From the NCBI GenBank assembly GCA_020852815.1, contig JADZAN010000035.1:1-43985 (forward strand): DNA of 43,985 nucleotides, in the 5' to 3' direction. The notes below the pieces were generated by a model that was given only the letters and a program-made list of their open reading frames with translations, did not search any database and was not told the DNA's origin. Of this stretch, positions 1 to 43,985 are shown in pieces. Origin of the DNA: Gemmatimonadaceae bacterium. Its GTDB lineage: Bacteria; Gemmatimonadota; Gemmatimonadetes; Gemmatimonadales; Gemmatimonadaceae. Each line of letters starts with the position of its first letter. Position 1 is the stretch's first letter. Made by a program: the position numbers and the translations under genes.

Positions 1-127
1 GCGGCGACGGCGCTCCCACTCCGTGACGGGCTCGGCCCACCGCCCGGCCCCGACACACCACGGACGAGCTGCCGCCGCCTTGAGCCTACACCTGGTTTAC
101 CAACCTTCAATGGAGACATACAAGGAC

Positions 128-212
128 TCACGGAGACACGGAGGAGCACGGAGGAGAGCTCAGGATCGCCGTTCCCGTGTACCTCCGTTCCTCCGTGTGT
201 CCTCCGTGTTGA
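128..212. repeat. Imperfect inverted repeat of CGGAGG / CCTCCG units
   Basis: The left arm (about 131-162) is a run of ACACGGAGG and GCACGGAGG units. The right arm (about 180-212) is their reverse complement, CCTCCGTG units, separated by about 20 bases. A transcript could fold into a long imperfect hairpin. The same units recur at 350-475, 17250-17545 and between 17980 and 18430. Confidence 0.75.
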
Positions 213-349
213 AGGCTTCTGGTCCTTGAACTTTCTCAACCAATCTACCTTTGGTCGCGTGCGCGCGCCGGCCTCGGCGTCGAAGTGCAGAACCATTCTC
301 CACCGCGGAGTATCTGGCGGTCGTTGCGGTTCTTGCGGTTCCAAGTGCT

Positions 350-475
350 CTTAACACGGAGGCGCACGGAGGAGACACGGACGAGACACGGACGAGACTC
401 GGAGGTAAACGAGGGAGTGCCGCGACGCGCCTTCATCCTCCGTGAGACCTCCGTGGACCTCCGTGTCGAGCTTTT
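350..475. repeat. Second CGGAGG / CCTCCG inverted repeat
   Basis: ACACGGAGG, GCACGGAGG and GACACGGACG units at about 353-405 face CCTCCGTG units at about 438-466. The right arm runs directly into TCGAGCTTTTC and a GGTCACCGG stretch that leads to the hairpin at 534. That order (CCTCCGTG units, TCGAGCTTTTC, GGTCAC, about 45 variable bases, GACAAATGG, hairpin) is the composite seen again, in the other orientation, at 17172-17280. Confidence 0.75.
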
Positions 476-533
476 CACGTTGCGGTCACCGGCGCCCGAT
501 GCGGCCAGTTGCGTGGAGCGCAACGACAAATGG

Positions 534-553
534 GTCCCAGCTTTCGCTGGGAC
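534..553. repeat. Dispersed hairpin repeat, copy 1
   Basis: A perfect 8-bp stem with a 4-base loop: GTCCCAGC, TTTC, GCTGGGAC, preceded by GACAAATGG. Perfect or near-perfect relatives lie at 652-671, 2584-2599, 3730-3747, 17172-17189, 17607-17624, 17903-17922, 18108-18126 and 18311-18330. In most copies the loop or one arm base differs but pairing is kept, as expected of a REP-like element. Confidence 0.8.
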
Positions 554-651
554 GTTGGGCGCTGGGACGTTGGGCGCTGGGAAGGTGAGCGCTCGGCGCC
601 GTTTTTCGTTCGCCCGAACCGGCCAGCCGCGTGGAGCGCGACGACAAATGG

Positions 652-671
652 GTCCCAGCTTTCGCTGGGAC
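652..671. repeat. Dispersed hairpin repeat, copy 2
   Basis: Identical to the hairpin at 534-553, including the upstream GACAAATGG. The 50 bases before it (GGCCAGCCGCGTGGAGCGCG and neighbours) also match those before copy 1, so the pair is a tandem duplication with a period of 118 bp. Confidence 0.8.
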
Positions 672-724
672 GTGGGACGCTGGGCGCTGGGACGGTGGGC
701 GCTGGGAAGGTGCGCCTTCGTGGA

Positions 725-1492
725 TCACTCCACCCGGTAGTCCCACAGCTTGAGCGGAAAGCTGTTCGGGAGCACGACGATCTCGTCGATGCGCACCGTC
801 GGTGGAAGCGACGCGAGGTAGACCACCACCTCCGCCACGTCCTCGCTGCGCATCATTTGTGCCCTCACCTCGGCGGGAATCGGGGTCTCCTTCTTGTCCC
901 AGATCGTCGTATCAGTCGGACCCGGGCTCACCACGCTCACGCGCACGCCGTACTTGTGGTTCTCGGCGAGGAGCGCTTGCGTGAGCCCCGCGAGCCCGAA
1001 CTTGCTCACGCCGTACGGTGCGACGTTAGGCGCCGACTCGTGGCCGGTGATGGAACCGACGTTGATGATCGTCCCCCGCCGGCGCTCGCGCATCCCGCGC
1101 ACTACGGCGCGGCAGGCGAGGAAGGCGCCGCGCAGGTTCACGTTGACGATCCGGTCCCACTCCTCGAGCGGGTAGTCGGCGACCTCGATGGGGCGCACGG
1201 TGCCGACCCCTGCGTTGTTGACGAGAAGGTCGATCGCCCCCAGGTCGCGCTCGGTCGCGGCCACGGCCGCGTCCACCTGCGCGGCGTCGGCGACGTCGCA
1301 CCGCAGCGCCAGAGCTTCACCGCCAGCTGCACGAATCTCGGCGGCCACCGCTTCCACGTCGGCGAGTGTGCGCGAGCAGGCGGCGACGCGCATGCCCGAA
1401 CCCGCGAGGCCCAAGGCCGTGGCGCGCCCGATGCCGCGCCCGGCGCCAGTCACGAGCGCCACCTGCCCGGCAAGCCGTGCGCTCTGCGTCAT
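725..1492 (-). CDS. SDR-family NAD(P)-dependent oxidoreductase
   Basis: A 255-residue classical short-chain dehydrogenase/reductase, probably a cytosolic NAD(P)H-dependent alcohol or ketone oxidoreductase of unknown substrate. The nucleotide-binding TGAGRGIG is at residues 15-22 and NNAG at 92-95. The catalytic triad region follows, with an NVGSITG segment and a YGVSK motif in which Tyr and Lys are four apart. VSPGPTDT comes after these. Length and motif order are ordinary for the family. The ATG start (1490-1492) lies inside the stop codon of the upstream oxidoreductase gene (ATGA overlap), so the two are translationally coupled and probably act in one pathway. The family is certain; the substrate cannot be read from sequence. 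Confidence 0.93.
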   Translation of the reverse strand: MTQSARLAGQVALVTGAGRGIGRATALGLAGSGMRVAACSRTLADVEAVAAEIRAAGGEALALRCDVADAAQVDAAVAATERDLGAIDLLVNNAGVGTVRPIEVADYPLEEWDRIVNVNLRGAFLACRAVVRGMRERRRGTIINVGSITGHESAPNVAPYGVSKFGLAGLTQALLAENHKYGVRVSVVSPGPTDTTIWDKKETPIPAEVRAQMMRSEDVAEVVVYLASLPPTVRIDEIVVLPNSFPLKLWDYRVE

Positions 1493-2559
1493 GCGTCGCC
1501 TCCCGCCAGCTGCACGGTCACGCCGCGCTGCGCCGAGCGTAGAATCGCACTCTGGACCTCCACGACATGCAGCGTTCGTGCGGCCGATGTCGGCGTGTCG
1601 AGTACGCGCGCTCGCACGGCGTCCAGGAACGCGGCCAGCGATTCGGTGAACGCCCCCTGCAGCATCCCGTTCACCTCGGTCGCGGTGGCCGGCCCGGCGA
1701 ACGTGACGCGCTCGCTGTGCTCCTGCGTGTACAGCTTGAGTTCCCGCGTGCTCCCGCCCAGCCAGAGCGAGCCGCGCCCCCCCAGCACTTCGAGATACGA
1801 GTCGGCGGCCAGCGGGAAGGTGTCGGGAAGGATCCACGACGAGTGCAGGGCGATGACGGTCCCGCGCGCGGTGGTGAGGAGCGCGGCGTAGCCATCGACG
1901 CGCCCCTCCAGAGCGCGCTGCTCGCCCAGCGCGCCGCGGTGCGCCACCGCGGTGACCGAGACCACGCGGTCGCCTAACCAGTGCAGGATGAGGTCGATGT
2001 CGTGCGACGACATGAAGTGGATGGGGGTGGTCTCCGCGCTCCACGGGATCATGCGCTCCGGGACCCAGCTCGCGTCCCACCGGTGCGACTGCACGAAGGC
2101 CGGCGTGCCTAACGCCCCGTCGCGCACCAGTGCCTCCACCCGCCGGTGCTCGGCGAGCCAGCGCTGCGAATAGTTCACGATGAGCACGCGCGAACGCTCC
2201 CGCGCCAGCGCGACCATCGCCCGCCCCTCCGCCTCGTCGATCGCCAGTGGCTTCTCCACGAAGACGTCGACGCCCGCCTCGAGGCACGCGGTAACGGGTT
2301 CGAGATGCAGGTGATCGGGGGTGGCGACGCTCGCCGCGCGAACCTCGCCGCTCCCGTTAGGCCCCACCGCGGCGAGCATCTCGCGCGTCGTGCTGAACGC
2401 ACGCGCACCCTTGCCAGACGCGACGTTGGCCGCGCGCGTTGCATCGGGGTCGACGACGGCAACGAGCCGCGCATCGGTGCGCTCGTGGTACACACGCGCG
2501 TGACGGCTGCCTAGGATGCCGGCGCCGATGACGGCGACTCCAACTGGATCGAGGGACAT
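1489..2559 (-). CDS. Gfo/Idh/MocA-family oxidoreductase
   Basis: A 356-residue NAD(P)-dependent dehydrogenase of the glucose-fructose / inositol dehydrogenase family. The N-terminal Rossmann fold starts with VIGAGILGSRHA, and the family EKPLA motif, whose Lys is catalytic in characterised members, follows in the first third. The C-terminal half is the usual substrate-binding alpha/beta domain, with a HDIDLI stretch. I start at ATG 2557-2559, giving MSLDPVGVAVIG. The open frame runs further upstream, but there it translates the 8-bp repeat at 2602-2637 and is not protein-like. It overlaps the SDR gene by four bases. The substrate is unknown; sugars or cyclitols are usual for the family. Confidence 0.93.
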   Translation of the reverse strand: MSLDPVGVAVIGAGILGSRHARVYHERTDARLVAVVDPDATRAANVASGKGARAFSTTREMLAAVGPNGSGEVRAASVATPDHLHLEPVTACLEAGVDVFVEKPLAIDEAEGRAMVALARERSRVLIVNYSQRWLAEHRRVEALVRDGALGTPAFVQSHRWDASWVPERMIPWSAETTPIHFMSSHDIDLILHWLGDRVVSVTAVAHRGALGEQRALEGRVDGYAALLTTARGTVIALHSSWILPDTFPLAADSYLEVLGGRGSLWLGGSTRELKLYTQEHSERVTFAGPATATEVNGMLQGAFTESLAAFLDAVRARVLDTPTSAARTLHVVEVQSAILRSAQRGVTVQLAGGDA

Positions 2560-2583
2560 TTTGCGAAAGGACGAGAAGCCTGC

Positions 2584-2640
2584 CCCAGCGAAAGCTGGGA
2601 ACGAGAAGACGAGAAGACGAGAAGACGAGAAGACGAGGCC
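2584..2640. repeat. Hairpin plus AGACGAGA 8-bp tandem repeat
   Basis: The hairpin CCCAGC, GAAA, GCTGGG (2584-2599) is followed by about four and a half copies of the 8-bp unit AGACGAGA (2602-2637). The same short unit, or its complement CTCGTCTT, occurs at 5048-5087, 32881-32916, 32976-33013, 34622-34660 and 36121-36155, always at or near gene ends or operon junctions. Here it lies just upstream of the Gfo/Idh gene. Confidence 0.8.
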
Positions 2641-2772
2641 CCGCCCCAGAACATGCTGGAACCGGCCCCAACGAAATCTGCGCTCCAGGCGCTCAACCGT
2701 CACGCGTGCGACGTGCTCCGTCACGCCAGTCGCTCGATTTCGCCACACGCGCACCACTAGGGCTCCTACGAG

Positions 2773-2889
2773 TTGCGTAGCCAGTGGTCATACGTCTTAT
2801 TACTGACACTCGCATCTATACCCGTTCGCCCTCGTGCTAGGGTCGCTGGGTGCGAGTCCCCCCGGGAGCAATCCCGGGGGTTTCTTTTT
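2773..2889 (+). ncRNA. Possible small transcript ending in a strong terminator
   Basis: A textbook intrinsic terminator (2859-2889) sits with no plus-strand gene before it: the nearest upstream gene is on the minus strand. The 90 bases in front are unusually AT-rich for this genome. They hold weak promoter-like elements (TTGCGT at 2773-2778, CTATAC at 2816-2821). This would fit a short non-coding RNA beginning near 2825. I tested the stretch for a tRNA by eye and found no cloverleaf. No known RNA family was recognised. Confidence 0.3.
2859..2889 (+). terminator. Rho-independent terminator
   Basis: A perfect 9-bp stem: CCCCCGGGA (2859-2867), loop GCAA, TCCCGGGGG (2872-2880), followed by TTTCTTTTT (2881-2889). 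The U-rich tail is on the plus strand only. It is the only hairpin with a clear U tract that I found in the window. Confidence 0.88.
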
Positions 2890-2914
2890 GCCCATGGTCG
2901 AGGGAGCACGACAA

Positions 2915-2959
2915 CGGTCGAGTCGGTCGAGTCGGTCGAGTCGGTCGAGTCGGTCGAGT
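2915..2959. repeat. 9-bp tandem repeat, five copies
   Basis: Five consecutive CGGTCGAGT units with one change at the end of the last copy. It lies between the terminator at 2889 and the redoxin gene. The unit length is a multiple of three, so all frames stay open across it, but no gene is apparent. Confidence 0.9.
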
Positions 2960-3046
2960 TGGCCGAGGCGCTGTGGGCGCTCCAGGTGACGCCGAGTTAT
3001 TCTCACGTCGTTCGCTCTCGCCTTCCATCCTCGCCGGAGACTCCCT

Positions 3047-3649
3047 GTGGCGCGCACTGAGTCGACGATGCTCGCGCTCGGCACCCTCGCCCCCGACTTC
3101 GCACTCCCTGACGTGGCGCATGGCCGCGTCGTGACGCGCGACGACGTGCGCGGCGACGTCCGCGACGGCAAGCCGCTCCTCGTGATGTTCATCAGCCGGC
3201 ATTGCCCGTACGTCATCCATGTGGCGCAGGAGATCGCACGCGTGGGACACGACTACGCAGGGCGCGTGGCAATGGTCGCGATCGCCGCGAACGACATCGC
3301 CGGCTACCCGGACGATGCCCCGTCCAGCATGCAGGCGATGGCGCGCGACTACGGCTTCACCTTCCCCGTCCTGTACGACGAATCGCAGGAGATCGCGAAA
3401 GCCTACGCCGCGGCCTGCACCCCCGACTTCTTCCTCTTCGACCAGTCGGCGCGCCTCGCCTATCGAGGGCAGCTCGACGACGCGCGTCCCCGCAACGACC
3501 GCCCCATCACCGGTCGCGACCTTCGCGCCGCCCTCGACGCCGTCCTCGCCCACCAGTCGCCAAGCCCCGAGCAGTTTCCCAGCCTCGGCTGCAACATCAA
3601 GTGGCGCCCCGGCCACGAGCCCGCGTACTTCTCCACATCACCGCGTTAG
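3047..3649 (+). CDS. AhpC/TSA-type redoxin (thioredoxin-fold protein)
   Basis: A 200-residue thioredoxin-fold protein of the redoxin/AhpC-TSA type, probably a cytosolic thiol peroxidase or disulfide reductase. The fold opens with LAPDFALPDV. The active-site segment is SRHCPYV, so the nucleophilic Cys is followed by P-Y-V and there is no second Cys in a CxxC position. Downstream come the conserved ACTPDFFLFD stretch, whose Cys could resolve the disulfide, and a C-terminal SLGCNIKW motif shared by a common subgroup annotated only as thioredoxin family. GTG 3047 is chosen because GGAGA stands six bases upstream. No partner gene is adjacent. Confidence 0.88.
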   Translation: MARTESTMLALGTLAPDFALPDVAHGRVVTRDDVRGDVRDGKPLLVMFISRHCPYVIHVAQEIARVGHDYAGRVAMVAIAANDIAGYPDDAPSSMQAMARDYGFTFPVLYDESQEIAKAYAAACTPDFFLFDQSARLAYRGQLDDARPRNDRPITGRDLRAALDAVLAHQSPSPEQFPSLGCNIKWRPGHEPAYFSTSPR

Positions 3650-3679
3650 GCACACGCGCGAACACCAGGACGGGGGACA

Positions 3680-3747
3680 AAAGTCGAGCGACGGCCGCAT
3701 CGCGGCCGCCACTCCCGTCCCCCGTCCCCCCCCAGCCTTCGCTGGGG
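3680..3747. repeat. Composite hairpin repeat downstream of the redoxin gene
   Basis: A GC-rich inverted repeat (CGGCCGC, ATC, GCGGCCG) is followed by GCCACTCCCG, a C-rich run and the hairpin CCCCAGC, CTTC, GCTGGGG (3730-3747), then CAAGCTTTCTCCC. The same modules occur in the opposite orientation at about 17030-17095, directly after the glycosyltransferase gene. Part of them recurs inside the RND pump gene at 34540-34600. The 120-base gap between the converging redoxin and argJ genes is almost entirely this element. Confidence 0.75.
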
Positions 3748-3769
3748 CAAGCTTTCTCCCGTCCGCTCT

Positions 3770-4948
3770 TCACGACGAGTAGTACGCCGCATTCTCCTCC
3801 ACATACCCCTTCGTGAGGTCGCAGCCGTACGCCGTCGCCGACGCCTCGCCCAGCCCGAGGTCGACCTGCAGGTCCACCACCTCCGCGGCAAGCGTCGAGC
3901 GCACCATCGCATCCTCGAAGGACAGGCGCATCCCTCCCTTCACCACCGCGTAGCCGTTGATCCACGCGTCGGTGCGCTCCGCCGCGATGGGGAGTTCAAA
4001 GCACTTCCCGACCGCCATGAGGAGGCGCCCCACGTTAGGGTCGGCGCCATGCACCATCGTCTTCACCAGCGGTGAGTTCACGAGCGACTTGGCAACGCGC
4101 CGAGCCTCGTGCTCGTCGCGCGCCCCGCGCACGGTGGTGCGAATCAGGTGCTCGGCCCCTTCGCCGTCGCGCGCGAGGATCTCCGTCATTCGCACGCAGC
4201 TCGCGGTGAGTGCCGCCTGGAACGCCGCTTCGTCCACCGCGCCCGCCAGTCCGTTCGCCAAGATGGCGCAGGTGTCGGACGTGCTCGTGTCGGTGTCGAC
4301 GGAGAGCATGTTGTACGACACGTGCACCGCCTCGCGCAGCATCCGGTCGAGCGTGCCGGCATCGAGCGCCGCGTCGGTGAAGATGTAGGCGAGCATCGTC
4401 GCCATGTTGGGCTCGATCATCCCCGACCCCTTGGCGACGAGGGTGATCGTTGCAGCTCCCACGCTCACCGACAGCGCCTTGGGGTGCGTGTCGGTGGTCA
4501 TGATCCCTTCGGCGCCTAACAACGGATCGTCGGAGAGCTCCGTCATGATCCCGCGCACCCCCGCCTCGATCTTCTCGATCGGGAGCGGGACACCGATGAC
4601 CCCGGTGCTGCTGACGAGGACGTGATCGGCGCTCGTCCCCACCTCGGCGGCTGCCGCTGCCGCCATCCGCCTGGCGCGCTTCACCCCTTCCGCGCCGGTG
4701 GCAACGTTGCTGCACTTGCTGTTGGCGATGATCGCCCGCAGCCGCCCGCCCTTGATCGTCTCGCGCCCGAGGATGATCGGCGCGCCGGGAAAATGGTTGC
4801 GCGTGAACACAGCCGCGGCTTCCGCCTCGACGTCGCTCACAAAGAGCGTCAGGTCCCGCGCCGTTGGCTTGAGCCCCACGTTGCGCGACGCGCAGTGAAA
4901 GCCGCGCGGAAAGCGCGCCGGCTGATGGAATGCAATCGAAGAAGTCAC
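3770..4948 (-). CDS. argJ: ArgJ, glutamate/ornithine N-acetyltransferase
   Basis: About 392 residues. ArgJ transfers the acetyl group from N-acetylornithine to glutamate (and, in bifunctional forms, makes N-acetylglutamate from acetyl-CoA) in arginine synthesis. Family landmarks are STGVIG at about 114-119 and GMIEPNMATML, whose Thr at about 184 is the autoproteolysis site that becomes the nucleophile of the beta chain; a normal C-terminal half follows. Odd point: the early motif usually written NSGNAN reads NSKCSN here (about 76-81). I prefer GTG 4946-4948; the frame continues to GTG 4988-4990, which has a G-rich stretch before it, so the longer form is possible. No other arginine gene is nearby. 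Confidence 0.92.
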   Translation of the reverse strand: MTSSIAFHQPARFPRGFHCASRNVGLKPTARDLTLFVSDVEAEAAAVFTRNHFPGAPIILGRETIKGGRLRAIIANSKCSNVATGAEGVKRARRMAAAAAAEVGTSADHVLVSSTGVIGVPLPIEKIEAGVRGIMTELSDDPLLGAEGIMTTDTHPKALSVSVGAATITLVAKGSGMIEPNMATMLAYIFTDAALDAGTLDRMLREAVHVSYNMLSVDTDTSTSDTCAILANGLAGAVDEAAFQAALTASCVRMTEILARDGEGAEHLIRTTVRGARDEHEARRVAKSLVNSPLVKTMVHGADPNVGRLLMAVGKCFELPIAAERTDAWINGYAVVKGGMRLSFEDAMVRSTLAAEVVDLQVDLGLGEASATAYGCDLTKGYVEENAAYYSS

Positions 4949-5043
4949 GTCAGGAAGTCGGAATGAATGGCCCCCGCGAAAACTCCCCACACCATCCCCC
5001 CCGCGCCAGTGACGAAGAAAAGAAACGCCCCCACCCCCATCCC

Positions 5044-6225
5044 CTATCTCGTCTTCTCGTCCTCTCGTCCTCTCGTCTTCTTCAGAATGACTTCATCCAG
5101 ATCGAGATGCCCCTGCCACGCCGCCACCGGCTCCCCCAGCAGGATGAGGCGCGCGATGTGCCCCACGATCCCCGCCGCGTAACGCGCCTCGCTCGCCAGC
5201 TGCGGATAGCCACGCAGCTCGCTCCCGATCTTGCGCAGCGACTTGCGCGACCGCTCCGAGATAGCCTCCCATCCCCCCAGCCAGTTGGTGAGCGCGACAT
5301 AGAAGTCCTTCGTCGAGGCGAAGTCGCCGCGTGACCGATGGGCATCGGCGTTGTCGCCGAGGAAGGGCTGCAGCGCCGGATCGTTGCCGTATGGCTCGAT
5401 GCTCACGAAGCCCCGCTCGTCGGCGGCGTACAGCACGTTGCGACCGATGCGGCGCGCCTCCTGCCGCACCAGCCCCTTGATGGGGAGTGAATCGCACTCC
5501 TCCAGCACAAGGTCGACGCCACGCAGGAAGTCGCCGATGTTCTCTGACGTGACGCCCCCGTGCAGCGCCCCGACGCGCAGGTACGGATTGAGCTTGGCGA
5601 TGCGGCGCGCGACGATCGTCGCCTTGGGGACGCCCAGGTCGTCGCACCCGCCGCCGAGTCGATTGAGGTTGGAGAGGTCGAGCGCGTCGAAGTCGGCGAG
5701 CCAGATCTCCCCGCACAAGTGCTCCTGCGCCACGTTGACCGCCGCCTCGCCCCCTACCGAGAGTCCGATCACCCCGATGCGCTTCGTGCGTAGCAGCGCC
5801 TGCTCCTCGGCGGTGAGCTTGTCCTGATTGCGGTTGGTGATGACCGCGAAGTAGCCGTCTTCTCCCAGCAGATGGACGACGCGCCGGTCCCACGGGAAGT
5901 GCCACCACGTCCCGATGGCGTCGCGATCGCCCGCGGCGCGCACGATCGCCGCGGCATGCGCGTGCAGCGTGGCAACGTCGCTCACCGACGGATGGAGCAC
6001 CTGCACCAGCTCTTGCAACTGGCGGTCGATGGAATCGTGCACGGTGAGGTGCCGCGTGGCGCAGAGGGCGCGGAGTGCGTCGCCATCGCCCGGCTGGAGG
6101 ATGATCGGGACGGGGCGCCACGTCTCATGCGCCGCGATGTCGAGGGCGTCCAGCGCCTCGCGCCATTCGGCCAGGGTATGCAACCGATCCACAGCGACAA
6201 TCGAGGGGCGGTCGACGGCGGTCAC
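5044..6225 (-). CDS. ThiF/MoeB-like E1-type adenylyltransferase
   Basis: About 393 residues. The central part is an E1-like ATP-binding fold: IGVIGLSVGG forms the glycine loop and DFDALDLSNLNRL is the D-x-D ... NLNR signature that holds ATP and the C-terminus of a ubiquitin-like or peptide substrate. The paired CxxC zinc motifs of MoeB/ThiF are absent. The first 140 residues are a separate domain I cannot name, containing TWWHFPWDRRVVHLLGEDGY. Its GTG start overlaps the stop of the MarR-GNAT gene by four bases. The last dozen or so codons (KKTRGREDEKTR) are made from the 8-bp dispersed repeat. The partner that is adenylylated is unknown; no ubiquitin-like or ThiS/MoaD gene lies in the window. 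Confidence 0.85.
   Translation of the reverse strand: MTAVDRPSIVAVDRLHTLAEWREALDALDIAAHETWRPVPIILQPGDGDALRALCATRHLTVHDSIDRQLQELVQVLHPSVSDVATLHAHAAAIVRAAGDRDAIGTWWHFPWDRRVVHLLGEDGYFAVITNRNQDKLTAEEQALLRTKRIGVIGLSVGGEAAVNVAQEHLCGEIWLADFDALDLSNLNRLGGGCDDLGVPKATIVARRIAKLNPYLRVGALHGGVTSENIGDFLRGVDLVLEECDSLPIKGLVRQEARRIGRNVLYAADERGFVSIEPYGNDPALQPFLGDNADAHRSRGDFASTKDFYVALTNWLGGWEAISERSRKSLRKIGSELRGYPQLASEARYAAGIVGHIARLILLGEPVAAWQGHLDLDEVILKKTRGREDEKTR
5048..5087. repeat. 8-bp dispersed repeat forming the 3' end of a gene
   Basis: CTCGTCTT / CTCGTCCT units, the complement of the AGACGAGA repeat. This copy lies inside the 3' end of the ThiF-like gene and supplies its last residues before the TAG at 5044-5046. 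Confidence 0.8.
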
Positions 6226-7199
6226 AGCGCGAGCTCCCACGTCTGCCCTATGAGCCCTTCGCCGAACATCGTATGCGGCGACTCCTCCACGAGCGTGAAC
6301 CCTTCCTGCTCGTAGATGCGTCGCGCCGCATGCAGGATGCTGTTGGTCCACAGCGTGATCTTGCGGTAGCCGAGTTGCCGCGCCGTGCGCAGGCACTCCT
6401 GCACCAGGCGCCGCCCCAGCCCGGTCCCGCGCGCGGTGGGTTCCACGAGGAGGAGGCGGAGCTTCCCGATCGTCTTGCTCTTCCGCACCAGCATGATCGA
6501 GCCGACCACCTCGCCACCGCGCTCGGCGATCCAGCAACGGTCGCCCGTGGGGTCGTAGTGCGCGACGTATTCGGCCACGACTTGCGCCACCAGCGCCTCG
6601 AAGCGTTCGTCCCACCCGTACTCGCGCGCATACAGCGCCCCGTGGCGATGCACGATCCAACCAAAGTCGCCGACGTGTGCCGGCCGGATGACGATGGGGC
6701 GCCGGCGCCCCTCGTCGGTGCGGGCGGGGTCGAGCAGGCGGCGCAGGGTGCGCATCGCTCCCACCAGTTCGCGCTGCTCTTCCGGCGACAGGTGCGCGAC
6801 CGCGCGATCGACGTCGGCATTCGAGCGAGTGTCGAGCGATGCGAAGGCGCGCGCCCCCGCGCGCGTGAGCGCGAGATGCGAGTGGCGCGCGTCGCGCTCG
6901 GAGCGCGTGCGCGCCACCACACCACGCCGCGAGAGTCCGCGCAGCAGGCGGCTCAGGTATCCCGCGTCCATCCCGAGGTCGCGCGCCAACTCGGTTGCCG
7001 TCGGCCTGTCGCGATGCGCCAGCTCGTACAGCACGCGCGATTCGGCGAGCGTGAAGGGCGAGTCGAGGAGCCCCTCGCGTAGCGCCCCTACGCGCGCCGT
7101 GTAGAAGCGATTGAAGGCGCGCACCTCCGCGCGCAGGTCGTCGTGGGCCGCCGAGGCGGTGGAGGCAGGGAAGGGCGACGGTGTGCGCTTGGCGGCCAT
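6222..7199 (-). CDS. MarR-type regulator fused to GNAT acetyltransferase
   Basis: About 325 residues in two domains. Residues about 20-150 form a MarR winged helix, with TATELARDLGMDAGYLSRLL as the recognition region and RSERDARHSHLALT as the wing. Residues about 165-325 are a GNAT N-acetyltransferase with the acetyl-CoA loop ARGTGLGRRL followed by a conserved C-terminal GFTLVEE segment. Such fusions are a known architecture (HTH regulator/GNAT protein). Function is probably ligand-dependent control plus acetylation of a small molecule or protein. ATG 7197-7199 is chosen because GAAGGAT precedes it. It is translationally coupled to the ThiF-like gene (GTGA overlap), which suggests one pathway. 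Confidence 0.92.
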   Translation of the reverse strand: MAAKRTPSPFPASTASAAHDDLRAEVRAFNRFYTARVGALREGLLDSPFTLAESRVLYELAHRDRPTATELARDLGMDAGYLSRLLRGLSRRGVVARTRSERDARHSHLALTRAGARAFASLDTRSNADVDRAVAHLSPEEQRELVGAMRTLRRLLDPARTDEGRRRPIVIRPAHVGDFGWIVHRHGALYAREYGWDERFEALVAQVVAEYVAHYDPTGDRCWIAERGGEVVGSIMLVRKSKTIGKLRLLLVEPTARGTGLGRRLVQECLRTARQLGYRKITLWTNSILHAARRIYEQEGFTLVEESPHTMFGEGLIGQTWELAL

Positions 7200-7399
7200 G
7201 CAAGGATCCTTCGTTGTCGTGAGCGCGCGGGGGCGGTGATGGTTGATAGTGTCCAGCAATTGCTTGCCAATGTCAAGTAACGTCCCCCGCCCATGCCGTA
7301 CGCCGCATTGCGGCGCCGCCTCCCCCCGCCAAGCACACCCCCCCCACCCCCACTACCTTCCCCATCTCCCGTCTCCCGTCCCCCGTCCCCCGTCCGCCC

Positions 7400-8188
7400 T
7401 TGAAGCTCGCCCTCACCCGCGCCGTCTCGCGCTCCATCGCCGAGTGCGAGCTCACGCACGTCGAACGCACCCCGATCGACCTCGCCACGGCGCGTGCCCA
7501 GCACGATGCGTATGAGCAGGCGCTCGAATCGCTCGGCGTGCGCGTGGTGCGCCTCCCCGAACTCCCCGATCGCCCCGATGCGGTCTTCGTCGAGGATGCG
7601 GCGCTGGTGCTGGACGAGGTGGCAGTGCTCACGCGCCCTGGCGCCGCCGCGCGACGCCCCGAGGTCGACGCGATGGCCGGGGCACTCGCGCCGTATCGCC
7701 CAGTGGTGCGCATCACCGAGCCGGCCACGCTGGATGGTGGCGACGTGTTGCGGCTGGGGCGCACGCTGTACGTCGGGCTCACGCAGCGCACCACCGCCGA
7801 GGGGATCGCCGCGCTGCGCGCGCTGCTCACGCCATTTGGCTACGAGGTCCGCCAGGTGCATGTCGCAGGCGCGCTCCACCTCAAGACGGCGGTCACGCAG
7901 GTGAGCGACGAGTGGATCCTCGTCAATCCGGCGTGGGTCGATGCGTCGCACTTCGAAGGCTACGACGTCCTCACTGTCGACCCCGCCGAACCGTTCTCTG
8001 CCAACGCCGTCTTCGTGAACGGTGGCGTGATCCATTCGACCGCGTATCCGCGCACGCAAGCCATGCTGCGCGCGCACGGCATTCGCGTGGTGGGAGTCGA
8101 CGCGTCGGAGCTGGCCAAGGCAGAAGGGGGCGTGACCTGTTGCTCGCTCATCTTCGACGTGCTGGAGCACGCAAGCCCCAGGGGGTGA
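7400..8188 (+). CDS. Dimethylargininase / arginine deiminase-like hydrolase
   Basis: 262 residues, start TTG 7400. The protein matches the N-omega,N-omega-dimethylarginine dimethylaminohydrolase branch of the guanidino-group-modifying superfamily, which hydrolyses methylated arginine to citrulline and an amine. Visible landmarks are FVEDAALVL and LTRPGA in the first third, the substrate-binding DGGDVL, the catalytic His in ALHLKTAVT, and the nucleophilic Cys in EGGVTCCSLIF close to the C-terminus. Length is normal. It stands alone, converging on the cytochrome gene across a hairpin at 8246-8282. Arginine deiminase is less likely because the protein is too short. Confidence 0.88.
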   Translation: MKLALTRAVSRSIAECELTHVERTPIDLATARAQHDAYEQALESLGVRVVRLPELPDRPDAVFVEDAALVLDEVAVLTRPGAAARRPEVDAMAGALAPYRPVVRITEPATLDGGDVLRLGRTLYVGLTQRTTAEGIAALRALLTPFGYEVRQVHVAGALHLKTAVTQVSDEWILVNPAWVDASHFEGYDVLTVDPAEPFSANAVFVNGGVIHSTAYPRTQAMLRAHGIRVVGVDASELAKAEGGVTCCSLIFDVLEHASPRG

Positions 8189-8245
8189 CGCCGCTCTACG
8201 ACGGCGCGACAAGACGCTGCCGCACGACGCACGATGCGCGACGCA

Positions 8246-8282
8246 CGACGGGGCCCGCACCGAAGTGATGCGGGCCCCGTCG
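8246..8282. terminator. Bidirectional hairpin between convergent genes
   Basis: A perfect 14-bp stem: CGACGGGGCCCGCA (8246-8259) pairs with TGCGGGCCCCGTCG (8269-8282) across a 9-base loop. It sits between the converging dimethylargininase and cytochrome genes. There is no U tract, so it may work as a barrier or RNA-end stabiliser rather than as a classical intrinsic terminator. Confidence 0.7.
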
Positions 8283-8335
8283 CCTACCTGTTCATTGCCT
8301 GCGTACGAGCCTGCCCGCGTTCGCGGGGCGACGCG

Positions 8336-8773
8336 CTACTTGTGGCTCAGCTTGTAGACGTAGGCGGTCACGGCGCGACGCTGGTCGTCGCTCATCGGGA
8401 CGCCGCCGTCGGGGGGCATCATGCTCGTGAACTTCTTGGGCTGCGACACGCCGTTCTTCACCGTGTTGTAGATCCCTTCCCACGAGCCATCGCTGTGCAG
8501 CCACTCGGTGTCGGCCAGCACCGGCGCGACTGTTCCCTGTGCGCCATCGGCGCCGTGGCAGGCCTGGCACGACGTGGCGCCAATGAGACCGTGGAACAGC
8601 GAGTCGCCTAACGCGAGCATCTGCGGCGTGATCGTGGCCGGGTCGAGCGAGGCGGCCGCGGCCGGCGCGGCAGGCGCGTCGGCGGCCGGGGTCTCCTCTG
8701 GCTTGGCTTCACCGCCGCCGCCACAGGCGGCGACAATCGCGGTCAGGATCACGAGGGAGCTCAGGGTGCGCAT
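8336..8773 (-). CDS. Monohaem cytochrome c lipoprotein of the nos cluster
   Basis: 145 residues. A lipoprotein signal (LTAIVAAC, lipid Cys at 17) is followed by an Ala/Pro-rich linker and a class I cytochrome c domain with the haem site CQACH at 69-73. A Met in TSMMPPDGG is the likely sixth ligand. It would sit on the outer face of the inner membrane (or on the outer membrane) and pass electrons to NosZ. It is the last gene of the nos cluster, 170 bases after nosY. It carries its own candidate control motif at 8849-8864, which also occurs before nosZ. Small c-type cytochromes are usual companions of clade II nosZ. Confidence 0.9.
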   Translation of the reverse strand: MRTLSSLVILTAIVAACGGGGEAKPEETPAADAPAAPAAAASLDPATITPQMLALGDSLFHGLIGATSCQACHGADGAQGTVAPVLADTEWLHSDGSWEGIYNTVKNGVSQPKKFTSMMPPDGGVPMSDDQRRAVTAYVYKLSHK

Positions 8774-8848
8774 GGATGGATGGTCCTTGGGGTGTCGGAA
8801 GGCGGAATCCTGGGGGGAACACTCGATCATTGCAAATGAAATAAATCT

Positions 8849-8864
8849 CCTGCAGGTATGGGGT
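8849..8864 (-). promoter_or_regulatory. Candidate nos-regulon motif upstream of the cytochrome gene
   Basis: On the coding strand this reads ACCCCATACCTGCAGG, ending in the 8-bp palindrome CCTGCAGG, 76 bases before the cytochrome start. An almost identical string, ACCCCCATAACCTGCAGG, lies about 100 bases before nosZ in the same orientation. Position and shared flanks suggest a common operator, but no family-specific consensus is matched. Confidence 0.45.
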
Positions 8865-8943
8865 CAGGGACATCCGGAGTCAATGTCGCCGGAACCCCCA
8901 CGCGTTGGGCCCGCCCCTGTCACGAACGCGGCCGTCTCCGCGG

Positions 8944-9735
8944 CTAGAAGTCTCGCCGCTTGAACGCCCGCAGCGCAAAGAGCCCGGGGGTGAGCGTCCA
9001 GATTGCCAACCCCGCAAAGGCGGCCACCATCCCTAGCGGTGACCCCATGATCCGCTGCATCACCGCCCCGGTATACCCCATCAGGGCCGAGACGTCGAAC
9101 CGGAGCACCAGGAGAACGCGCGCCAGGTCCACGGGGTTGGCGAAAGAGAGCGCCAGCATCGGCACCTCCAGCGGGTAGTCCTGGAACGCCATCGCGACCC
9201 ACAGCACGAGCCCGTCGTAGGCCACGGTCATCAGGAGCCAGACGGCGAGCGCAACGCCGAGCCCCTTGAGGCGGTCGTCAACCAGGCCGGCGATGAGCAC
9301 CGCCAGCGCGCTGAAGACCGCCGTGAGCGCGCACCCCGCCAGGAGCATGAGTGCCAGGAGGGGGAGCGTGTCGACGTCGGTGGCGCGGTGGACGAGGACC
9401 GGAATCGAGACCCCCACCACGAAGGCGGCAGAGAGGGGGATCACCAGCCCGGCAAAGAGCCCGTGAAAGAGCGTCGTCCGCGCCACGGGCTGCGACAGGA
9501 GGAGTTCGTTGAACTCGCGCGCCCCGTGCCAGTAGATGGTCCCGAAGACGATGCTCACCAGCGGGATGAGGAGGATGACGACGTTGAGCAGGGAGAGGAG
9601 GGCGCGCGGCCCGCTCCCGCCCAGCCGGAGCAGTACATCGGTGATGGCCAGGAAGAAGAGCGCATAGCCAATCACCCACCGGTTGCGCAGCACGTCCATC
9701 AGGACGTAGCGCATGATCTTGAAGATCGTGCTCAT
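8944..9735 (-). CDS. nosY: NosY, ABC transporter permease for NosZ maturation
   Basis: 263 residues with about six hydrophobic spans (near residues 18-36, 45-66, 88-112, 125-150, 160-182 and 235-255), the size and pattern of NosY. It is the membrane partner of NosF and NosD in the NosDFY complex that helps deliver sulfur/copper species to the CuZ site of NosZ. The start ATG overlaps the nosF stop by four bases, so the two subunits are coupled. A GAREFNELLLSQPV stretch in the first cytoplasmic loop is typical of ABC-2 type permeases of this group. Confidence 0.92.
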   Translation of the reverse strand: MSTIFKIMRYVLMDVLRNRWVIGYALFFLAITDVLLRLGGSGPRALLSLLNVVILLIPLVSIVFGTIYWHGAREFNELLLSQPVARTTLFHGLFAGLVIPLSAAFVVGVSIPVLVHRATDVDTLPLLALMLLAGCALTAVFSALAVLIAGLVDDRLKGLGVALAVWLLMTVAYDGLVLWVAMAFQDYPLEVPMLALSFANPVDLARVLLVLRFDVSALMGYTGAVMQRIMGSPLGMVAAFAGLAIWTLTPGLFALRAFKRRDF

Positions 9736-10493
9736 GCGGTGCGGGCCTCGGCGGAGTGGGGCGCGGCTTCTCCTTCGGATACGCCACGCCGCATGAGGTA
9801 CGCGATGGCGCGTTCGAGCGTCGACTCGCCGGTGAGCGCCTTGAGCTCGTCCTGCGTTCCGCTGAAACGCACCTTGCCGTCCAGGAGGAAGGCGATGCGG
9901 TCGGCAAGCTCCTCCAGCTCGCTCAGCACGTGCGAGGTGAGGATGAAGGTGCGGCCGCCCTCGCGTTCCTGGCGGATCTTGTCCTTGAGCACCCCGCTGG
10001 AGATGGGGTCGAGCCCGGCGGTGGGCTCGTCGAGGAGGAGGAGATCGGGCCTGAAGAGGAAGGCCAGCGCCGCGTTCACGCGTTGCCGCATCCCCCCCGA
10101 CAGCACGCGGATCGGCGTCTTGAGGATCGGGGCGAGGTCGAACTCCTCGACCAGCTGCTCGTCGCGCCCGGCGGCGGCGCCGCGCAGGTCGGCGAGCATG
10201 CGGAAAACGTCGTACGCGGTGAGGTTCTCGGGAAAGCGCGCCGCCTGCGGCATGTAGCCAAGGTGCGCGCGATAGGCCGAGCCGCCATCCAGTCGCTTGC
10301 CGTCGATGAGGACTTCGCCCGCGTCGGCGCGCACGAGCCCGAGGAGGATCTTGTTGAACGTCGTCTTCCCCGAGGCGTTGGGGCCGATGATGGCCGTGAC
10401 CTCGCCGCGCGCCACGTCGAGGTCGAGCCCCTGCAGCACGTGCAGGCGCCCGTAGCGCTTGTGGAGTCCCCGGGCCCTAACCACGGCGTGCAT
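9732..10493 (-). CDS. nosF: NosF, ABC transporter ATPase
   Basis: 253 residues. Walker A is GPNASGKTT, the signature motif LSGGMRQRVN, and Walker B LLLLDEPTAGLDP with a following switch His in LTSHVLSE. A copper-processing ATPase of the NosDFY complex, paired with nosY directly downstream (four-base overlap). The start overlaps the end of nosD by 17 bases. The role is clear from its place between nosD and nosY. Confidence 0.94.
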   Translation of the reverse strand: MHAVVRARGLHKRYGRLHVLQGLDLDVARGEVTAIIGPNASGKTTFNKILLGLVRADAGEVLIDGKRLDGGSAYRAHLGYMPQAARFPENLTAYDVFRMLADLRGAAAGRDEQLVEEFDLAPILKTPIRVLSGGMRQRVNAALAFLFRPDLLLLDEPTAGLDPISSGVLKDKIRQEREGGRTFILTSHVLSELEELADRIAFLLDGKVRFSGTQDELKALTGESTLERAIAYLMRRGVSEGEAAPHSAEARTA

Positions 10494-11796
10494 CCGGGGC
10501 GGGGCGCTTCATCAGCGGGCGCTCGTCCAGCAGCGTCTCGGGCGTCAACGTGGGAATCACGCGCTCGGCGAGGTCGAGGAGGTCCACGAGGAGGGAACGC
10601 AGCAGGATGAGCGTCGGCGGCGACTGTTCCACCACCAGGGAGAACAGGCGCACCGGGGCAAACGGGACGTCGCCGATGCCGTTGCGATCCAGGTCGTAGC
10701 CACGATAGCGGTCCCAGTAGTTCTCGCTGAAGCGCGACACGTTCTCGCGCGAGTTGGTTCCCACGTCGAACGCGTTGCGCGTGAAGATGTTCCCCTCGTA
10801 CAGGTTCCCGGTGGCGTTGGCCAGCGTCTTGAGCGCCCACCCGTTGCCGTCGAAGGTGTTGCGCAGCACCACGTTCCGGTTGGCCCCCTCCAGGTACAAC
10901 CCCACCGAGTTGGAGCGGAACTCGTTCTCCTCGATGCGCGAGTCGTTGATGTCCTTGAGCAGGAGCCCGTACGCCGCGCTCCCCCAGTTGTGCTCGAACC
11001 GGTTGTGCACCATCTCCACCCGGTTGGAGTACATCACGGCGACGCCGTTGGCGTTGTCGCGATAGAGGTTGTCCTCGTAGTGGCAGTCGTCGGAGAACAT
11101 GAAGTGCATGCCGTAGCGCGCGCTCCGCTCCGTGTGGTTGCCAATCACGCGCCCCCGCTTCACGAACTCGAAGTAGATCCCGTCGCGGTGGCCGCGCACG
11201 TCGTTGCGCAGCACCTGCACGCGCTCGCTGGACCAGATGTGCACGCCGTTCCCCGATACCGTCTGCGCCGACTCGTGCCCGCGCACCACGTTGTCGGCCA
11301 CCACGCAGTCGTGCACCTTGGCGAGGTAGATGGCAAAGAGCGTCTGATCCAGGCGGTTGCGCTCGATGCGGCAACCGCCGGCGTCGTGCACGAAGATCCC
11401 GGCACGCTCTTCCGACTGAGAGGGGCCGGTGTTGCGCACGGTGAAGCCGCGCACGGTGACGTCGTCGGCCGCCACCTCGAGGATGGTGTGCGTTCCGCCG
11501 CCGTCTATCACCGCCCCCGAGTCGCCCTCGAGCGTGATGCCGGGGCGCGTGACACGAATCGTCGGCTCGGCATAGACGCCGGCGCGCACCACGATGCGCG
11601 ATCCCGGCGCCGCCTGCTGCAGCGCGTCGGTGATGCGCCGAATGGCCCCCGTGGGCGCCACCTCGAGCACGGGGGCGCTCGCGGTGCGCTGGGCCAACGC
11701 GTTAGGCGCGGCCGCGACGAGCCCCGCGAGCGCGGTTGCGCTGAGGGCGCAAGCTATCGCCAATCGCGAGGCGCACGAGGTGAGGAGGGGTCTCAC
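10477..11796 (-). CDS. nosD: NosD, periplasmic copper-processing beta-helix protein
   Basis: About 439 residues. A Sec signal (SRLAIACALSATALAGL, cleavage after NALA) is followed by a right-handed parallel beta-helix made of repeating short motifs (NRLDQT, NVVRGH, NDVRGH and so on), as in the carbohydrate-binding/CASH fold of NosD. Together with NosF and NosY it is needed to build the CuZ centre in the periplasm. I start at GTG 11794-11796, immediately before the signal peptide. TTG 11803-11805 is an alternative, and the frame open further upstream overlaps nosL and looks spurious. The C-terminus reaches into nosF. Confidence 0.92.
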   Translation of the reverse strand: MRPLLTSCASRLAIACALSATALAGLVAAAPNALAQRTASAPVLEVAPTGAIRRITDALQQAAPGSRIVVRAGVYAEPTIRVTRPGITLEGDSGAVIDGGGTHTILEVAADDVTVRGFTVRNTGPSQSEERAGIFVHDAGGCRIERNRLDQTLFAIYLAKVHDCVVADNVVRGHESAQTVSGNGVHIWSSERVQVLRNDVRGHRDGIYFEFVKRGRVIGNHTERSARYGMHFMFSDDCHYEDNLYRDNANGVAVMYSNRVEMVHNRFEHNWGSAAYGLLLKDINDSRIEENEFRSNSVGLYLEGANRNVVLRNTFDGNGWALKTLANATGNLYEGNIFTRNAFDVGTNSRENVSRFSENYWDRYRGYDLDRNGIGDVPFAPVRLFSLVVEQSPPTLILLRSLLVDLLDLAERVIPTLTPETLLDERPLMKRPAPDARRG

Positions 11797-11854
11797 GGTG
11801 CGCAATCTACGGCCGGGACGTGAAGGGAAGGAACCGGTGCCTGGCGCGGCGGCG

Positions 11855-12421
11855 TCAGTGCGCGTGCGACGACGTGTCGTGCGACATGGTGTCGTGCGCC
11901 ATCGAGTCGTGCGACATGGCGCCGTGGGACATCGAGTCCATGGCACTGGCGCCCTGCGGCGGCGCCGCCACGCGCGATCGCACCTGTTCCCACGTCAGTA
12001 CCTCACCCCCGTACTTCGCCACCAACTCGGCCGGCGACACGTTCGCCGCAAACGACGTCACCTGGCGCCCCATGGGGCTGTGCAGCGAGCCGCCCAGCAG
12101 GAAGCGCGCATCGGTGGCCGGGACCATCCCGCTCCCGTTGAAGTCTGCCACCCAGATTCCCTCGAAGCGCGCGGTGTCACCCGCCTGGGCAACATAGCCG
12201 GCCAGGCACTCCACCGCATCGAAGGTGACGATGCGCCCAGTGGTGGTGCGGACTTCGGCGCCGTAGCGCGTGTCCGAGATCGCCATCTTGCAGAAGTCGC
12301 AGGAGTCCTCGCCCACGATCAGGGGGCGAGGCCCCCGGTCGCGCTGGCACCCCGCCAGGAGTGCGGCGCCAAGTGCCAGCGCGAGGAAATGACGGAATGC
12401 AGCTGCGTTGAGGGGACGCAT
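11855..12421 (-). CDS. nosL: NosL copper chaperone with Met/His-rich tail
   Basis: 188 residues. A lipoprotein signal ends at LLAGC (lipid Cys 25). The NosL metal-binding motif EDSCDFCKM is at 38-46, with a second conserved stretch FDAVECLAGY. NosL brings Cu(I) to apo-NosZ in the periplasm. Unusual here is the last 28 residues: a run of repeated MSHD, MAHD and MSHG units rich in Met and His, as in copper-binding tails of other chaperones. The corresponding DNA (about 11858-11945) is a short degenerate tandem repeat. It lies 12 bases after the membrane-protein gene and before nosD. Confidence 0.93.
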   Translation of the reverse strand: MRPLNAAAFRHFLALALGAALLAGCQRDRGPRPLIVGEDSCDFCKMAISDTRYGAEVRTTTGRIVTFDAVECLAGYVAQAGDTARFEGIWVADFNGSGMVPATDARFLLGGSLHSPMGRQVTSFAANVSPAELVAKYGGEVLTWEQVRSRVAAPPQGASAMDSMSHGAMSHDSMAHDTMSHDTSSHAH

Positions 12422-12433
12422 CGCTATCCGTGC

Positions 12434-13078
12434 CTACGCGACCAGCGCGCGTGAACTGACCCCGGCCGGCTTCTTCGCCGCGTCCGGCGACAGGGCGCCC
12501 TTGCGGTCGGTGACCAGCGCGAGGATCCCCAGGCCTAACGCGATGATGGCGGCGTAGCCTCCCGGCCCCGGGATCGACGTGGCGGTGAAGTTCAGCAACT
12601 GCTTGGAGCCGATCAGCGGGGGCTGGTACGACATCCCCGGTACCTTGATGATCGCATTCTCCATGTCGAGGTCGTGCCCGTACTCGTACTCCCACTTGTA
12701 GAAGTCGGCGAGGCCGGCGACGGCAATGAGCAGGAACGTCATCACCCACGCCTGCGCCAGGCGGCGCTTGCCGACGGCGGCGGCGCCAAGTCCCGCGGCC
12801 ACCAGCACCCCGACGATGAACGGCATCAGTTTCAATTCCGGGATCGTCTCGGGGACGATCCGCTTCATCCCGATGTAGTGGTTGAGGTTGTTGATGTTCT
12901 CGAGGTCGTTTTCCTTGGCCCCTTTCACTGTATTGATCCAGATCTGCATCCCGATCCCTTCGGGGTACTGCGGCGCATCGAGGAACACGCGCCAGATCGG
13001 CAGCACGAACATGCCGATGAGCAGGACGGCGGAAAGGGCAATGAGGATGCGGGAACGGTTGGACAGCATGTCAGTCAC
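12434..13078 (-). CDS. Conserved membrane protein of the clade II nos cluster
   Basis: 214 residues with about four membrane spans (near 10-30, 86-108, 112-130 and 180-200) and a polar segment between spans 3 and 4 carrying KWEYEYGHDLD and VPGMSYQPPLIG. I recall close homologues between nosZ and nosL in nos clusters of Bacteroidota and relatives, with no assigned function. A part in electron delivery or copper handling is an inference from place alone. GTG 13076-13078 or ATG 13067-13069 could be the start; neither has a clear ribosome site. Confidence 0.8.
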   Translation of the reverse strand: MTDMLSNRSRILIALSAVLLIGMFVLPIWRVFLDAPQYPEGIGMQIWINTVKGAKENDLENINNLNHYIGMKRIVPETIPELKLMPFIVGVLVAAGLGAAAVGKRRLAQAWVMTFLLIAVAGLADFYKWEYEYGHDLDMENAIIKVPGMSYQPPLIGSKQLLNFTATSIPGPGGYAAIIALGLGILALVTDRKGALSPDAAKKPAGVSSRALVA

Positions 13079-13141
13079 GCACTCAGAGGGAAAAGAAAGG
13101 GGACGGGCCGGTGGTGCGCCCGCCCCCCGTTAGGCAAGCGC

Positions 13142-15160
13142 TTACTTCGAGCCGACCGGAAGTCCGGCTTCGGCGAAGGCAACCTGCGACTTCTTGCTCG
13201 TCGTGGCCTGGAGGGCCACCGCCGCGCCCGACGGCGCGACACGGACATACCCCTGCATCTCCTGGTGCAGCGCGCTGCAGAAGTCGGTGCAGTAGAACGG
13301 ATACACGCCAGGGTACTTCGCCACCCACGTCAGCGTGCGCGTCTGGCCGGGCATCACGAGGAGTTCCGAATCGTTAGCCGAGCCGATCGCGGCGAAGCCG
13401 TGCGGGACGTCCCAGTCCTGCTCCAGGTTCGTCACGTGGAAGAGGACCGTGTCACCCGCCTGCACCCCCTCGATGTTGTCCGGGGCAAAGTGCGAACGAA
13501 TGGCCGTCATCTTGACGTGCACCGTCCTGCCCGAGCGCGACACACCGGTTTCCTGCTCGGTGCGGGCCACGTACGGGTGCTTGTTGTCGGCCAGCTTGAA
13601 GAACTTGACCTGCTCCGTCTTGATCTTGCTCGCCAGGATCGCCTGCGCGTAGTGCGGCTCGCCGATGGTCGGGAAGTCGAGCAGGAGCTTCATCTTCGGC
13701 CCGGTAATGTCATACAGCTGCGCCGACTGCGTGAGCTCCGGCCCGGTGGGCAGGTAGCGATCCTTCGTGATCTTGTTCATTGCGATCACGTACTTGCCGT
13801 ACGGCTTCTTCGTGTCGCCGCCGGGGACCGTGAGGTGCCCGATCGAGTAGTACGTCGGGACGCGGTCGGCCACCTTGCAGTCCTTCAGCGACCACTTCAC
13901 GATTTCCGACGTGATGAAGACCGACGTATAGGCGTTCCCCTCGGCGTCGAACTCGTTATGCAGGGGGCCGAGGCCCGGGTTGGCCACTTCGCAGTACATC
14001 GTGGCCTCGTAGTTCAGCACCGGAATCGTCGACACTTCCTTCTCGAACTTCTTGTCGGCAATCGCCTTCTGGAACTTGGAGAACGAGTGCACCGGGATGA
14101 CCGTCGCCAGCTTGCCGCCGCCAACGATGTACTCACCCGTCGGGTCCACGTCGACGCCGTGCGGCGACTTCGGGGTCGGGAGGTAGTACACCAGCCCGGG
14201 GCAGTCCTTCGGGTCCAGGACCTTGACCGAGTTCTTCATCTCGGTCGTGGCCATGTGCGTCGCCATGTTGTACGTGTTGTGCGCGTAGCGCGCGTTCCAC
14301 GTCTTCGACTTCCCCTGCGCCACGCACTGCTCGCCCGCCTTCCAGTTCACGGCGGCGATGTAGTCCTTGTCGTTCTTCGACGCGTTCACTTCGAGCTTGG
14401 TATGCGCCTGCTCGGTGTTGTACGACGTGAAGAAGACCCAGCCATGCGACGGGCCCTTGCCCGGGCGCCCGAGGTCATAGTCGAAGCCGGGCATCAGCAC
14501 CTGGAAGGCCACGTCCATCTTCCCTTCCTCGTTGGCCTTCACGAAGGAGATCGTCCCCTTGAACTCGTCGGCGAACTTGTCGAACCCGACATCCTTCTGG
14601 GGGATCGGCACGGAGAAGCGCGTCGCACCGACGATGTACTCGGTGTTCTCGGTGGTGAACGGCGCCCCGTGGTTGCCGCCCGTGTTGGGCAACTCGATCG
14701 TCTCCGTCGTCTCGAACGACTTGAGGTCGATACGCGCAAAGCGCGGCGTGTTGTTCGCATTGATGAAGAGCCAGCGACCGTCGTGCTCGCCGCCAGTCAT
14801 TGACAGCGACGGATGGTGCGTGTCATCCCACGGCACCATTCCCCACGACGTGTTCAGCATCGCCCGGGTCTCGGTGTTGTAGCCGTAGCCGTTCTCCGCG
14901 TTTTGCGAGAACACCGGGATCACCTTCAGCAGTCGTCCCGACGGGAGGCCGTACACGCCGACCTGCCCGGAGAAACCGCCCGAAGTGAAGAAATAGAACT
15001 CGTCGTAGCTCCCGGGAGCGACGTACGTCTTGGATGCGGCATCCCCGAGGTTGCCAATCGCCGAAGACTTGGCCTTGGGGGCGCACGCGTAGAGCAGCAT
15101 CACGCTGGCGACAACCGCGCCAGCAGACGCCATGACGCCCGATTTCCGCGTGAAGGACAT
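13142..15160 (-). CDS. nosZ: NosZ, nitrous oxide reductase (clade II)
   Basis: 672 residues. Reduces N2O to N2 in the periplasm with two copper centres. Histidine-bearing segments of the seven-bladed propeller that hold CuZ are visible (DTHHPS, KSPHGVDVDPTGEYI, GPLHNEFD, GEPHYA). The CuA cupredoxin domain ends with CTDFCSALHQEM (Cys 624 and 628, His 632, Met 635). The signal is Sec-type with a lipobox-like LLYAC and no twin arginine, which marks clade II. ATG 15158-15160 is chosen because AGAGGT stands six bases upstream. First gene of the nos operon, diverging from an Rrf2 regulator across 250 bases with two candidate operators. Confidence 0.97.
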   Translation of the reverse strand: MSFTRKSGVMASAGAVVASVMLLYACAPKAKSSAIGNLGDAASKTYVAPGSYDEFYFFTSGGFSGQVGVYGLPSGRLLKVIPVFSQNAENGYGYNTETRAMLNTSWGMVPWDDTHHPSLSMTGGEHDGRWLFINANNTPRFARIDLKSFETTETIELPNTGGNHGAPFTTENTEYIVGATRFSVPIPQKDVGFDKFADEFKGTISFVKANEEGKMDVAFQVLMPGFDYDLGRPGKGPSHGWVFFTSYNTEQAHTKLEVNASKNDKDYIAAVNWKAGEQCVAQGKSKTWNARYAHNTYNMATHMATTEMKNSVKVLDPKDCPGLVYYLPTPKSPHGVDVDPTGEYIVGGGKLATVIPVHSFSKFQKAIADKKFEKEVSTIPVLNYEATMYCEVANPGLGPLHNEFDAEGNAYTSVFITSEIVKWSLKDCKVADRVPTYYSIGHLTVPGGDTKKPYGKYVIAMNKITKDRYLPTGPELTQSAQLYDITGPKMKLLLDFPTIGEPHYAQAILASKIKTEQVKFFKLADNKHPYVARTEQETGVSRSGRTVHVKMTAIRSHFAPDNIEGVQAGDTVLFHVTNLEQDWDVPHGFAAIGSANDSELLVMPGQTRTLTWVAKYPGVYPFYCTDFCSALHQEMQGYVRVAPSGAAVALQATTSKKSQVAFAEAGLPVGSK

Positions 15161-15260
15161 AGGTAGACCTCTCAAAACAGAGAAGAACAGGTGGGAGTCG
15201 CATACGACCGTGCGGCCGCGGAAAGCGGCGTCGTCGGATCGCGGTAATAGCTTCGTCGTA

Positions 15261-15278
15261 CCTGCAGGTTATGGGGGT
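15261..15278 (-). promoter_or_regulatory. Candidate nos-regulon motif upstream of nosZ
   Basis: Read towards nosZ this is ACCCCCATAACCTGCAGG. It contains the palindrome ACCTGCAGGT (15260-15269). It matches the string before the cytochrome gene (8849-8864) apart from one extra C and one extra A. Confidence 0.45.
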
Positions 15279-15283
15279 AGTGG

Positions 15284-15308
15284 AATCCTCTATTTTTCGT
15301 AGAGGTTT
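15284..15308. promoter_or_regulatory. Dyad operator candidate between nosZ and the Rrf2 regulator
   Basis: CCTCTA (15287-15292) and TAGAGG (15300-15305) form an inverted repeat with a 7-base AT-rich centre; one mismatch further out, AA and TT also pair. An AT-rich 19-25 base dyad in the middle of a divergent region fits a dimeric Rrf2/NsrR operator. It does not match the proteobacterial NsrR consensus, so the assignment rests on position and symmetry. Confidence 0.5.
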
Positions 15309-15410
15309 ATGGCCCTCCAGTTGGGGCATTCTCCGACCGCATAGCCGCGCCTCGGTCCTACCTTTTGCGCCGGAGTCCGTCTGCCCTTCCCAAGCTTCAC
15401 TGGAGTCGTT

Positions 15411-15878
15411 ATGCGCCTCACCCGCTTCACCGACAACGCTTTGAGGGCGCTCGTCTTCCTGGCGCTCGATCCGGACGATATTCCGACGGTCGGCGAGGTT
15501 GCCCGGAAGATGGGGATGTCCGAGGATCATCTCCTGAAGGTCGTGCAGCGGCTGTCGCAGCTCGGCTACGTCAAGACCATCCGCGGCCGCAACGGCGGGA
15601 TGCGTCTCGCCAAACCAGCGGCAGAGATCGTCGTGGGGGAGGTCGTGCGGCGTACGGAAGATAACATGTCGCTCGTCCCCTGCTTCGATCCCACCGAAAT
15701 CAACTGCCCCATCTCCGCCGCGTGCGGTCTCGCCCCGGCGCTCGACTCGGCGCTGCAGGCGTTCCTCACCACGCTCGACCGCTTCACCATCCAGGATCTC
15801 CTCGGCAAGCGATCCGAGCTGCGCCAGCTCGCCCAGTTCCCGGACGACGAAGTACTCGCGACCGAGGGCGCCCGGTAA
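15411..15878 (+). CDS. nsrR: Rrf2-family [Fe-S] regulator, NsrR type
   Basis: 155 residues. The winged helix occupies the first 70 residues (PTVGEVARKMGMSEDHLLKV, then RLSQLGYVKTIRGRNGG). Three cysteines at 91, 99 and 105 (C-x7-C-x5-C) form the cluster site expected of NsrR, which senses nitric oxide with a [4Fe-4S] centre and otherwise represses. It is divergent from nosZ, so it most likely controls the nos operon and itself through the dyad at 15284-15308. IscR-type members also have three Cys but different spacing and an isc context, so NsrR is preferred. Confidence 0.9.
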   Translation: MRLTRFTDNALRALVFLALDPDDIPTVGEVARKMGMSEDHLLKVVQRLSQLGYVKTIRGRNGGMRLAKPAAEIVVGEVVRRTEDNMSLVPCFDPTEINCPISAACGLAPALDSALQAFLTTLDRFTIQDLLGKRSELRQLAQFPDDEVLATEGAR

Positions 15879-15935
15879 CAATACGAGGCGGCGCCGGGAG
15901 TTCCCGCCCCGCTCCGCGAATCACGCCTCACCCCG

Positions 15936-15967
15936 ACGGCGCGCCAGTCCCATGACTGGCGCGCCGT
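15936..15967 (+). terminator. Hairpin downstream of the Rrf2 regulator
   Basis: A perfect 14-bp stem: ACGGCGCGCCAGTC (15936-15949), loop CCAT, GACTGGCGCGCCGT (15954-15967). No U tract follows. It lies between the regulator and the glycosyltransferase gene, 57 bases after the regulator stop. Confidence 0.65.
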
Positions 15968-16025
15968 TCGCGTCCCCCTCCCCCGCGCGGGCGAGACGAG
16001 TTCGACCGTTGCGCGTCAATACAGC

Positions 16026-17015
16026 GTGAAACTCCTCGTTCTCAATTGCCACGAGGCCTGGATCCACCAGCTGGGTGTGCTCCGGGCCGAGCTCGATATC
16101 GTCGTCGGTCTGCCGGGGCGCTACACGCGCGGGTGGGATGATCACATGCGCCCGCTTCCCGCGCTCGCGCGCCTGGTCACGCTCGATGACGTGCGCTGCG
16201 GCACGGTGCAGTACGACTGCGTCGTGAACCACAACATCACCGACCTGCTCGACACCAAGTTCGTCGATGCGCCCAAGCTCCTCGTCCTGCACGACACGCT
16301 CGAGGGACGCATGGCGCAGCAGGACGCCGACTTCGACGCGCGCGACATGCGCGCCGTGCTCAACACCTACCTGGCATCCGTGGGCGGACACGCCGTCGCC
16401 ATCTCGCGCTCCAAGGCCAAGTCGTGGGGGGTGACGCACGTCGTCGTGCAGAACAGCGCCGATCCCGAGGCGTATCTCCCGCACGTGGGCGACGTGGCGT
16501 GCGGGCTGCGCGTGGCCAATCACGTGACCTCCAAGCGCGTCTTCCTGGCGTGGGACTTCCACGAGGAGGCCATGGCCGGCCTCCCTCTGCGCATCGTTGG
16601 TCACAACCCCGAGCTTCCGGGCGTGGCGCCGGCCGACGATTGGGATCACCTCAAGCGCATGCTGGCCTCGCATCGCTTCCTGGTCCATACCGCCGACCCG
16701 CGCTACGAGGACGGCTACAACATGGCGGTGCTCGAGGCCATGGCGGCCGGAATGCCGGTGCTGACCAACCGTCACCCGACCGGCATCATCGAACATGGCG
16801 TGACCGGCTTCGTGGCCGAGACGCCCTTCGAGATGCACGCCCACGCCGAGCGCCTGCTGGCCGACGAAGCGCTGGCCCACGAGCTGGGCGCCAACGGCAA
16901 GCGCTACATCGAACGCCACTTCTCTCCCGACCGATTCCGCGTGGAGTTCGGGAAGGCAATCCAGGAGGCAAGGAAGAAGTGGGCGCGCCGGAGGGGGAAG
17001 TCGATGGCGCGGTAG
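16026..17015 (+). CDS. Glycosyltransferase family 4-like protein
   Basis: 329 residues, start GTG 16026, with no signal peptide. The C-terminal half is a GT-B nucleotide-sugar binding fold: DPRYEDGYNMAVLEAMAAGMPVLTNRHP carries the E-x7-E signature of retaining GT4 enzymes, followed by the usual HGVTGFVAET. The N-terminal acceptor domain is divergent and lacks the common glycine-rich start. It stands alone, without wzx/wzy or other surface-polysaccharide genes, so the sugar and acceptor cannot be named. Confidence 0.85.
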   Translation: MKLLVLNCHEAWIHQLGVLRAELDIVVGLPGRYTRGWDDHMRPLPALARLVTLDDVRCGTVQYDCVVNHNITDLLDTKFVDAPKLLVLHDTLEGRMAQQDADFDARDMRAVLNTYLASVGGHAVAISRSKAKSWGVTHVVVQNSADPEAYLPHVGDVACGLRVANHVTSKRVFLAWDFHEEAMAGLPLRIVGHNPELPGVAPADDWDHLKRMLASHRFLVHTADPRYEDGYNMAVLEAMAAGMPVLTNRHPTGIIEHGVTGFVAETPFEMHAHAERLLADEALAHELGANGKRYIERHFSPDRFRVEFGKAIQEARKKWARRRGKSMAR

Positions 17016-17029
17016 GGGCGGAGGAGGGA

Positions 17030-17095
17030 GAGCTTGCCCCGGCGAGGGCTGGGGGGAGGCGGGAGTGGCGGCCGCGGTGCGGCCGCCGTTTGCTT
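17030..17095. repeat. Composite hairpin repeat after the glycosyltransferase gene
   Basis: AGCTTGCCCCGGCGAGGGCT and G-rich sequence, then GGCGGCCGC, GGT, GCGGCCGCC (a strong 9-bp stem at about 17066-17090). It is the reverse-oriented counterpart of 3680-3747, again starting within about 20 bases of a stop codon. Confidence 0.75.
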
Positions 17096-17171
17096 TTCCC
17101 GGGGGTAACCGAAGCCGCGACGCGCCGAACCCAGCCCCCCACGTACCGAACCCAGCCTCCCACGCCCACCT

Positions 17172-17189
17172 TCCCAGCGAAAGCTGGGA
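17172..17189. repeat. Dispersed hairpin repeat
   Basis: TCCCAGC, GAAA, GCTGGGA, followed by CCCATTTGTC: the 534-553 hairpin on the other strand. A second copy with loop GGAA lies at 17607-17624. Each is followed by ACACGCGCGATCGGCTGC and, 30 bases on, by GTGACCGCGACACGAAAAGC and CGGAGG units. Confidence 0.8.
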
Positions 17190-17249
17190 CCCATTTGTCC
17201 TCGGCACACGCGCGATCGGCTGCTTCGGGGGCCAGTGACCGCGACACGA

Positions 17250-17545
17250 AAAGCTCGACACGGAGGTTCACGGAGGCGACACGGAGGCACACGGAGGAGA
17301 CGCGGAGGCGTACGGGGGGGGACGCGGAGGCGTACGGAGAAGAGGAGGCGCACGGAGGAGACGCGGAGGCGAACGGAGGCGCACGGAGGAGACGCGGAGG
17401 CGAACGGAGGCGCACGGAGGAGACACGGAGGCGAACGGAGGCGCACGGAGGAGACACGGAGGCGTACCGAGGCAGCACGGAGGAGCATAGAGGAGACACG
17501 GAGGCGTACGGAGGAGACATGGAGCCGTTCGGAGGCAACCGAAGC
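17250..17545. repeat. CGGAGG minisatellite array
   Basis: About 300 bases of head-to-tail 8-12 bp variants of ACGGAGGCG, ACGGAGGAG and ACACGGAGG. In places they combine into a higher-order unit near 30 bp (GCGAACGGAGGCGCACGGAG). The plus strand repeats the ribosome-binding core GGAGG more than 25 times. All three plus frames are open, but the products are pure Arg/Thr/Glu/Gly repeats, so I do not call a gene. Confidence 0.85.
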
Positions 17546-17830
17546 AGTGCCGCCACGTACCGAACGCAGTCCCCCACGTACCGAACCCAGCCCCCCACGC
17601 CCACCTTCCCAGCGGAAGCTGGGATCCATTTGTCCTCGACACACGCGCGATCGGCTGCCTCGGGGGCCAGTGACCGCGACACGAAAAGCTCGACGCGGAG
17701 GCGCACGGAGGAAGCACGGAGGTAACCGAAGCAGTGCCGCGACTTGCCTCGATCCTCAATGCGATGCTCGAGACGCAGCTGCGACGGCAGGCGTGGCCAC
17801 CACCACCGTTTGACTTTGGACACAGCTACT

Positions 17831-18430
17831 CCGTGTCGAGCCTTTCCATCGCCAACCCCGGCGTCATACGCAACCGGTCGCGCGCGACGTGAGGACAAAT
17901 GGGTCCCAGCTTGCGCTGGGACGGTGGGGCGCGGTACTGGCACTCACCCGCGCCTCTAAACGTCCACAGCTCTTCCTCCGTGATGCCTCCGTGATACCTC
18001 CGTGATACCTCCGTGTCGAGCTTCTCCCCCGAACCCCGTGTCGAGCCTTTCCATCGCCAACCCCGGCGTCACATACGACCGGTCGCGCGCGACGTGAGGA
18101 CAAATGGGTCCCAGCTTGGCTGGGACGGTGGGGCGCGGTACTGGCGCTCACCCGCGCCTCCAAACGTCCACAGCTCTTCCTCCGTGATACCTCCGCGTAC
18201 CTCCGCGTACCTCCGTGTCGCGCTTTTCCCCCCGAGCTCCGTGTCGAGCCTTTCCATCGCCAACCCCGGCGTCATACGCAACCGGTCGCGCGAGACGCGA
18301 GGACAAATGGGTCCCAGCTTGCGCTGGGACGGTGGGGCGCGGTACTGCCACTCAGCCCCGTCTCCAATCGTCCACAGCTCTTCCTCCGTGATACCTCCCT
18401 GATACCTCCGCGTACCTCCGTGTCGAGCTT
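17831..18430. repeat. Three tandem copies of a roughly 204-bp composite unit
   Basis: Units begin at 17831, 18036 and 18239 (spacing 205 and 203). Each contains TGTCGAGCCTTTCCATCGCC, CCCCGGCGTCA, an AACCGGTCGCGCG-like stretch, GACAAATGGGTCCCAGC with its hairpin (17903-17922, 18108-18126, 18311-18330), GGTGGGGCGCGGTACTG, a CCACAGCTCTTCCTCCGTG stretch and several CCTCCGTGATA units. The last copy stops about 110 bases before the hydrolase start. The units differ by scattered substitutions and unit loss. Confidence 0.85.
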
Positions 18431-18543
18431 CTCCCCCCCGCGCGTCTCCCCCCGAGCTCGTCCCTCGAGCCGCCCCACCGCCCTCGCCCCCCCAACCCCC
18501 CCGCCAGTACCTTCCCGCGCATTCCTTCATCCGCACGAACTCC

Positions 18544-19617
18544 ATGCGCGCGCTCCTCTCCGTCCTCTGCACCCTCGCTCTCGCGACCCCGGCTCTCCAC
18601 GCCCAGCCCAAGCCGGGTGACTTCACCCTCCCCGAGTACCGCTTCGCCTCCGGCGAGGTGCTGCCGAACGTCCGCCTCCACTACCTCACGTTAGGCACGC
18701 CGCGGCGCGATGCCACGGGGAAGGTTGCCAATGCGGTGATGATCCTCCATGGCACCGGGGGGACGGGGTCGCAGTTCCTGGGGCAGGGCTTCGCCGGGGA
18801 GCTGTACGGGAAGGGGCAGCCGCTCGATACCACGCGCTTCTTCATCGTCCTCCCCGACAACATCGGCCACGGACAGTCCAGCAAGCCGAGTGACGGGCTG
18901 CACATGAAGTTCCCGCACTACGGCTACACCGACATGGTCAACCTGCAGCGCCTCCTCCTGTCGCAGGCGCTGGGCGTCGAACGGCCGTTCATGATCATGG
19001 GGACGTCGATGGGATGCATGCACGCCTGGGTGTGGGGGACGCTGTACCCCGATGCCCCGCGCGCGCTCGTCCCGCTGGCCTGCGTCCCCACGCAGATTGC
19101 CGGACGGAATCGCATGATGCGGCGCATGATCATGGACGCGGTCATGCAGGACCCCGAGTGGAAGGGGGGCGAGTACACCTCGCCGCCGCGCGGGCTGCGC
19201 TCCGCACTCGGCATGCTCTTCATGATGTCGTCGGCGCCGCTGGTGCAGCAGCGGCAGGCCCCCACGCGCGACGTGGCCGACTCGGTGATCCGCGCCTATC
19301 TCGATGCGCGCATGAAGGTCACCGACGCCAACGACATGCTCTACCAGTTCGATGCATCTCGCGACTACGACCCGTCGCCGCTTCTCGACCGCGTGGTGGC
19401 CCCCGTGCTGCACATCAACTCGGCCGACGACCAGGTCAATCCCCCGGAACTCAGGCTCGCCGAGCCGCTCATTGCCCGCGTGAAGAGCGCGCGCTTCGTG
19501 ATGATCCCCATCAGCGACCGCACGCGCGGGCACGGGACGCACACCATGCCTGTCATCTGGGGCGACGAGCTGCGTCGCTTCATGGCGACGCTCCCGCCAG
19601 TGGACGGGGGGCGGTAG
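18544..19617 (+). CDS. Exported alpha/beta hydrolase, homoserine acetyltransferase-like
   Basis: 357 residues, ATG 18544. A Sec signal (LLSVLCTLALATPALHA) precedes an alpha/beta-hydrolase fold of the MetX/homoserine O-acetyltransferase group: ILHGTGGTG oxyanion region, nucleophile elbow GTSMGCMHAW, acid in NSADDQVNP, and His in GHGTHT. MetX is a cytosolic enzyme, so an exported relative is more likely an esterase or hydrolase than a methionine-pathway enzyme. No met gene is adjacent. It heads a run of plus-strand genes for exported proteins. Confidence 0.88.
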   Translation: MRALLSVLCTLALATPALHAQPKPGDFTLPEYRFASGEVLPNVRLHYLTLGTPRRDATGKVANAVMILHGTGGTGSQFLGQGFAGELYGKGQPLDTTRFFIVLPDNIGHGQSSKPSDGLHMKFPHYGYTDMVNLQRLLLSQALGVERPFMIMGTSMGCMHAWVWGTLYPDAPRALVPLACVPTQIAGRNRMMRRMIMDAVMQDPEWKGGEYTSPPRGLRSALGMLFMMSSAPLVQQRQAPTRDVADSVIRAYLDARMKVTDANDMLYQFDASRDYDPSPLLDRVVAPVLHINSADDQVNPPELRLAEPLIARVKSARFVMIPISDRTRGHGTHTMPVIWGDELRRFMATLPPVDGGR

Positions 19618-19723
19618 CCCCGTTTTCGGTCACCCTGACCGAGCGAGCGTGGCACCGATATGGCGGTAGGGGCGAGGCACCCCCGTTGGATGACCTCGCG
19701 GGGCATGAGTCGTCCCTCAGGTA

Positions 19724-21253
19724 ATGCGACAAGCTCTGCCATATCGCCCCCGCTTCAACGCACCGCCGGCCGCCAAGCGCCCGACGCCCGCCCTGCATCG
19801 CCTGCATCCGGGGCACCGGCAGGCGGCGCGGCTGGCGCCGGCGACGGGCTCGCGCGGGCAGTTGCCCCGCCTGGCGTGGCTCGCCTGGCCGGTCCTGGGG
19901 GCGCTGGCGCTGGCCCTGGTCGCGCGCGCCCTCCCGGCCCAGCGCACGGTTCGTCCCGTTCGTGGTGAGACGGGCTTCGATCGCGCCCTGGCGGTGGCGA
20001 CGGCCGACAGCGCCTGGGCGCGCATCGCGCACACCTACTACGACACGACCTTCCACGGGCAGGACTGGAACGCGATCGGGCGAACGCTTCATGCGCGCGC
20101 CGCGCGGGCCCGCGACATGCGCGAGGTGCGCACGGCGATCGGCGAGATGTTTGCCGCGCTGGGGGAGTCGCACTTCGTCCTCATCCCGTCCGATGCCATT
20201 GCCACCTGGGCCGATGCTCCCGTCGACGGCGAAGCGTTAGGCGATGTGGGGATCGAGTTCCGGCTGCTCGACAGCACCATCGTCGTCTCCCGCGTTGCGC
20301 CCGACGGAGCGGCGGCGCTGGCCGGCGTGCACCCCGGGTGGACGCTCACCAGCCTTGGCGACGTCGACGTGGCCGCCTTCATGCGCGAGCGTCTCGACGT
20401 CCCGCGGGGGCCGGCCCGCCGCCTCGCCGAGTTGCAGCTGCCGATGTCGCTCATGCTGCGAACGCAGGGGAGCGTTGGGTCCACCATGCGCGCCACCTTC
20501 CGCGATGGCGAAGGCCGCGTGCGACGCGTCGAGGCGGTGCGCCGCGCGGTGCCGGGCGAAGTGGTCCGCTTTGGCCACCTCCCGCCACAGGTGGTCCGCT
20601 TCGAGACGCAGCGCTTTTCCGACGACCGCGGATGCGTGGGCGTGATCCGCTTCAACGTCTGGATGTTTCCCGTCATGGCCAGGCTCGACGATGCCATGGT
20701 CGACTTCCAGCGCTGTCGCGGCATCGTGCTCGACTTGCGCGGCAACACCGGCGGCGTGACGGCGATGCTGCAGGGAATCGGTGGATACTTCGTCGACACG
20801 GCCACCTCGTTCGGGACCATGTCCACGCGCAGCGGGGCGATGCAGTACATCGCGACGCCGCGCCGAACCGATCGCCGCGGTGCCGCGTTTGTCCCTTTCG
20901 GGGGAGCGGTCGCCATCGTGCTGGACGGGCTGTCGGGGAGCACGTCGGAGATGTTCGCGGCGGCGATGCAGTCGATGGGACGCGCCCGCATCTTCGGCGA
21001 GCCGAGCGCCGGCCAGGCGCTCCCCGCCATGCTCGCCAGGCTCCCCAACGGCGACGTGATGCAGCACGTGATTGGCGACTTCACCACCGCCGACGGGCGC
21101 CGCATCGAGGCGCGCGGCGTGACCCCCGATGTGCGCTGGCCGTTGCGCCGCGCGGCGCTCCTGATGGGGCGCGACGAGGCCTTCATGGACGCGCTGGCGT
21201 GGACCGGGGCGGCGACGGTGACCACCGCCTCCCTCTCGTCGGCGGCGCGCTGA
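19724..21253 (+). CDS. S41 (C-terminal processing) family peptidase
   Basis: 509 residues. A long basic N-terminus and one hydrophobic span (about 49-68, LAWLAWPVLGALALALVA) anchor or export it. A PDZ-like segment (VVSRVAPDGAAALAGVHPGW) is followed by the S41 core: IVLDLRGNTGG, then GLSGSTSEMFAAAM with the catalytic Ser, and the conserved GEPSAGQ. Cuts proteins or peptides in the periplasm from their C-terminal side; the substrate is unknown. It stands about 100 bases after the hydrolase on the same strand. Confidence 0.9.
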   Translation: MRQALPYRPRFNAPPAAKRPTPALHRLHPGHRQAARLAPATGSRGQLPRLAWLAWPVLGALALALVARALPAQRTVRPVRGETGFDRALAVATADSAWARIAHTYYDTTFHGQDWNAIGRTLHARAARARDMREVRTAIGEMFAALGESHFVLIPSDAIATWADAPVDGEALGDVGIEFRLLDSTIVVSRVAPDGAAALAGVHPGWTLTSLGDVDVAAFMRERLDVPRGPARRLAELQLPMSLMLRTQGSVGSTMRATFRDGEGRVRRVEAVRRAVPGEVVRFGHLPPQVVRFETQRFSDDRGCVGVIRFNVWMFPVMARLDDAMVDFQRCRGIVLDLRGNTGGVTAMLQGIGGYFVDTATSFGTMSTRSGAMQYIATPRRTDRRGAAFVPFGGAVAIVLDGLSGSTSEMFAAAMQSMGRARIFGEPSAGQALPAMLARLPNGDVMQHVIGDFTTADGRRIEARGVTPDVRWPLRRAALLMGRDEAFMDALAWTGAATVTTASLSSAAR

Positions 21254-21442
21254 CCGCTGGGCGTCGCGTTGGCCCTGGGCGGCGGCCGCCGAGCCGTGCC
21301 GCCCCCGTTTGCCCCCGGTTGCAACCTGCGCCGGCCGACGCACGTAGGATTTCGGCGAACGCCCCCGTGTCCCGCTGGTATTAGCTTTCTGCCGGGCGCT
21401 GGTCGGAGAACCGGCGTTCACCCACACTCTCGGAGATCCCGA

Positions 21443-22216
21443 ATGTTCACTGTTTCGCTCCGTATGCCGCGTACCGTGCGCGCGCTTGCGGCCGTCGTCA
21501 TGGTCCCCGTGGTTGCCTCGGTTGCGAGCGCGCAGGCGCTGCCGCCGGCCAAGGACCTCATCGCGCGCTGGGCCAAGGAGACCAACGCCGATGCGTGGAA
21601 GACGCACAAGTCCTCGCGCATGAAGGCGGCGTTCGACATGCCGGCGATGGGGATGAGCGCGACCATGGAGACGGTGACGATCTTCCCCAATGCGATGGCG
21701 TCGAAGGTCGACCTGCCCGGGATGGGGGAGATGCGTCAGGGGTTCAACAACGGGGTCATGTGGATCCTGAACCCGATGCAGGGGCCGTCGGTCGTGACCG
21801 GGGCGCAGCTCGACGCGGCCAAGGAAGACAACGACCCCAACAACTACTCGCGCATCTCGACGGCCATCGTCGCCAGCGAGACGGTGGAGAAGGCGACGTT
21901 AGGCGGGCAGGAGTGCTACAAGGTCAAGCACACCTGGAAGTCGGGAAAGGTGTCGTTCGACTGCTTCGGCGTGACCGACGGGATGATCACCTGGTCCAAC
22001 GCCAAGGCGTCGACGCCGATGGGTGAGGTGGAGACGACGACGACCTTCGCCGCGTACAAGGACTGGGGCGGGATGAAGCGCGCCACGACCACCACCATCG
22101 ACCAGATGGGGCAGCAGATCGTGATCACCGTGCAGGCGTACGAGTGGGACACGGTCGACCCGAAGGAGATCGAGGTCCCCGCCGAGATCAAGGCGCTCAC
22201 CGAGAAGAAGCCGTAG
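21443..22216 (+). CDS. Secreted protein of unknown function
   Basis: About 257 residues, ATG 21443 with GGAGAT eight bases before. A Sec signal (RALAAVVMVPVVASVASAQA) is followed by a Met-rich domain that looks like a beta-sheet carrier: repeated MPAMGMSATMETVT, LPGMGEMRQGFNNGVMWI and CYKVKHTW segments. The pattern recalls LolA-like or outer-membrane lipoprotein-sorting folds, but I see no diagnostic motif. It lies 12 bases before lspA and may be cotranscribed with it. Confidence 0.75.
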   Translation: MFTVSLRMPRTVRALAAVVMVPVVASVASAQALPPAKDLIARWAKETNADAWKTHKSSRMKAAFDMPAMGMSATMETVTIFPNAMASKVDLPGMGEMRQGFNNGVMWILNPMQGPSVVTGAQLDAAKEDNDPNNYSRISTAIVASETVEKATLGGQECYKVKHTWKSGKVSFDCFGVTDGMITWSNAKASTPMGEVETTTTFAAYKDWGGMKRATTTTIDQMGQQIVITVQAYEWDTVDPKEIEVPAEIKALTEKKP

Positions 22217-22228
22217 GCGGCGAGCGTC

Positions 22229-22729
22229 GTGAACGCGAAGAACCGTTGGTTCTGGTCACTTGCCGCCACCGTCCTGGTGTGCGACGTGGTGACCAAGCGG
22301 ATCGCGGAGCAGGCGTTGCAGCCGCGGCACGTCCCCCACGAGATCGTGGGGGACGTGTTGCGTTTCACGCTGACCTACAACCGCGGTGCAGCCTTCAGCA
22401 TGTCGCTGGGCGACTACTCGCGCTGGGGCTTCGCCATCATGGCGGTGATCGTCCTCACGGTGCTGTGGCGCACGCTGGCCACCGCGCCCGACACCGACCG
22501 ATGGCAGGGGGCCGCCATCGGCCTCGTCTCGGGCGGGGCGCTGGGGAACCTGGTCGATCGCCTGCGGCACGCCGAGGGGGTGGTGGACTTCATCGACATG
22601 GGGATCGGCGACACGCGGTTCTGGACCTACAACGTGGCCGACATGGGCGTCACCTTCGGCGCCATCATGCTCATCATCACGATGCTCCAGGCTCCCAAGG
22701 AGCCGGCGCCCAGCGAAAGGCTCCTCTGA
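22229..22729 (+). CDS. lspA: Lipoprotein signal peptidase LspA
   Basis: 166 residues, GTG 22229. Signal peptidase II cleaves prolipoproteins ahead of the lipid-modified Cys. Four membrane spans are visible. The family motifs are VVTKRIAE near the N-terminus, LTYNRGAAFS, GNLVDRL with the first catalytic Asp, and NVADMGV with the second. It overlaps the next gene by one base (TGATG). Its substrates in this window include the nos cytochrome, NosL, NosZ and several secreted lipoproteins. Confidence 0.95.
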   Translation: MNAKNRWFWSLAATVLVCDVVTKRIAEQALQPRHVPHEIVGDVLRFTLTYNRGAAFSMSLGDYSRWGFAIMAVIVLTVLWRTLATAPDTDRWQGAAIGLVSGGALGNLVDRLRHAEGVVDFIDMGIGDTRFWTYNVADMGVTFGAIMLIITMLQAPKEPAPSERLL

Positions 22730-23400
22730 TGCTGTTGCTCCCCTTCGTGCACGCCGCGCTGGTGGCGACGTCGTGCGTGGCGTCGGCGCCTGCGTCGCCG
22801 GCGCCACACAACTCGGCAGCTGCAACCGCGGCGATCTCCGGCGCGGCGATCCCCGACTCCACCTATCGTCGCCTGTTCGAGTCCGGCGTGACGATGGACG
22901 CCTTTTTGGCGGCGGCCAGGCAGCGCAAGGAGCAGTGGGCCGCCAACTACGCGCGCGGTGCGGTGCCCGACGCCGTCCTCACCGCGGCACGATCTGCTCC
23001 CGGGCCGTGGAAGCTCCTCGTAGTCGCCGTCGACGGGTGTTCCGACTCGGTCAACACGGTGCCATACATCGCGCGGCTGGCGGAGCAGGTCATGGGCGTG
23101 GAGCTGCGCATCATCGACAGCGCCGCGGGGCGCGTGGTCATGGACGCGCACCGCACCCCCGACGGCCGCGGCGCCACGCCGACCGTCGTCCTCCTCGACG
23201 CCACGTTCAGGGAGCGCGGCTGCTTCATCGAGCGCCCCGCCGAGCTGCGCGATTGGATTTTGGGCAACAAGGGAAAGCAGGCGGACAAGGACATCATGGA
23301 CCACAAGATGACCTGGTACGACACGGACGCCGGCCAGCGGACGGTGGCCGAGGTGGCCGAGCTGATTGCGGCTGCCGGGCGTGGCGAGGTGAAGTGCTGA
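22729..23400 (+). CDS. Thioredoxin-like exported protein
   Basis: 223 residues, ATG 22729 overlapping the lspA stop. A short signal (LLLPFVHAALVATS) leads to an Ala-rich stretch and then a thioredoxin-fold domain. KLLVVAVDGCSDSVNTVPYIARLAE is the active-site helix, and TPTVVLLDATFRERGCFIERP holds the cis-Pro loop. The usual CxxC reads C-S-D-S, leaving one redox Cys, which points to a monothiol or non-redox role. It ends one base before the converging amidohydrolase gene. Confidence 0.8.
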   Translation: MLLLPFVHAALVATSCVASAPASPAPHNSAAATAAISGAAIPDSTYRRLFESGVTMDAFLAAARQRKEQWAANYARGAVPDAVLTAARSAPGPWKLLVVAVDGCSDSVNTVPYIARLAEQVMGVELRIIDSAAGRVVMDAHRTPDGRGATPTVVLLDATFRERGCFIERPAELRDWILGNKGKQADKDIMDHKMTWYDTDAGQRTVAEVAELIAAAGRGEVKC

Positions 23401-23401
23401 C

Positions 23402-24709
23402 CTACATCCTGGGCTTCGCCCCCATCGCCAGGTAGTCGAGCGCCAGCGTCGCGAGCGCCTTCATCCCCGGTACGAGCGCCGCTTCGTCGGCAAAGAAGCG
23501 GGGCGAGTGGTTGGGCGCGACCTTGGCCGGGTCGGTCCCCTTGGGCGTGACGCCCAGGAAGTAGAAGACGCCGGGGACCTTCTTCTGGTAGAGCGAGTAG
23601 TCCTCGGAGGTCGTCGTCTGCCGCCCCACCTCGACCTGGCCGGCGCCTAACGCGCGCCGCAGCGAGGGCGCCATTTTCTCGGTCAGCGGCGGGTCGTTGT
23701 AGGTGACGGGCGTCCCGCGATCGAACGTGATCTTCGCCGTCGCCCCATTCGCCTCGGCCATGCTCGTGATGAGGCGCGTGAACTTGGTGCGGATCGAGTC
23801 GCGTGTGGTTTCGTCGAAGGTGCGAATCGTCCCGCCAAACTCCACCGAGTCGGGAATGATGTTCACGCGCACGCCGCCGCGGATGTAGCCCACGGTCACG
23901 ATCGCCGGCGTCAGCGTGAGGTCGACCTGGCGACTAACGATCGATTGCGCCGAGGTGATGATCTGCGAGGCGATCGTGATCGGGTCGACGCCGTTCCAGG
24001 GGAGGGCGCCATGTGTCTGCCGCCCGTGGATCACGACCTTGTACGTGTCGCCCGACGCCATGAGCCCGCCGCTGCGGTAGACGATCTTCCCCGTCTCGAA
24101 CGGGAAGACGTGCAGCCCGAAGACGGCGTCGACCCTGGGATTGTCGAAGATCCCCTCTTCCAGCATCACCTCCGCCCCGCCGCGCTCGCCGGCTGGTGCT
24201 CCTTCCTCCGCTGGCTGGAAGACAAACACGACCGTCCCTTGCACCTCCTGCTTCATCCCGCTCAGCAGCTCGGCGACGCCCATGAGGATCGCGACGTGGT
24301 TGTCGTGCCCGCAGGCGTGCATGACGCCCACCTCCTGCCCGTTGTAGGTCGAGCGCACGGTCGACTTGAACGGGAGGTCGACTTCCTCAGCCACGGGGAG
24401 CGCATCCATGTCGGCGCGCAGCGCGACGACTGGACCGGGCTTCCCGCCGCGCAGTATCCCCACCACACCCGTCTTCGCGACCCCCGTCTTCACCTCGAGG
24501 CCGAGCTTCTGCAGGTGCTCGGCAACCAGCTTGGAGGTGCGGAACTCGCGGTTGCCGAGTTCGGGGTGCTGGTGAACGTCGCGTCGCCAGGCGACGACCT
24601 TGGTTTCGAGCGCGTGCGCGCGCTTGTCGACTTCGGCGTCGAGCTTCGAGGTCGCCTGGGCGGAGAGGAGGGCGGGGAAGGCGAGGAGGGCGGCGGTCGT
24701 TAGGCGCAT
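23402..24709 (-). CDS. Exported M20-family amidohydrolase
   Basis: 435 residues. A Sec signal (TTAALLAFPALLSAQA) is followed by an M20D amidohydrolase of the IAA-amino-acid hydrolase / hippurate hydrolase type, which splits N-acyl amino acids. Metal-site motifs are VALRADMDALPV, MHACGHDNHVAILMG, QPAEEG and GLHVFP; the dimerisation lid follows, and a late TSEDYSLY carries the remaining acidic residues. Length is normal. The start is ATG 24707-24709. It converges with the plus-strand gene run with a single base between stops, so no terminator fits between them. Confidence 0.92.
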   Translation of the reverse strand: MRLTTAALLAFPALLSAQATSKLDAEVDKRAHALETKVVAWRRDVHQHPELGNREFRTSKLVAEHLQKLGLEVKTGVAKTGVVGILRGGKPGPVVALRADMDALPVAEEVDLPFKSTVRSTYNGQEVGVMHACGHDNHVAILMGVAELLSGMKQEVQGTVVFVFQPAEEGAPAGERGGAEVMLEEGIFDNPRVDAVFGLHVFPFETGKIVYRSGGLMASGDTYKVVIHGRQTHGALPWNGVDPITIASQIITSAQSIVSRQVDLTLTPAIVTVGYIRGGVRVNIIPDSVEFGGTIRTFDETTRDSIRTKFTRLITSMAEANGATAKITFDRGTPVTYNDPPLTEKMAPSLRRALGAGQVEVGRQTTTSEDYSLYQKKVPGVFYFLGVTPKGTDPAKVAPNHSPRFFADEAALVPGMKALATLALDYLAMGAKPRM

Positions 24710-24734
24710 GTGGCGGGGCGGGCGCGGGAGGGAG

Positions 24735-25075
24735 AAGGCGAACTGCTGGTTACCACGGCGGACACCGCGGGGAAGTGCAGGGGGCTGGGGTCCACCCCGA
24801 ATCTGACCGAGCGGAGACGCGAGCAGAAGGAGGCTTAGGGAATAACAAGAACCATCGCGCGGTTCGTGGGTGGTGCGTTGGCGGGGTGTCCTGTCACGAT
24901 TGGCCGCTGTCTTCAGTCGACGACAAGGCGAACTGCTTCGTTACCGCAGAGAACACGGAGGGGAAGTGCAGGGCGCTGCGTCCACCCCGAATCTGACCGA
25001 GGGGGAGGCGAGCGAAAAAGGCTTTGGGAAGAACATGAACCAGCGCGCGGTTGGTCGTCGGTTCGCGATGCCCTG
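24735..25075. repeat. Imperfect tandem duplication of about 150-165 bp, period 190
   Basis: AAGGCGAACTGC begins at 24735 and again at 24925. The copies share GTTACC, ACACGGAGG (degenerate in the first), GGGGAAGTGCAGGG, CCACCCCGAATCTGACCGAG, a polypurine stretch and GCGCGGTT, with about 80 percent identity by eye. A third, partial copy of the GGGGAAGTGCAGGG part lies inverted at about 28060-28150. The 730-base gap 24710-25440 contains this duplication and a possible promoter; I see no gene in it. Confidence 0.8.
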
Positions 25076-25293
25076 TTTCAGCCGGAAGCCTTTGTGGAAC
25101 GACGCGTCCCATCTGTCCGCACTCGTCCGCGTGTTGTTCCTAGCGGGCACAGCGGCGCGGCGCGATGCCGCAGCACACCCGGATAGCCGGCGAGCAGATG
25201 AAGAGGTCACGCGGATACCAGCCGAGCGCTCCGCAGCCGGTTCGACTGTGCCCCATACGTGACTCCTGACACCTGTATCCGCTGCTGTCGAGC

Positions 25294-25321
25294 TTGACCG
25301 CAGTTGTTCTGTTCGTACATT
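25294..25321 (+). promoter_or_regulatory. Possible sigma-70 promoter
   Basis: TTGACC (25294-25299), a 16-base spacer and TACATT (25316-25321), in a region clearly less GC-rich than its surroundings and 120 bases before the lipoprotein gene at 25441. Confidence 0.4.
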
Positions 25322-25440
25322 CGCACCCAAGAAACTTCACAGGTGCGTTTGGTACGCGATGGGTGTGTGCACCAGCCACTCCTTCTCACACCGTCGTGGC
25401 ATTTGCAGGCTTCGGGGAGTTGGCCGAGAGAGAAGCGCTA

Positions 25441-26111
25441 TGGAGGTGCGAATCCACGGACATGGAGCTCGGAACGTCGCTTTCGCCGACTGGAAGAGCA
25501 CGCGGCGTCTGCGCAACCGTCCGTCGCGATTGCAGGCAGCTGGCGCCAATCTCGCCAGCTGCAGCTTCTTGATGCTCCTTACGGCGCTCGCAGCGTGTTC
25601 GTCGACTGCCGTTGATCCCAGCGATGGACTGAACGGGATCGACGTCGGACTACCTGCACGCACGCGTGCCCCCGATCTCGCACGCCTCACGGAGCGCACG
25701 CGTCGCGAGGGAGGCAACGTTTTTGTGCGGCTCACCGGTGAACCAACCGCCCTCGCGCTCGAGGTGCTTTCCCGCGCGGGCCTCACTGCAGCGCACGTGC
25801 CGGACCCGCCGCCGGGCATCGTCACGTTCGACAGCCTGCGCATCGCCACCGTGTGGGGGTTCGCATCAGCGTCAGCGATCTCGCGGATCGCCGCGCTGAG
25901 ATTCGTGATCATGCTAGAGTCGTCGAGCGATCCCGATGGCATTGGCGCGATGGTACTCGCGAGCATCGCGAACGCGTCCTCCGAGTCTCCCGTGGAGCCG
26001 TGTACCGTGGATCGCAGTCCGAGGTTAGGCATGCGCTTGTACGGCCGCGGGTGCACGGCGTTACGGAGACTGCACCAGGAATCCAAGCTTGAGGGAGGGA
26101 TGTGGCGATGA
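25441..26111 (+). CDS. Lipoprotein resembling a lone subtilase propeptide
   Basis: About 223 residues from ATG 25441; ATG 25572 is an alternative that begins right at the signal core. The signal ends at LLTALAACSS (lipid Cys). The next 100 residues (VFVRLTGEP, IVTFDSLRIATVWGF, ISRIAALRFVIMLESS) align closely with the propeptide part of the broken subtilase that follows (VFITLTGEP, IVRFDSLRISTVWAD, IRKVASLPFVARIESS). After that the similarity ends and no protease domain follows. It may be a truncated duplicate or a stand-alone I9-like inhibitor. It overlaps the pseudogene start by four bases. I did not recognise a named family. Confidence 0.6.
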
Positions 26112-27768
26112 CGAGACGCAGAATTGGCAGGCGTCGCGACCTCTACGGGGTCGCCATGTTGCTCACGCTGAGTGGATGCGAGGCCGATCACGATCCGATC
26201 TCAGTCGCAAGTCAAGTCGTTCGCGCCCTGCGGAGGTAGCGCTCTCCCGTCGCGTGACGGAGGTGGACACTGCTCGGTTGATTCGGCGCTTTCGTCAGCG
26301 CGGGAGAGGGCCTGTCTTTATCACCCTCACAGGCGAGCCGACCGAGCCGGCAGTCGCGGCGCTGCTAAACGCAGGTGCAAGAGCCCCGAGCGGAGCGTCA
26401 CGTATCGTGCGTTTCGACAGCCTCAGAATATCCACCGTTTGGGCCGACCTCGACGCGGCTAGCATAAGGAAGGTTGCGTCGCTTCCGTTCGTCGCTCGCA
26501 TCGAGTCCTCGGAAGACGAAGACACTATTGCGGGGTCGTCGAGCGTCCCCGTGAATGCTTCCGCTAGCGATGTGCATTGGAATCTCGCTATGGTGAAGGC
26601 CCCACAACTGTGGACGAACTTCGGGATCACCGGCGAGCGTCAGTTAAGTGGGGGCGCTTGGATCAGCAGCGCCATCGCTGTTCTGGATGAGGGTGTCGAC
26701 TAACGCTTGGCCTATTACTCCGCATCTTGGCAGTTCTTCTCGATTCTTCAGTACTCGTACAACTTCAGCACCGACCCCACACCAGTCTACCTCGGGCAGC
26801 ACGGCACGGACGTCGCCAGCTTTGCCACAGGTGAGCCTGATGGATTGTGGGGTGCGGGAGTGGCCCCACGCGCCAACATTCGGCCGTACAAAGTGCTACC
26901 CGCCACCGGGACGTCGACTGATTGGGGACCGGTGGTCTATGGACTCAATCAAGCGTACGCCGACGGGGTTTCGGTTGTGAACATGAGCTTCGGGAACTGT
27001 GGCGCTCTTCCGCCAACCTCTGTCGCTGCCGCGCTTCAGCAGTTCACCTCGCGCGTGCCCGTGGACGCTGCCAATCCTGGCATCGGCGTGAATCTCGTTG
27101 CGTCGGCAGGCAATGGCATCTACTCGGTTTCTGGGTGCTCCACCACGGCTCCGTCCTATCCTGGCGCGTATCCGCAAGTGCTGTCGGTCTCGGCGATTGA
27201 CTCCGTGAAATCGCGCGGTGCTTACCCGGACCTTTCCTCGGGTGCGACCATCGACATCTCGGCGCCCGGCATCTGCGTGAACGGATTGCTCGTGGGCGGC
27301 GGAGCGAATCCGTGTATCGTAGGTACGTCGTTCGCTGCGCCCCACGTGTCAGGAATCATCGCCGCGATTCGCGCGAAGTATCCAACCTGGTCGGCGAGTT
27401 TCGTGGCTCAACGATTGCTCGCAACCGCGACGCCCATTCCGGGCCAGGCGCTACCAACGGATCCACGTTTCGGTTACGGACTCCTCGATCCCGTCGCCGC
27501 AGTGAACGTACCTGCTCCGTCGGTTTCGATTGCAGGCCCGAGCAGCGTCCGGCCCAATGTCCTTTGTACTTGGACCGTCAGCGTCAGTGGCGGCGTACCC
27601 GCGTACTCGTACCTTTGGTCACCTGGTGGAGCCACGACGTCGTTCGTCGAGCGCAGCTTCACATCGAGCGGTACGTTGTCGGTCACGGTCACGGATCAGG
27701 CGGCGCACTACGGTCAGGCAAGCAAGAACGTTACGGTGTCCGCCAACGCCCCTTTGTGTCAGGTGTAA
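26108..27768 (+). pseudogene. S8 subtilase lipoprotein, broken by frameshift and nonsense codon
   Basis: ATG 26108 (preceded by GGAGGG) begins a lipoprotein signal ending LLTLSGC, but this frame stops at TAG 26237-26239. The rest continues in another frame, so a base is missing or added near 26210-26245 (one extra base restores it). Then come the propeptide-like domain and the catalytic Asp in IAVLDEGVD. An in-frame TAA at 26701-26703 comes immediately after. Beyond it the same frame carries the catalytic His (QHGTDVASF), the oxyanion Asn (SAGN), the catalytic Ser (GTSFAAPHVSG) and a C-terminal Ig/PKD-like domain. One substitution in the TAA and one base insertion would give an intact secreted protease of about 550 residues. 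Sequencing error cannot be ruled out for either lesion. Confidence 0.8.
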
Positions 27769-28215
27769 GGTGCTGACCGTCATGCGAGGGCGAGCGCGCA
27801 GGTACCTGTCGGTGCGTTCGCTCCGCTTCTGCATTCGCTCCCGTCATGGCGAGGTTCGCAGCGGTCCGTGCCGTCGTCCTGCTCGTATCACGGAGTTGCA
27901 TGATCTCGGCTTGCACGGTCTCGGTGTTCGGCAGGAACGGCCGTCAGCAAAGGGCGACCATCTCCTTCTCCTCAAACGCGTAGCCGACGGCTGTCGCGAC
28001 GAGGCCTACTGAGCCCTCCAGATCCGCGCGTGATCTCCCGGGATTCTCGGACGACCCCAAGCAAGAAAACCACCTCCACACCATCCCCCACCGAATCTTC
28101 GGCGTGGCCCTACCCCCCCTGCACTTCCCCTTCGTGTCCTCCGTGTGAAGAAGATCTTCCCCTTCTCTCCATCACACGTCACCAACCTCGCGCGCCGAAC
28201 CAAGCCGACCATCCC
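27769..28215. other. Intergenic region between subtilase remnant and regulator
   Basis: No gene is supported. Around 28060-28150 lies an inverted partial copy of the 24735-25075 unit, recognisable by CCCTGCACTTCCCCTTCGTG and CCTCCGTGTG. The stretch separates the 3' ends of two converging genes. No hairpin with a U tract was seen. Confidence 0.6.
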
Positions 28216-29679
28216 TCACCCCCGCGCAACCGGCGCAAAGAAGTTCACCCCGCGCACATTCTCGTCGATGGCTAGCGGCCGCTGCAGCGGCGGAAAGGCG
28301 CGCGCCTCGCAGTGCATGCGCTCGCACGTGCGGCAGGTGACACCCACCGGGACCGCCGCGTCGACGTTGGTCAGGTCGATGCCGTCGGCGTAGACCACGC
28401 GCCGCGCCGAGGCCAGGTCGCAGCCTAACGCGACGGAGTACATCACCGCGGGGGTGCGGAAGTCGCCGGAGTGGCGGCGCACGGTGCGCGCCACGGAGAA
28501 GAACGACGTGCCGTCGGAGAGACGCGAGAGCTGGGTGTGGAACATCCCCGGCTGCAGGAAGGCGGCGTGCACGCTCCACAGCGGGCACAGCCCCGAGAAG
28601 CGCGGGAAGCGCATCCCGGCAGGTGCAAACTTCTTGGAGATATTCCCGGCAATGTCCACGCGCACCATGTGGAACGCCACCCCCTCGCTCCCCGGCTTGC
28701 GCAGGTTGGTGAGGCGGTGGCACACCTGCTCGAACGAGGCACGGAATCGGTGGCCCAGCAGCTCGATGTCGTAGCGCAGCTGCTCCGCGGCCTCGAAGAA
28801 GTCGTCGTACGGCATCAGGACCGCCGAGGCGAAGTACGATGCCAGCGCCACCCGTGCCAGCGCGCGCGACTCGTCGGTGGTGAGGTACTGGTCGGCGACG
28901 ATGCGCTCCAGCGTCTCGCTGCACTCGAGGAGCCCGATCTGGTGCGCGAGTTGGAAGTTGCGCGACCCGCGCCGCAGGACCTCGCTCAGCGACAGCTCGC
29001 GGCGCGCGGCATCGTAACGACGCACTGCGCCTCGCATCTCGGCCACCGTGCGGATCATCACGCGCACGCCGTGCCGCCCCTGCAGGTGCCTCGACAGCGA
29101 CCCGAAGAGGTTCTCGCGATCGATCGTCGCCTCGCGCCACAGCCGCATCGCCTCCTGCTCCAACTCGGGAAAGTGGTTCTTCTGCCGCTCGATGAGGTCC
29201 GAGACCTGCTCGCTGGAGAGCCGCACGCGAAGCACCGAGGCGAGATCCGCCGACAGCTCCTCGCTCCCGCCGTCCTGCGTGTCGGCCAGTCGCTGCGCCA
29301 TCGAGTCGAGCGAGGTCCGGGTCCCCGTATACGCGTGGTGCAGCTGCACGATGGCGCGCGCCAGCTCCGGCGACGTCTCCGACAGCTCCCGCACCTCGCG
29401 CGGCGCGACCGGGTGGTCCTCGAACAGGGGATCGGCGAAGACCTCGGCCAGGTCCGAGGCGAGCGGTGCGTCGGTGCCGGCGGCCAGGTCGCGCAGTTCG
29501 AGCCCCAGCACCTGCGCCAGCTTGAGCAGGAGCACCGTTGTGAGCGAGCGGCGGTCGTGTTCGAGCAGGTTGAGGTACGACGGGGAGATCCCCAGCCGCT
29601 CGGCGAGCGCCGCCTGGGAGAGGTTCTGCTCCAGTCGGGCCGCGCGTATCCGCCGCCCCAGTCGCAATCGCTCGCTCAT
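28216..29679 (-). CDS. XRE-family regulator with RamB-like C-terminal domains
   Basis: 487 residues. The N-terminal helix-turn-helix (residues about 8-62: RIRAARLEQNLSQAALAERL, SPSYLNLLEHDRRS) is followed by an IrrE/ImmA-like middle region and a C-terminal domain with SFEQVCHRLTNL, VRVDIAGNISKKF, LCPLWSVHAAF and the cysteine-bearing VTCRTCERMHCEARAFP. This layout is that of RamB-type or short-chain fatty-acyl regulators, which control the glyoxylate shunt, methylcitrate or acetate use in actinobacteria and relatives. The domain named for peptidases lacks an evident HExxH. It is monocistronic; its promoter region holds a perfect palindrome (29716-29727). The target genes are not in this window. 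Confidence 0.9.
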   Translation of the reverse strand: MSERLRLGRRIRAARLEQNLSQAALAERLGISPSYLNLLEHDRRSLTTVLLLKLAQVLGLELRDLAAGTDAPLASDLAEVFADPLFEDHPVAPREVRELSETSPELARAIVQLHHAYTGTRTSLDSMAQRLADTQDGGSEELSADLASVLRVRLSSEQVSDLIERQKNHFPELEQEAMRLWREATIDRENLFGSLSRHLQGRHGVRVMIRTVAEMRGAVRRYDAARRELSLSEVLRRGSRNFQLAHQIGLLECSETLERIVADQYLTTDESRALARVALASYFASAVLMPYDDFFEAAEQLRYDIELLGHRFRASFEQVCHRLTNLRKPGSEGVAFHMVRVDIAGNISKKFAPAGMRFPRFSGLCPLWSVHAAFLQPGMFHTQLSRLSDGTSFFSVARTVRRHSGDFRTPAVMYSVALGCDLASARRVVYADGIDLTNVDAAVPVGVTCRTCERMHCEARAFPPLQRPLAIDENVRGVNFFAPVARG

Positions 29680-29702
29680 GTTGCTCCCCTCGCTTGACCC
29701 GG

Positions 29703-29760
29703 TTCACACTTTACAGGAAACGTTTCCACTTAACGGTAACCGGATCGGCCTCACTGTGAA
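29703..29760. promoter_or_regulatory. Palindromes in the regulator's promoter region
   Basis: A perfect 12-bp palindrome GGAAACGTTTCC (29716-29727) lies 37 bases before the regulator start. A wider pair, TTCACA (29703-29708) and TGTGAA (29755-29760), encloses it. Autoregulation by the XRE protein is the obvious idea, but no known RamB site is matched exactly. Confidence 0.45.
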
Positions 29761-29829
29761 ACGGCGGAGGGGCGCGCACGCCGAACTCGGCCGTCAATTA
29801 TTGACACAAAGTGGTGACGGCGCGGCGAT

Positions 29830-32800
29830 TTACACGCCGGTTGGGGCCCGCCCGGCCGGGCGCCGAGCCTTCCGTACCACCAGCGCCGGGAGGATCACCA
29901 TCGCCGCCAGCGTTCCCGCCAGCGTCCCGCCGGCGGTCGCAAGGGCAATCGCGCCGAACAGCGTGCTGGTCTTCTCGCCAATCGCCAGCGGGAGGAGCGA
30001 GGCCAGCGACGCCAGCGTCACGAGGACGATCATCCCCGAGCGGTCGACCGCGGCGCGCAGCGTGCGCAGCGCGGTGAGCCGGTGCAGCTGGCGGTTGACC
30101 GTCCCGGCGCGGCGGCGCTGCAGTGCGGCGTCGATCATCAGGATCGCCTGGTGCACCGCCAGCCCCACCACGAGGATCACCCCCACCGCCGCCTCGCGCG
30201 TGAAGGCCGCGCCGGCAAGCCAGAACGCCGCGATCACCCCGCCTAACGCGATGGGGAGCGAGAGGAAGACCATCGCCGCCCCCCACACCGAGTCGAAGAC
30301 GATCGCCACCGTCAGCAGCACCAGCGTCACCCCGATCGCAAAGACGAGCCACAGCCCCTTCTCCGACTCGTCAGGCTCGAAGAACCCAAAGCCCGCGTCG
30401 GCCACCGAGTACCCCGGCGGGACGGAGATGGACTTCATGAAGGCGTCGTGCGTGCGCTGCGCCAGCTTGTTAGGGCCGCGGAACTCGTAGGCGACGATGC
30501 GCACGTACTGCTGGTCCTCGCGCGAGATGGCGCTCAACGCCTCGCGCTCATCCACCGCCGACAGCGAGCCGATGGTGATCGGCGCGCCGCTCGTGGTGGG
30601 GACGATCGCGTCGCGCAGCTCGTCCAGCGAACGGTCGCGCGACCCCCGCGCCTTGACCGTCACCGGGATCTCGTCCCCCCCAATCTCCAGCAGTTGTCGC
30701 CCCACCGGGCCACGCACCTCGCGCGCCACCGCCCCCGCAAAGGCGGCCGCCGTCACGCCGTATCGTTCCAGCTTGGCGCGATCGGGCTCGATGGTCACCG
30801 CATACGCCTTCCCCGTCGAGAAGAACGACGACGAATTGATGTCCACGTCGCGCACGCGCGGGATGCGCTCCAGGCGCTCCTGGAGATCCATCGCCAGCCG
30901 CTCCACGCCGCCAAACGAGTAGCCCAGCACCTTGATGCGGAACGTGGCCGAGGAGATCGCGCCCATGCCTGACGAGAAGCCGGGCCCCTGCCCGCGCACG
31001 TTCACCGACGCGCCGCCGATGAAGACAGCCCGCTGCGTCAGCGCCTCCTCCAGCTCCTGCGGGATGGCGGTGTACTCGGCGTCGCGCCGGAAGAGGACGC
31101 GCATCCCGGCGCCAAAGCTCCCGTAGCTTTGTGCGGTGACCTGCTCCACCCCGGGGCGCCCCACCACCTGCGACTCCAGCTCGCGCATCGCCGCGTCGAG
31201 CGATGCGGGGTCGGAGCCGCGCGGGAAGTTGACGAACGCCGAGAGCGTGGTGCGCTGCTCCCCAAAGCCGGAAAACGAGAAGCGGGGGACCTTCTTGATG
31301 AACCCCCAGGTGAGCACGCCTAACGTGATGACGGTGAGCGAGAGCGTGACCCACCGCCAGCGGATGGCGCCCAGCACCAGGCGCGCGTAGGCGCGCCGCG
31401 AGCGCGGGAACGCCGCCTCGTGCACGCGATGCCCGCGGGCCAGGGCGGGGATCATCACCACCGACGCCACCAGCGACCACCCTAACGCAATGGTGAAGGC
31501 GGAGGCGAAGGGGACGAAGGCGGCGCGCGCGTTCCCCTGCAGGTAGAGGAAGGGGAAGAGGACCACGGCGGTGGTCAGCGTTGCACCTGTGACCGCAGGG
31601 GCAATGGCGCGCGCCACGCGGGCACGATCGCCCGGCGTGTCGGGAACGGTCCCCAGCCGGTCCATCACGATGAGCCCGTCCTGCACCAGGATCCCCACCC
31701 CCATCGCCAACCCGGCCAGCGTGAGGAGGTTGGCCGGGATGTCGAACACATAGAGGAGGAGCGCCGTCCCGGCGACCGACACCGACGCCGAGAGCATGAC
31801 GAGCCCGGTGCCGCGCCAATCGCGCAACAGGACGAGGAGGACGACGAGGACGAGGCCGAAGGCGATGGAGCCGCGAATGAGGAGGTCGCGCAACTGCTTC
31901 GCCAGCTCGACCGAGTCGTCATACACCACTTGCAGCCTGGTCGCCGTGGGGAGGCGCCGCTGGATCTCGTCGATCGCGTTTCGCACCGCGCCGGCGGTCT
32001 GGATGGCGTCGGCGCCGGCCAGGCGCGAGACCGAGATGGCGATGGCCGGCTGCCCATTGATGCGGAAGAAGAAGCCGCGCGTGTCCTCCTCCGGGCGCAC
32101 GGCGGCCAGCGAGCCTAACGCGAACGGGCGCCCCCCCGGGCCCAGGATCGGGAGGTTGGCCAGGTCCTCCACCGCGCGCGGCTGGTCACGCAGCACGACC
32201 GGGCGCTCGCTGGGGCCGCGCTGCTCCTTCCCCAGCGCCTGCACCACCCGCGCCCCGCCAATCGCGTCGCCTAACGCCTGCGGCGAGATCCCGAGCTGCC
32301 GCAGCAGCGCCGGGTCGTACGTGACCGAGACGCCGGGCTCCGTCCCCCCCTGCACACCAATGTTCCCCACGCCCGGGACCGCACTCAACCGCGGCTCCAC
32401 CTGCTCGTCGGCGACCTTCTGCAGCGTCCCCGCCGTATACGGCCCGCTGATGGTGAGCGTGAGCAGGTCCTGCTCCGACAGCTCCTCGGGGACATAGTTC
32501 GACACCCGCGGCTGCGACGCCCCGGGGGGGAAGTCCTTCCGCAACAGCTCGATCCGCTCGAGGATCGACAGCCGCGCCACCTGCACGTCGGCGTTTGGCT
32601 CCAGCTCCACCGTGATCTGCGATCCGTTCTCCGACGACTCCGACCGCGTCTTGCGCACCCCCCGCACCGACTGGATCGCCGCCTCGATGGGGGACGAGAT
32701 GTACATCTCCAGCAACTCGGCGCTCGCCCCCGTCCACGTCGTGCTGACCGTAAGGCGCGGCAGCTCCACGCTCGTGCGCGTCGCCAGCGGGAGGCGCGTG

Positions 32801-32880
32801 AACGAGACGAGCCCCGCCAGGAGCAACGTGACGGCGGCGGCCCAGACGACGGCGGGGCGGGAGACGGCGGCGCGAATCAT
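29830..32880 (-). CDS. RND efflux pump subunit (second pump gene)
   Basis: 1016 residues, ATG 32878-32880. An RND (AcrB/MdtC-type) inner-membrane proton antiporter: TM1 near 12-30, a periplasmic porter loop, six TM segments near 330-480, a second porter loop, and TM8-12 near the end. In TM4 the proton-relay stretch reads GVGILVQDGLIVMD, with one Asp where AcrB has an Asp pair. The TM10 stretch is VVGLAVHQAILMID. Lone or altered relay residues are usual for one partner of a heteromeric RND pair such as MdtB/MdtC. It is the third gene of the operon, after an adaptor and a first pump gene. The substrate cannot be inferred. No outer-membrane channel gene is in the window. Confidence 0.9.
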   Translation of the reverse strand: MIRAAVSRPAVVWAAAVTLLLAGLVSFTRLPLATRTSVELPRLTVSTTWTGASAELLEMYISSPIEAAIQSVRGVRKTRSESSENGSQITVELEPNADVQVARLSILERIELLRKDFPPGASQPRVSNYVPEELSEQDLLTLTISGPYTAGTLQKVADEQVEPRLSAVPGVGNIGVQGGTEPGVSVTYDPALLRQLGISPQALGDAIGGARVVQALGKEQRGPSERPVVLRDQPRAVEDLANLPILGPGGRPFALGSLAAVRPEEDTRGFFFRINGQPAIAISVSRLAGADAIQTAGAVRNAIDEIQRRLPTATRLQVVYDDSVELAKQLRDLLIRGSIAFGLVLVVLLVLLRDWRGTGLVMLSASVSVAGTALLLYVFDIPANLLTLAGLAMGVGILVQDGLIVMDRLGTVPDTPGDRARVARAIAPAVTGATLTTAVVLFPFLYLQGNARAAFVPFASAFTIALGWSLVASVVMIPALARGHRVHEAAFPRSRRAYARLVLGAIRWRWVTLSLTVITLGVLTWGFIKKVPRFSFSGFGEQRTTLSAFVNFPRGSDPASLDAAMRELESQVVGRPGVEQVTAQSYGSFGAGMRVLFRRDAEYTAIPQELEEALTQRAVFIGGASVNVRGQGPGFSSGMGAISSATFRIKVLGYSFGGVERLAMDLQERLERIPRVRDVDINSSSFFSTGKAYAVTIEPDRAKLERYGVTAAAFAGAVAREVRGPVGRQLLEIGGDEIPVTVKARGSRDRSLDELRDAIVPTTSGAPITIGSLSAVDEREALSAISREDQQYVRIVAYEFRGPNKLAQRTHDAFMKSISVPPGYSVADAGFGFFEPDESEKGLWLVFAIGVTLVLLTVAIVFDSVWGAAMVFLSLPIALGGVIAAFWLAGAAFTREAAVGVILVVGLAVHQAILMIDAALQRRRAGTVNRQLHRLTALRTLRAAVDRSGMIVLVTLASLASLLPLAIGEKTSTLFGAIALATAGGTLAGTLAAMVILPALVVRKARRPAGRAPTGV

Positions 32881-33013
32881 CGAGAAGACGAGAGGACGAG
32901 AGGACGAGAAGACGAGGAATTGCTTCTCGCGAACGAGCCATCATCAGCCGCGCACATCGCCCCCCTCCGCCACCCCTCGTCTTCTCGTCTTCCCGTCTTC
33001 CCGTCTTCTCTCC
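32881..33013. repeat. 8-bp repeat between and into the RND genes
   Basis: AGACGAGA / GGACGAGA units at 32883-32916 fill most of the 63-base gap between the two pump genes. CTCGTCTT / CCCGTCTT units at about 32976-33013 lie inside the 3' end of the upstream pump gene and encode its Arg-rich tail (ERRREDGKTRRRG). The two runs are in opposite orientation. Confidence 0.8.
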
Positions 33014-36000
33014 AGGGCCGCATACGCGGTCGGCAACAAGAAGAAGGTGACAAGCAACGCCGACACGCTTCCGCCAATCACCCCGGCCGCCAATGGCTGG
33101 TACAGCGCACCACCGCTCCCCCAGCCAAAGACCAGCGGCAGCACGCCGGTGATGGTCGTGATGCTCGTCATCGCGATCGCGCGCAGCCGCTGGTGCCCGC
33201 CGAGCATGATCGCGTCCTCGATCGAGTGCCCTTCCTCGCGGAAGCGCCGGATCGCGTCGAGCTTTACCACCGCCTCGTTGTCGGCCATCCCGATCATCAC
33301 CACGATCCCGATCAGCGCGACCGCGTTGAGCGACTGGCCGGTGATCCAGAGGAAGAGGATTCCACCCACCGCGGCCAGCGGGACTGTCAGCATCACCACC
33401 AGCGGGACCGTGAACGAGGCAAACTCGCCGGCGAGGACGAGGAAGACCAGCGCCACCGACAGCCACCCCACCAGCGTCAGTTCGCGCGTGGTGCGCTCCT
33501 GCTCGGCGTCGGCGCCGCTCACCTCGTAGGTGATCCCCGACGGGAGCGTGAGCGCGGCCATCGTTGCGCGCACGTCCTCGGCGGCGTTGCGCGTTCCCCC
33601 GCTCTCGATGAGCCCTTCCACCACCGCAACCGGGCGCTGCCCCACGCGCACCACTTCGATCGGCGCCTGGCGCTCTTCTGCTTTCACGAGTTGGGCTATC
33701 GGTACTCCCTTCACCGGCGTCGCCATTGCCTCCGCCAGGTCCTCGTTCTTGAGACCCGCAAAGCGCACGGAGATCGGCGTGCGACGGTCCGTCTCGCGGA
33801 AGTCGCTCGACTCCACCCCCCCCAGCCCGCCGGCCAGCGCGTTGGCCACGGCATCCACCGAGATCCCGCGCTCGGCGAGCAGCGTGCGCTGCAGCGTGAC
33901 CTCCACCACCGGCTGCGTTCCGCCGTTGGGGTCGCGGACGTCGGCCAGGGACGGGAGCTTCTGGAGCCGCGCGCGCGCCGTGTCGGCCCACCGCGCCGCA
34001 TCGTCCAGCGTGCGCGCACTCATCTCCACGCGCACCAGCCGCCCTTCGCGCCCGATGAGCGAGCCAAACTCCGACTGCCCCGCGAGGTCGAGCGCCAGCG
34101 CGCCAGCCGCAAGGTCCGGCACCGCTGCGCGCAGCTTGTCCGCAAACGCCGCCGCGCGCTGCCCCTCGGGCACCGGGACAAGGAGCTGCGCCGTCGCCGA
34201 CGACCCGGGCTCCGCGCCGGCGAGGATCTCCTCGTCCGTCGCCACCCCGACGCGCGAATAGATCCCCTTGGCCCCCAGCGTCCGCGCCGCCTCCTCGATG
34301 CGCCCCACCTGCTGCGTCGTCGCCTCGATCGCCGTCCCCTCCGGCAGATGCAACGCGGCGACTACCATCCCTTCATCCACCTGCGGCAGGATCTCCCGCG
34401 GAATGCGCCCCAGCACCCAAACCGTGAGCACGATCGAAGCCGCCGAGATGCCGAACACCGGCCATGGGTTCTTGAGCGCCCAGCGCATCCCGCGCTCGTA
34501 GAGGGCTTCGCTCTTCTCGCCGATGCGCGTGAGGAAGGGCGGACGGGAGACAGGAAAGCTCGCCCCAGAAAAGGCTGGTGGGAGACGCGAGTCCTCGCTC
34601 CCCTCGCCACCCGCCGCCCTCCCTCGTCTTCTCGTCCTCTCGTCTTCTCGTCTTCTCCCAACGATCATGACCGGCATCAGCGTCAACGCCAACACCAGCG
34701 ACGCGCCCACGCTTGTGACGACAGACAGCGATAAGTCCCGAAACAACGCCGCCGCGAGCCCCCGAACAAAGATGATCGGCCCAAACACCAGCAGCGTCGT
34801 CAGCGTCCCCGCAATCAGCGGCCCGCTCACCTCTTCCGTCGCCTCGATCGTCGCCTCCAGCAACGGACGCCCCTCCTCGCGCTTTCGCACCGCCGCCTCC
34901 GCCACCACGATCGCGTTGTCCACCAGGAGCCCCACGCCTAACGCCAGCCCCCCCAGGCTCAGCACGTTGATCGTCACGTCCAGCGCTTGCAGGATCACCA
35001 GCGCCAGGAGCACCGAGAGCGGGATCATCATCGCGATGGCTAGCGACATCCGCCAGTCGCGCAGGAAGAGCACAATCACGAACAGCGACAGGATCCCGCC
35101 AATCACGATCTCCTGCCCCAGGTTCGACAGCGCATCGACGACGAAGTTGGCCTGCGCGGCCACGATCGTGAGCCCGATGCCGGGAAACTCCTTGCGCAAC
35201 TGCTCGGCTACGCGCTGGATCTCCCCCGTCACGGCGACCGTGTTGGCTCCTGCGTCCTTGTAGACCACGAGCCCCACCGCCGGCCGCGAGTCGAAACGCG
35301 TGAGCGTCTTGGGGTCGGCCACGGTCGTCGTGACCGTCGCCAGGTCCTTGAGCGTGATCCCCGAACCCGCGGGCCCCACGGGGACGTCGCGAATCTCGTC
35401 AGGCGTGCGGAACTCGGTCAGCGTGCGCACCGAGAAGCGGAATTGTCCGCGCCGAATCGTCCCCCCCACTCCGCTCACGTTCGCCGCGCGAATCGCCAGC
35501 GAAACGTCGTTCGGCGTGAGGGCGAGTGCGCGCATGCGCGCCGGGTCCACCTCGATGCGCACCTCATCTTCCGGCGCCCCCACCACCGCCACGCTCGCCA
35601 CCCCGGCAATCTGCTCCAGTCGGCGTGCATGCACGTCCTCCGCCGTGCGCGCGAGCTGTCGCATGTCGCCGGCAATCGACATCGACAGTACCGCGATCGG
35701 GCGCTCCCCCGGGTCGCTGGTGAGCAGCGTCGGTCGTTCGGCGCGCTCCGGGAGCTGCGAACGGGCGTTGTCCAGCCGCTCGCGTACGTTGAGCAGCGTG
35801 GTCTGCATGTTGGTCCCCCACGCAAACCGCGCCGTCGTCGTCGCCTCGCCGTTGCGGCTCACGGAGCGCAGCTCCACCAGCCCCGGCGTGGCGGCAATGG
35901 CCTCTTCCACCGGCTCGGCAATGAAGCGCGACACCTCCTCGGCTGCAGCCCCTGTGTAGAGCGTGCGGATGGTCAGCACCGGGAGCTGCACGTCCGGGAG

Positions 36001-36108
36001 GAGCGACACCGGGGTGCGGCCTAGTGAGACCGAGCCTAACAACACGATCGCGAGGACCGAGGCGATCGTGGTGACTGGGCGGGTGACGGCGGCGCGGGCG
36101 AGGGACAT
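32944..36108 (-). CDS. RND efflux pump subunit (first pump gene) with repeat-derived insert
   Basis: 1054 residues, ATG 36106-36108. A complete RND transporter: TM1 (ASVLAIVLLGSVSLG), porter domain, TM2-6 with GVGLLVDNAIVVAEAAV in TM4, second porter domain, TM8-12 with GIVVMIGMADNEAVV, and an Arg-rich C-terminus. The linker between the two halves is abnormal. After LMPVMIVG there are about 45 extra residues (RRREDERTRRRGRAAGGEGS and a PPAFSGASF stretch) encoded by the dispersed 8-bp repeat and the 3680-type composite (34540-34662); the normal ALYERGMRWALKNPW follows. The frame is kept. A heteromeric pump with the next gene is likely. The function of the insert is unknown. Confidence 0.9.
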   Translation of the reverse strand: MSLARAAVTRPVTTIASVLAIVLLGSVSLGRTPVSLLPDVQLPVLTIRTLYTGAAAEEVSRFIAEPVEEAIAATPGLVELRSVSRNGEATTTARFAWGTNMQTTLLNVRERLDNARSQLPERAERPTLLTSDPGERPIAVLSMSIAGDMRQLARTAEDVHARRLEQIAGVASVAVVGAPEDEVRIEVDPARMRALALTPNDVSLAIRAANVSGVGGTIRRGQFRFSVRTLTEFRTPDEIRDVPVGPAGSGITLKDLATVTTTVADPKTLTRFDSRPAVGLVVYKDAGANTVAVTGEIQRVAEQLRKEFPGIGLTIVAAQANFVVDALSNLGQEIVIGGILSLFVIVLFLRDWRMSLAIAMMIPLSVLLALVILQALDVTINVLSLGGLALGVGLLVDNAIVVAEAAVRKREEGRPLLEATIEATEEVSGPLIAGTLTTLLVFGPIIFVRGLAAALFRDLSLSVVTSVGASLVLALTLMPVMIVGRRREDERTRRRGRAAGGEGSEDSRLPPAFSGASFPVSRPPFLTRIGEKSEALYERGMRWALKNPWPVFGISAASIVLTVWVLGRIPREILPQVDEGMVVAALHLPEGTAIEATTQQVGRIEEAARTLGAKGIYSRVGVATDEEILAGAEPGSSATAQLLVPVPEGQRAAAFADKLRAAVPDLAAGALALDLAGQSEFGSLIGREGRLVRVEMSARTLDDAARWADTARARLQKLPSLADVRDPNGGTQPVVEVTLQRTLLAERGISVDAVANALAGGLGGVESSDFRETDRRTPISVRFAGLKNEDLAEAMATPVKGVPIAQLVKAEERQAPIEVVRVGQRPVAVVEGLIESGGTRNAAEDVRATMAALTLPSGITYEVSGADAEQERTTRELTLVGWLSVALVFLVLAGEFASFTVPLVVMLTVPLAAVGGILFLWITGQSLNAVALIGIVVMIGMADNEAVVKLDAIRRFREEGHSIEDAIMLGGHQRLRAIAMTSITTITGVLPLVFGWGSGGALYQPLAAGVIGGSVSALLVTFFLLPTAYAALERRREDGKTRRRGVAEGGDVRG
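34540..34662. repeat. Composite repeat inserted inside an RND pump gene
   Basis: GACGGGAGACAGGAAAGCTC, GCCCCAGAAAAGGCTGG (a degenerate form of the hairpin) and CTCGTCTT / CTCGTCCT units (34622-34660), in the order seen in intergenic copies. It is read through in frame by the pump gene. Confidence 0.75.
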
Positions 36109-36120
36109 GGAGCTGCGCTC

Positions 36121-36155
36121 TAGAAGACGAGAAGACGAGAGGACGAGAAGACGAG
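36121..36155. repeat. 8-bp repeat between adaptor and pump genes
   Basis: Four AGACGAGA / GGACGAGA units make up most of the 55-base gap between the adaptor stop and the first pump start. Confidence 0.85.
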
Positions 36156-36163
36156 GTGGGGCA

Positions 36164-37378
36164 TTATCGCGAGGGCTTTTGCCCGATCGCCTTTGCGCCG
36201 ACCGTCGTCCTCTTGGGTTCCTCGGCTTGCACCACCCTCACCGGCGCATCGTGCGTCAGCGTCAGATGCCCCTCCACGATCACTTCGTCTCCCACTTCCA
36301 CCGGAATCAGCCCGCTCGACGAATCGGGGAGCACTTCCGTCTCCCTCCCGTTGGTCCGGCCGGGCTGGATGTAGACCCACTGCGCGCGCCCGTCCTTCAC
36401 CACGAAGACCAGGGGGCGGCCGTCGCGTTCGATCACGGCGCGCGCCGGAACCAGGCGGCGATTGGTGAGGCGAGACGCTTCCAGCCGCACGTCGGCGTAC
36501 ATCCCCGGGCGCAGCTTGCTCCCGCCAATCAGGCGCACGTAGGCGCGCCCCGAGCGCGTGGTCGAGTCGATCACCGGGAGGACTGCCGTGATGCGCCCAG
36601 TGACCTGCTCGTCAGGTGCAGCGGCGGAGGAGATGAGTGCGTTCCCCCCTTCGCGAATGAGCGGGAGGTCGTGCTCGAGGACGTTGGCCTCGATGCGGAG
36701 CGCGCCCAGGTTCACCACGCGCGTGATGCTCGTCCCCGCGCCCACGCGTTCCCCCTGCGAGACATCCACGCGGTCCACCATCCCGTCATAGGGGGCGGCG
36801 ATGGTGGCACGCTCGCGTTCGAGCTTCGCCTTCTCCAGCCTAACGCGGGCTCCCTGCAGCCCCGAGCGCGTGAGCGCAATCCGTCGTTGGTCGTCGCTCG
36901 GCGGTCTGCCGAGTACGATCGAGTCGGGGGCGACCGCGTCGTAGTAGCGCACCTGGGCCTCGTCTACCGCCGCCTGCGCCTCGGCGATGGCGAGGTCGAA
37001 GGGGCGCGCGTCGAGCGTGACCAGCGGAGTCCCGCGCTTCACGCGGTCGCCGGGGCGTACCAGGACCTTCTCCACCGTCCCCGCCACCTCCGACTTGAGG
37101 AGCGCTTCGCCGTCGGAGCGGACCTGGCCCGTGGTGGTGACCGAGAGGACCAGGTCGCCGTCGCGGGCAGCCGCAACGGCGACCGGGAGGGCGAGCGCGG
37201 AGCGCGGGGTGGCGCTGGTGTCGGCGCTGGCGCTAGTGCCGGAGGCGTCGGCGGTATCGGCGCTGGCGGAGTCGCCGGTGGCGGCGCCGCGGAGTTTGTC
37301 GCAGGCGGAGAGGGCGAAAAGGCCTGTCACCGCGAGCACAAGGGAGAGGCCGTGGAGTTGGGTACGCGGCAATCGCAT
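36164..37378 (-). CDS. RND efflux periplasmic adaptor (membrane fusion protein)
   Basis: About 404 residues. A lipoprotein signal ends at LFALSAC, with a Ser/Ala/Thr/Asp-rich linker after it. The HlyD/AcrA fold follows: lipoyl half-motifs SEVAGTVEKVLVRPGDRVKRG and the IAAPYDGMVDRVDVSQGERV partner enclosing a short coiled-coil hairpin, then a beta-barrel and membrane-proximal domain. It links the pump to an outer-membrane channel. ATG 37376-37378 puts the signal at the N-terminus; GTG 37406-37408 in the same frame would add ten residues. First gene of the operon, transcribed from the shared control region 37409-37540. Confidence 0.92.
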   Translation of the reverse strand: MRLPRTQLHGLSLVLAVTGLFALSACDKLRGAATGDSASADTADASGTSASADTSATPRSALALPVAVAAARDGDLVLSVTTTGQVRSDGEALLKSEVAGTVEKVLVRPGDRVKRGTPLVTLDARPFDLAIAEAQAAVDEAQVRYYDAVAPDSIVLGRPPSDDQRRIALTRSGLQGARVRLEKAKLERERATIAAPYDGMVDRVDVSQGERVGAGTSITRVVNLGALRIEANVLEHDLPLIREGGNALISSAAAPDEQVTGRITAVLPVIDSTTRSGRAYVRLIGGSKLRPGMYADVRLEASRLTNRRLVPARAVIERDGRPLVFVVKDGRAQWVYIQPGRTNGRETEVLPDSSSGLIPVEVGDEVIVEGHLTLTHDAPVRVVQAEEPKRTTVGAKAIGQKPSR

Positions 37379-37455
37379 CTGATCGTTCAGCTGGGGCAAG
37401 TGTTTCACGGCGCGGCATCCATCCTGGAGAATCTACGCATTTCGATTGTCGCGAC

Positions 37456-37484
37456 TTGACACTACGACATTTGTTCTACATATG
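37456..37484 (+). promoter_or_regulatory. Promoter for the HTH gene
   Basis: A perfect -35 TTGACA (37456-37461), 17 bases, then CATATG (37479-37484), 55 bases before ATG 37540. On the other strand, GCGACA, 18 bases, TAGTGT could serve the efflux operon. Both overlap the dyads at 37467-37485, so one bound repressor could close both. Confidence 0.6.
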
Positions 37485-37485
37485 T
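37467..37485. promoter_or_regulatory. Tandem ACANNTGT dyads, BlaI/MecI-like operator
   Basis: ACATTTGT (37467-37474) and ACATATGT (37478-37485), centres 11 bp apart, one helical turn. Together with flanking G and C they form the wider dyad CGACAT ... ATGTCG. The TACA/TGTA-like half-sites resemble BlaI/MecI/CopY operators. No such regulator gene is in the window, so the assignment is by resemblance. Confidence 0.5.
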
Positions 37486-37539
37486 CGCGCGTGAAGCGCA
37501 AATGGTTTCCTCCGGGCGGGGCGTTTGCGATGGGGGGAC

Positions 37540-38299
<760 letters not shown>

Positions 38300-38357
38300 A
38301 GAGGGTTCGCCGTTCAGCGTTAGGCTCAACTCGCGCCGCTTCACGCGTGGCACGACG

Positions 38358-39467
38358 CTATCGTCGCGCCGGCTTTGCGCTATCGGTCGTTGTCGAGAGC
38401 AGGTAGGCGGCGAGTAACGGCTCGTCGTCGTCGTCGCCAATCATGACCAATGTGTCGCCGCGGATGGCAAAGCGTGATGCCTCGAAGGGAAGAAGAGTGG
38501 ATCCCTGGTACGACAACGTATGACGATCGTACAGGTCCAGAATTCGACGGCGATAGTTGGAAGTTCCTTGGAATAGCACGATGAGAAAGCCTCGCCACGC
38601 ACGGGCATCAAGGGCTCCTTTTCGTGCCCCCTTGGCGAGGCTTGAGCTTCGCATCCTACCATTGCTTTCTAGCAGCTCCTTCGCTTCTGGAAGCGGTTCG
38701 ATATGCATTCCGAGCCGTGCCTCGCGATTCGGGGCAATCAGAGCGAACTCCTGCTCATAGAGCGGCAGCAGCGCGCAGGTGGAGTCGTCCGCCTGCCTTA
38801 GAGGGCCTTGGCGAACGATGAACGGCTGTGCTCGATGCCGAGGCCAGGGGGCAGCGATCGAGTCAACAATGCGCGCAGTCTCACCTGTCGTGGACACGAA
38901 GTAGTCGTACACATCGTGCCCAGATGTCTGTAGGAGCACTTCGTTGCTTCCCCAAGCGCATCCCGTTGCCCAGCGTCCCTCCCGCGATACGCGAACATTC
39001 TGAAGTTTGTCAGGGACCAGCGCGGTAATGCGGCCATCGCTGAACTCCACGGCCATGAGCCGCGACCACGTGCCGAAGAACCACACTGGTCTGTCCCCGA
39101 ACTCAGCTGGTCCAGGTCCGCGTCGACCGACGGCGAAACGCGGGCGACCAGAGGCCGCGTCAATGACGTGGATTCGCTTTTCCCCGTAGTCGTAGACGGC
39201 GAGGCCTTGCTCCGCGAACTGAATGTCACTCGGATATGGAAGCGCTGGGAGCGACGACAGGCCGTCGGATCGCCACAAGGCACGTAGACGCAGCGGGCCC
39301 GCTCGACGCGGTGCCGACCACAGCGCAGGTTGACCAGTAACCTCTGAGCAAGTCCCTGCCGTCGTACAGGGCGCGTCACGCGAGCTCGACTCGACCACGG
39401 ATGGCGACAGAAGGCACACTACTGAAGCACACAGAGCGGCTGCCGGAAGAGTCGTGGTGCGAGTCAT
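38358..39467 (-). CDS. Secreted protein, probable 6-bladed beta-propeller
   Basis: 369 residues. A signal peptide (TTLPAAALCASVVCLLSPSVVE) is followed by a repeated pattern of short strands typical of 6-bladed propellers: GLAVYDYGEKRIHVIDAASG, FAVGRRGPGPAEFG (the common G-x-GPGEF blade motif), then LMAVEFSDGRITAL and later RRRILDLYDRHTLSY. No catalytic motif is seen. It is the last gene of a three-gene unit; the gap to the preceding gene is four bases, so they are cotranscribed. Confidence 0.75.
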   Translation of the reverse strand: MTRTTTLPAAALCASVVCLLSPSVVESSSRDAPCTTAGTCSEVTGQPALWSAPRRAGPLRLRALWRSDGLSSLPALPYPSDIQFAEQGLAVYDYGEKRIHVIDAASGRPRFAVGRRGPGPAEFGDRPVWFFGTWSRLMAVEFSDGRITALVPDKLQNVRVSREGRWATGCAWGSNEVLLQTSGHDVYDYFVSTTGETARIVDSIAAPWPRHRAQPFIVRQGPLRQADDSTCALLPLYEQEFALIAPNREARLGMHIEPLPEAKELLESNGRMRSSSLAKGARKGALDARAWRGFLIVLFQGTSNYRRRILDLYDRHTLSYQGSTLLPFEASRFAIRGDTLVMIGDDDDEPLLAAYLLSTTTDSAKPARR

Positions 39468-39471
39468 GTAT

Positions 39472-39903
39472 CTATGGCGCAGGTCGAGGTGACAGATGCT
39501 CTACAGTTCCAAGTGAGTACCATTGCCGAAACTCAAGAAGTACGGGCGTTCTTCGCGCTCCCCGTAGCCAAAGCGTCCAGACGACCGCGTTGCGACGCCA
39601 ACCCTGCAGTTGGCGGACCTCGGCGTCGATCTCGCGCGAACGAGACCCGCCCAGCAGCACTTGGACGGCGTTGGGCGGGATCTCACCTCTGGCGCGCGCT
39701 CTCCTTCTTGCCTCACGCACGCCTGAACCGCAGTCGTCTTCTTGACCGATGACGTACCAGTGCGTGCCGGCGACTGCCGCTGGCAGTCGCTTGTCGACAA
39801 GTAGTGCCGTTGCCCCGTGGCCGAATGCGCCGAGAAGCGCGGCGACTCCAACCATGGAGGCTTTGGCAACTCGAATCAATACCACGTGGCGGCGGTGATC
39901 CAT
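39472..39903 (-). CDS. One-helix membrane protein of unknown function
   Basis: 143 residues. A basic start and one hydrophobic span (residues about 15-37: SMVGVAALLGAFGHGATALL) place the rest outside the membrane. That domain begins THWYVIGQEDDCGSG and ends with TPVLLEFRQW. It has one Cys and a strand-helix pattern that could be a degenerate thioredoxin-like fold, but no CxxC. Middle gene of the peptide / membrane protein / propeller unit. Confidence 0.6.
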   Translation of the reverse strand: MDHRRHVVLIRVAKASMVGVAALLGAFGHGATALLVDKRLPAAVAGTHWYVIGQEDDCGSGVREARRRARARGEIPPNAVQVLLGGSRSREIDAEVRQLQGWRRNAVVWTLWLRGARRTPVLLEFRQWYSLGTVEHLSPRPAP

Positions 39904-39938
39904 GCTGTAACTGCCGAGTACGACGCCCGTTGCGCTAA

Positions 39939-40148
39939 CTATTCTTCGGTAAGATTCCCGGCGAGATCGATCGGCGTCGGCGTGCAGACGCCGTTAGCGC
40001 ACACATCGAACCAGATTCTCTTGCAGTGTCCCTGCAGCCCTATGCATCCGCCGTCGGCAAGCGCCGGGGCCGGTGCGAAGATCGCCGTCAGCGACGCGAC
40101 GGAGGAAATGGTGAGAAAGACACGAGTGGACTTGGACATGGGTGCCAT
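39939..40148 (-). CDS. Small exported Cys-rich peptide
   Basis: 69 residues (66 if ATG 40137-40139 is used). A clear Sec signal (STRVFLTISSVASLTAIFAP, cleavage after ALA) is followed by a mature part of about 38 residues with four Cys in the pattern C-x6-C-x7-C-x4-C, ending in NLTEE. It stands 35 bases ahead of the membrane-protein gene, so it is the first gene of a three-gene unit. No known toxin, bacteriocin or RiPP precursor motif (for example a double-Gly leader) is present. The lower GC content of this area by eye suggests accessory DNA. Confidence 0.6.
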   Translation of the reverse strand: MAPMSKSTRVFLTISSVASLTAIFAPAPALADGGCIGLQGHCKRIWFDVCANGVCTPTPIDLAGNLTEE

Positions 40149-40356
40149 CCGAAGCGAAGGTATGGTCCGAAGTGGACTTGCTGTCAGCAGGCAGCAGTCC
40201 GCGGACGCGTACTCTAGGCCTTCGCCGTGGCGGTCACCAAACGCCGCGATGCGACATCGCGCATGAAGATCGCGACGGCGATCTGCAGAACGTCGGGGCT
40301 GAACATGGGGCTCCCCCGCCTCTGGCGTGACCCCAGTTGCTGATCCAGCACTGCTG

Positions 40357-40944
40357 TCAGCCGTTGGTTGATTGCCAATGTACTGCTTCTCGCTGGTCCG
40401 CCCATTGATCCAACGCTTCGCTGCGGAACGCGGCGCCGATGTCGCAGACGATGCTCGGCGCGTAGCCGCGCGACCGCGACCGCGCCACGCGATCCAACGC
40501 GGCGATCACGCATTCCGCGGGCAGCGAGCGGTCGCCTGCGATCAGGAGACACTCCCGCGTGGCATCGTCCACGACCGTCAGAGTGCGACAGCGCCGACCA
40601 TCGGCCAGGGCATCGCTGACGACGTCCATGCGCCCCCGCTGGTTCGCGCCGGTGATGGCCGGTTTGGGCACGCGCTCGAGCGCCCCCCGCTTGCGGACGC
40701 GCTGCCGGACGTGGAGCCCCGCCTCGCGAGACACGCGTTGCACCCGCTGGCGATTGACTCGCAGGCCGACGCGTCGCAGCCACCGGTCCAAGCGCCGGTA
40801 CACGCGTCGGGAGCCCCACCGCGGCCGCAGGATCGCCACCGTCCGCAGACGCTCGGCCAAGGCCTGATCGTCCTTGCGCGACGGATCGCGCTGGCCCTTA
40901 CAATGCGAGCGCAGCGAGCTTCCGAAAACGCCCGTCTGCAGCAA
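40357..40944 (-). pseudogene. IS3-family transposase OrfB remnant
   Basis: 195 codons with the OrfB N-terminal HTH_21-like part (RPRWGSRRVYRRLDRWLRR, VNRQRVQRV) and the start of the rve integrase core: MDVVSDALADGRR carries the first Asp, TVVDDATRECL follows, and the second Asp is in CDIGAAFRSEAL, where intact copies have D-N-G. The frame ends at HWQSTNG before the segment with the catalytic Glu. A W to R change precedes the first Asp and OrfA is absent. The element is dead and truncated. The 200 bases between it and the small-peptide gene show nothing recognisable. Confidence 0.85.
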
Positions 40945-41063
40945 GCATCGTTAGGTCGGCGCCACACGGATGGTGCGTCGAAACAGCCCGTCGCGCAACA
41001 CCACGGTGATGGTCCGCACCCCAATCGAACGTATGCTCGGCGCTCCTCGGTCCCGGAGCGTGC

Positions 41064-42098
41064 ATGCCCGATGCGGCCTCGGCGGCGCGTGGCGTCTACA
41101 AGCCCCGGCGCCCGCAGGCATCGCCGCTCTTTCGGTTGGTGTCGGACCATCTGCATCGCCTGCAGACGGTCTACGACGAGCGCTTCGCGCGCAAGTACGG
41201 CCCATGGCGCCCCGTGGTCGCACAGGTCGCCGACAAGTTCCTCGCCTGCGGCGTGCTCGACCACGGGTTCGCGCGCATCCGCTGCGATGCGTGCACGCAC
41301 GGGTATCTACTCGCGTTCTCGTGCAAGTGCCGCTACGTCTGCCCGAGTTGCCACGCCAAGCGGCTGGCCATCTGGACGCAGTGGCTGGACACCACGCTGC
41401 TCGCGCCGGTACCGCACCGGCAGGTGGTGCTCACCATCCCCAAGCGGCTCCGCGCCTACTGCCTGTACCGTCGTCGCCTGCTCGGCGAGATCGCCCGCGT
41501 CGCCGCCCGCACCGTCACGGCCGCCATCCGTACGCTGACGGGCGAGCGCGACCTCGCCGTCGGCATCGTGGCCTGCTTGCAGACGAATGGCTCGCGGGCC
41601 ATTACAAAAGTGATCGCTCCGACAAGTCGGACGGCCCGACGGCGGGCACCGAGACGGTGGACCCGATGGAAGTTCCTCGTCCGGGTGCTCGTGCACATTC
41701 CGGACAAGGGGCAGGTCACGACACGGTACTACGGCTGGTATGCCAACCGTCCGCGCGGGATGCGACGTCAGGCTGAGCCCGCAGCAGCCGATACGCCACC
41801 CCTGATCGTCCCCGCCACACGACTCGCGCCGACCGAAGCCACTCGCCGATGGGCGGCCCTTCTGCCGCAGATGTTCGAGGTCGACCCGCTCGCCTGTCCC
41901 ACCTGCCACGGCGCGATGCGCATCGTCGCCTGCATCACGCAGACGTCGGTGATCGACCAGATCCTCACCCACCTCCGCACTCGCGCGGCACACGCCACCC
42001 ACGCGGGCGCGCGGAGCCCGCCATCGACGCGGGCCCCCGTGAGTCGGAGCACCGCACGCGCCCCACGCCCGCCCGCCGACGCCCCGACTCCCCCCTGA
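41064..42098 (+). pseudogene. IS91-family transposase with the catalytic centre deleted
   Basis: The N-terminal zinc ribbon (CDACTHGYLLAFSCKCRYVC, PSCHAKR) and the C-terminal part (VLVHIPDKGQVTTRYYGWYA, then NRPRGMRR, and CPTCHGAMRIVACITQ) are well preserved. Between them the family's middle region is missing: after VACLQTNGS the sequence jumps to SDKSDGPTAGTETVDPME, which is read in a different frame (about 41600-41675). An extra base near 41675 then restores the original frame. The lost part holds the HUH (His-hydrophobic-His) motif and the catalytic tyrosine region, so the protein cannot act. The open frame of about 344 codons is fortuitously intact across the deletion. Confidence 0.85.
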
Positions 42099-42431
42099 GG
42101 ACGCGCCCCCCCACGCCCCACGACCACGCGGGGACGTTCGGCGTGCGCGGCGATCTCACCGCAGCGACCGCGCGGTCCCCACCGGCTCCCGCCGGCCCCG
42201 GGTCACCCATCCGGACCGCAGGCCGAACGGCCCGCGAGGCGCACCGGCGCGGTGGCGGTCGCGCCGACGCCCGCTCCCCGCTGCTCGCGAGGCAGCGGAC
42301 CAGGGCCTATTTGAGTTTCCTATCGAGAGCCGGCCCTGTCGCCGGGCGAGGTGTGGCGCTGGTTACGGGGCGCCGCCCGGCCCGAGCAACATGTATCGCG
42401 AGTCAACGAACGCTATCCGAAAGAGCGCCCG
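42099..42431. other. GC-rich tail after the IS91 remnant
   Basis: No gene is supported. The stretch to about 42300 is extremely GC-rich, in line with the IS91 remnant. GAGTTTCCTATCGAGAGCCG near 42312-42331 could be the end of that element, but no target-site or terminal consensus can be fixed by eye. Confidence 0.4.
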
Positions 42432-42590
42432 ATGCCGTTGAGTACAAGCAGGCCGCTGGCGGCATTGGTCGACGTGCTGCAAGATGGGCAGTTGGCCGAG
42501 GCGATTCTCGATCGCATTCCGGAGCTTCGCGCGCGCTTCGACATGCGCGGTCGCTCGTACGCATTCGACGTCTCACCGAGGACGACATAG
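42432..42590 (+). CDS. Short hypothetical ORF or gene fragment
   Basis: 52 codons from ATG 42432: PLAALVDVLQDGQLAEAILD then RIPELRARFDM. The protein-like character continues past residue 43 in a neighbouring frame (LVRIRRLTEDDIATQCAKFA, about 42553-42610). This looks like a frameshifted fragment of a longer gene rather than a genuine short protein. Not recognised. Confidence 0.3.
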   Translation: MPLSTSRPLAALVDVLQDGQLAEAILDRIPELRARFDMRGRSYAFDVSPRTT

Positions 42591-42863
42591 CCACCCAGTG
42601 TGCGAAGTTTGCCCTGCCGCTCTCAGCATGCGACAGAACTCAGAGAAAGCTCCCGACAAGGTTGAGAGAACGGACTGACGCATCGACCGTACGGAGCTTT
42701 TGGCGCGGTTCGTCGCTGCGCCTGAGCGACTCGGCGGCGCGTCGCAGCGGTCAGACGGCCCTTCGGTTCACGGGGACGACGCGAGCCGGCGAGCGCGTCC
42801 TCTCCTGTGTAGCGTTCGCCGGCCATGCCAAGAAGTGGTCAACTCTCAGGGGAGAGGATGAGG

Positions 42864-43844
42864 ATGAAGAAGAATATTCGGCTGTTGTGTTGCACCGCAG
42901 CATTGGCCTTCGGCCAAGCGGCATGTGAAGGGCCACCATTGTCGCCGACGGAGCAGAGCAATCGCGCGTCTCCCGGTCAAACCCGCACGTTGAATGGTTC
43001 GTCCGTCGTGCGTGTAGACCGGCCGGGTTTTGCGGAGGCCGAGCGTATAGTCCTGCATGGGACACGACTGCCGAGTGGCTGCGATTACTCCTTCGAGCAC
43101 TCCTTGCAGTCGGGCAAGGTGACGGGCGGCATCGTCGAATACGATACGGCGACGTGCGACTTTGTAGTCGCAGTAGGTGAACTGGGCGCGCCGCCGACTC
43201 GTGTCGCTCCGCTCTACTCGGCATTCGCCGCAGAGAGCATCATCGTGCCAGGCGCTCGGTGGCCTACAGAGGAAGAGAAGGCAAAGTTCCCGCGTAGTGC
43301 AGTCGGTGTGTCCAGAGGTGAGTTTCGCGTCGTCTCGCCCTTTGAACGAGCTGCAATGGCCATAAGGCCCGCCTTCCCGTTCACGACGCCGGCGTCCGCG
43401 ATGCCTAACAATTGCCCGACCGAATTAGACGGATACAAGTACGCCTACAACAACACCTACTTCTATGATCCGATCATGCTGAGGGTGAATGAAGATTCGG
43501 TGAACGGCGAATGGGCGTATATACAGCGGGTCTGCGTTCAGACAGCCATTCGGCAGTTCTGGGTCAAGTGGTTTGTCCCGACCGGCTGGAGTCACACGTT
43601 CTCCGCGTGGACCTCGACGTTCTCGATTCCGTATCCCTATCACTGGGTGAAGTTCGAGAACACCGCCACGTTCACCAACTGGCTCTTTTGCAATCCGGTG
43701 GCCGCAACCTATTCGGAGTATCCATTGGTGCGAATCATCGGTCACGATGACGGCCACGCCAGTTTCTACGACGACGCGTACTCAGTTGGCGATTGCGCGT
43801 TCTTATTGGGGAAGTACTGGGATCACTACGTGACGCTGGGCTAA
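42864..43844 (+). CDS. Secreted lipoprotein of unknown function
   Basis: 326 residues. ATG 42864 is chosen because GGGGAGAGG stands six bases upstream; ATG 42858 would sit on that site. The signal ends at LAFGQAACEG (lipid Cys). The mature part has a Ser/Pro-rich start, a CDYSFEHSLQSGKVTGGIVE segment, and an aromatic-rich second half (YKYAYNNTYFYDPIMLRVNE, WVKWFVPTGWSHTFSAW). No family is recognised. It lies between transposase genes in accessory DNA. Confidence 0.75.
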   Translation: MKKNIRLLCCTAALAFGQAACEGPPLSPTEQSNRASPGQTRTLNGSSVVRVDRPGFAEAERIVLHGTRLPSGCDYSFEHSLQSGKVTGGIVEYDTATCDFVVAVGELGAPPTRVAPLYSAFAAESIIVPGARWPTEEEKAKFPRSAVGVSRGEFRVVSPFERAAMAIRPAFPFTTPASAMPNNCPTELDGYKYAYNNTYFYDPIMLRVNEDSVNGEWAYIQRVCVQTAIRQFWVKWFVPTGWSHTFSAWTSTFSIPYPYHWVKFENTATFTNWLFCNPVAATYSEYPLVRIIGHDDGHASFYDDAYSVGDCAFLLGKYWDHYVTLG

Positions 43845-43892
43845 GCACGCCTTGGCATTGTCCTGCCTCAGTTGAAATGTGACTCCCAACCG

Positions 43893-43912
43893 CTCACTCT
43901 ATGCAGTGAGCT
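43893..43912 (+). promoter_or_regulatory. Hairpin in the leader of the transposase gene
   Basis: GCTCACT, CTATGC, AGTGAGC: a 7-bp stem with a 6-base loop that ends directly before the GGAGGAG ribosome site of the transposase. It could limit translation. A TTGAAATGTGACTCCC string at about 43873-43888 is a candidate element end. Confidence 0.45.
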
Positions 43913-43923
43913 CGGAGGAGTCC

Positions 43924-43985
43924 ATGAGTCGACCGAATGGCAAGAAGAAAGCTCGGCGACAGTTCACGCCGGATGAGAAGGCCAC
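43924..43985 (+). CDS. Transposase OrfA, cut by the window edge
   Basis: ATG 43924, with a strong ribosome site GGAGGAG six bases before. The 20 visible codons, MSRPNGKKKARRQFTPDEKA, match the basic start of IS3-type helix-turn-helix transposase proteins (RRxFTPEEKA). The rest lies outside the window, so integrity cannot be judged. Confidence 0.7.
   Translation, partial: MSRPNGKKKARRQFTPDEKA

Follow-up and report, generated by a model that had tools for sequence, protein, structure and literature searches.

What kind of element is a short hairpin that recurs in two loci of one bacterial contig, in both orientations and among repeats of several lengths, and by what route did it spread? The window studied here, meaning the whole stretch of DNA that was analysed, comprises 43,985 nucleotides from a Gemmatimonadaceae bacterium (GenBank assembly GCA_020852815.1, contig JADZAN010000035.1). 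It holds seven copies of GACAAATGGRTCCCAGC-loop-GCTGGGA, five on the plus strand and two on the minus strand. Two plus-strand copies, at 525..553 (stem 534-541/546-553, loop TTTC, tail GACAAATGG) and 643..671 (loop TTTC), are preceded by a short plus-strand CACGGAGG minisatellite with an 11-bp period at 354..405. The second locus lies between two plus-strand genes assigned by Pfam, for a group 1 glycosyltransferase (16026..17015) and an alpha/beta hydrolase (18544..19617). It contains two inverted copies on the minus strand, at 17171..17199 (7-bp stem, outer pair G.A unpaired) and 17606..17634 (loop TTCC, outer pair A.A unpaired), and a longer CACGGAGG minisatellite, a CGGAGG array with periods of 10, 21 and 31, which is listed on the plus strand at 17256..17536 and belongs to the minus-strand unit. 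Three 204-bp units follow head-to-tail at 17828..18438 (plus strand, 91% matches), each with one plus-strand hairpin: 17894..17922 (loop TTGC), 18099..18126 (loop TTG, 3 nt) and 18302..18330 (loop TTGC).

An earlier sequence-only reading had described a fixed module order (TCGAGC, a GGTCAC-like sequence, hairpin), the CGGAGG array, the three-copy tandem and loops that vary, and all of these are borne out; the loops found are TTTC, TTGC, TTCC and TTG. It had also held that the repetition is not due to chance. When up to three mismatches are allowed, GACAAATGGGTCCCAGC (17 bases) matches seven times in the window where shuffles predict 0.12, and none of 100 shuffles reaches seven. The 7-bp stem is identical in all seven copies and the outermost pair alone differs, being G-C in five and broken in the other two (G.A in one, A.A in one). 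The window has no Rfam match at the gathering score, and the array no sigma-70 promoter-like site. An intrinsic terminator was considered for the array and rejected, the candidates being two overlapping terminator-like matches at 17074-17089, outside the hairpins, with 0.6 expected.

How far does the hairpin extend beyond the window? In the source genome (G000; 5,378,811 bases, or 5.4 Mb, in 47 contigs) the 17-base core is present, with at most two mismatches, at 58 + 56 = 114 places, and its reversed control at none, so that chance fails as an explanation here too. With up to three mismatches, 113 places fall into 40 sites on 32 genome stretches; this copy set is incomplete, one further core place (C2:11609) having been left out of the counts. 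A conservation profile of 90 copies (the 101 with full flanks minus 11 from a 36-bp array) shows its high information between about -20 and +45 around GACAAATGGRTCCCAGCTTTCGCTGGGAMGGTGGGCG; more than some 100 bases away, on either side, it falls close to zero. Among the 105 of the 113 copies that have both flanks, the median identity of the upstream 60 nt is 0.88 for copies of the same orientation within a site, 0.47 for opposite orientations within a site and 0.37 between sites, as against 0.28 for random stretches; the corresponding downstream values are 0.60, 0.31, 0.30 and 0.28. Since the flanks agree far better within sites than between them, the core is what the sites have in common, and any larger unit is a product of local duplication. 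What appears to have been dispersed is the core itself, about 38 nt long (GACAAATGGRTCCCAGC-TTTC-GCTGGGAMGGTGGGCG).

The copies are arranged with a strong bias. Among 73 neighbouring pairs, 67 are head-to-tail, at spacings of 36-462 bp, six diverge (minus then plus), 276-620 bp apart, and none converges. Where copies diverge, an old inverted pair may have grown outward along both arms. Predicted genes are avoided by 39 of the 40 sites; the remaining one (L033), which overlaps such a gene, was kept in the set of 24 sites that have both neighbours, of which 11 lie between convergent, 9 between tandem and 4 between divergent genes (naive P 0.02 against an expectation of 25% convergent), these counts resting on a crude, home-made gene caller whose codon model was trained on 78 long open reading frames. 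The other 16 sites lack a neighbour owing to contig ends. Core copies lie less than 1 kb from 16 of the 94 contig ends of the genome; the repeat therefore probably breaks the assembly, at the start of the window's contig as elsewhere, and so explains part of the assembly gaps.

Do the relatives of this bacterium carry the repeat? Across 59 of them the core pattern gave just two mismatched matches, which make up one inverted place in G001, and none in G002, a congener whose genome is 99% complete. The two genes that flank the window array are also neighbours in G002, where the gap between them is about 250 bp and holds neither hairpin nor CGGAGG array; in the source genome it is 1,528 bp. Likewise, the two neighbour genes of a single-copy site (L054) lie next to each other in G001, a short gap apart. 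The intergenic DNA of the congeners is too diverged for a target duplication or an exact empty-site junction to be read. Both G002 and G001 have short CTCCGTG arrays at other places, which indicates that the minisatellite is a component in its own right, independent of the hairpin. Examples of such CTCCGTG/CGGAGG arrays in congeners, with no hairpin, are seen at L184 1080-1245 and L185 990-1050.

One might think that slippage, unequal exchange and gene conversion would account for everything, the repeat being a plain satellite with no transposition-like step. The strong local homogeneity and the head-to-tail order speak for it, as does an array in which about 12 cores follow one another every 36 bp; it leaves unexplained some 40 separated sites on many contigs that share a core and have unlike flanks, and the congeners lack the core. 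We consider this account unlikely. The array just mentioned (L053 694-1210, G000:C30 ~58813-59189) is a minisatellite with a 36-bp period in which each copy is barely more than the hairpin core. A MITE-like, non-autonomous transposon, in which the whole composite of 100-300 bp would be the unit and the enzyme an unrecognised one, has less in its favour. The same module order does recur in several places, and the 20-30 nt upstream of the core are moderately conserved across copies; however, the composite has no fixed length, with head-to-tail spacings from 36 to 462 bp, and the between-site identities of 0.37 upstream and 0.30 downstream are to be set against the random 0.28; nor were terminal inverted repeats noticed. 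That the composite moved as one transposon is thus distinctly improbable.

The sequence-only reading favoured mobilisation in trans and advised a search for a linked TnpA-REP transposase gene. The source genome has a single Y1_Tnp match, a 275-aa protein encoded on contig C9, which scores 77.8 bits against the NCBIfam model REP_Tyr_transpos, whose cut-off is 80. The gene is flanked by palindromes of the GGGGTCAGAGTCA type, a motif present at 54 + 55 = 109 places in the genome; the transposase's own palindrome, GGGGTCAG, is different from the hairpin core. Ten core-bearing genomes were also chosen, out of those to which the 48 core-bearing stretches described below belong; nine have Y1_Tnp genes, and the Devosia genome has none at E 1e-5. 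In those nine, none of 21 Y1_Tnp loci has the core within about 1.5 kb, so that no TnpA-REP gene linked to the core was found in the source genome or the other nine. Nor does any transposase appear in the 25 of 86 Pfam families listed for the 62 genes adjoining the sites. Although the hairpin, its copy number, its intergenic position and a Y1 transposase nearly at the cut-off would fit a REP/BIME family moved by such an enzyme (RAYT), the gene of that Y1 transposase is flanked by palindromes other than the core, the Y1_Tnp loci elsewhere lie apart from the core or, in Devosia, are lacking, and the consensus beside the stem has no GTAG tag, all of which makes this reading very doubtful indeed. 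The family shares with GTAG REPs, BIMEs and RAYTs the character of multicopy intergenic palindromes and differs from them in having no linked transposase, no GTAG tag and no alternating orientation.

At the C9 locus, the gene and its palindromes (G000:C9:243554-243886; L031 1384-2211) fit the TIRYT class, which has GGGGWSAS repeats according to PMC3733652. The genome has here a second dispersed family of palindromes, which is served by a Y1 transposase gene of its own and is unrelated to the core in stem and sequence; this family can act as an internal control.

If not these, what is the repeat? We think it probable that it is a lineage-specific, derived family of CGTC-type REPs, in which a core of about 38 nt was dispersed and was then duplicated locally. 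According to Di Nocera et al. 2013 (PMC3733652), CGTC REPs carry at one end a tag, CGTC (or TGTC/CCTC), that stays unpaired, a stem of 8-9 bp with two leading AT pairs, a loop of 4-5 nt and a CCA tail; inverted dimers predominate, head-to-tail pairs being "negligible", a dedicated transposase is absent, and how the elements spread is left open. With CGTC-1 of that description the present family shares an eight-position stem, a 4-nt loop, a CCA tail, an intergenic location, often between convergent genes, and the lack of an associated transposase; in addition, another genus in the family of the source genome has canonical copies. The loop has 4 nt in 107 of 108 perfect-stem copies (one has 3 nt; loops of 3-6 were considered), and ATGG (CCAT on the other strand) adjoins the stem, invariant or nearly so. 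The absence of a transposase holds for the genomes searched and the flanking Pfam families listed. The differences are as plain. The CGTC tag has become GGTGGGCG: the consensus after GCTGGGAM is GGTG, or CACC on the other strand, where G031 and the Proteobacteria have the canonical TGACG. The first stem pair is usually unpaired, a minisatellite is attached, the tail is G-rich, and head-to-tail arrays replace the close inverted dimers of CGTC-1. Since loop, tail and lack of transposase agree, and tag, first pair and arrangement do not, the family is best called a derived REP-like relative and not a plain member. For the sequence-only reading this means that "REP-like" stands, on the strength of a multicopy intergenic hairpin with a conserved tail and canonical relatives elsewhere, and that the alternation of BIMEs does not, 67 of the 73 pairs being head-to-tail; its observations were largely right and its interpretation half right.

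Where are the canonical relatives? A scan of a genome contig collection with CAAATGGRTCCCAGCNNNNGCTGGGA found 48 stretches, from Luteimonas, Pseudoxanthomonas, Lysobacter and other Xanthomonadaceae, Devosia, Undibacterium and a few MAGs. GGTGGG follows none of their 82 cores, and TGACG or CGACG follows most; no viral contig has a GGTGGG-tailed core. A covariance model run on 60 genomes matched only the source genome (64 copies, the number scored) and G031, of genus g30 in the same family (20, best 8e-7), where canonical CGTC-tagged inverted pairs are found, CGTCATTCCCGCGAAAGCGGGAATCCAT ... ATGGATTCCCGCTTTCGCGGGAATGACG. A broader pattern occurs in five of 148 family genomes, with 71 places in the source genome and 120, 39, 13 and 1 in four g30 genomes, and in five of 295 phylum genomes, one of which (G195) has just one place; the pattern is thus patchily distributed. 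The g30 genomes G031, G089, G109 and G123 have CGTC-type REPs at as many as 120 places; among them are many inverted pairs with a spacing of about 70 nt.

The derived-REP reading draws on the copy number set against an empty reversed control, conservation limited to the core, the head-to-tail order of 67 of 73 pairs, the intergenic position of 39 of 40 sites, the absence of the core from congeners and from the syntenic gap in G002, the canonical pairs in g30, the core with TGACG in Proteobacteria, and published CGTC REPs that, as described in PMC3733652, have no dedicated transposase. Against it count the loss of the defining tag and first stem pair, the "negligible" head-to-tail order in the families described there, a dispersal that is unobserved and whose junctions are unreadable, and the fact that the model by which G031 was found had the hairpin built in. 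The upstream 60 nt also count against it: homology of this module to the spacers of other CGTC REPs was considered and rejected (best E 0.57 and 1.2). The neisserial dRS3/mosaic clusters, as described in PMC3733652, likewise gather a CGTC-1 hairpin in large clusters. The stem sequence was not found in published papers; Di Nocera et al. 2013 (PMC3733652) does not mention gemmatimon- taxa, passages of the RepRanger paper (2025) do not mention gemmatimonad-, and the papers listed for gemmatimonads together with extragenic palindromes are, judged by title, unrelated.

Does the stem itself show that pairing has been maintained? The sequence-only reading saw compensating changes that keep it paired, and named stem covariation among genome-wide copies as the point on which its case depended. 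Within the source genome the TCCCAGC/GCTGGGA stem is nearly invariant. In 63 non-redundant copies (96 before near-duplicates were removed) there is hardly any variation in the seven inner pairs, the second pair being T-A in 61; the outer, first pair is a standard pair in 17 and unpaired in 46. Two-sided changes occupy one of 504 cells, a level reached by 207 of 500 shuffles, and a less filtered set of 127 copies agrees. For this genome, then, the claim of compensating changes does not hold, as the one stem shared by all window copies also indicates. The picture changes when 51 distinct cores from the source genome, genus g30 and Proteobacteria are compared: the stem then covaries, with 32 two-sided cells against 10.3 in shuffles and a covariation score of 0.246 against 0.115, reached by none of 500 shuffles. 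These rows were picked by patterns that demand a hairpin, and G031 was found through a covariance model already holding the stem, so that the covariation across families is support and not proof. The upstream 60 nt were also considered for a further stem, which was rejected: the high mutual information there tracks subfamilies, and only a weak 3-pair stem is predicted.

How might a derived CGTC-type REP have come to this arrangement? Single cores would have reached some 40 intergenic places by a route that does not depend on a dedicated transposase in the genome, perhaps by way of hairpins in single-stranded DNA at replication forks, or with an enzyme since lost. At each place the core, its local flanks and a CTCCGTG-type minisatellite are found duplicated head-to-tail, as would be expected of slippage or unequal exchange. 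The expansion of this family seems to have taken place in one lineage: two congeners are without it, another genus keeps the canonical form, and these states with and without the repeat offer a natural comparison for the spread of CGTC REPs. The hairpin may also act in RNA. A GNRA tetraloop, a stable loop in RNA, is present, on the strand opposite to the core as written here, in 98 of the 108 perfect-stem copies (GAAA 75, GCAA 19, GGAA 4), and a hairpin transcribed between gene ends could form a 3'-end RNA structure from one strand.

The G-rich tail raises a further question. A four-run G-quadruplex motif occurs within 80 nt on the hairpin strand in 53 of 110 copies, as against a mean of 9.3 in shuffled copies (maximum 13 in 50 rounds) and 1.5% of random places, an excess that may reflect one inherited sequence, as the copies share ancestry. 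With the stem left out only 10 of the 110 copies keep the motif; one of the G-runs therefore comes, as a rule, from the 3' stem arm. CGTC copies elsewhere have the motif in 1 of 80 and 0 of 35. It is conceivable, though we would give it little chance, that with the CGTC tag swapped for a G-rich tail the strand can change from hairpin to quadruplex and back, in transcripts or at forks, and that this predicted switch drives head-to-tail amplification in place of inverted pairs made by a transposase. If so, the 3' stem arm (GGG) would also be the first run of the predicted quadruplex, and the element would be a self-amplifying REP turned satellite.

The window has simpler repeats as well. Tandem arrays of an 8-mer like ACGAGAAG/CTCGTCTT, of 4-5 copies each, lie at 2601-2637, 5047-5081, 32881-32916, 32976-33010, 34623-34657 and 36122-36155, several of them near gene boundaries. 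ACGTTAGG occurs five times in the whole window, both strands counted, against 0.76 expected from base composition, in part within genes, and a perfect (CT)16 dinucleotide run spans 37650-37682.
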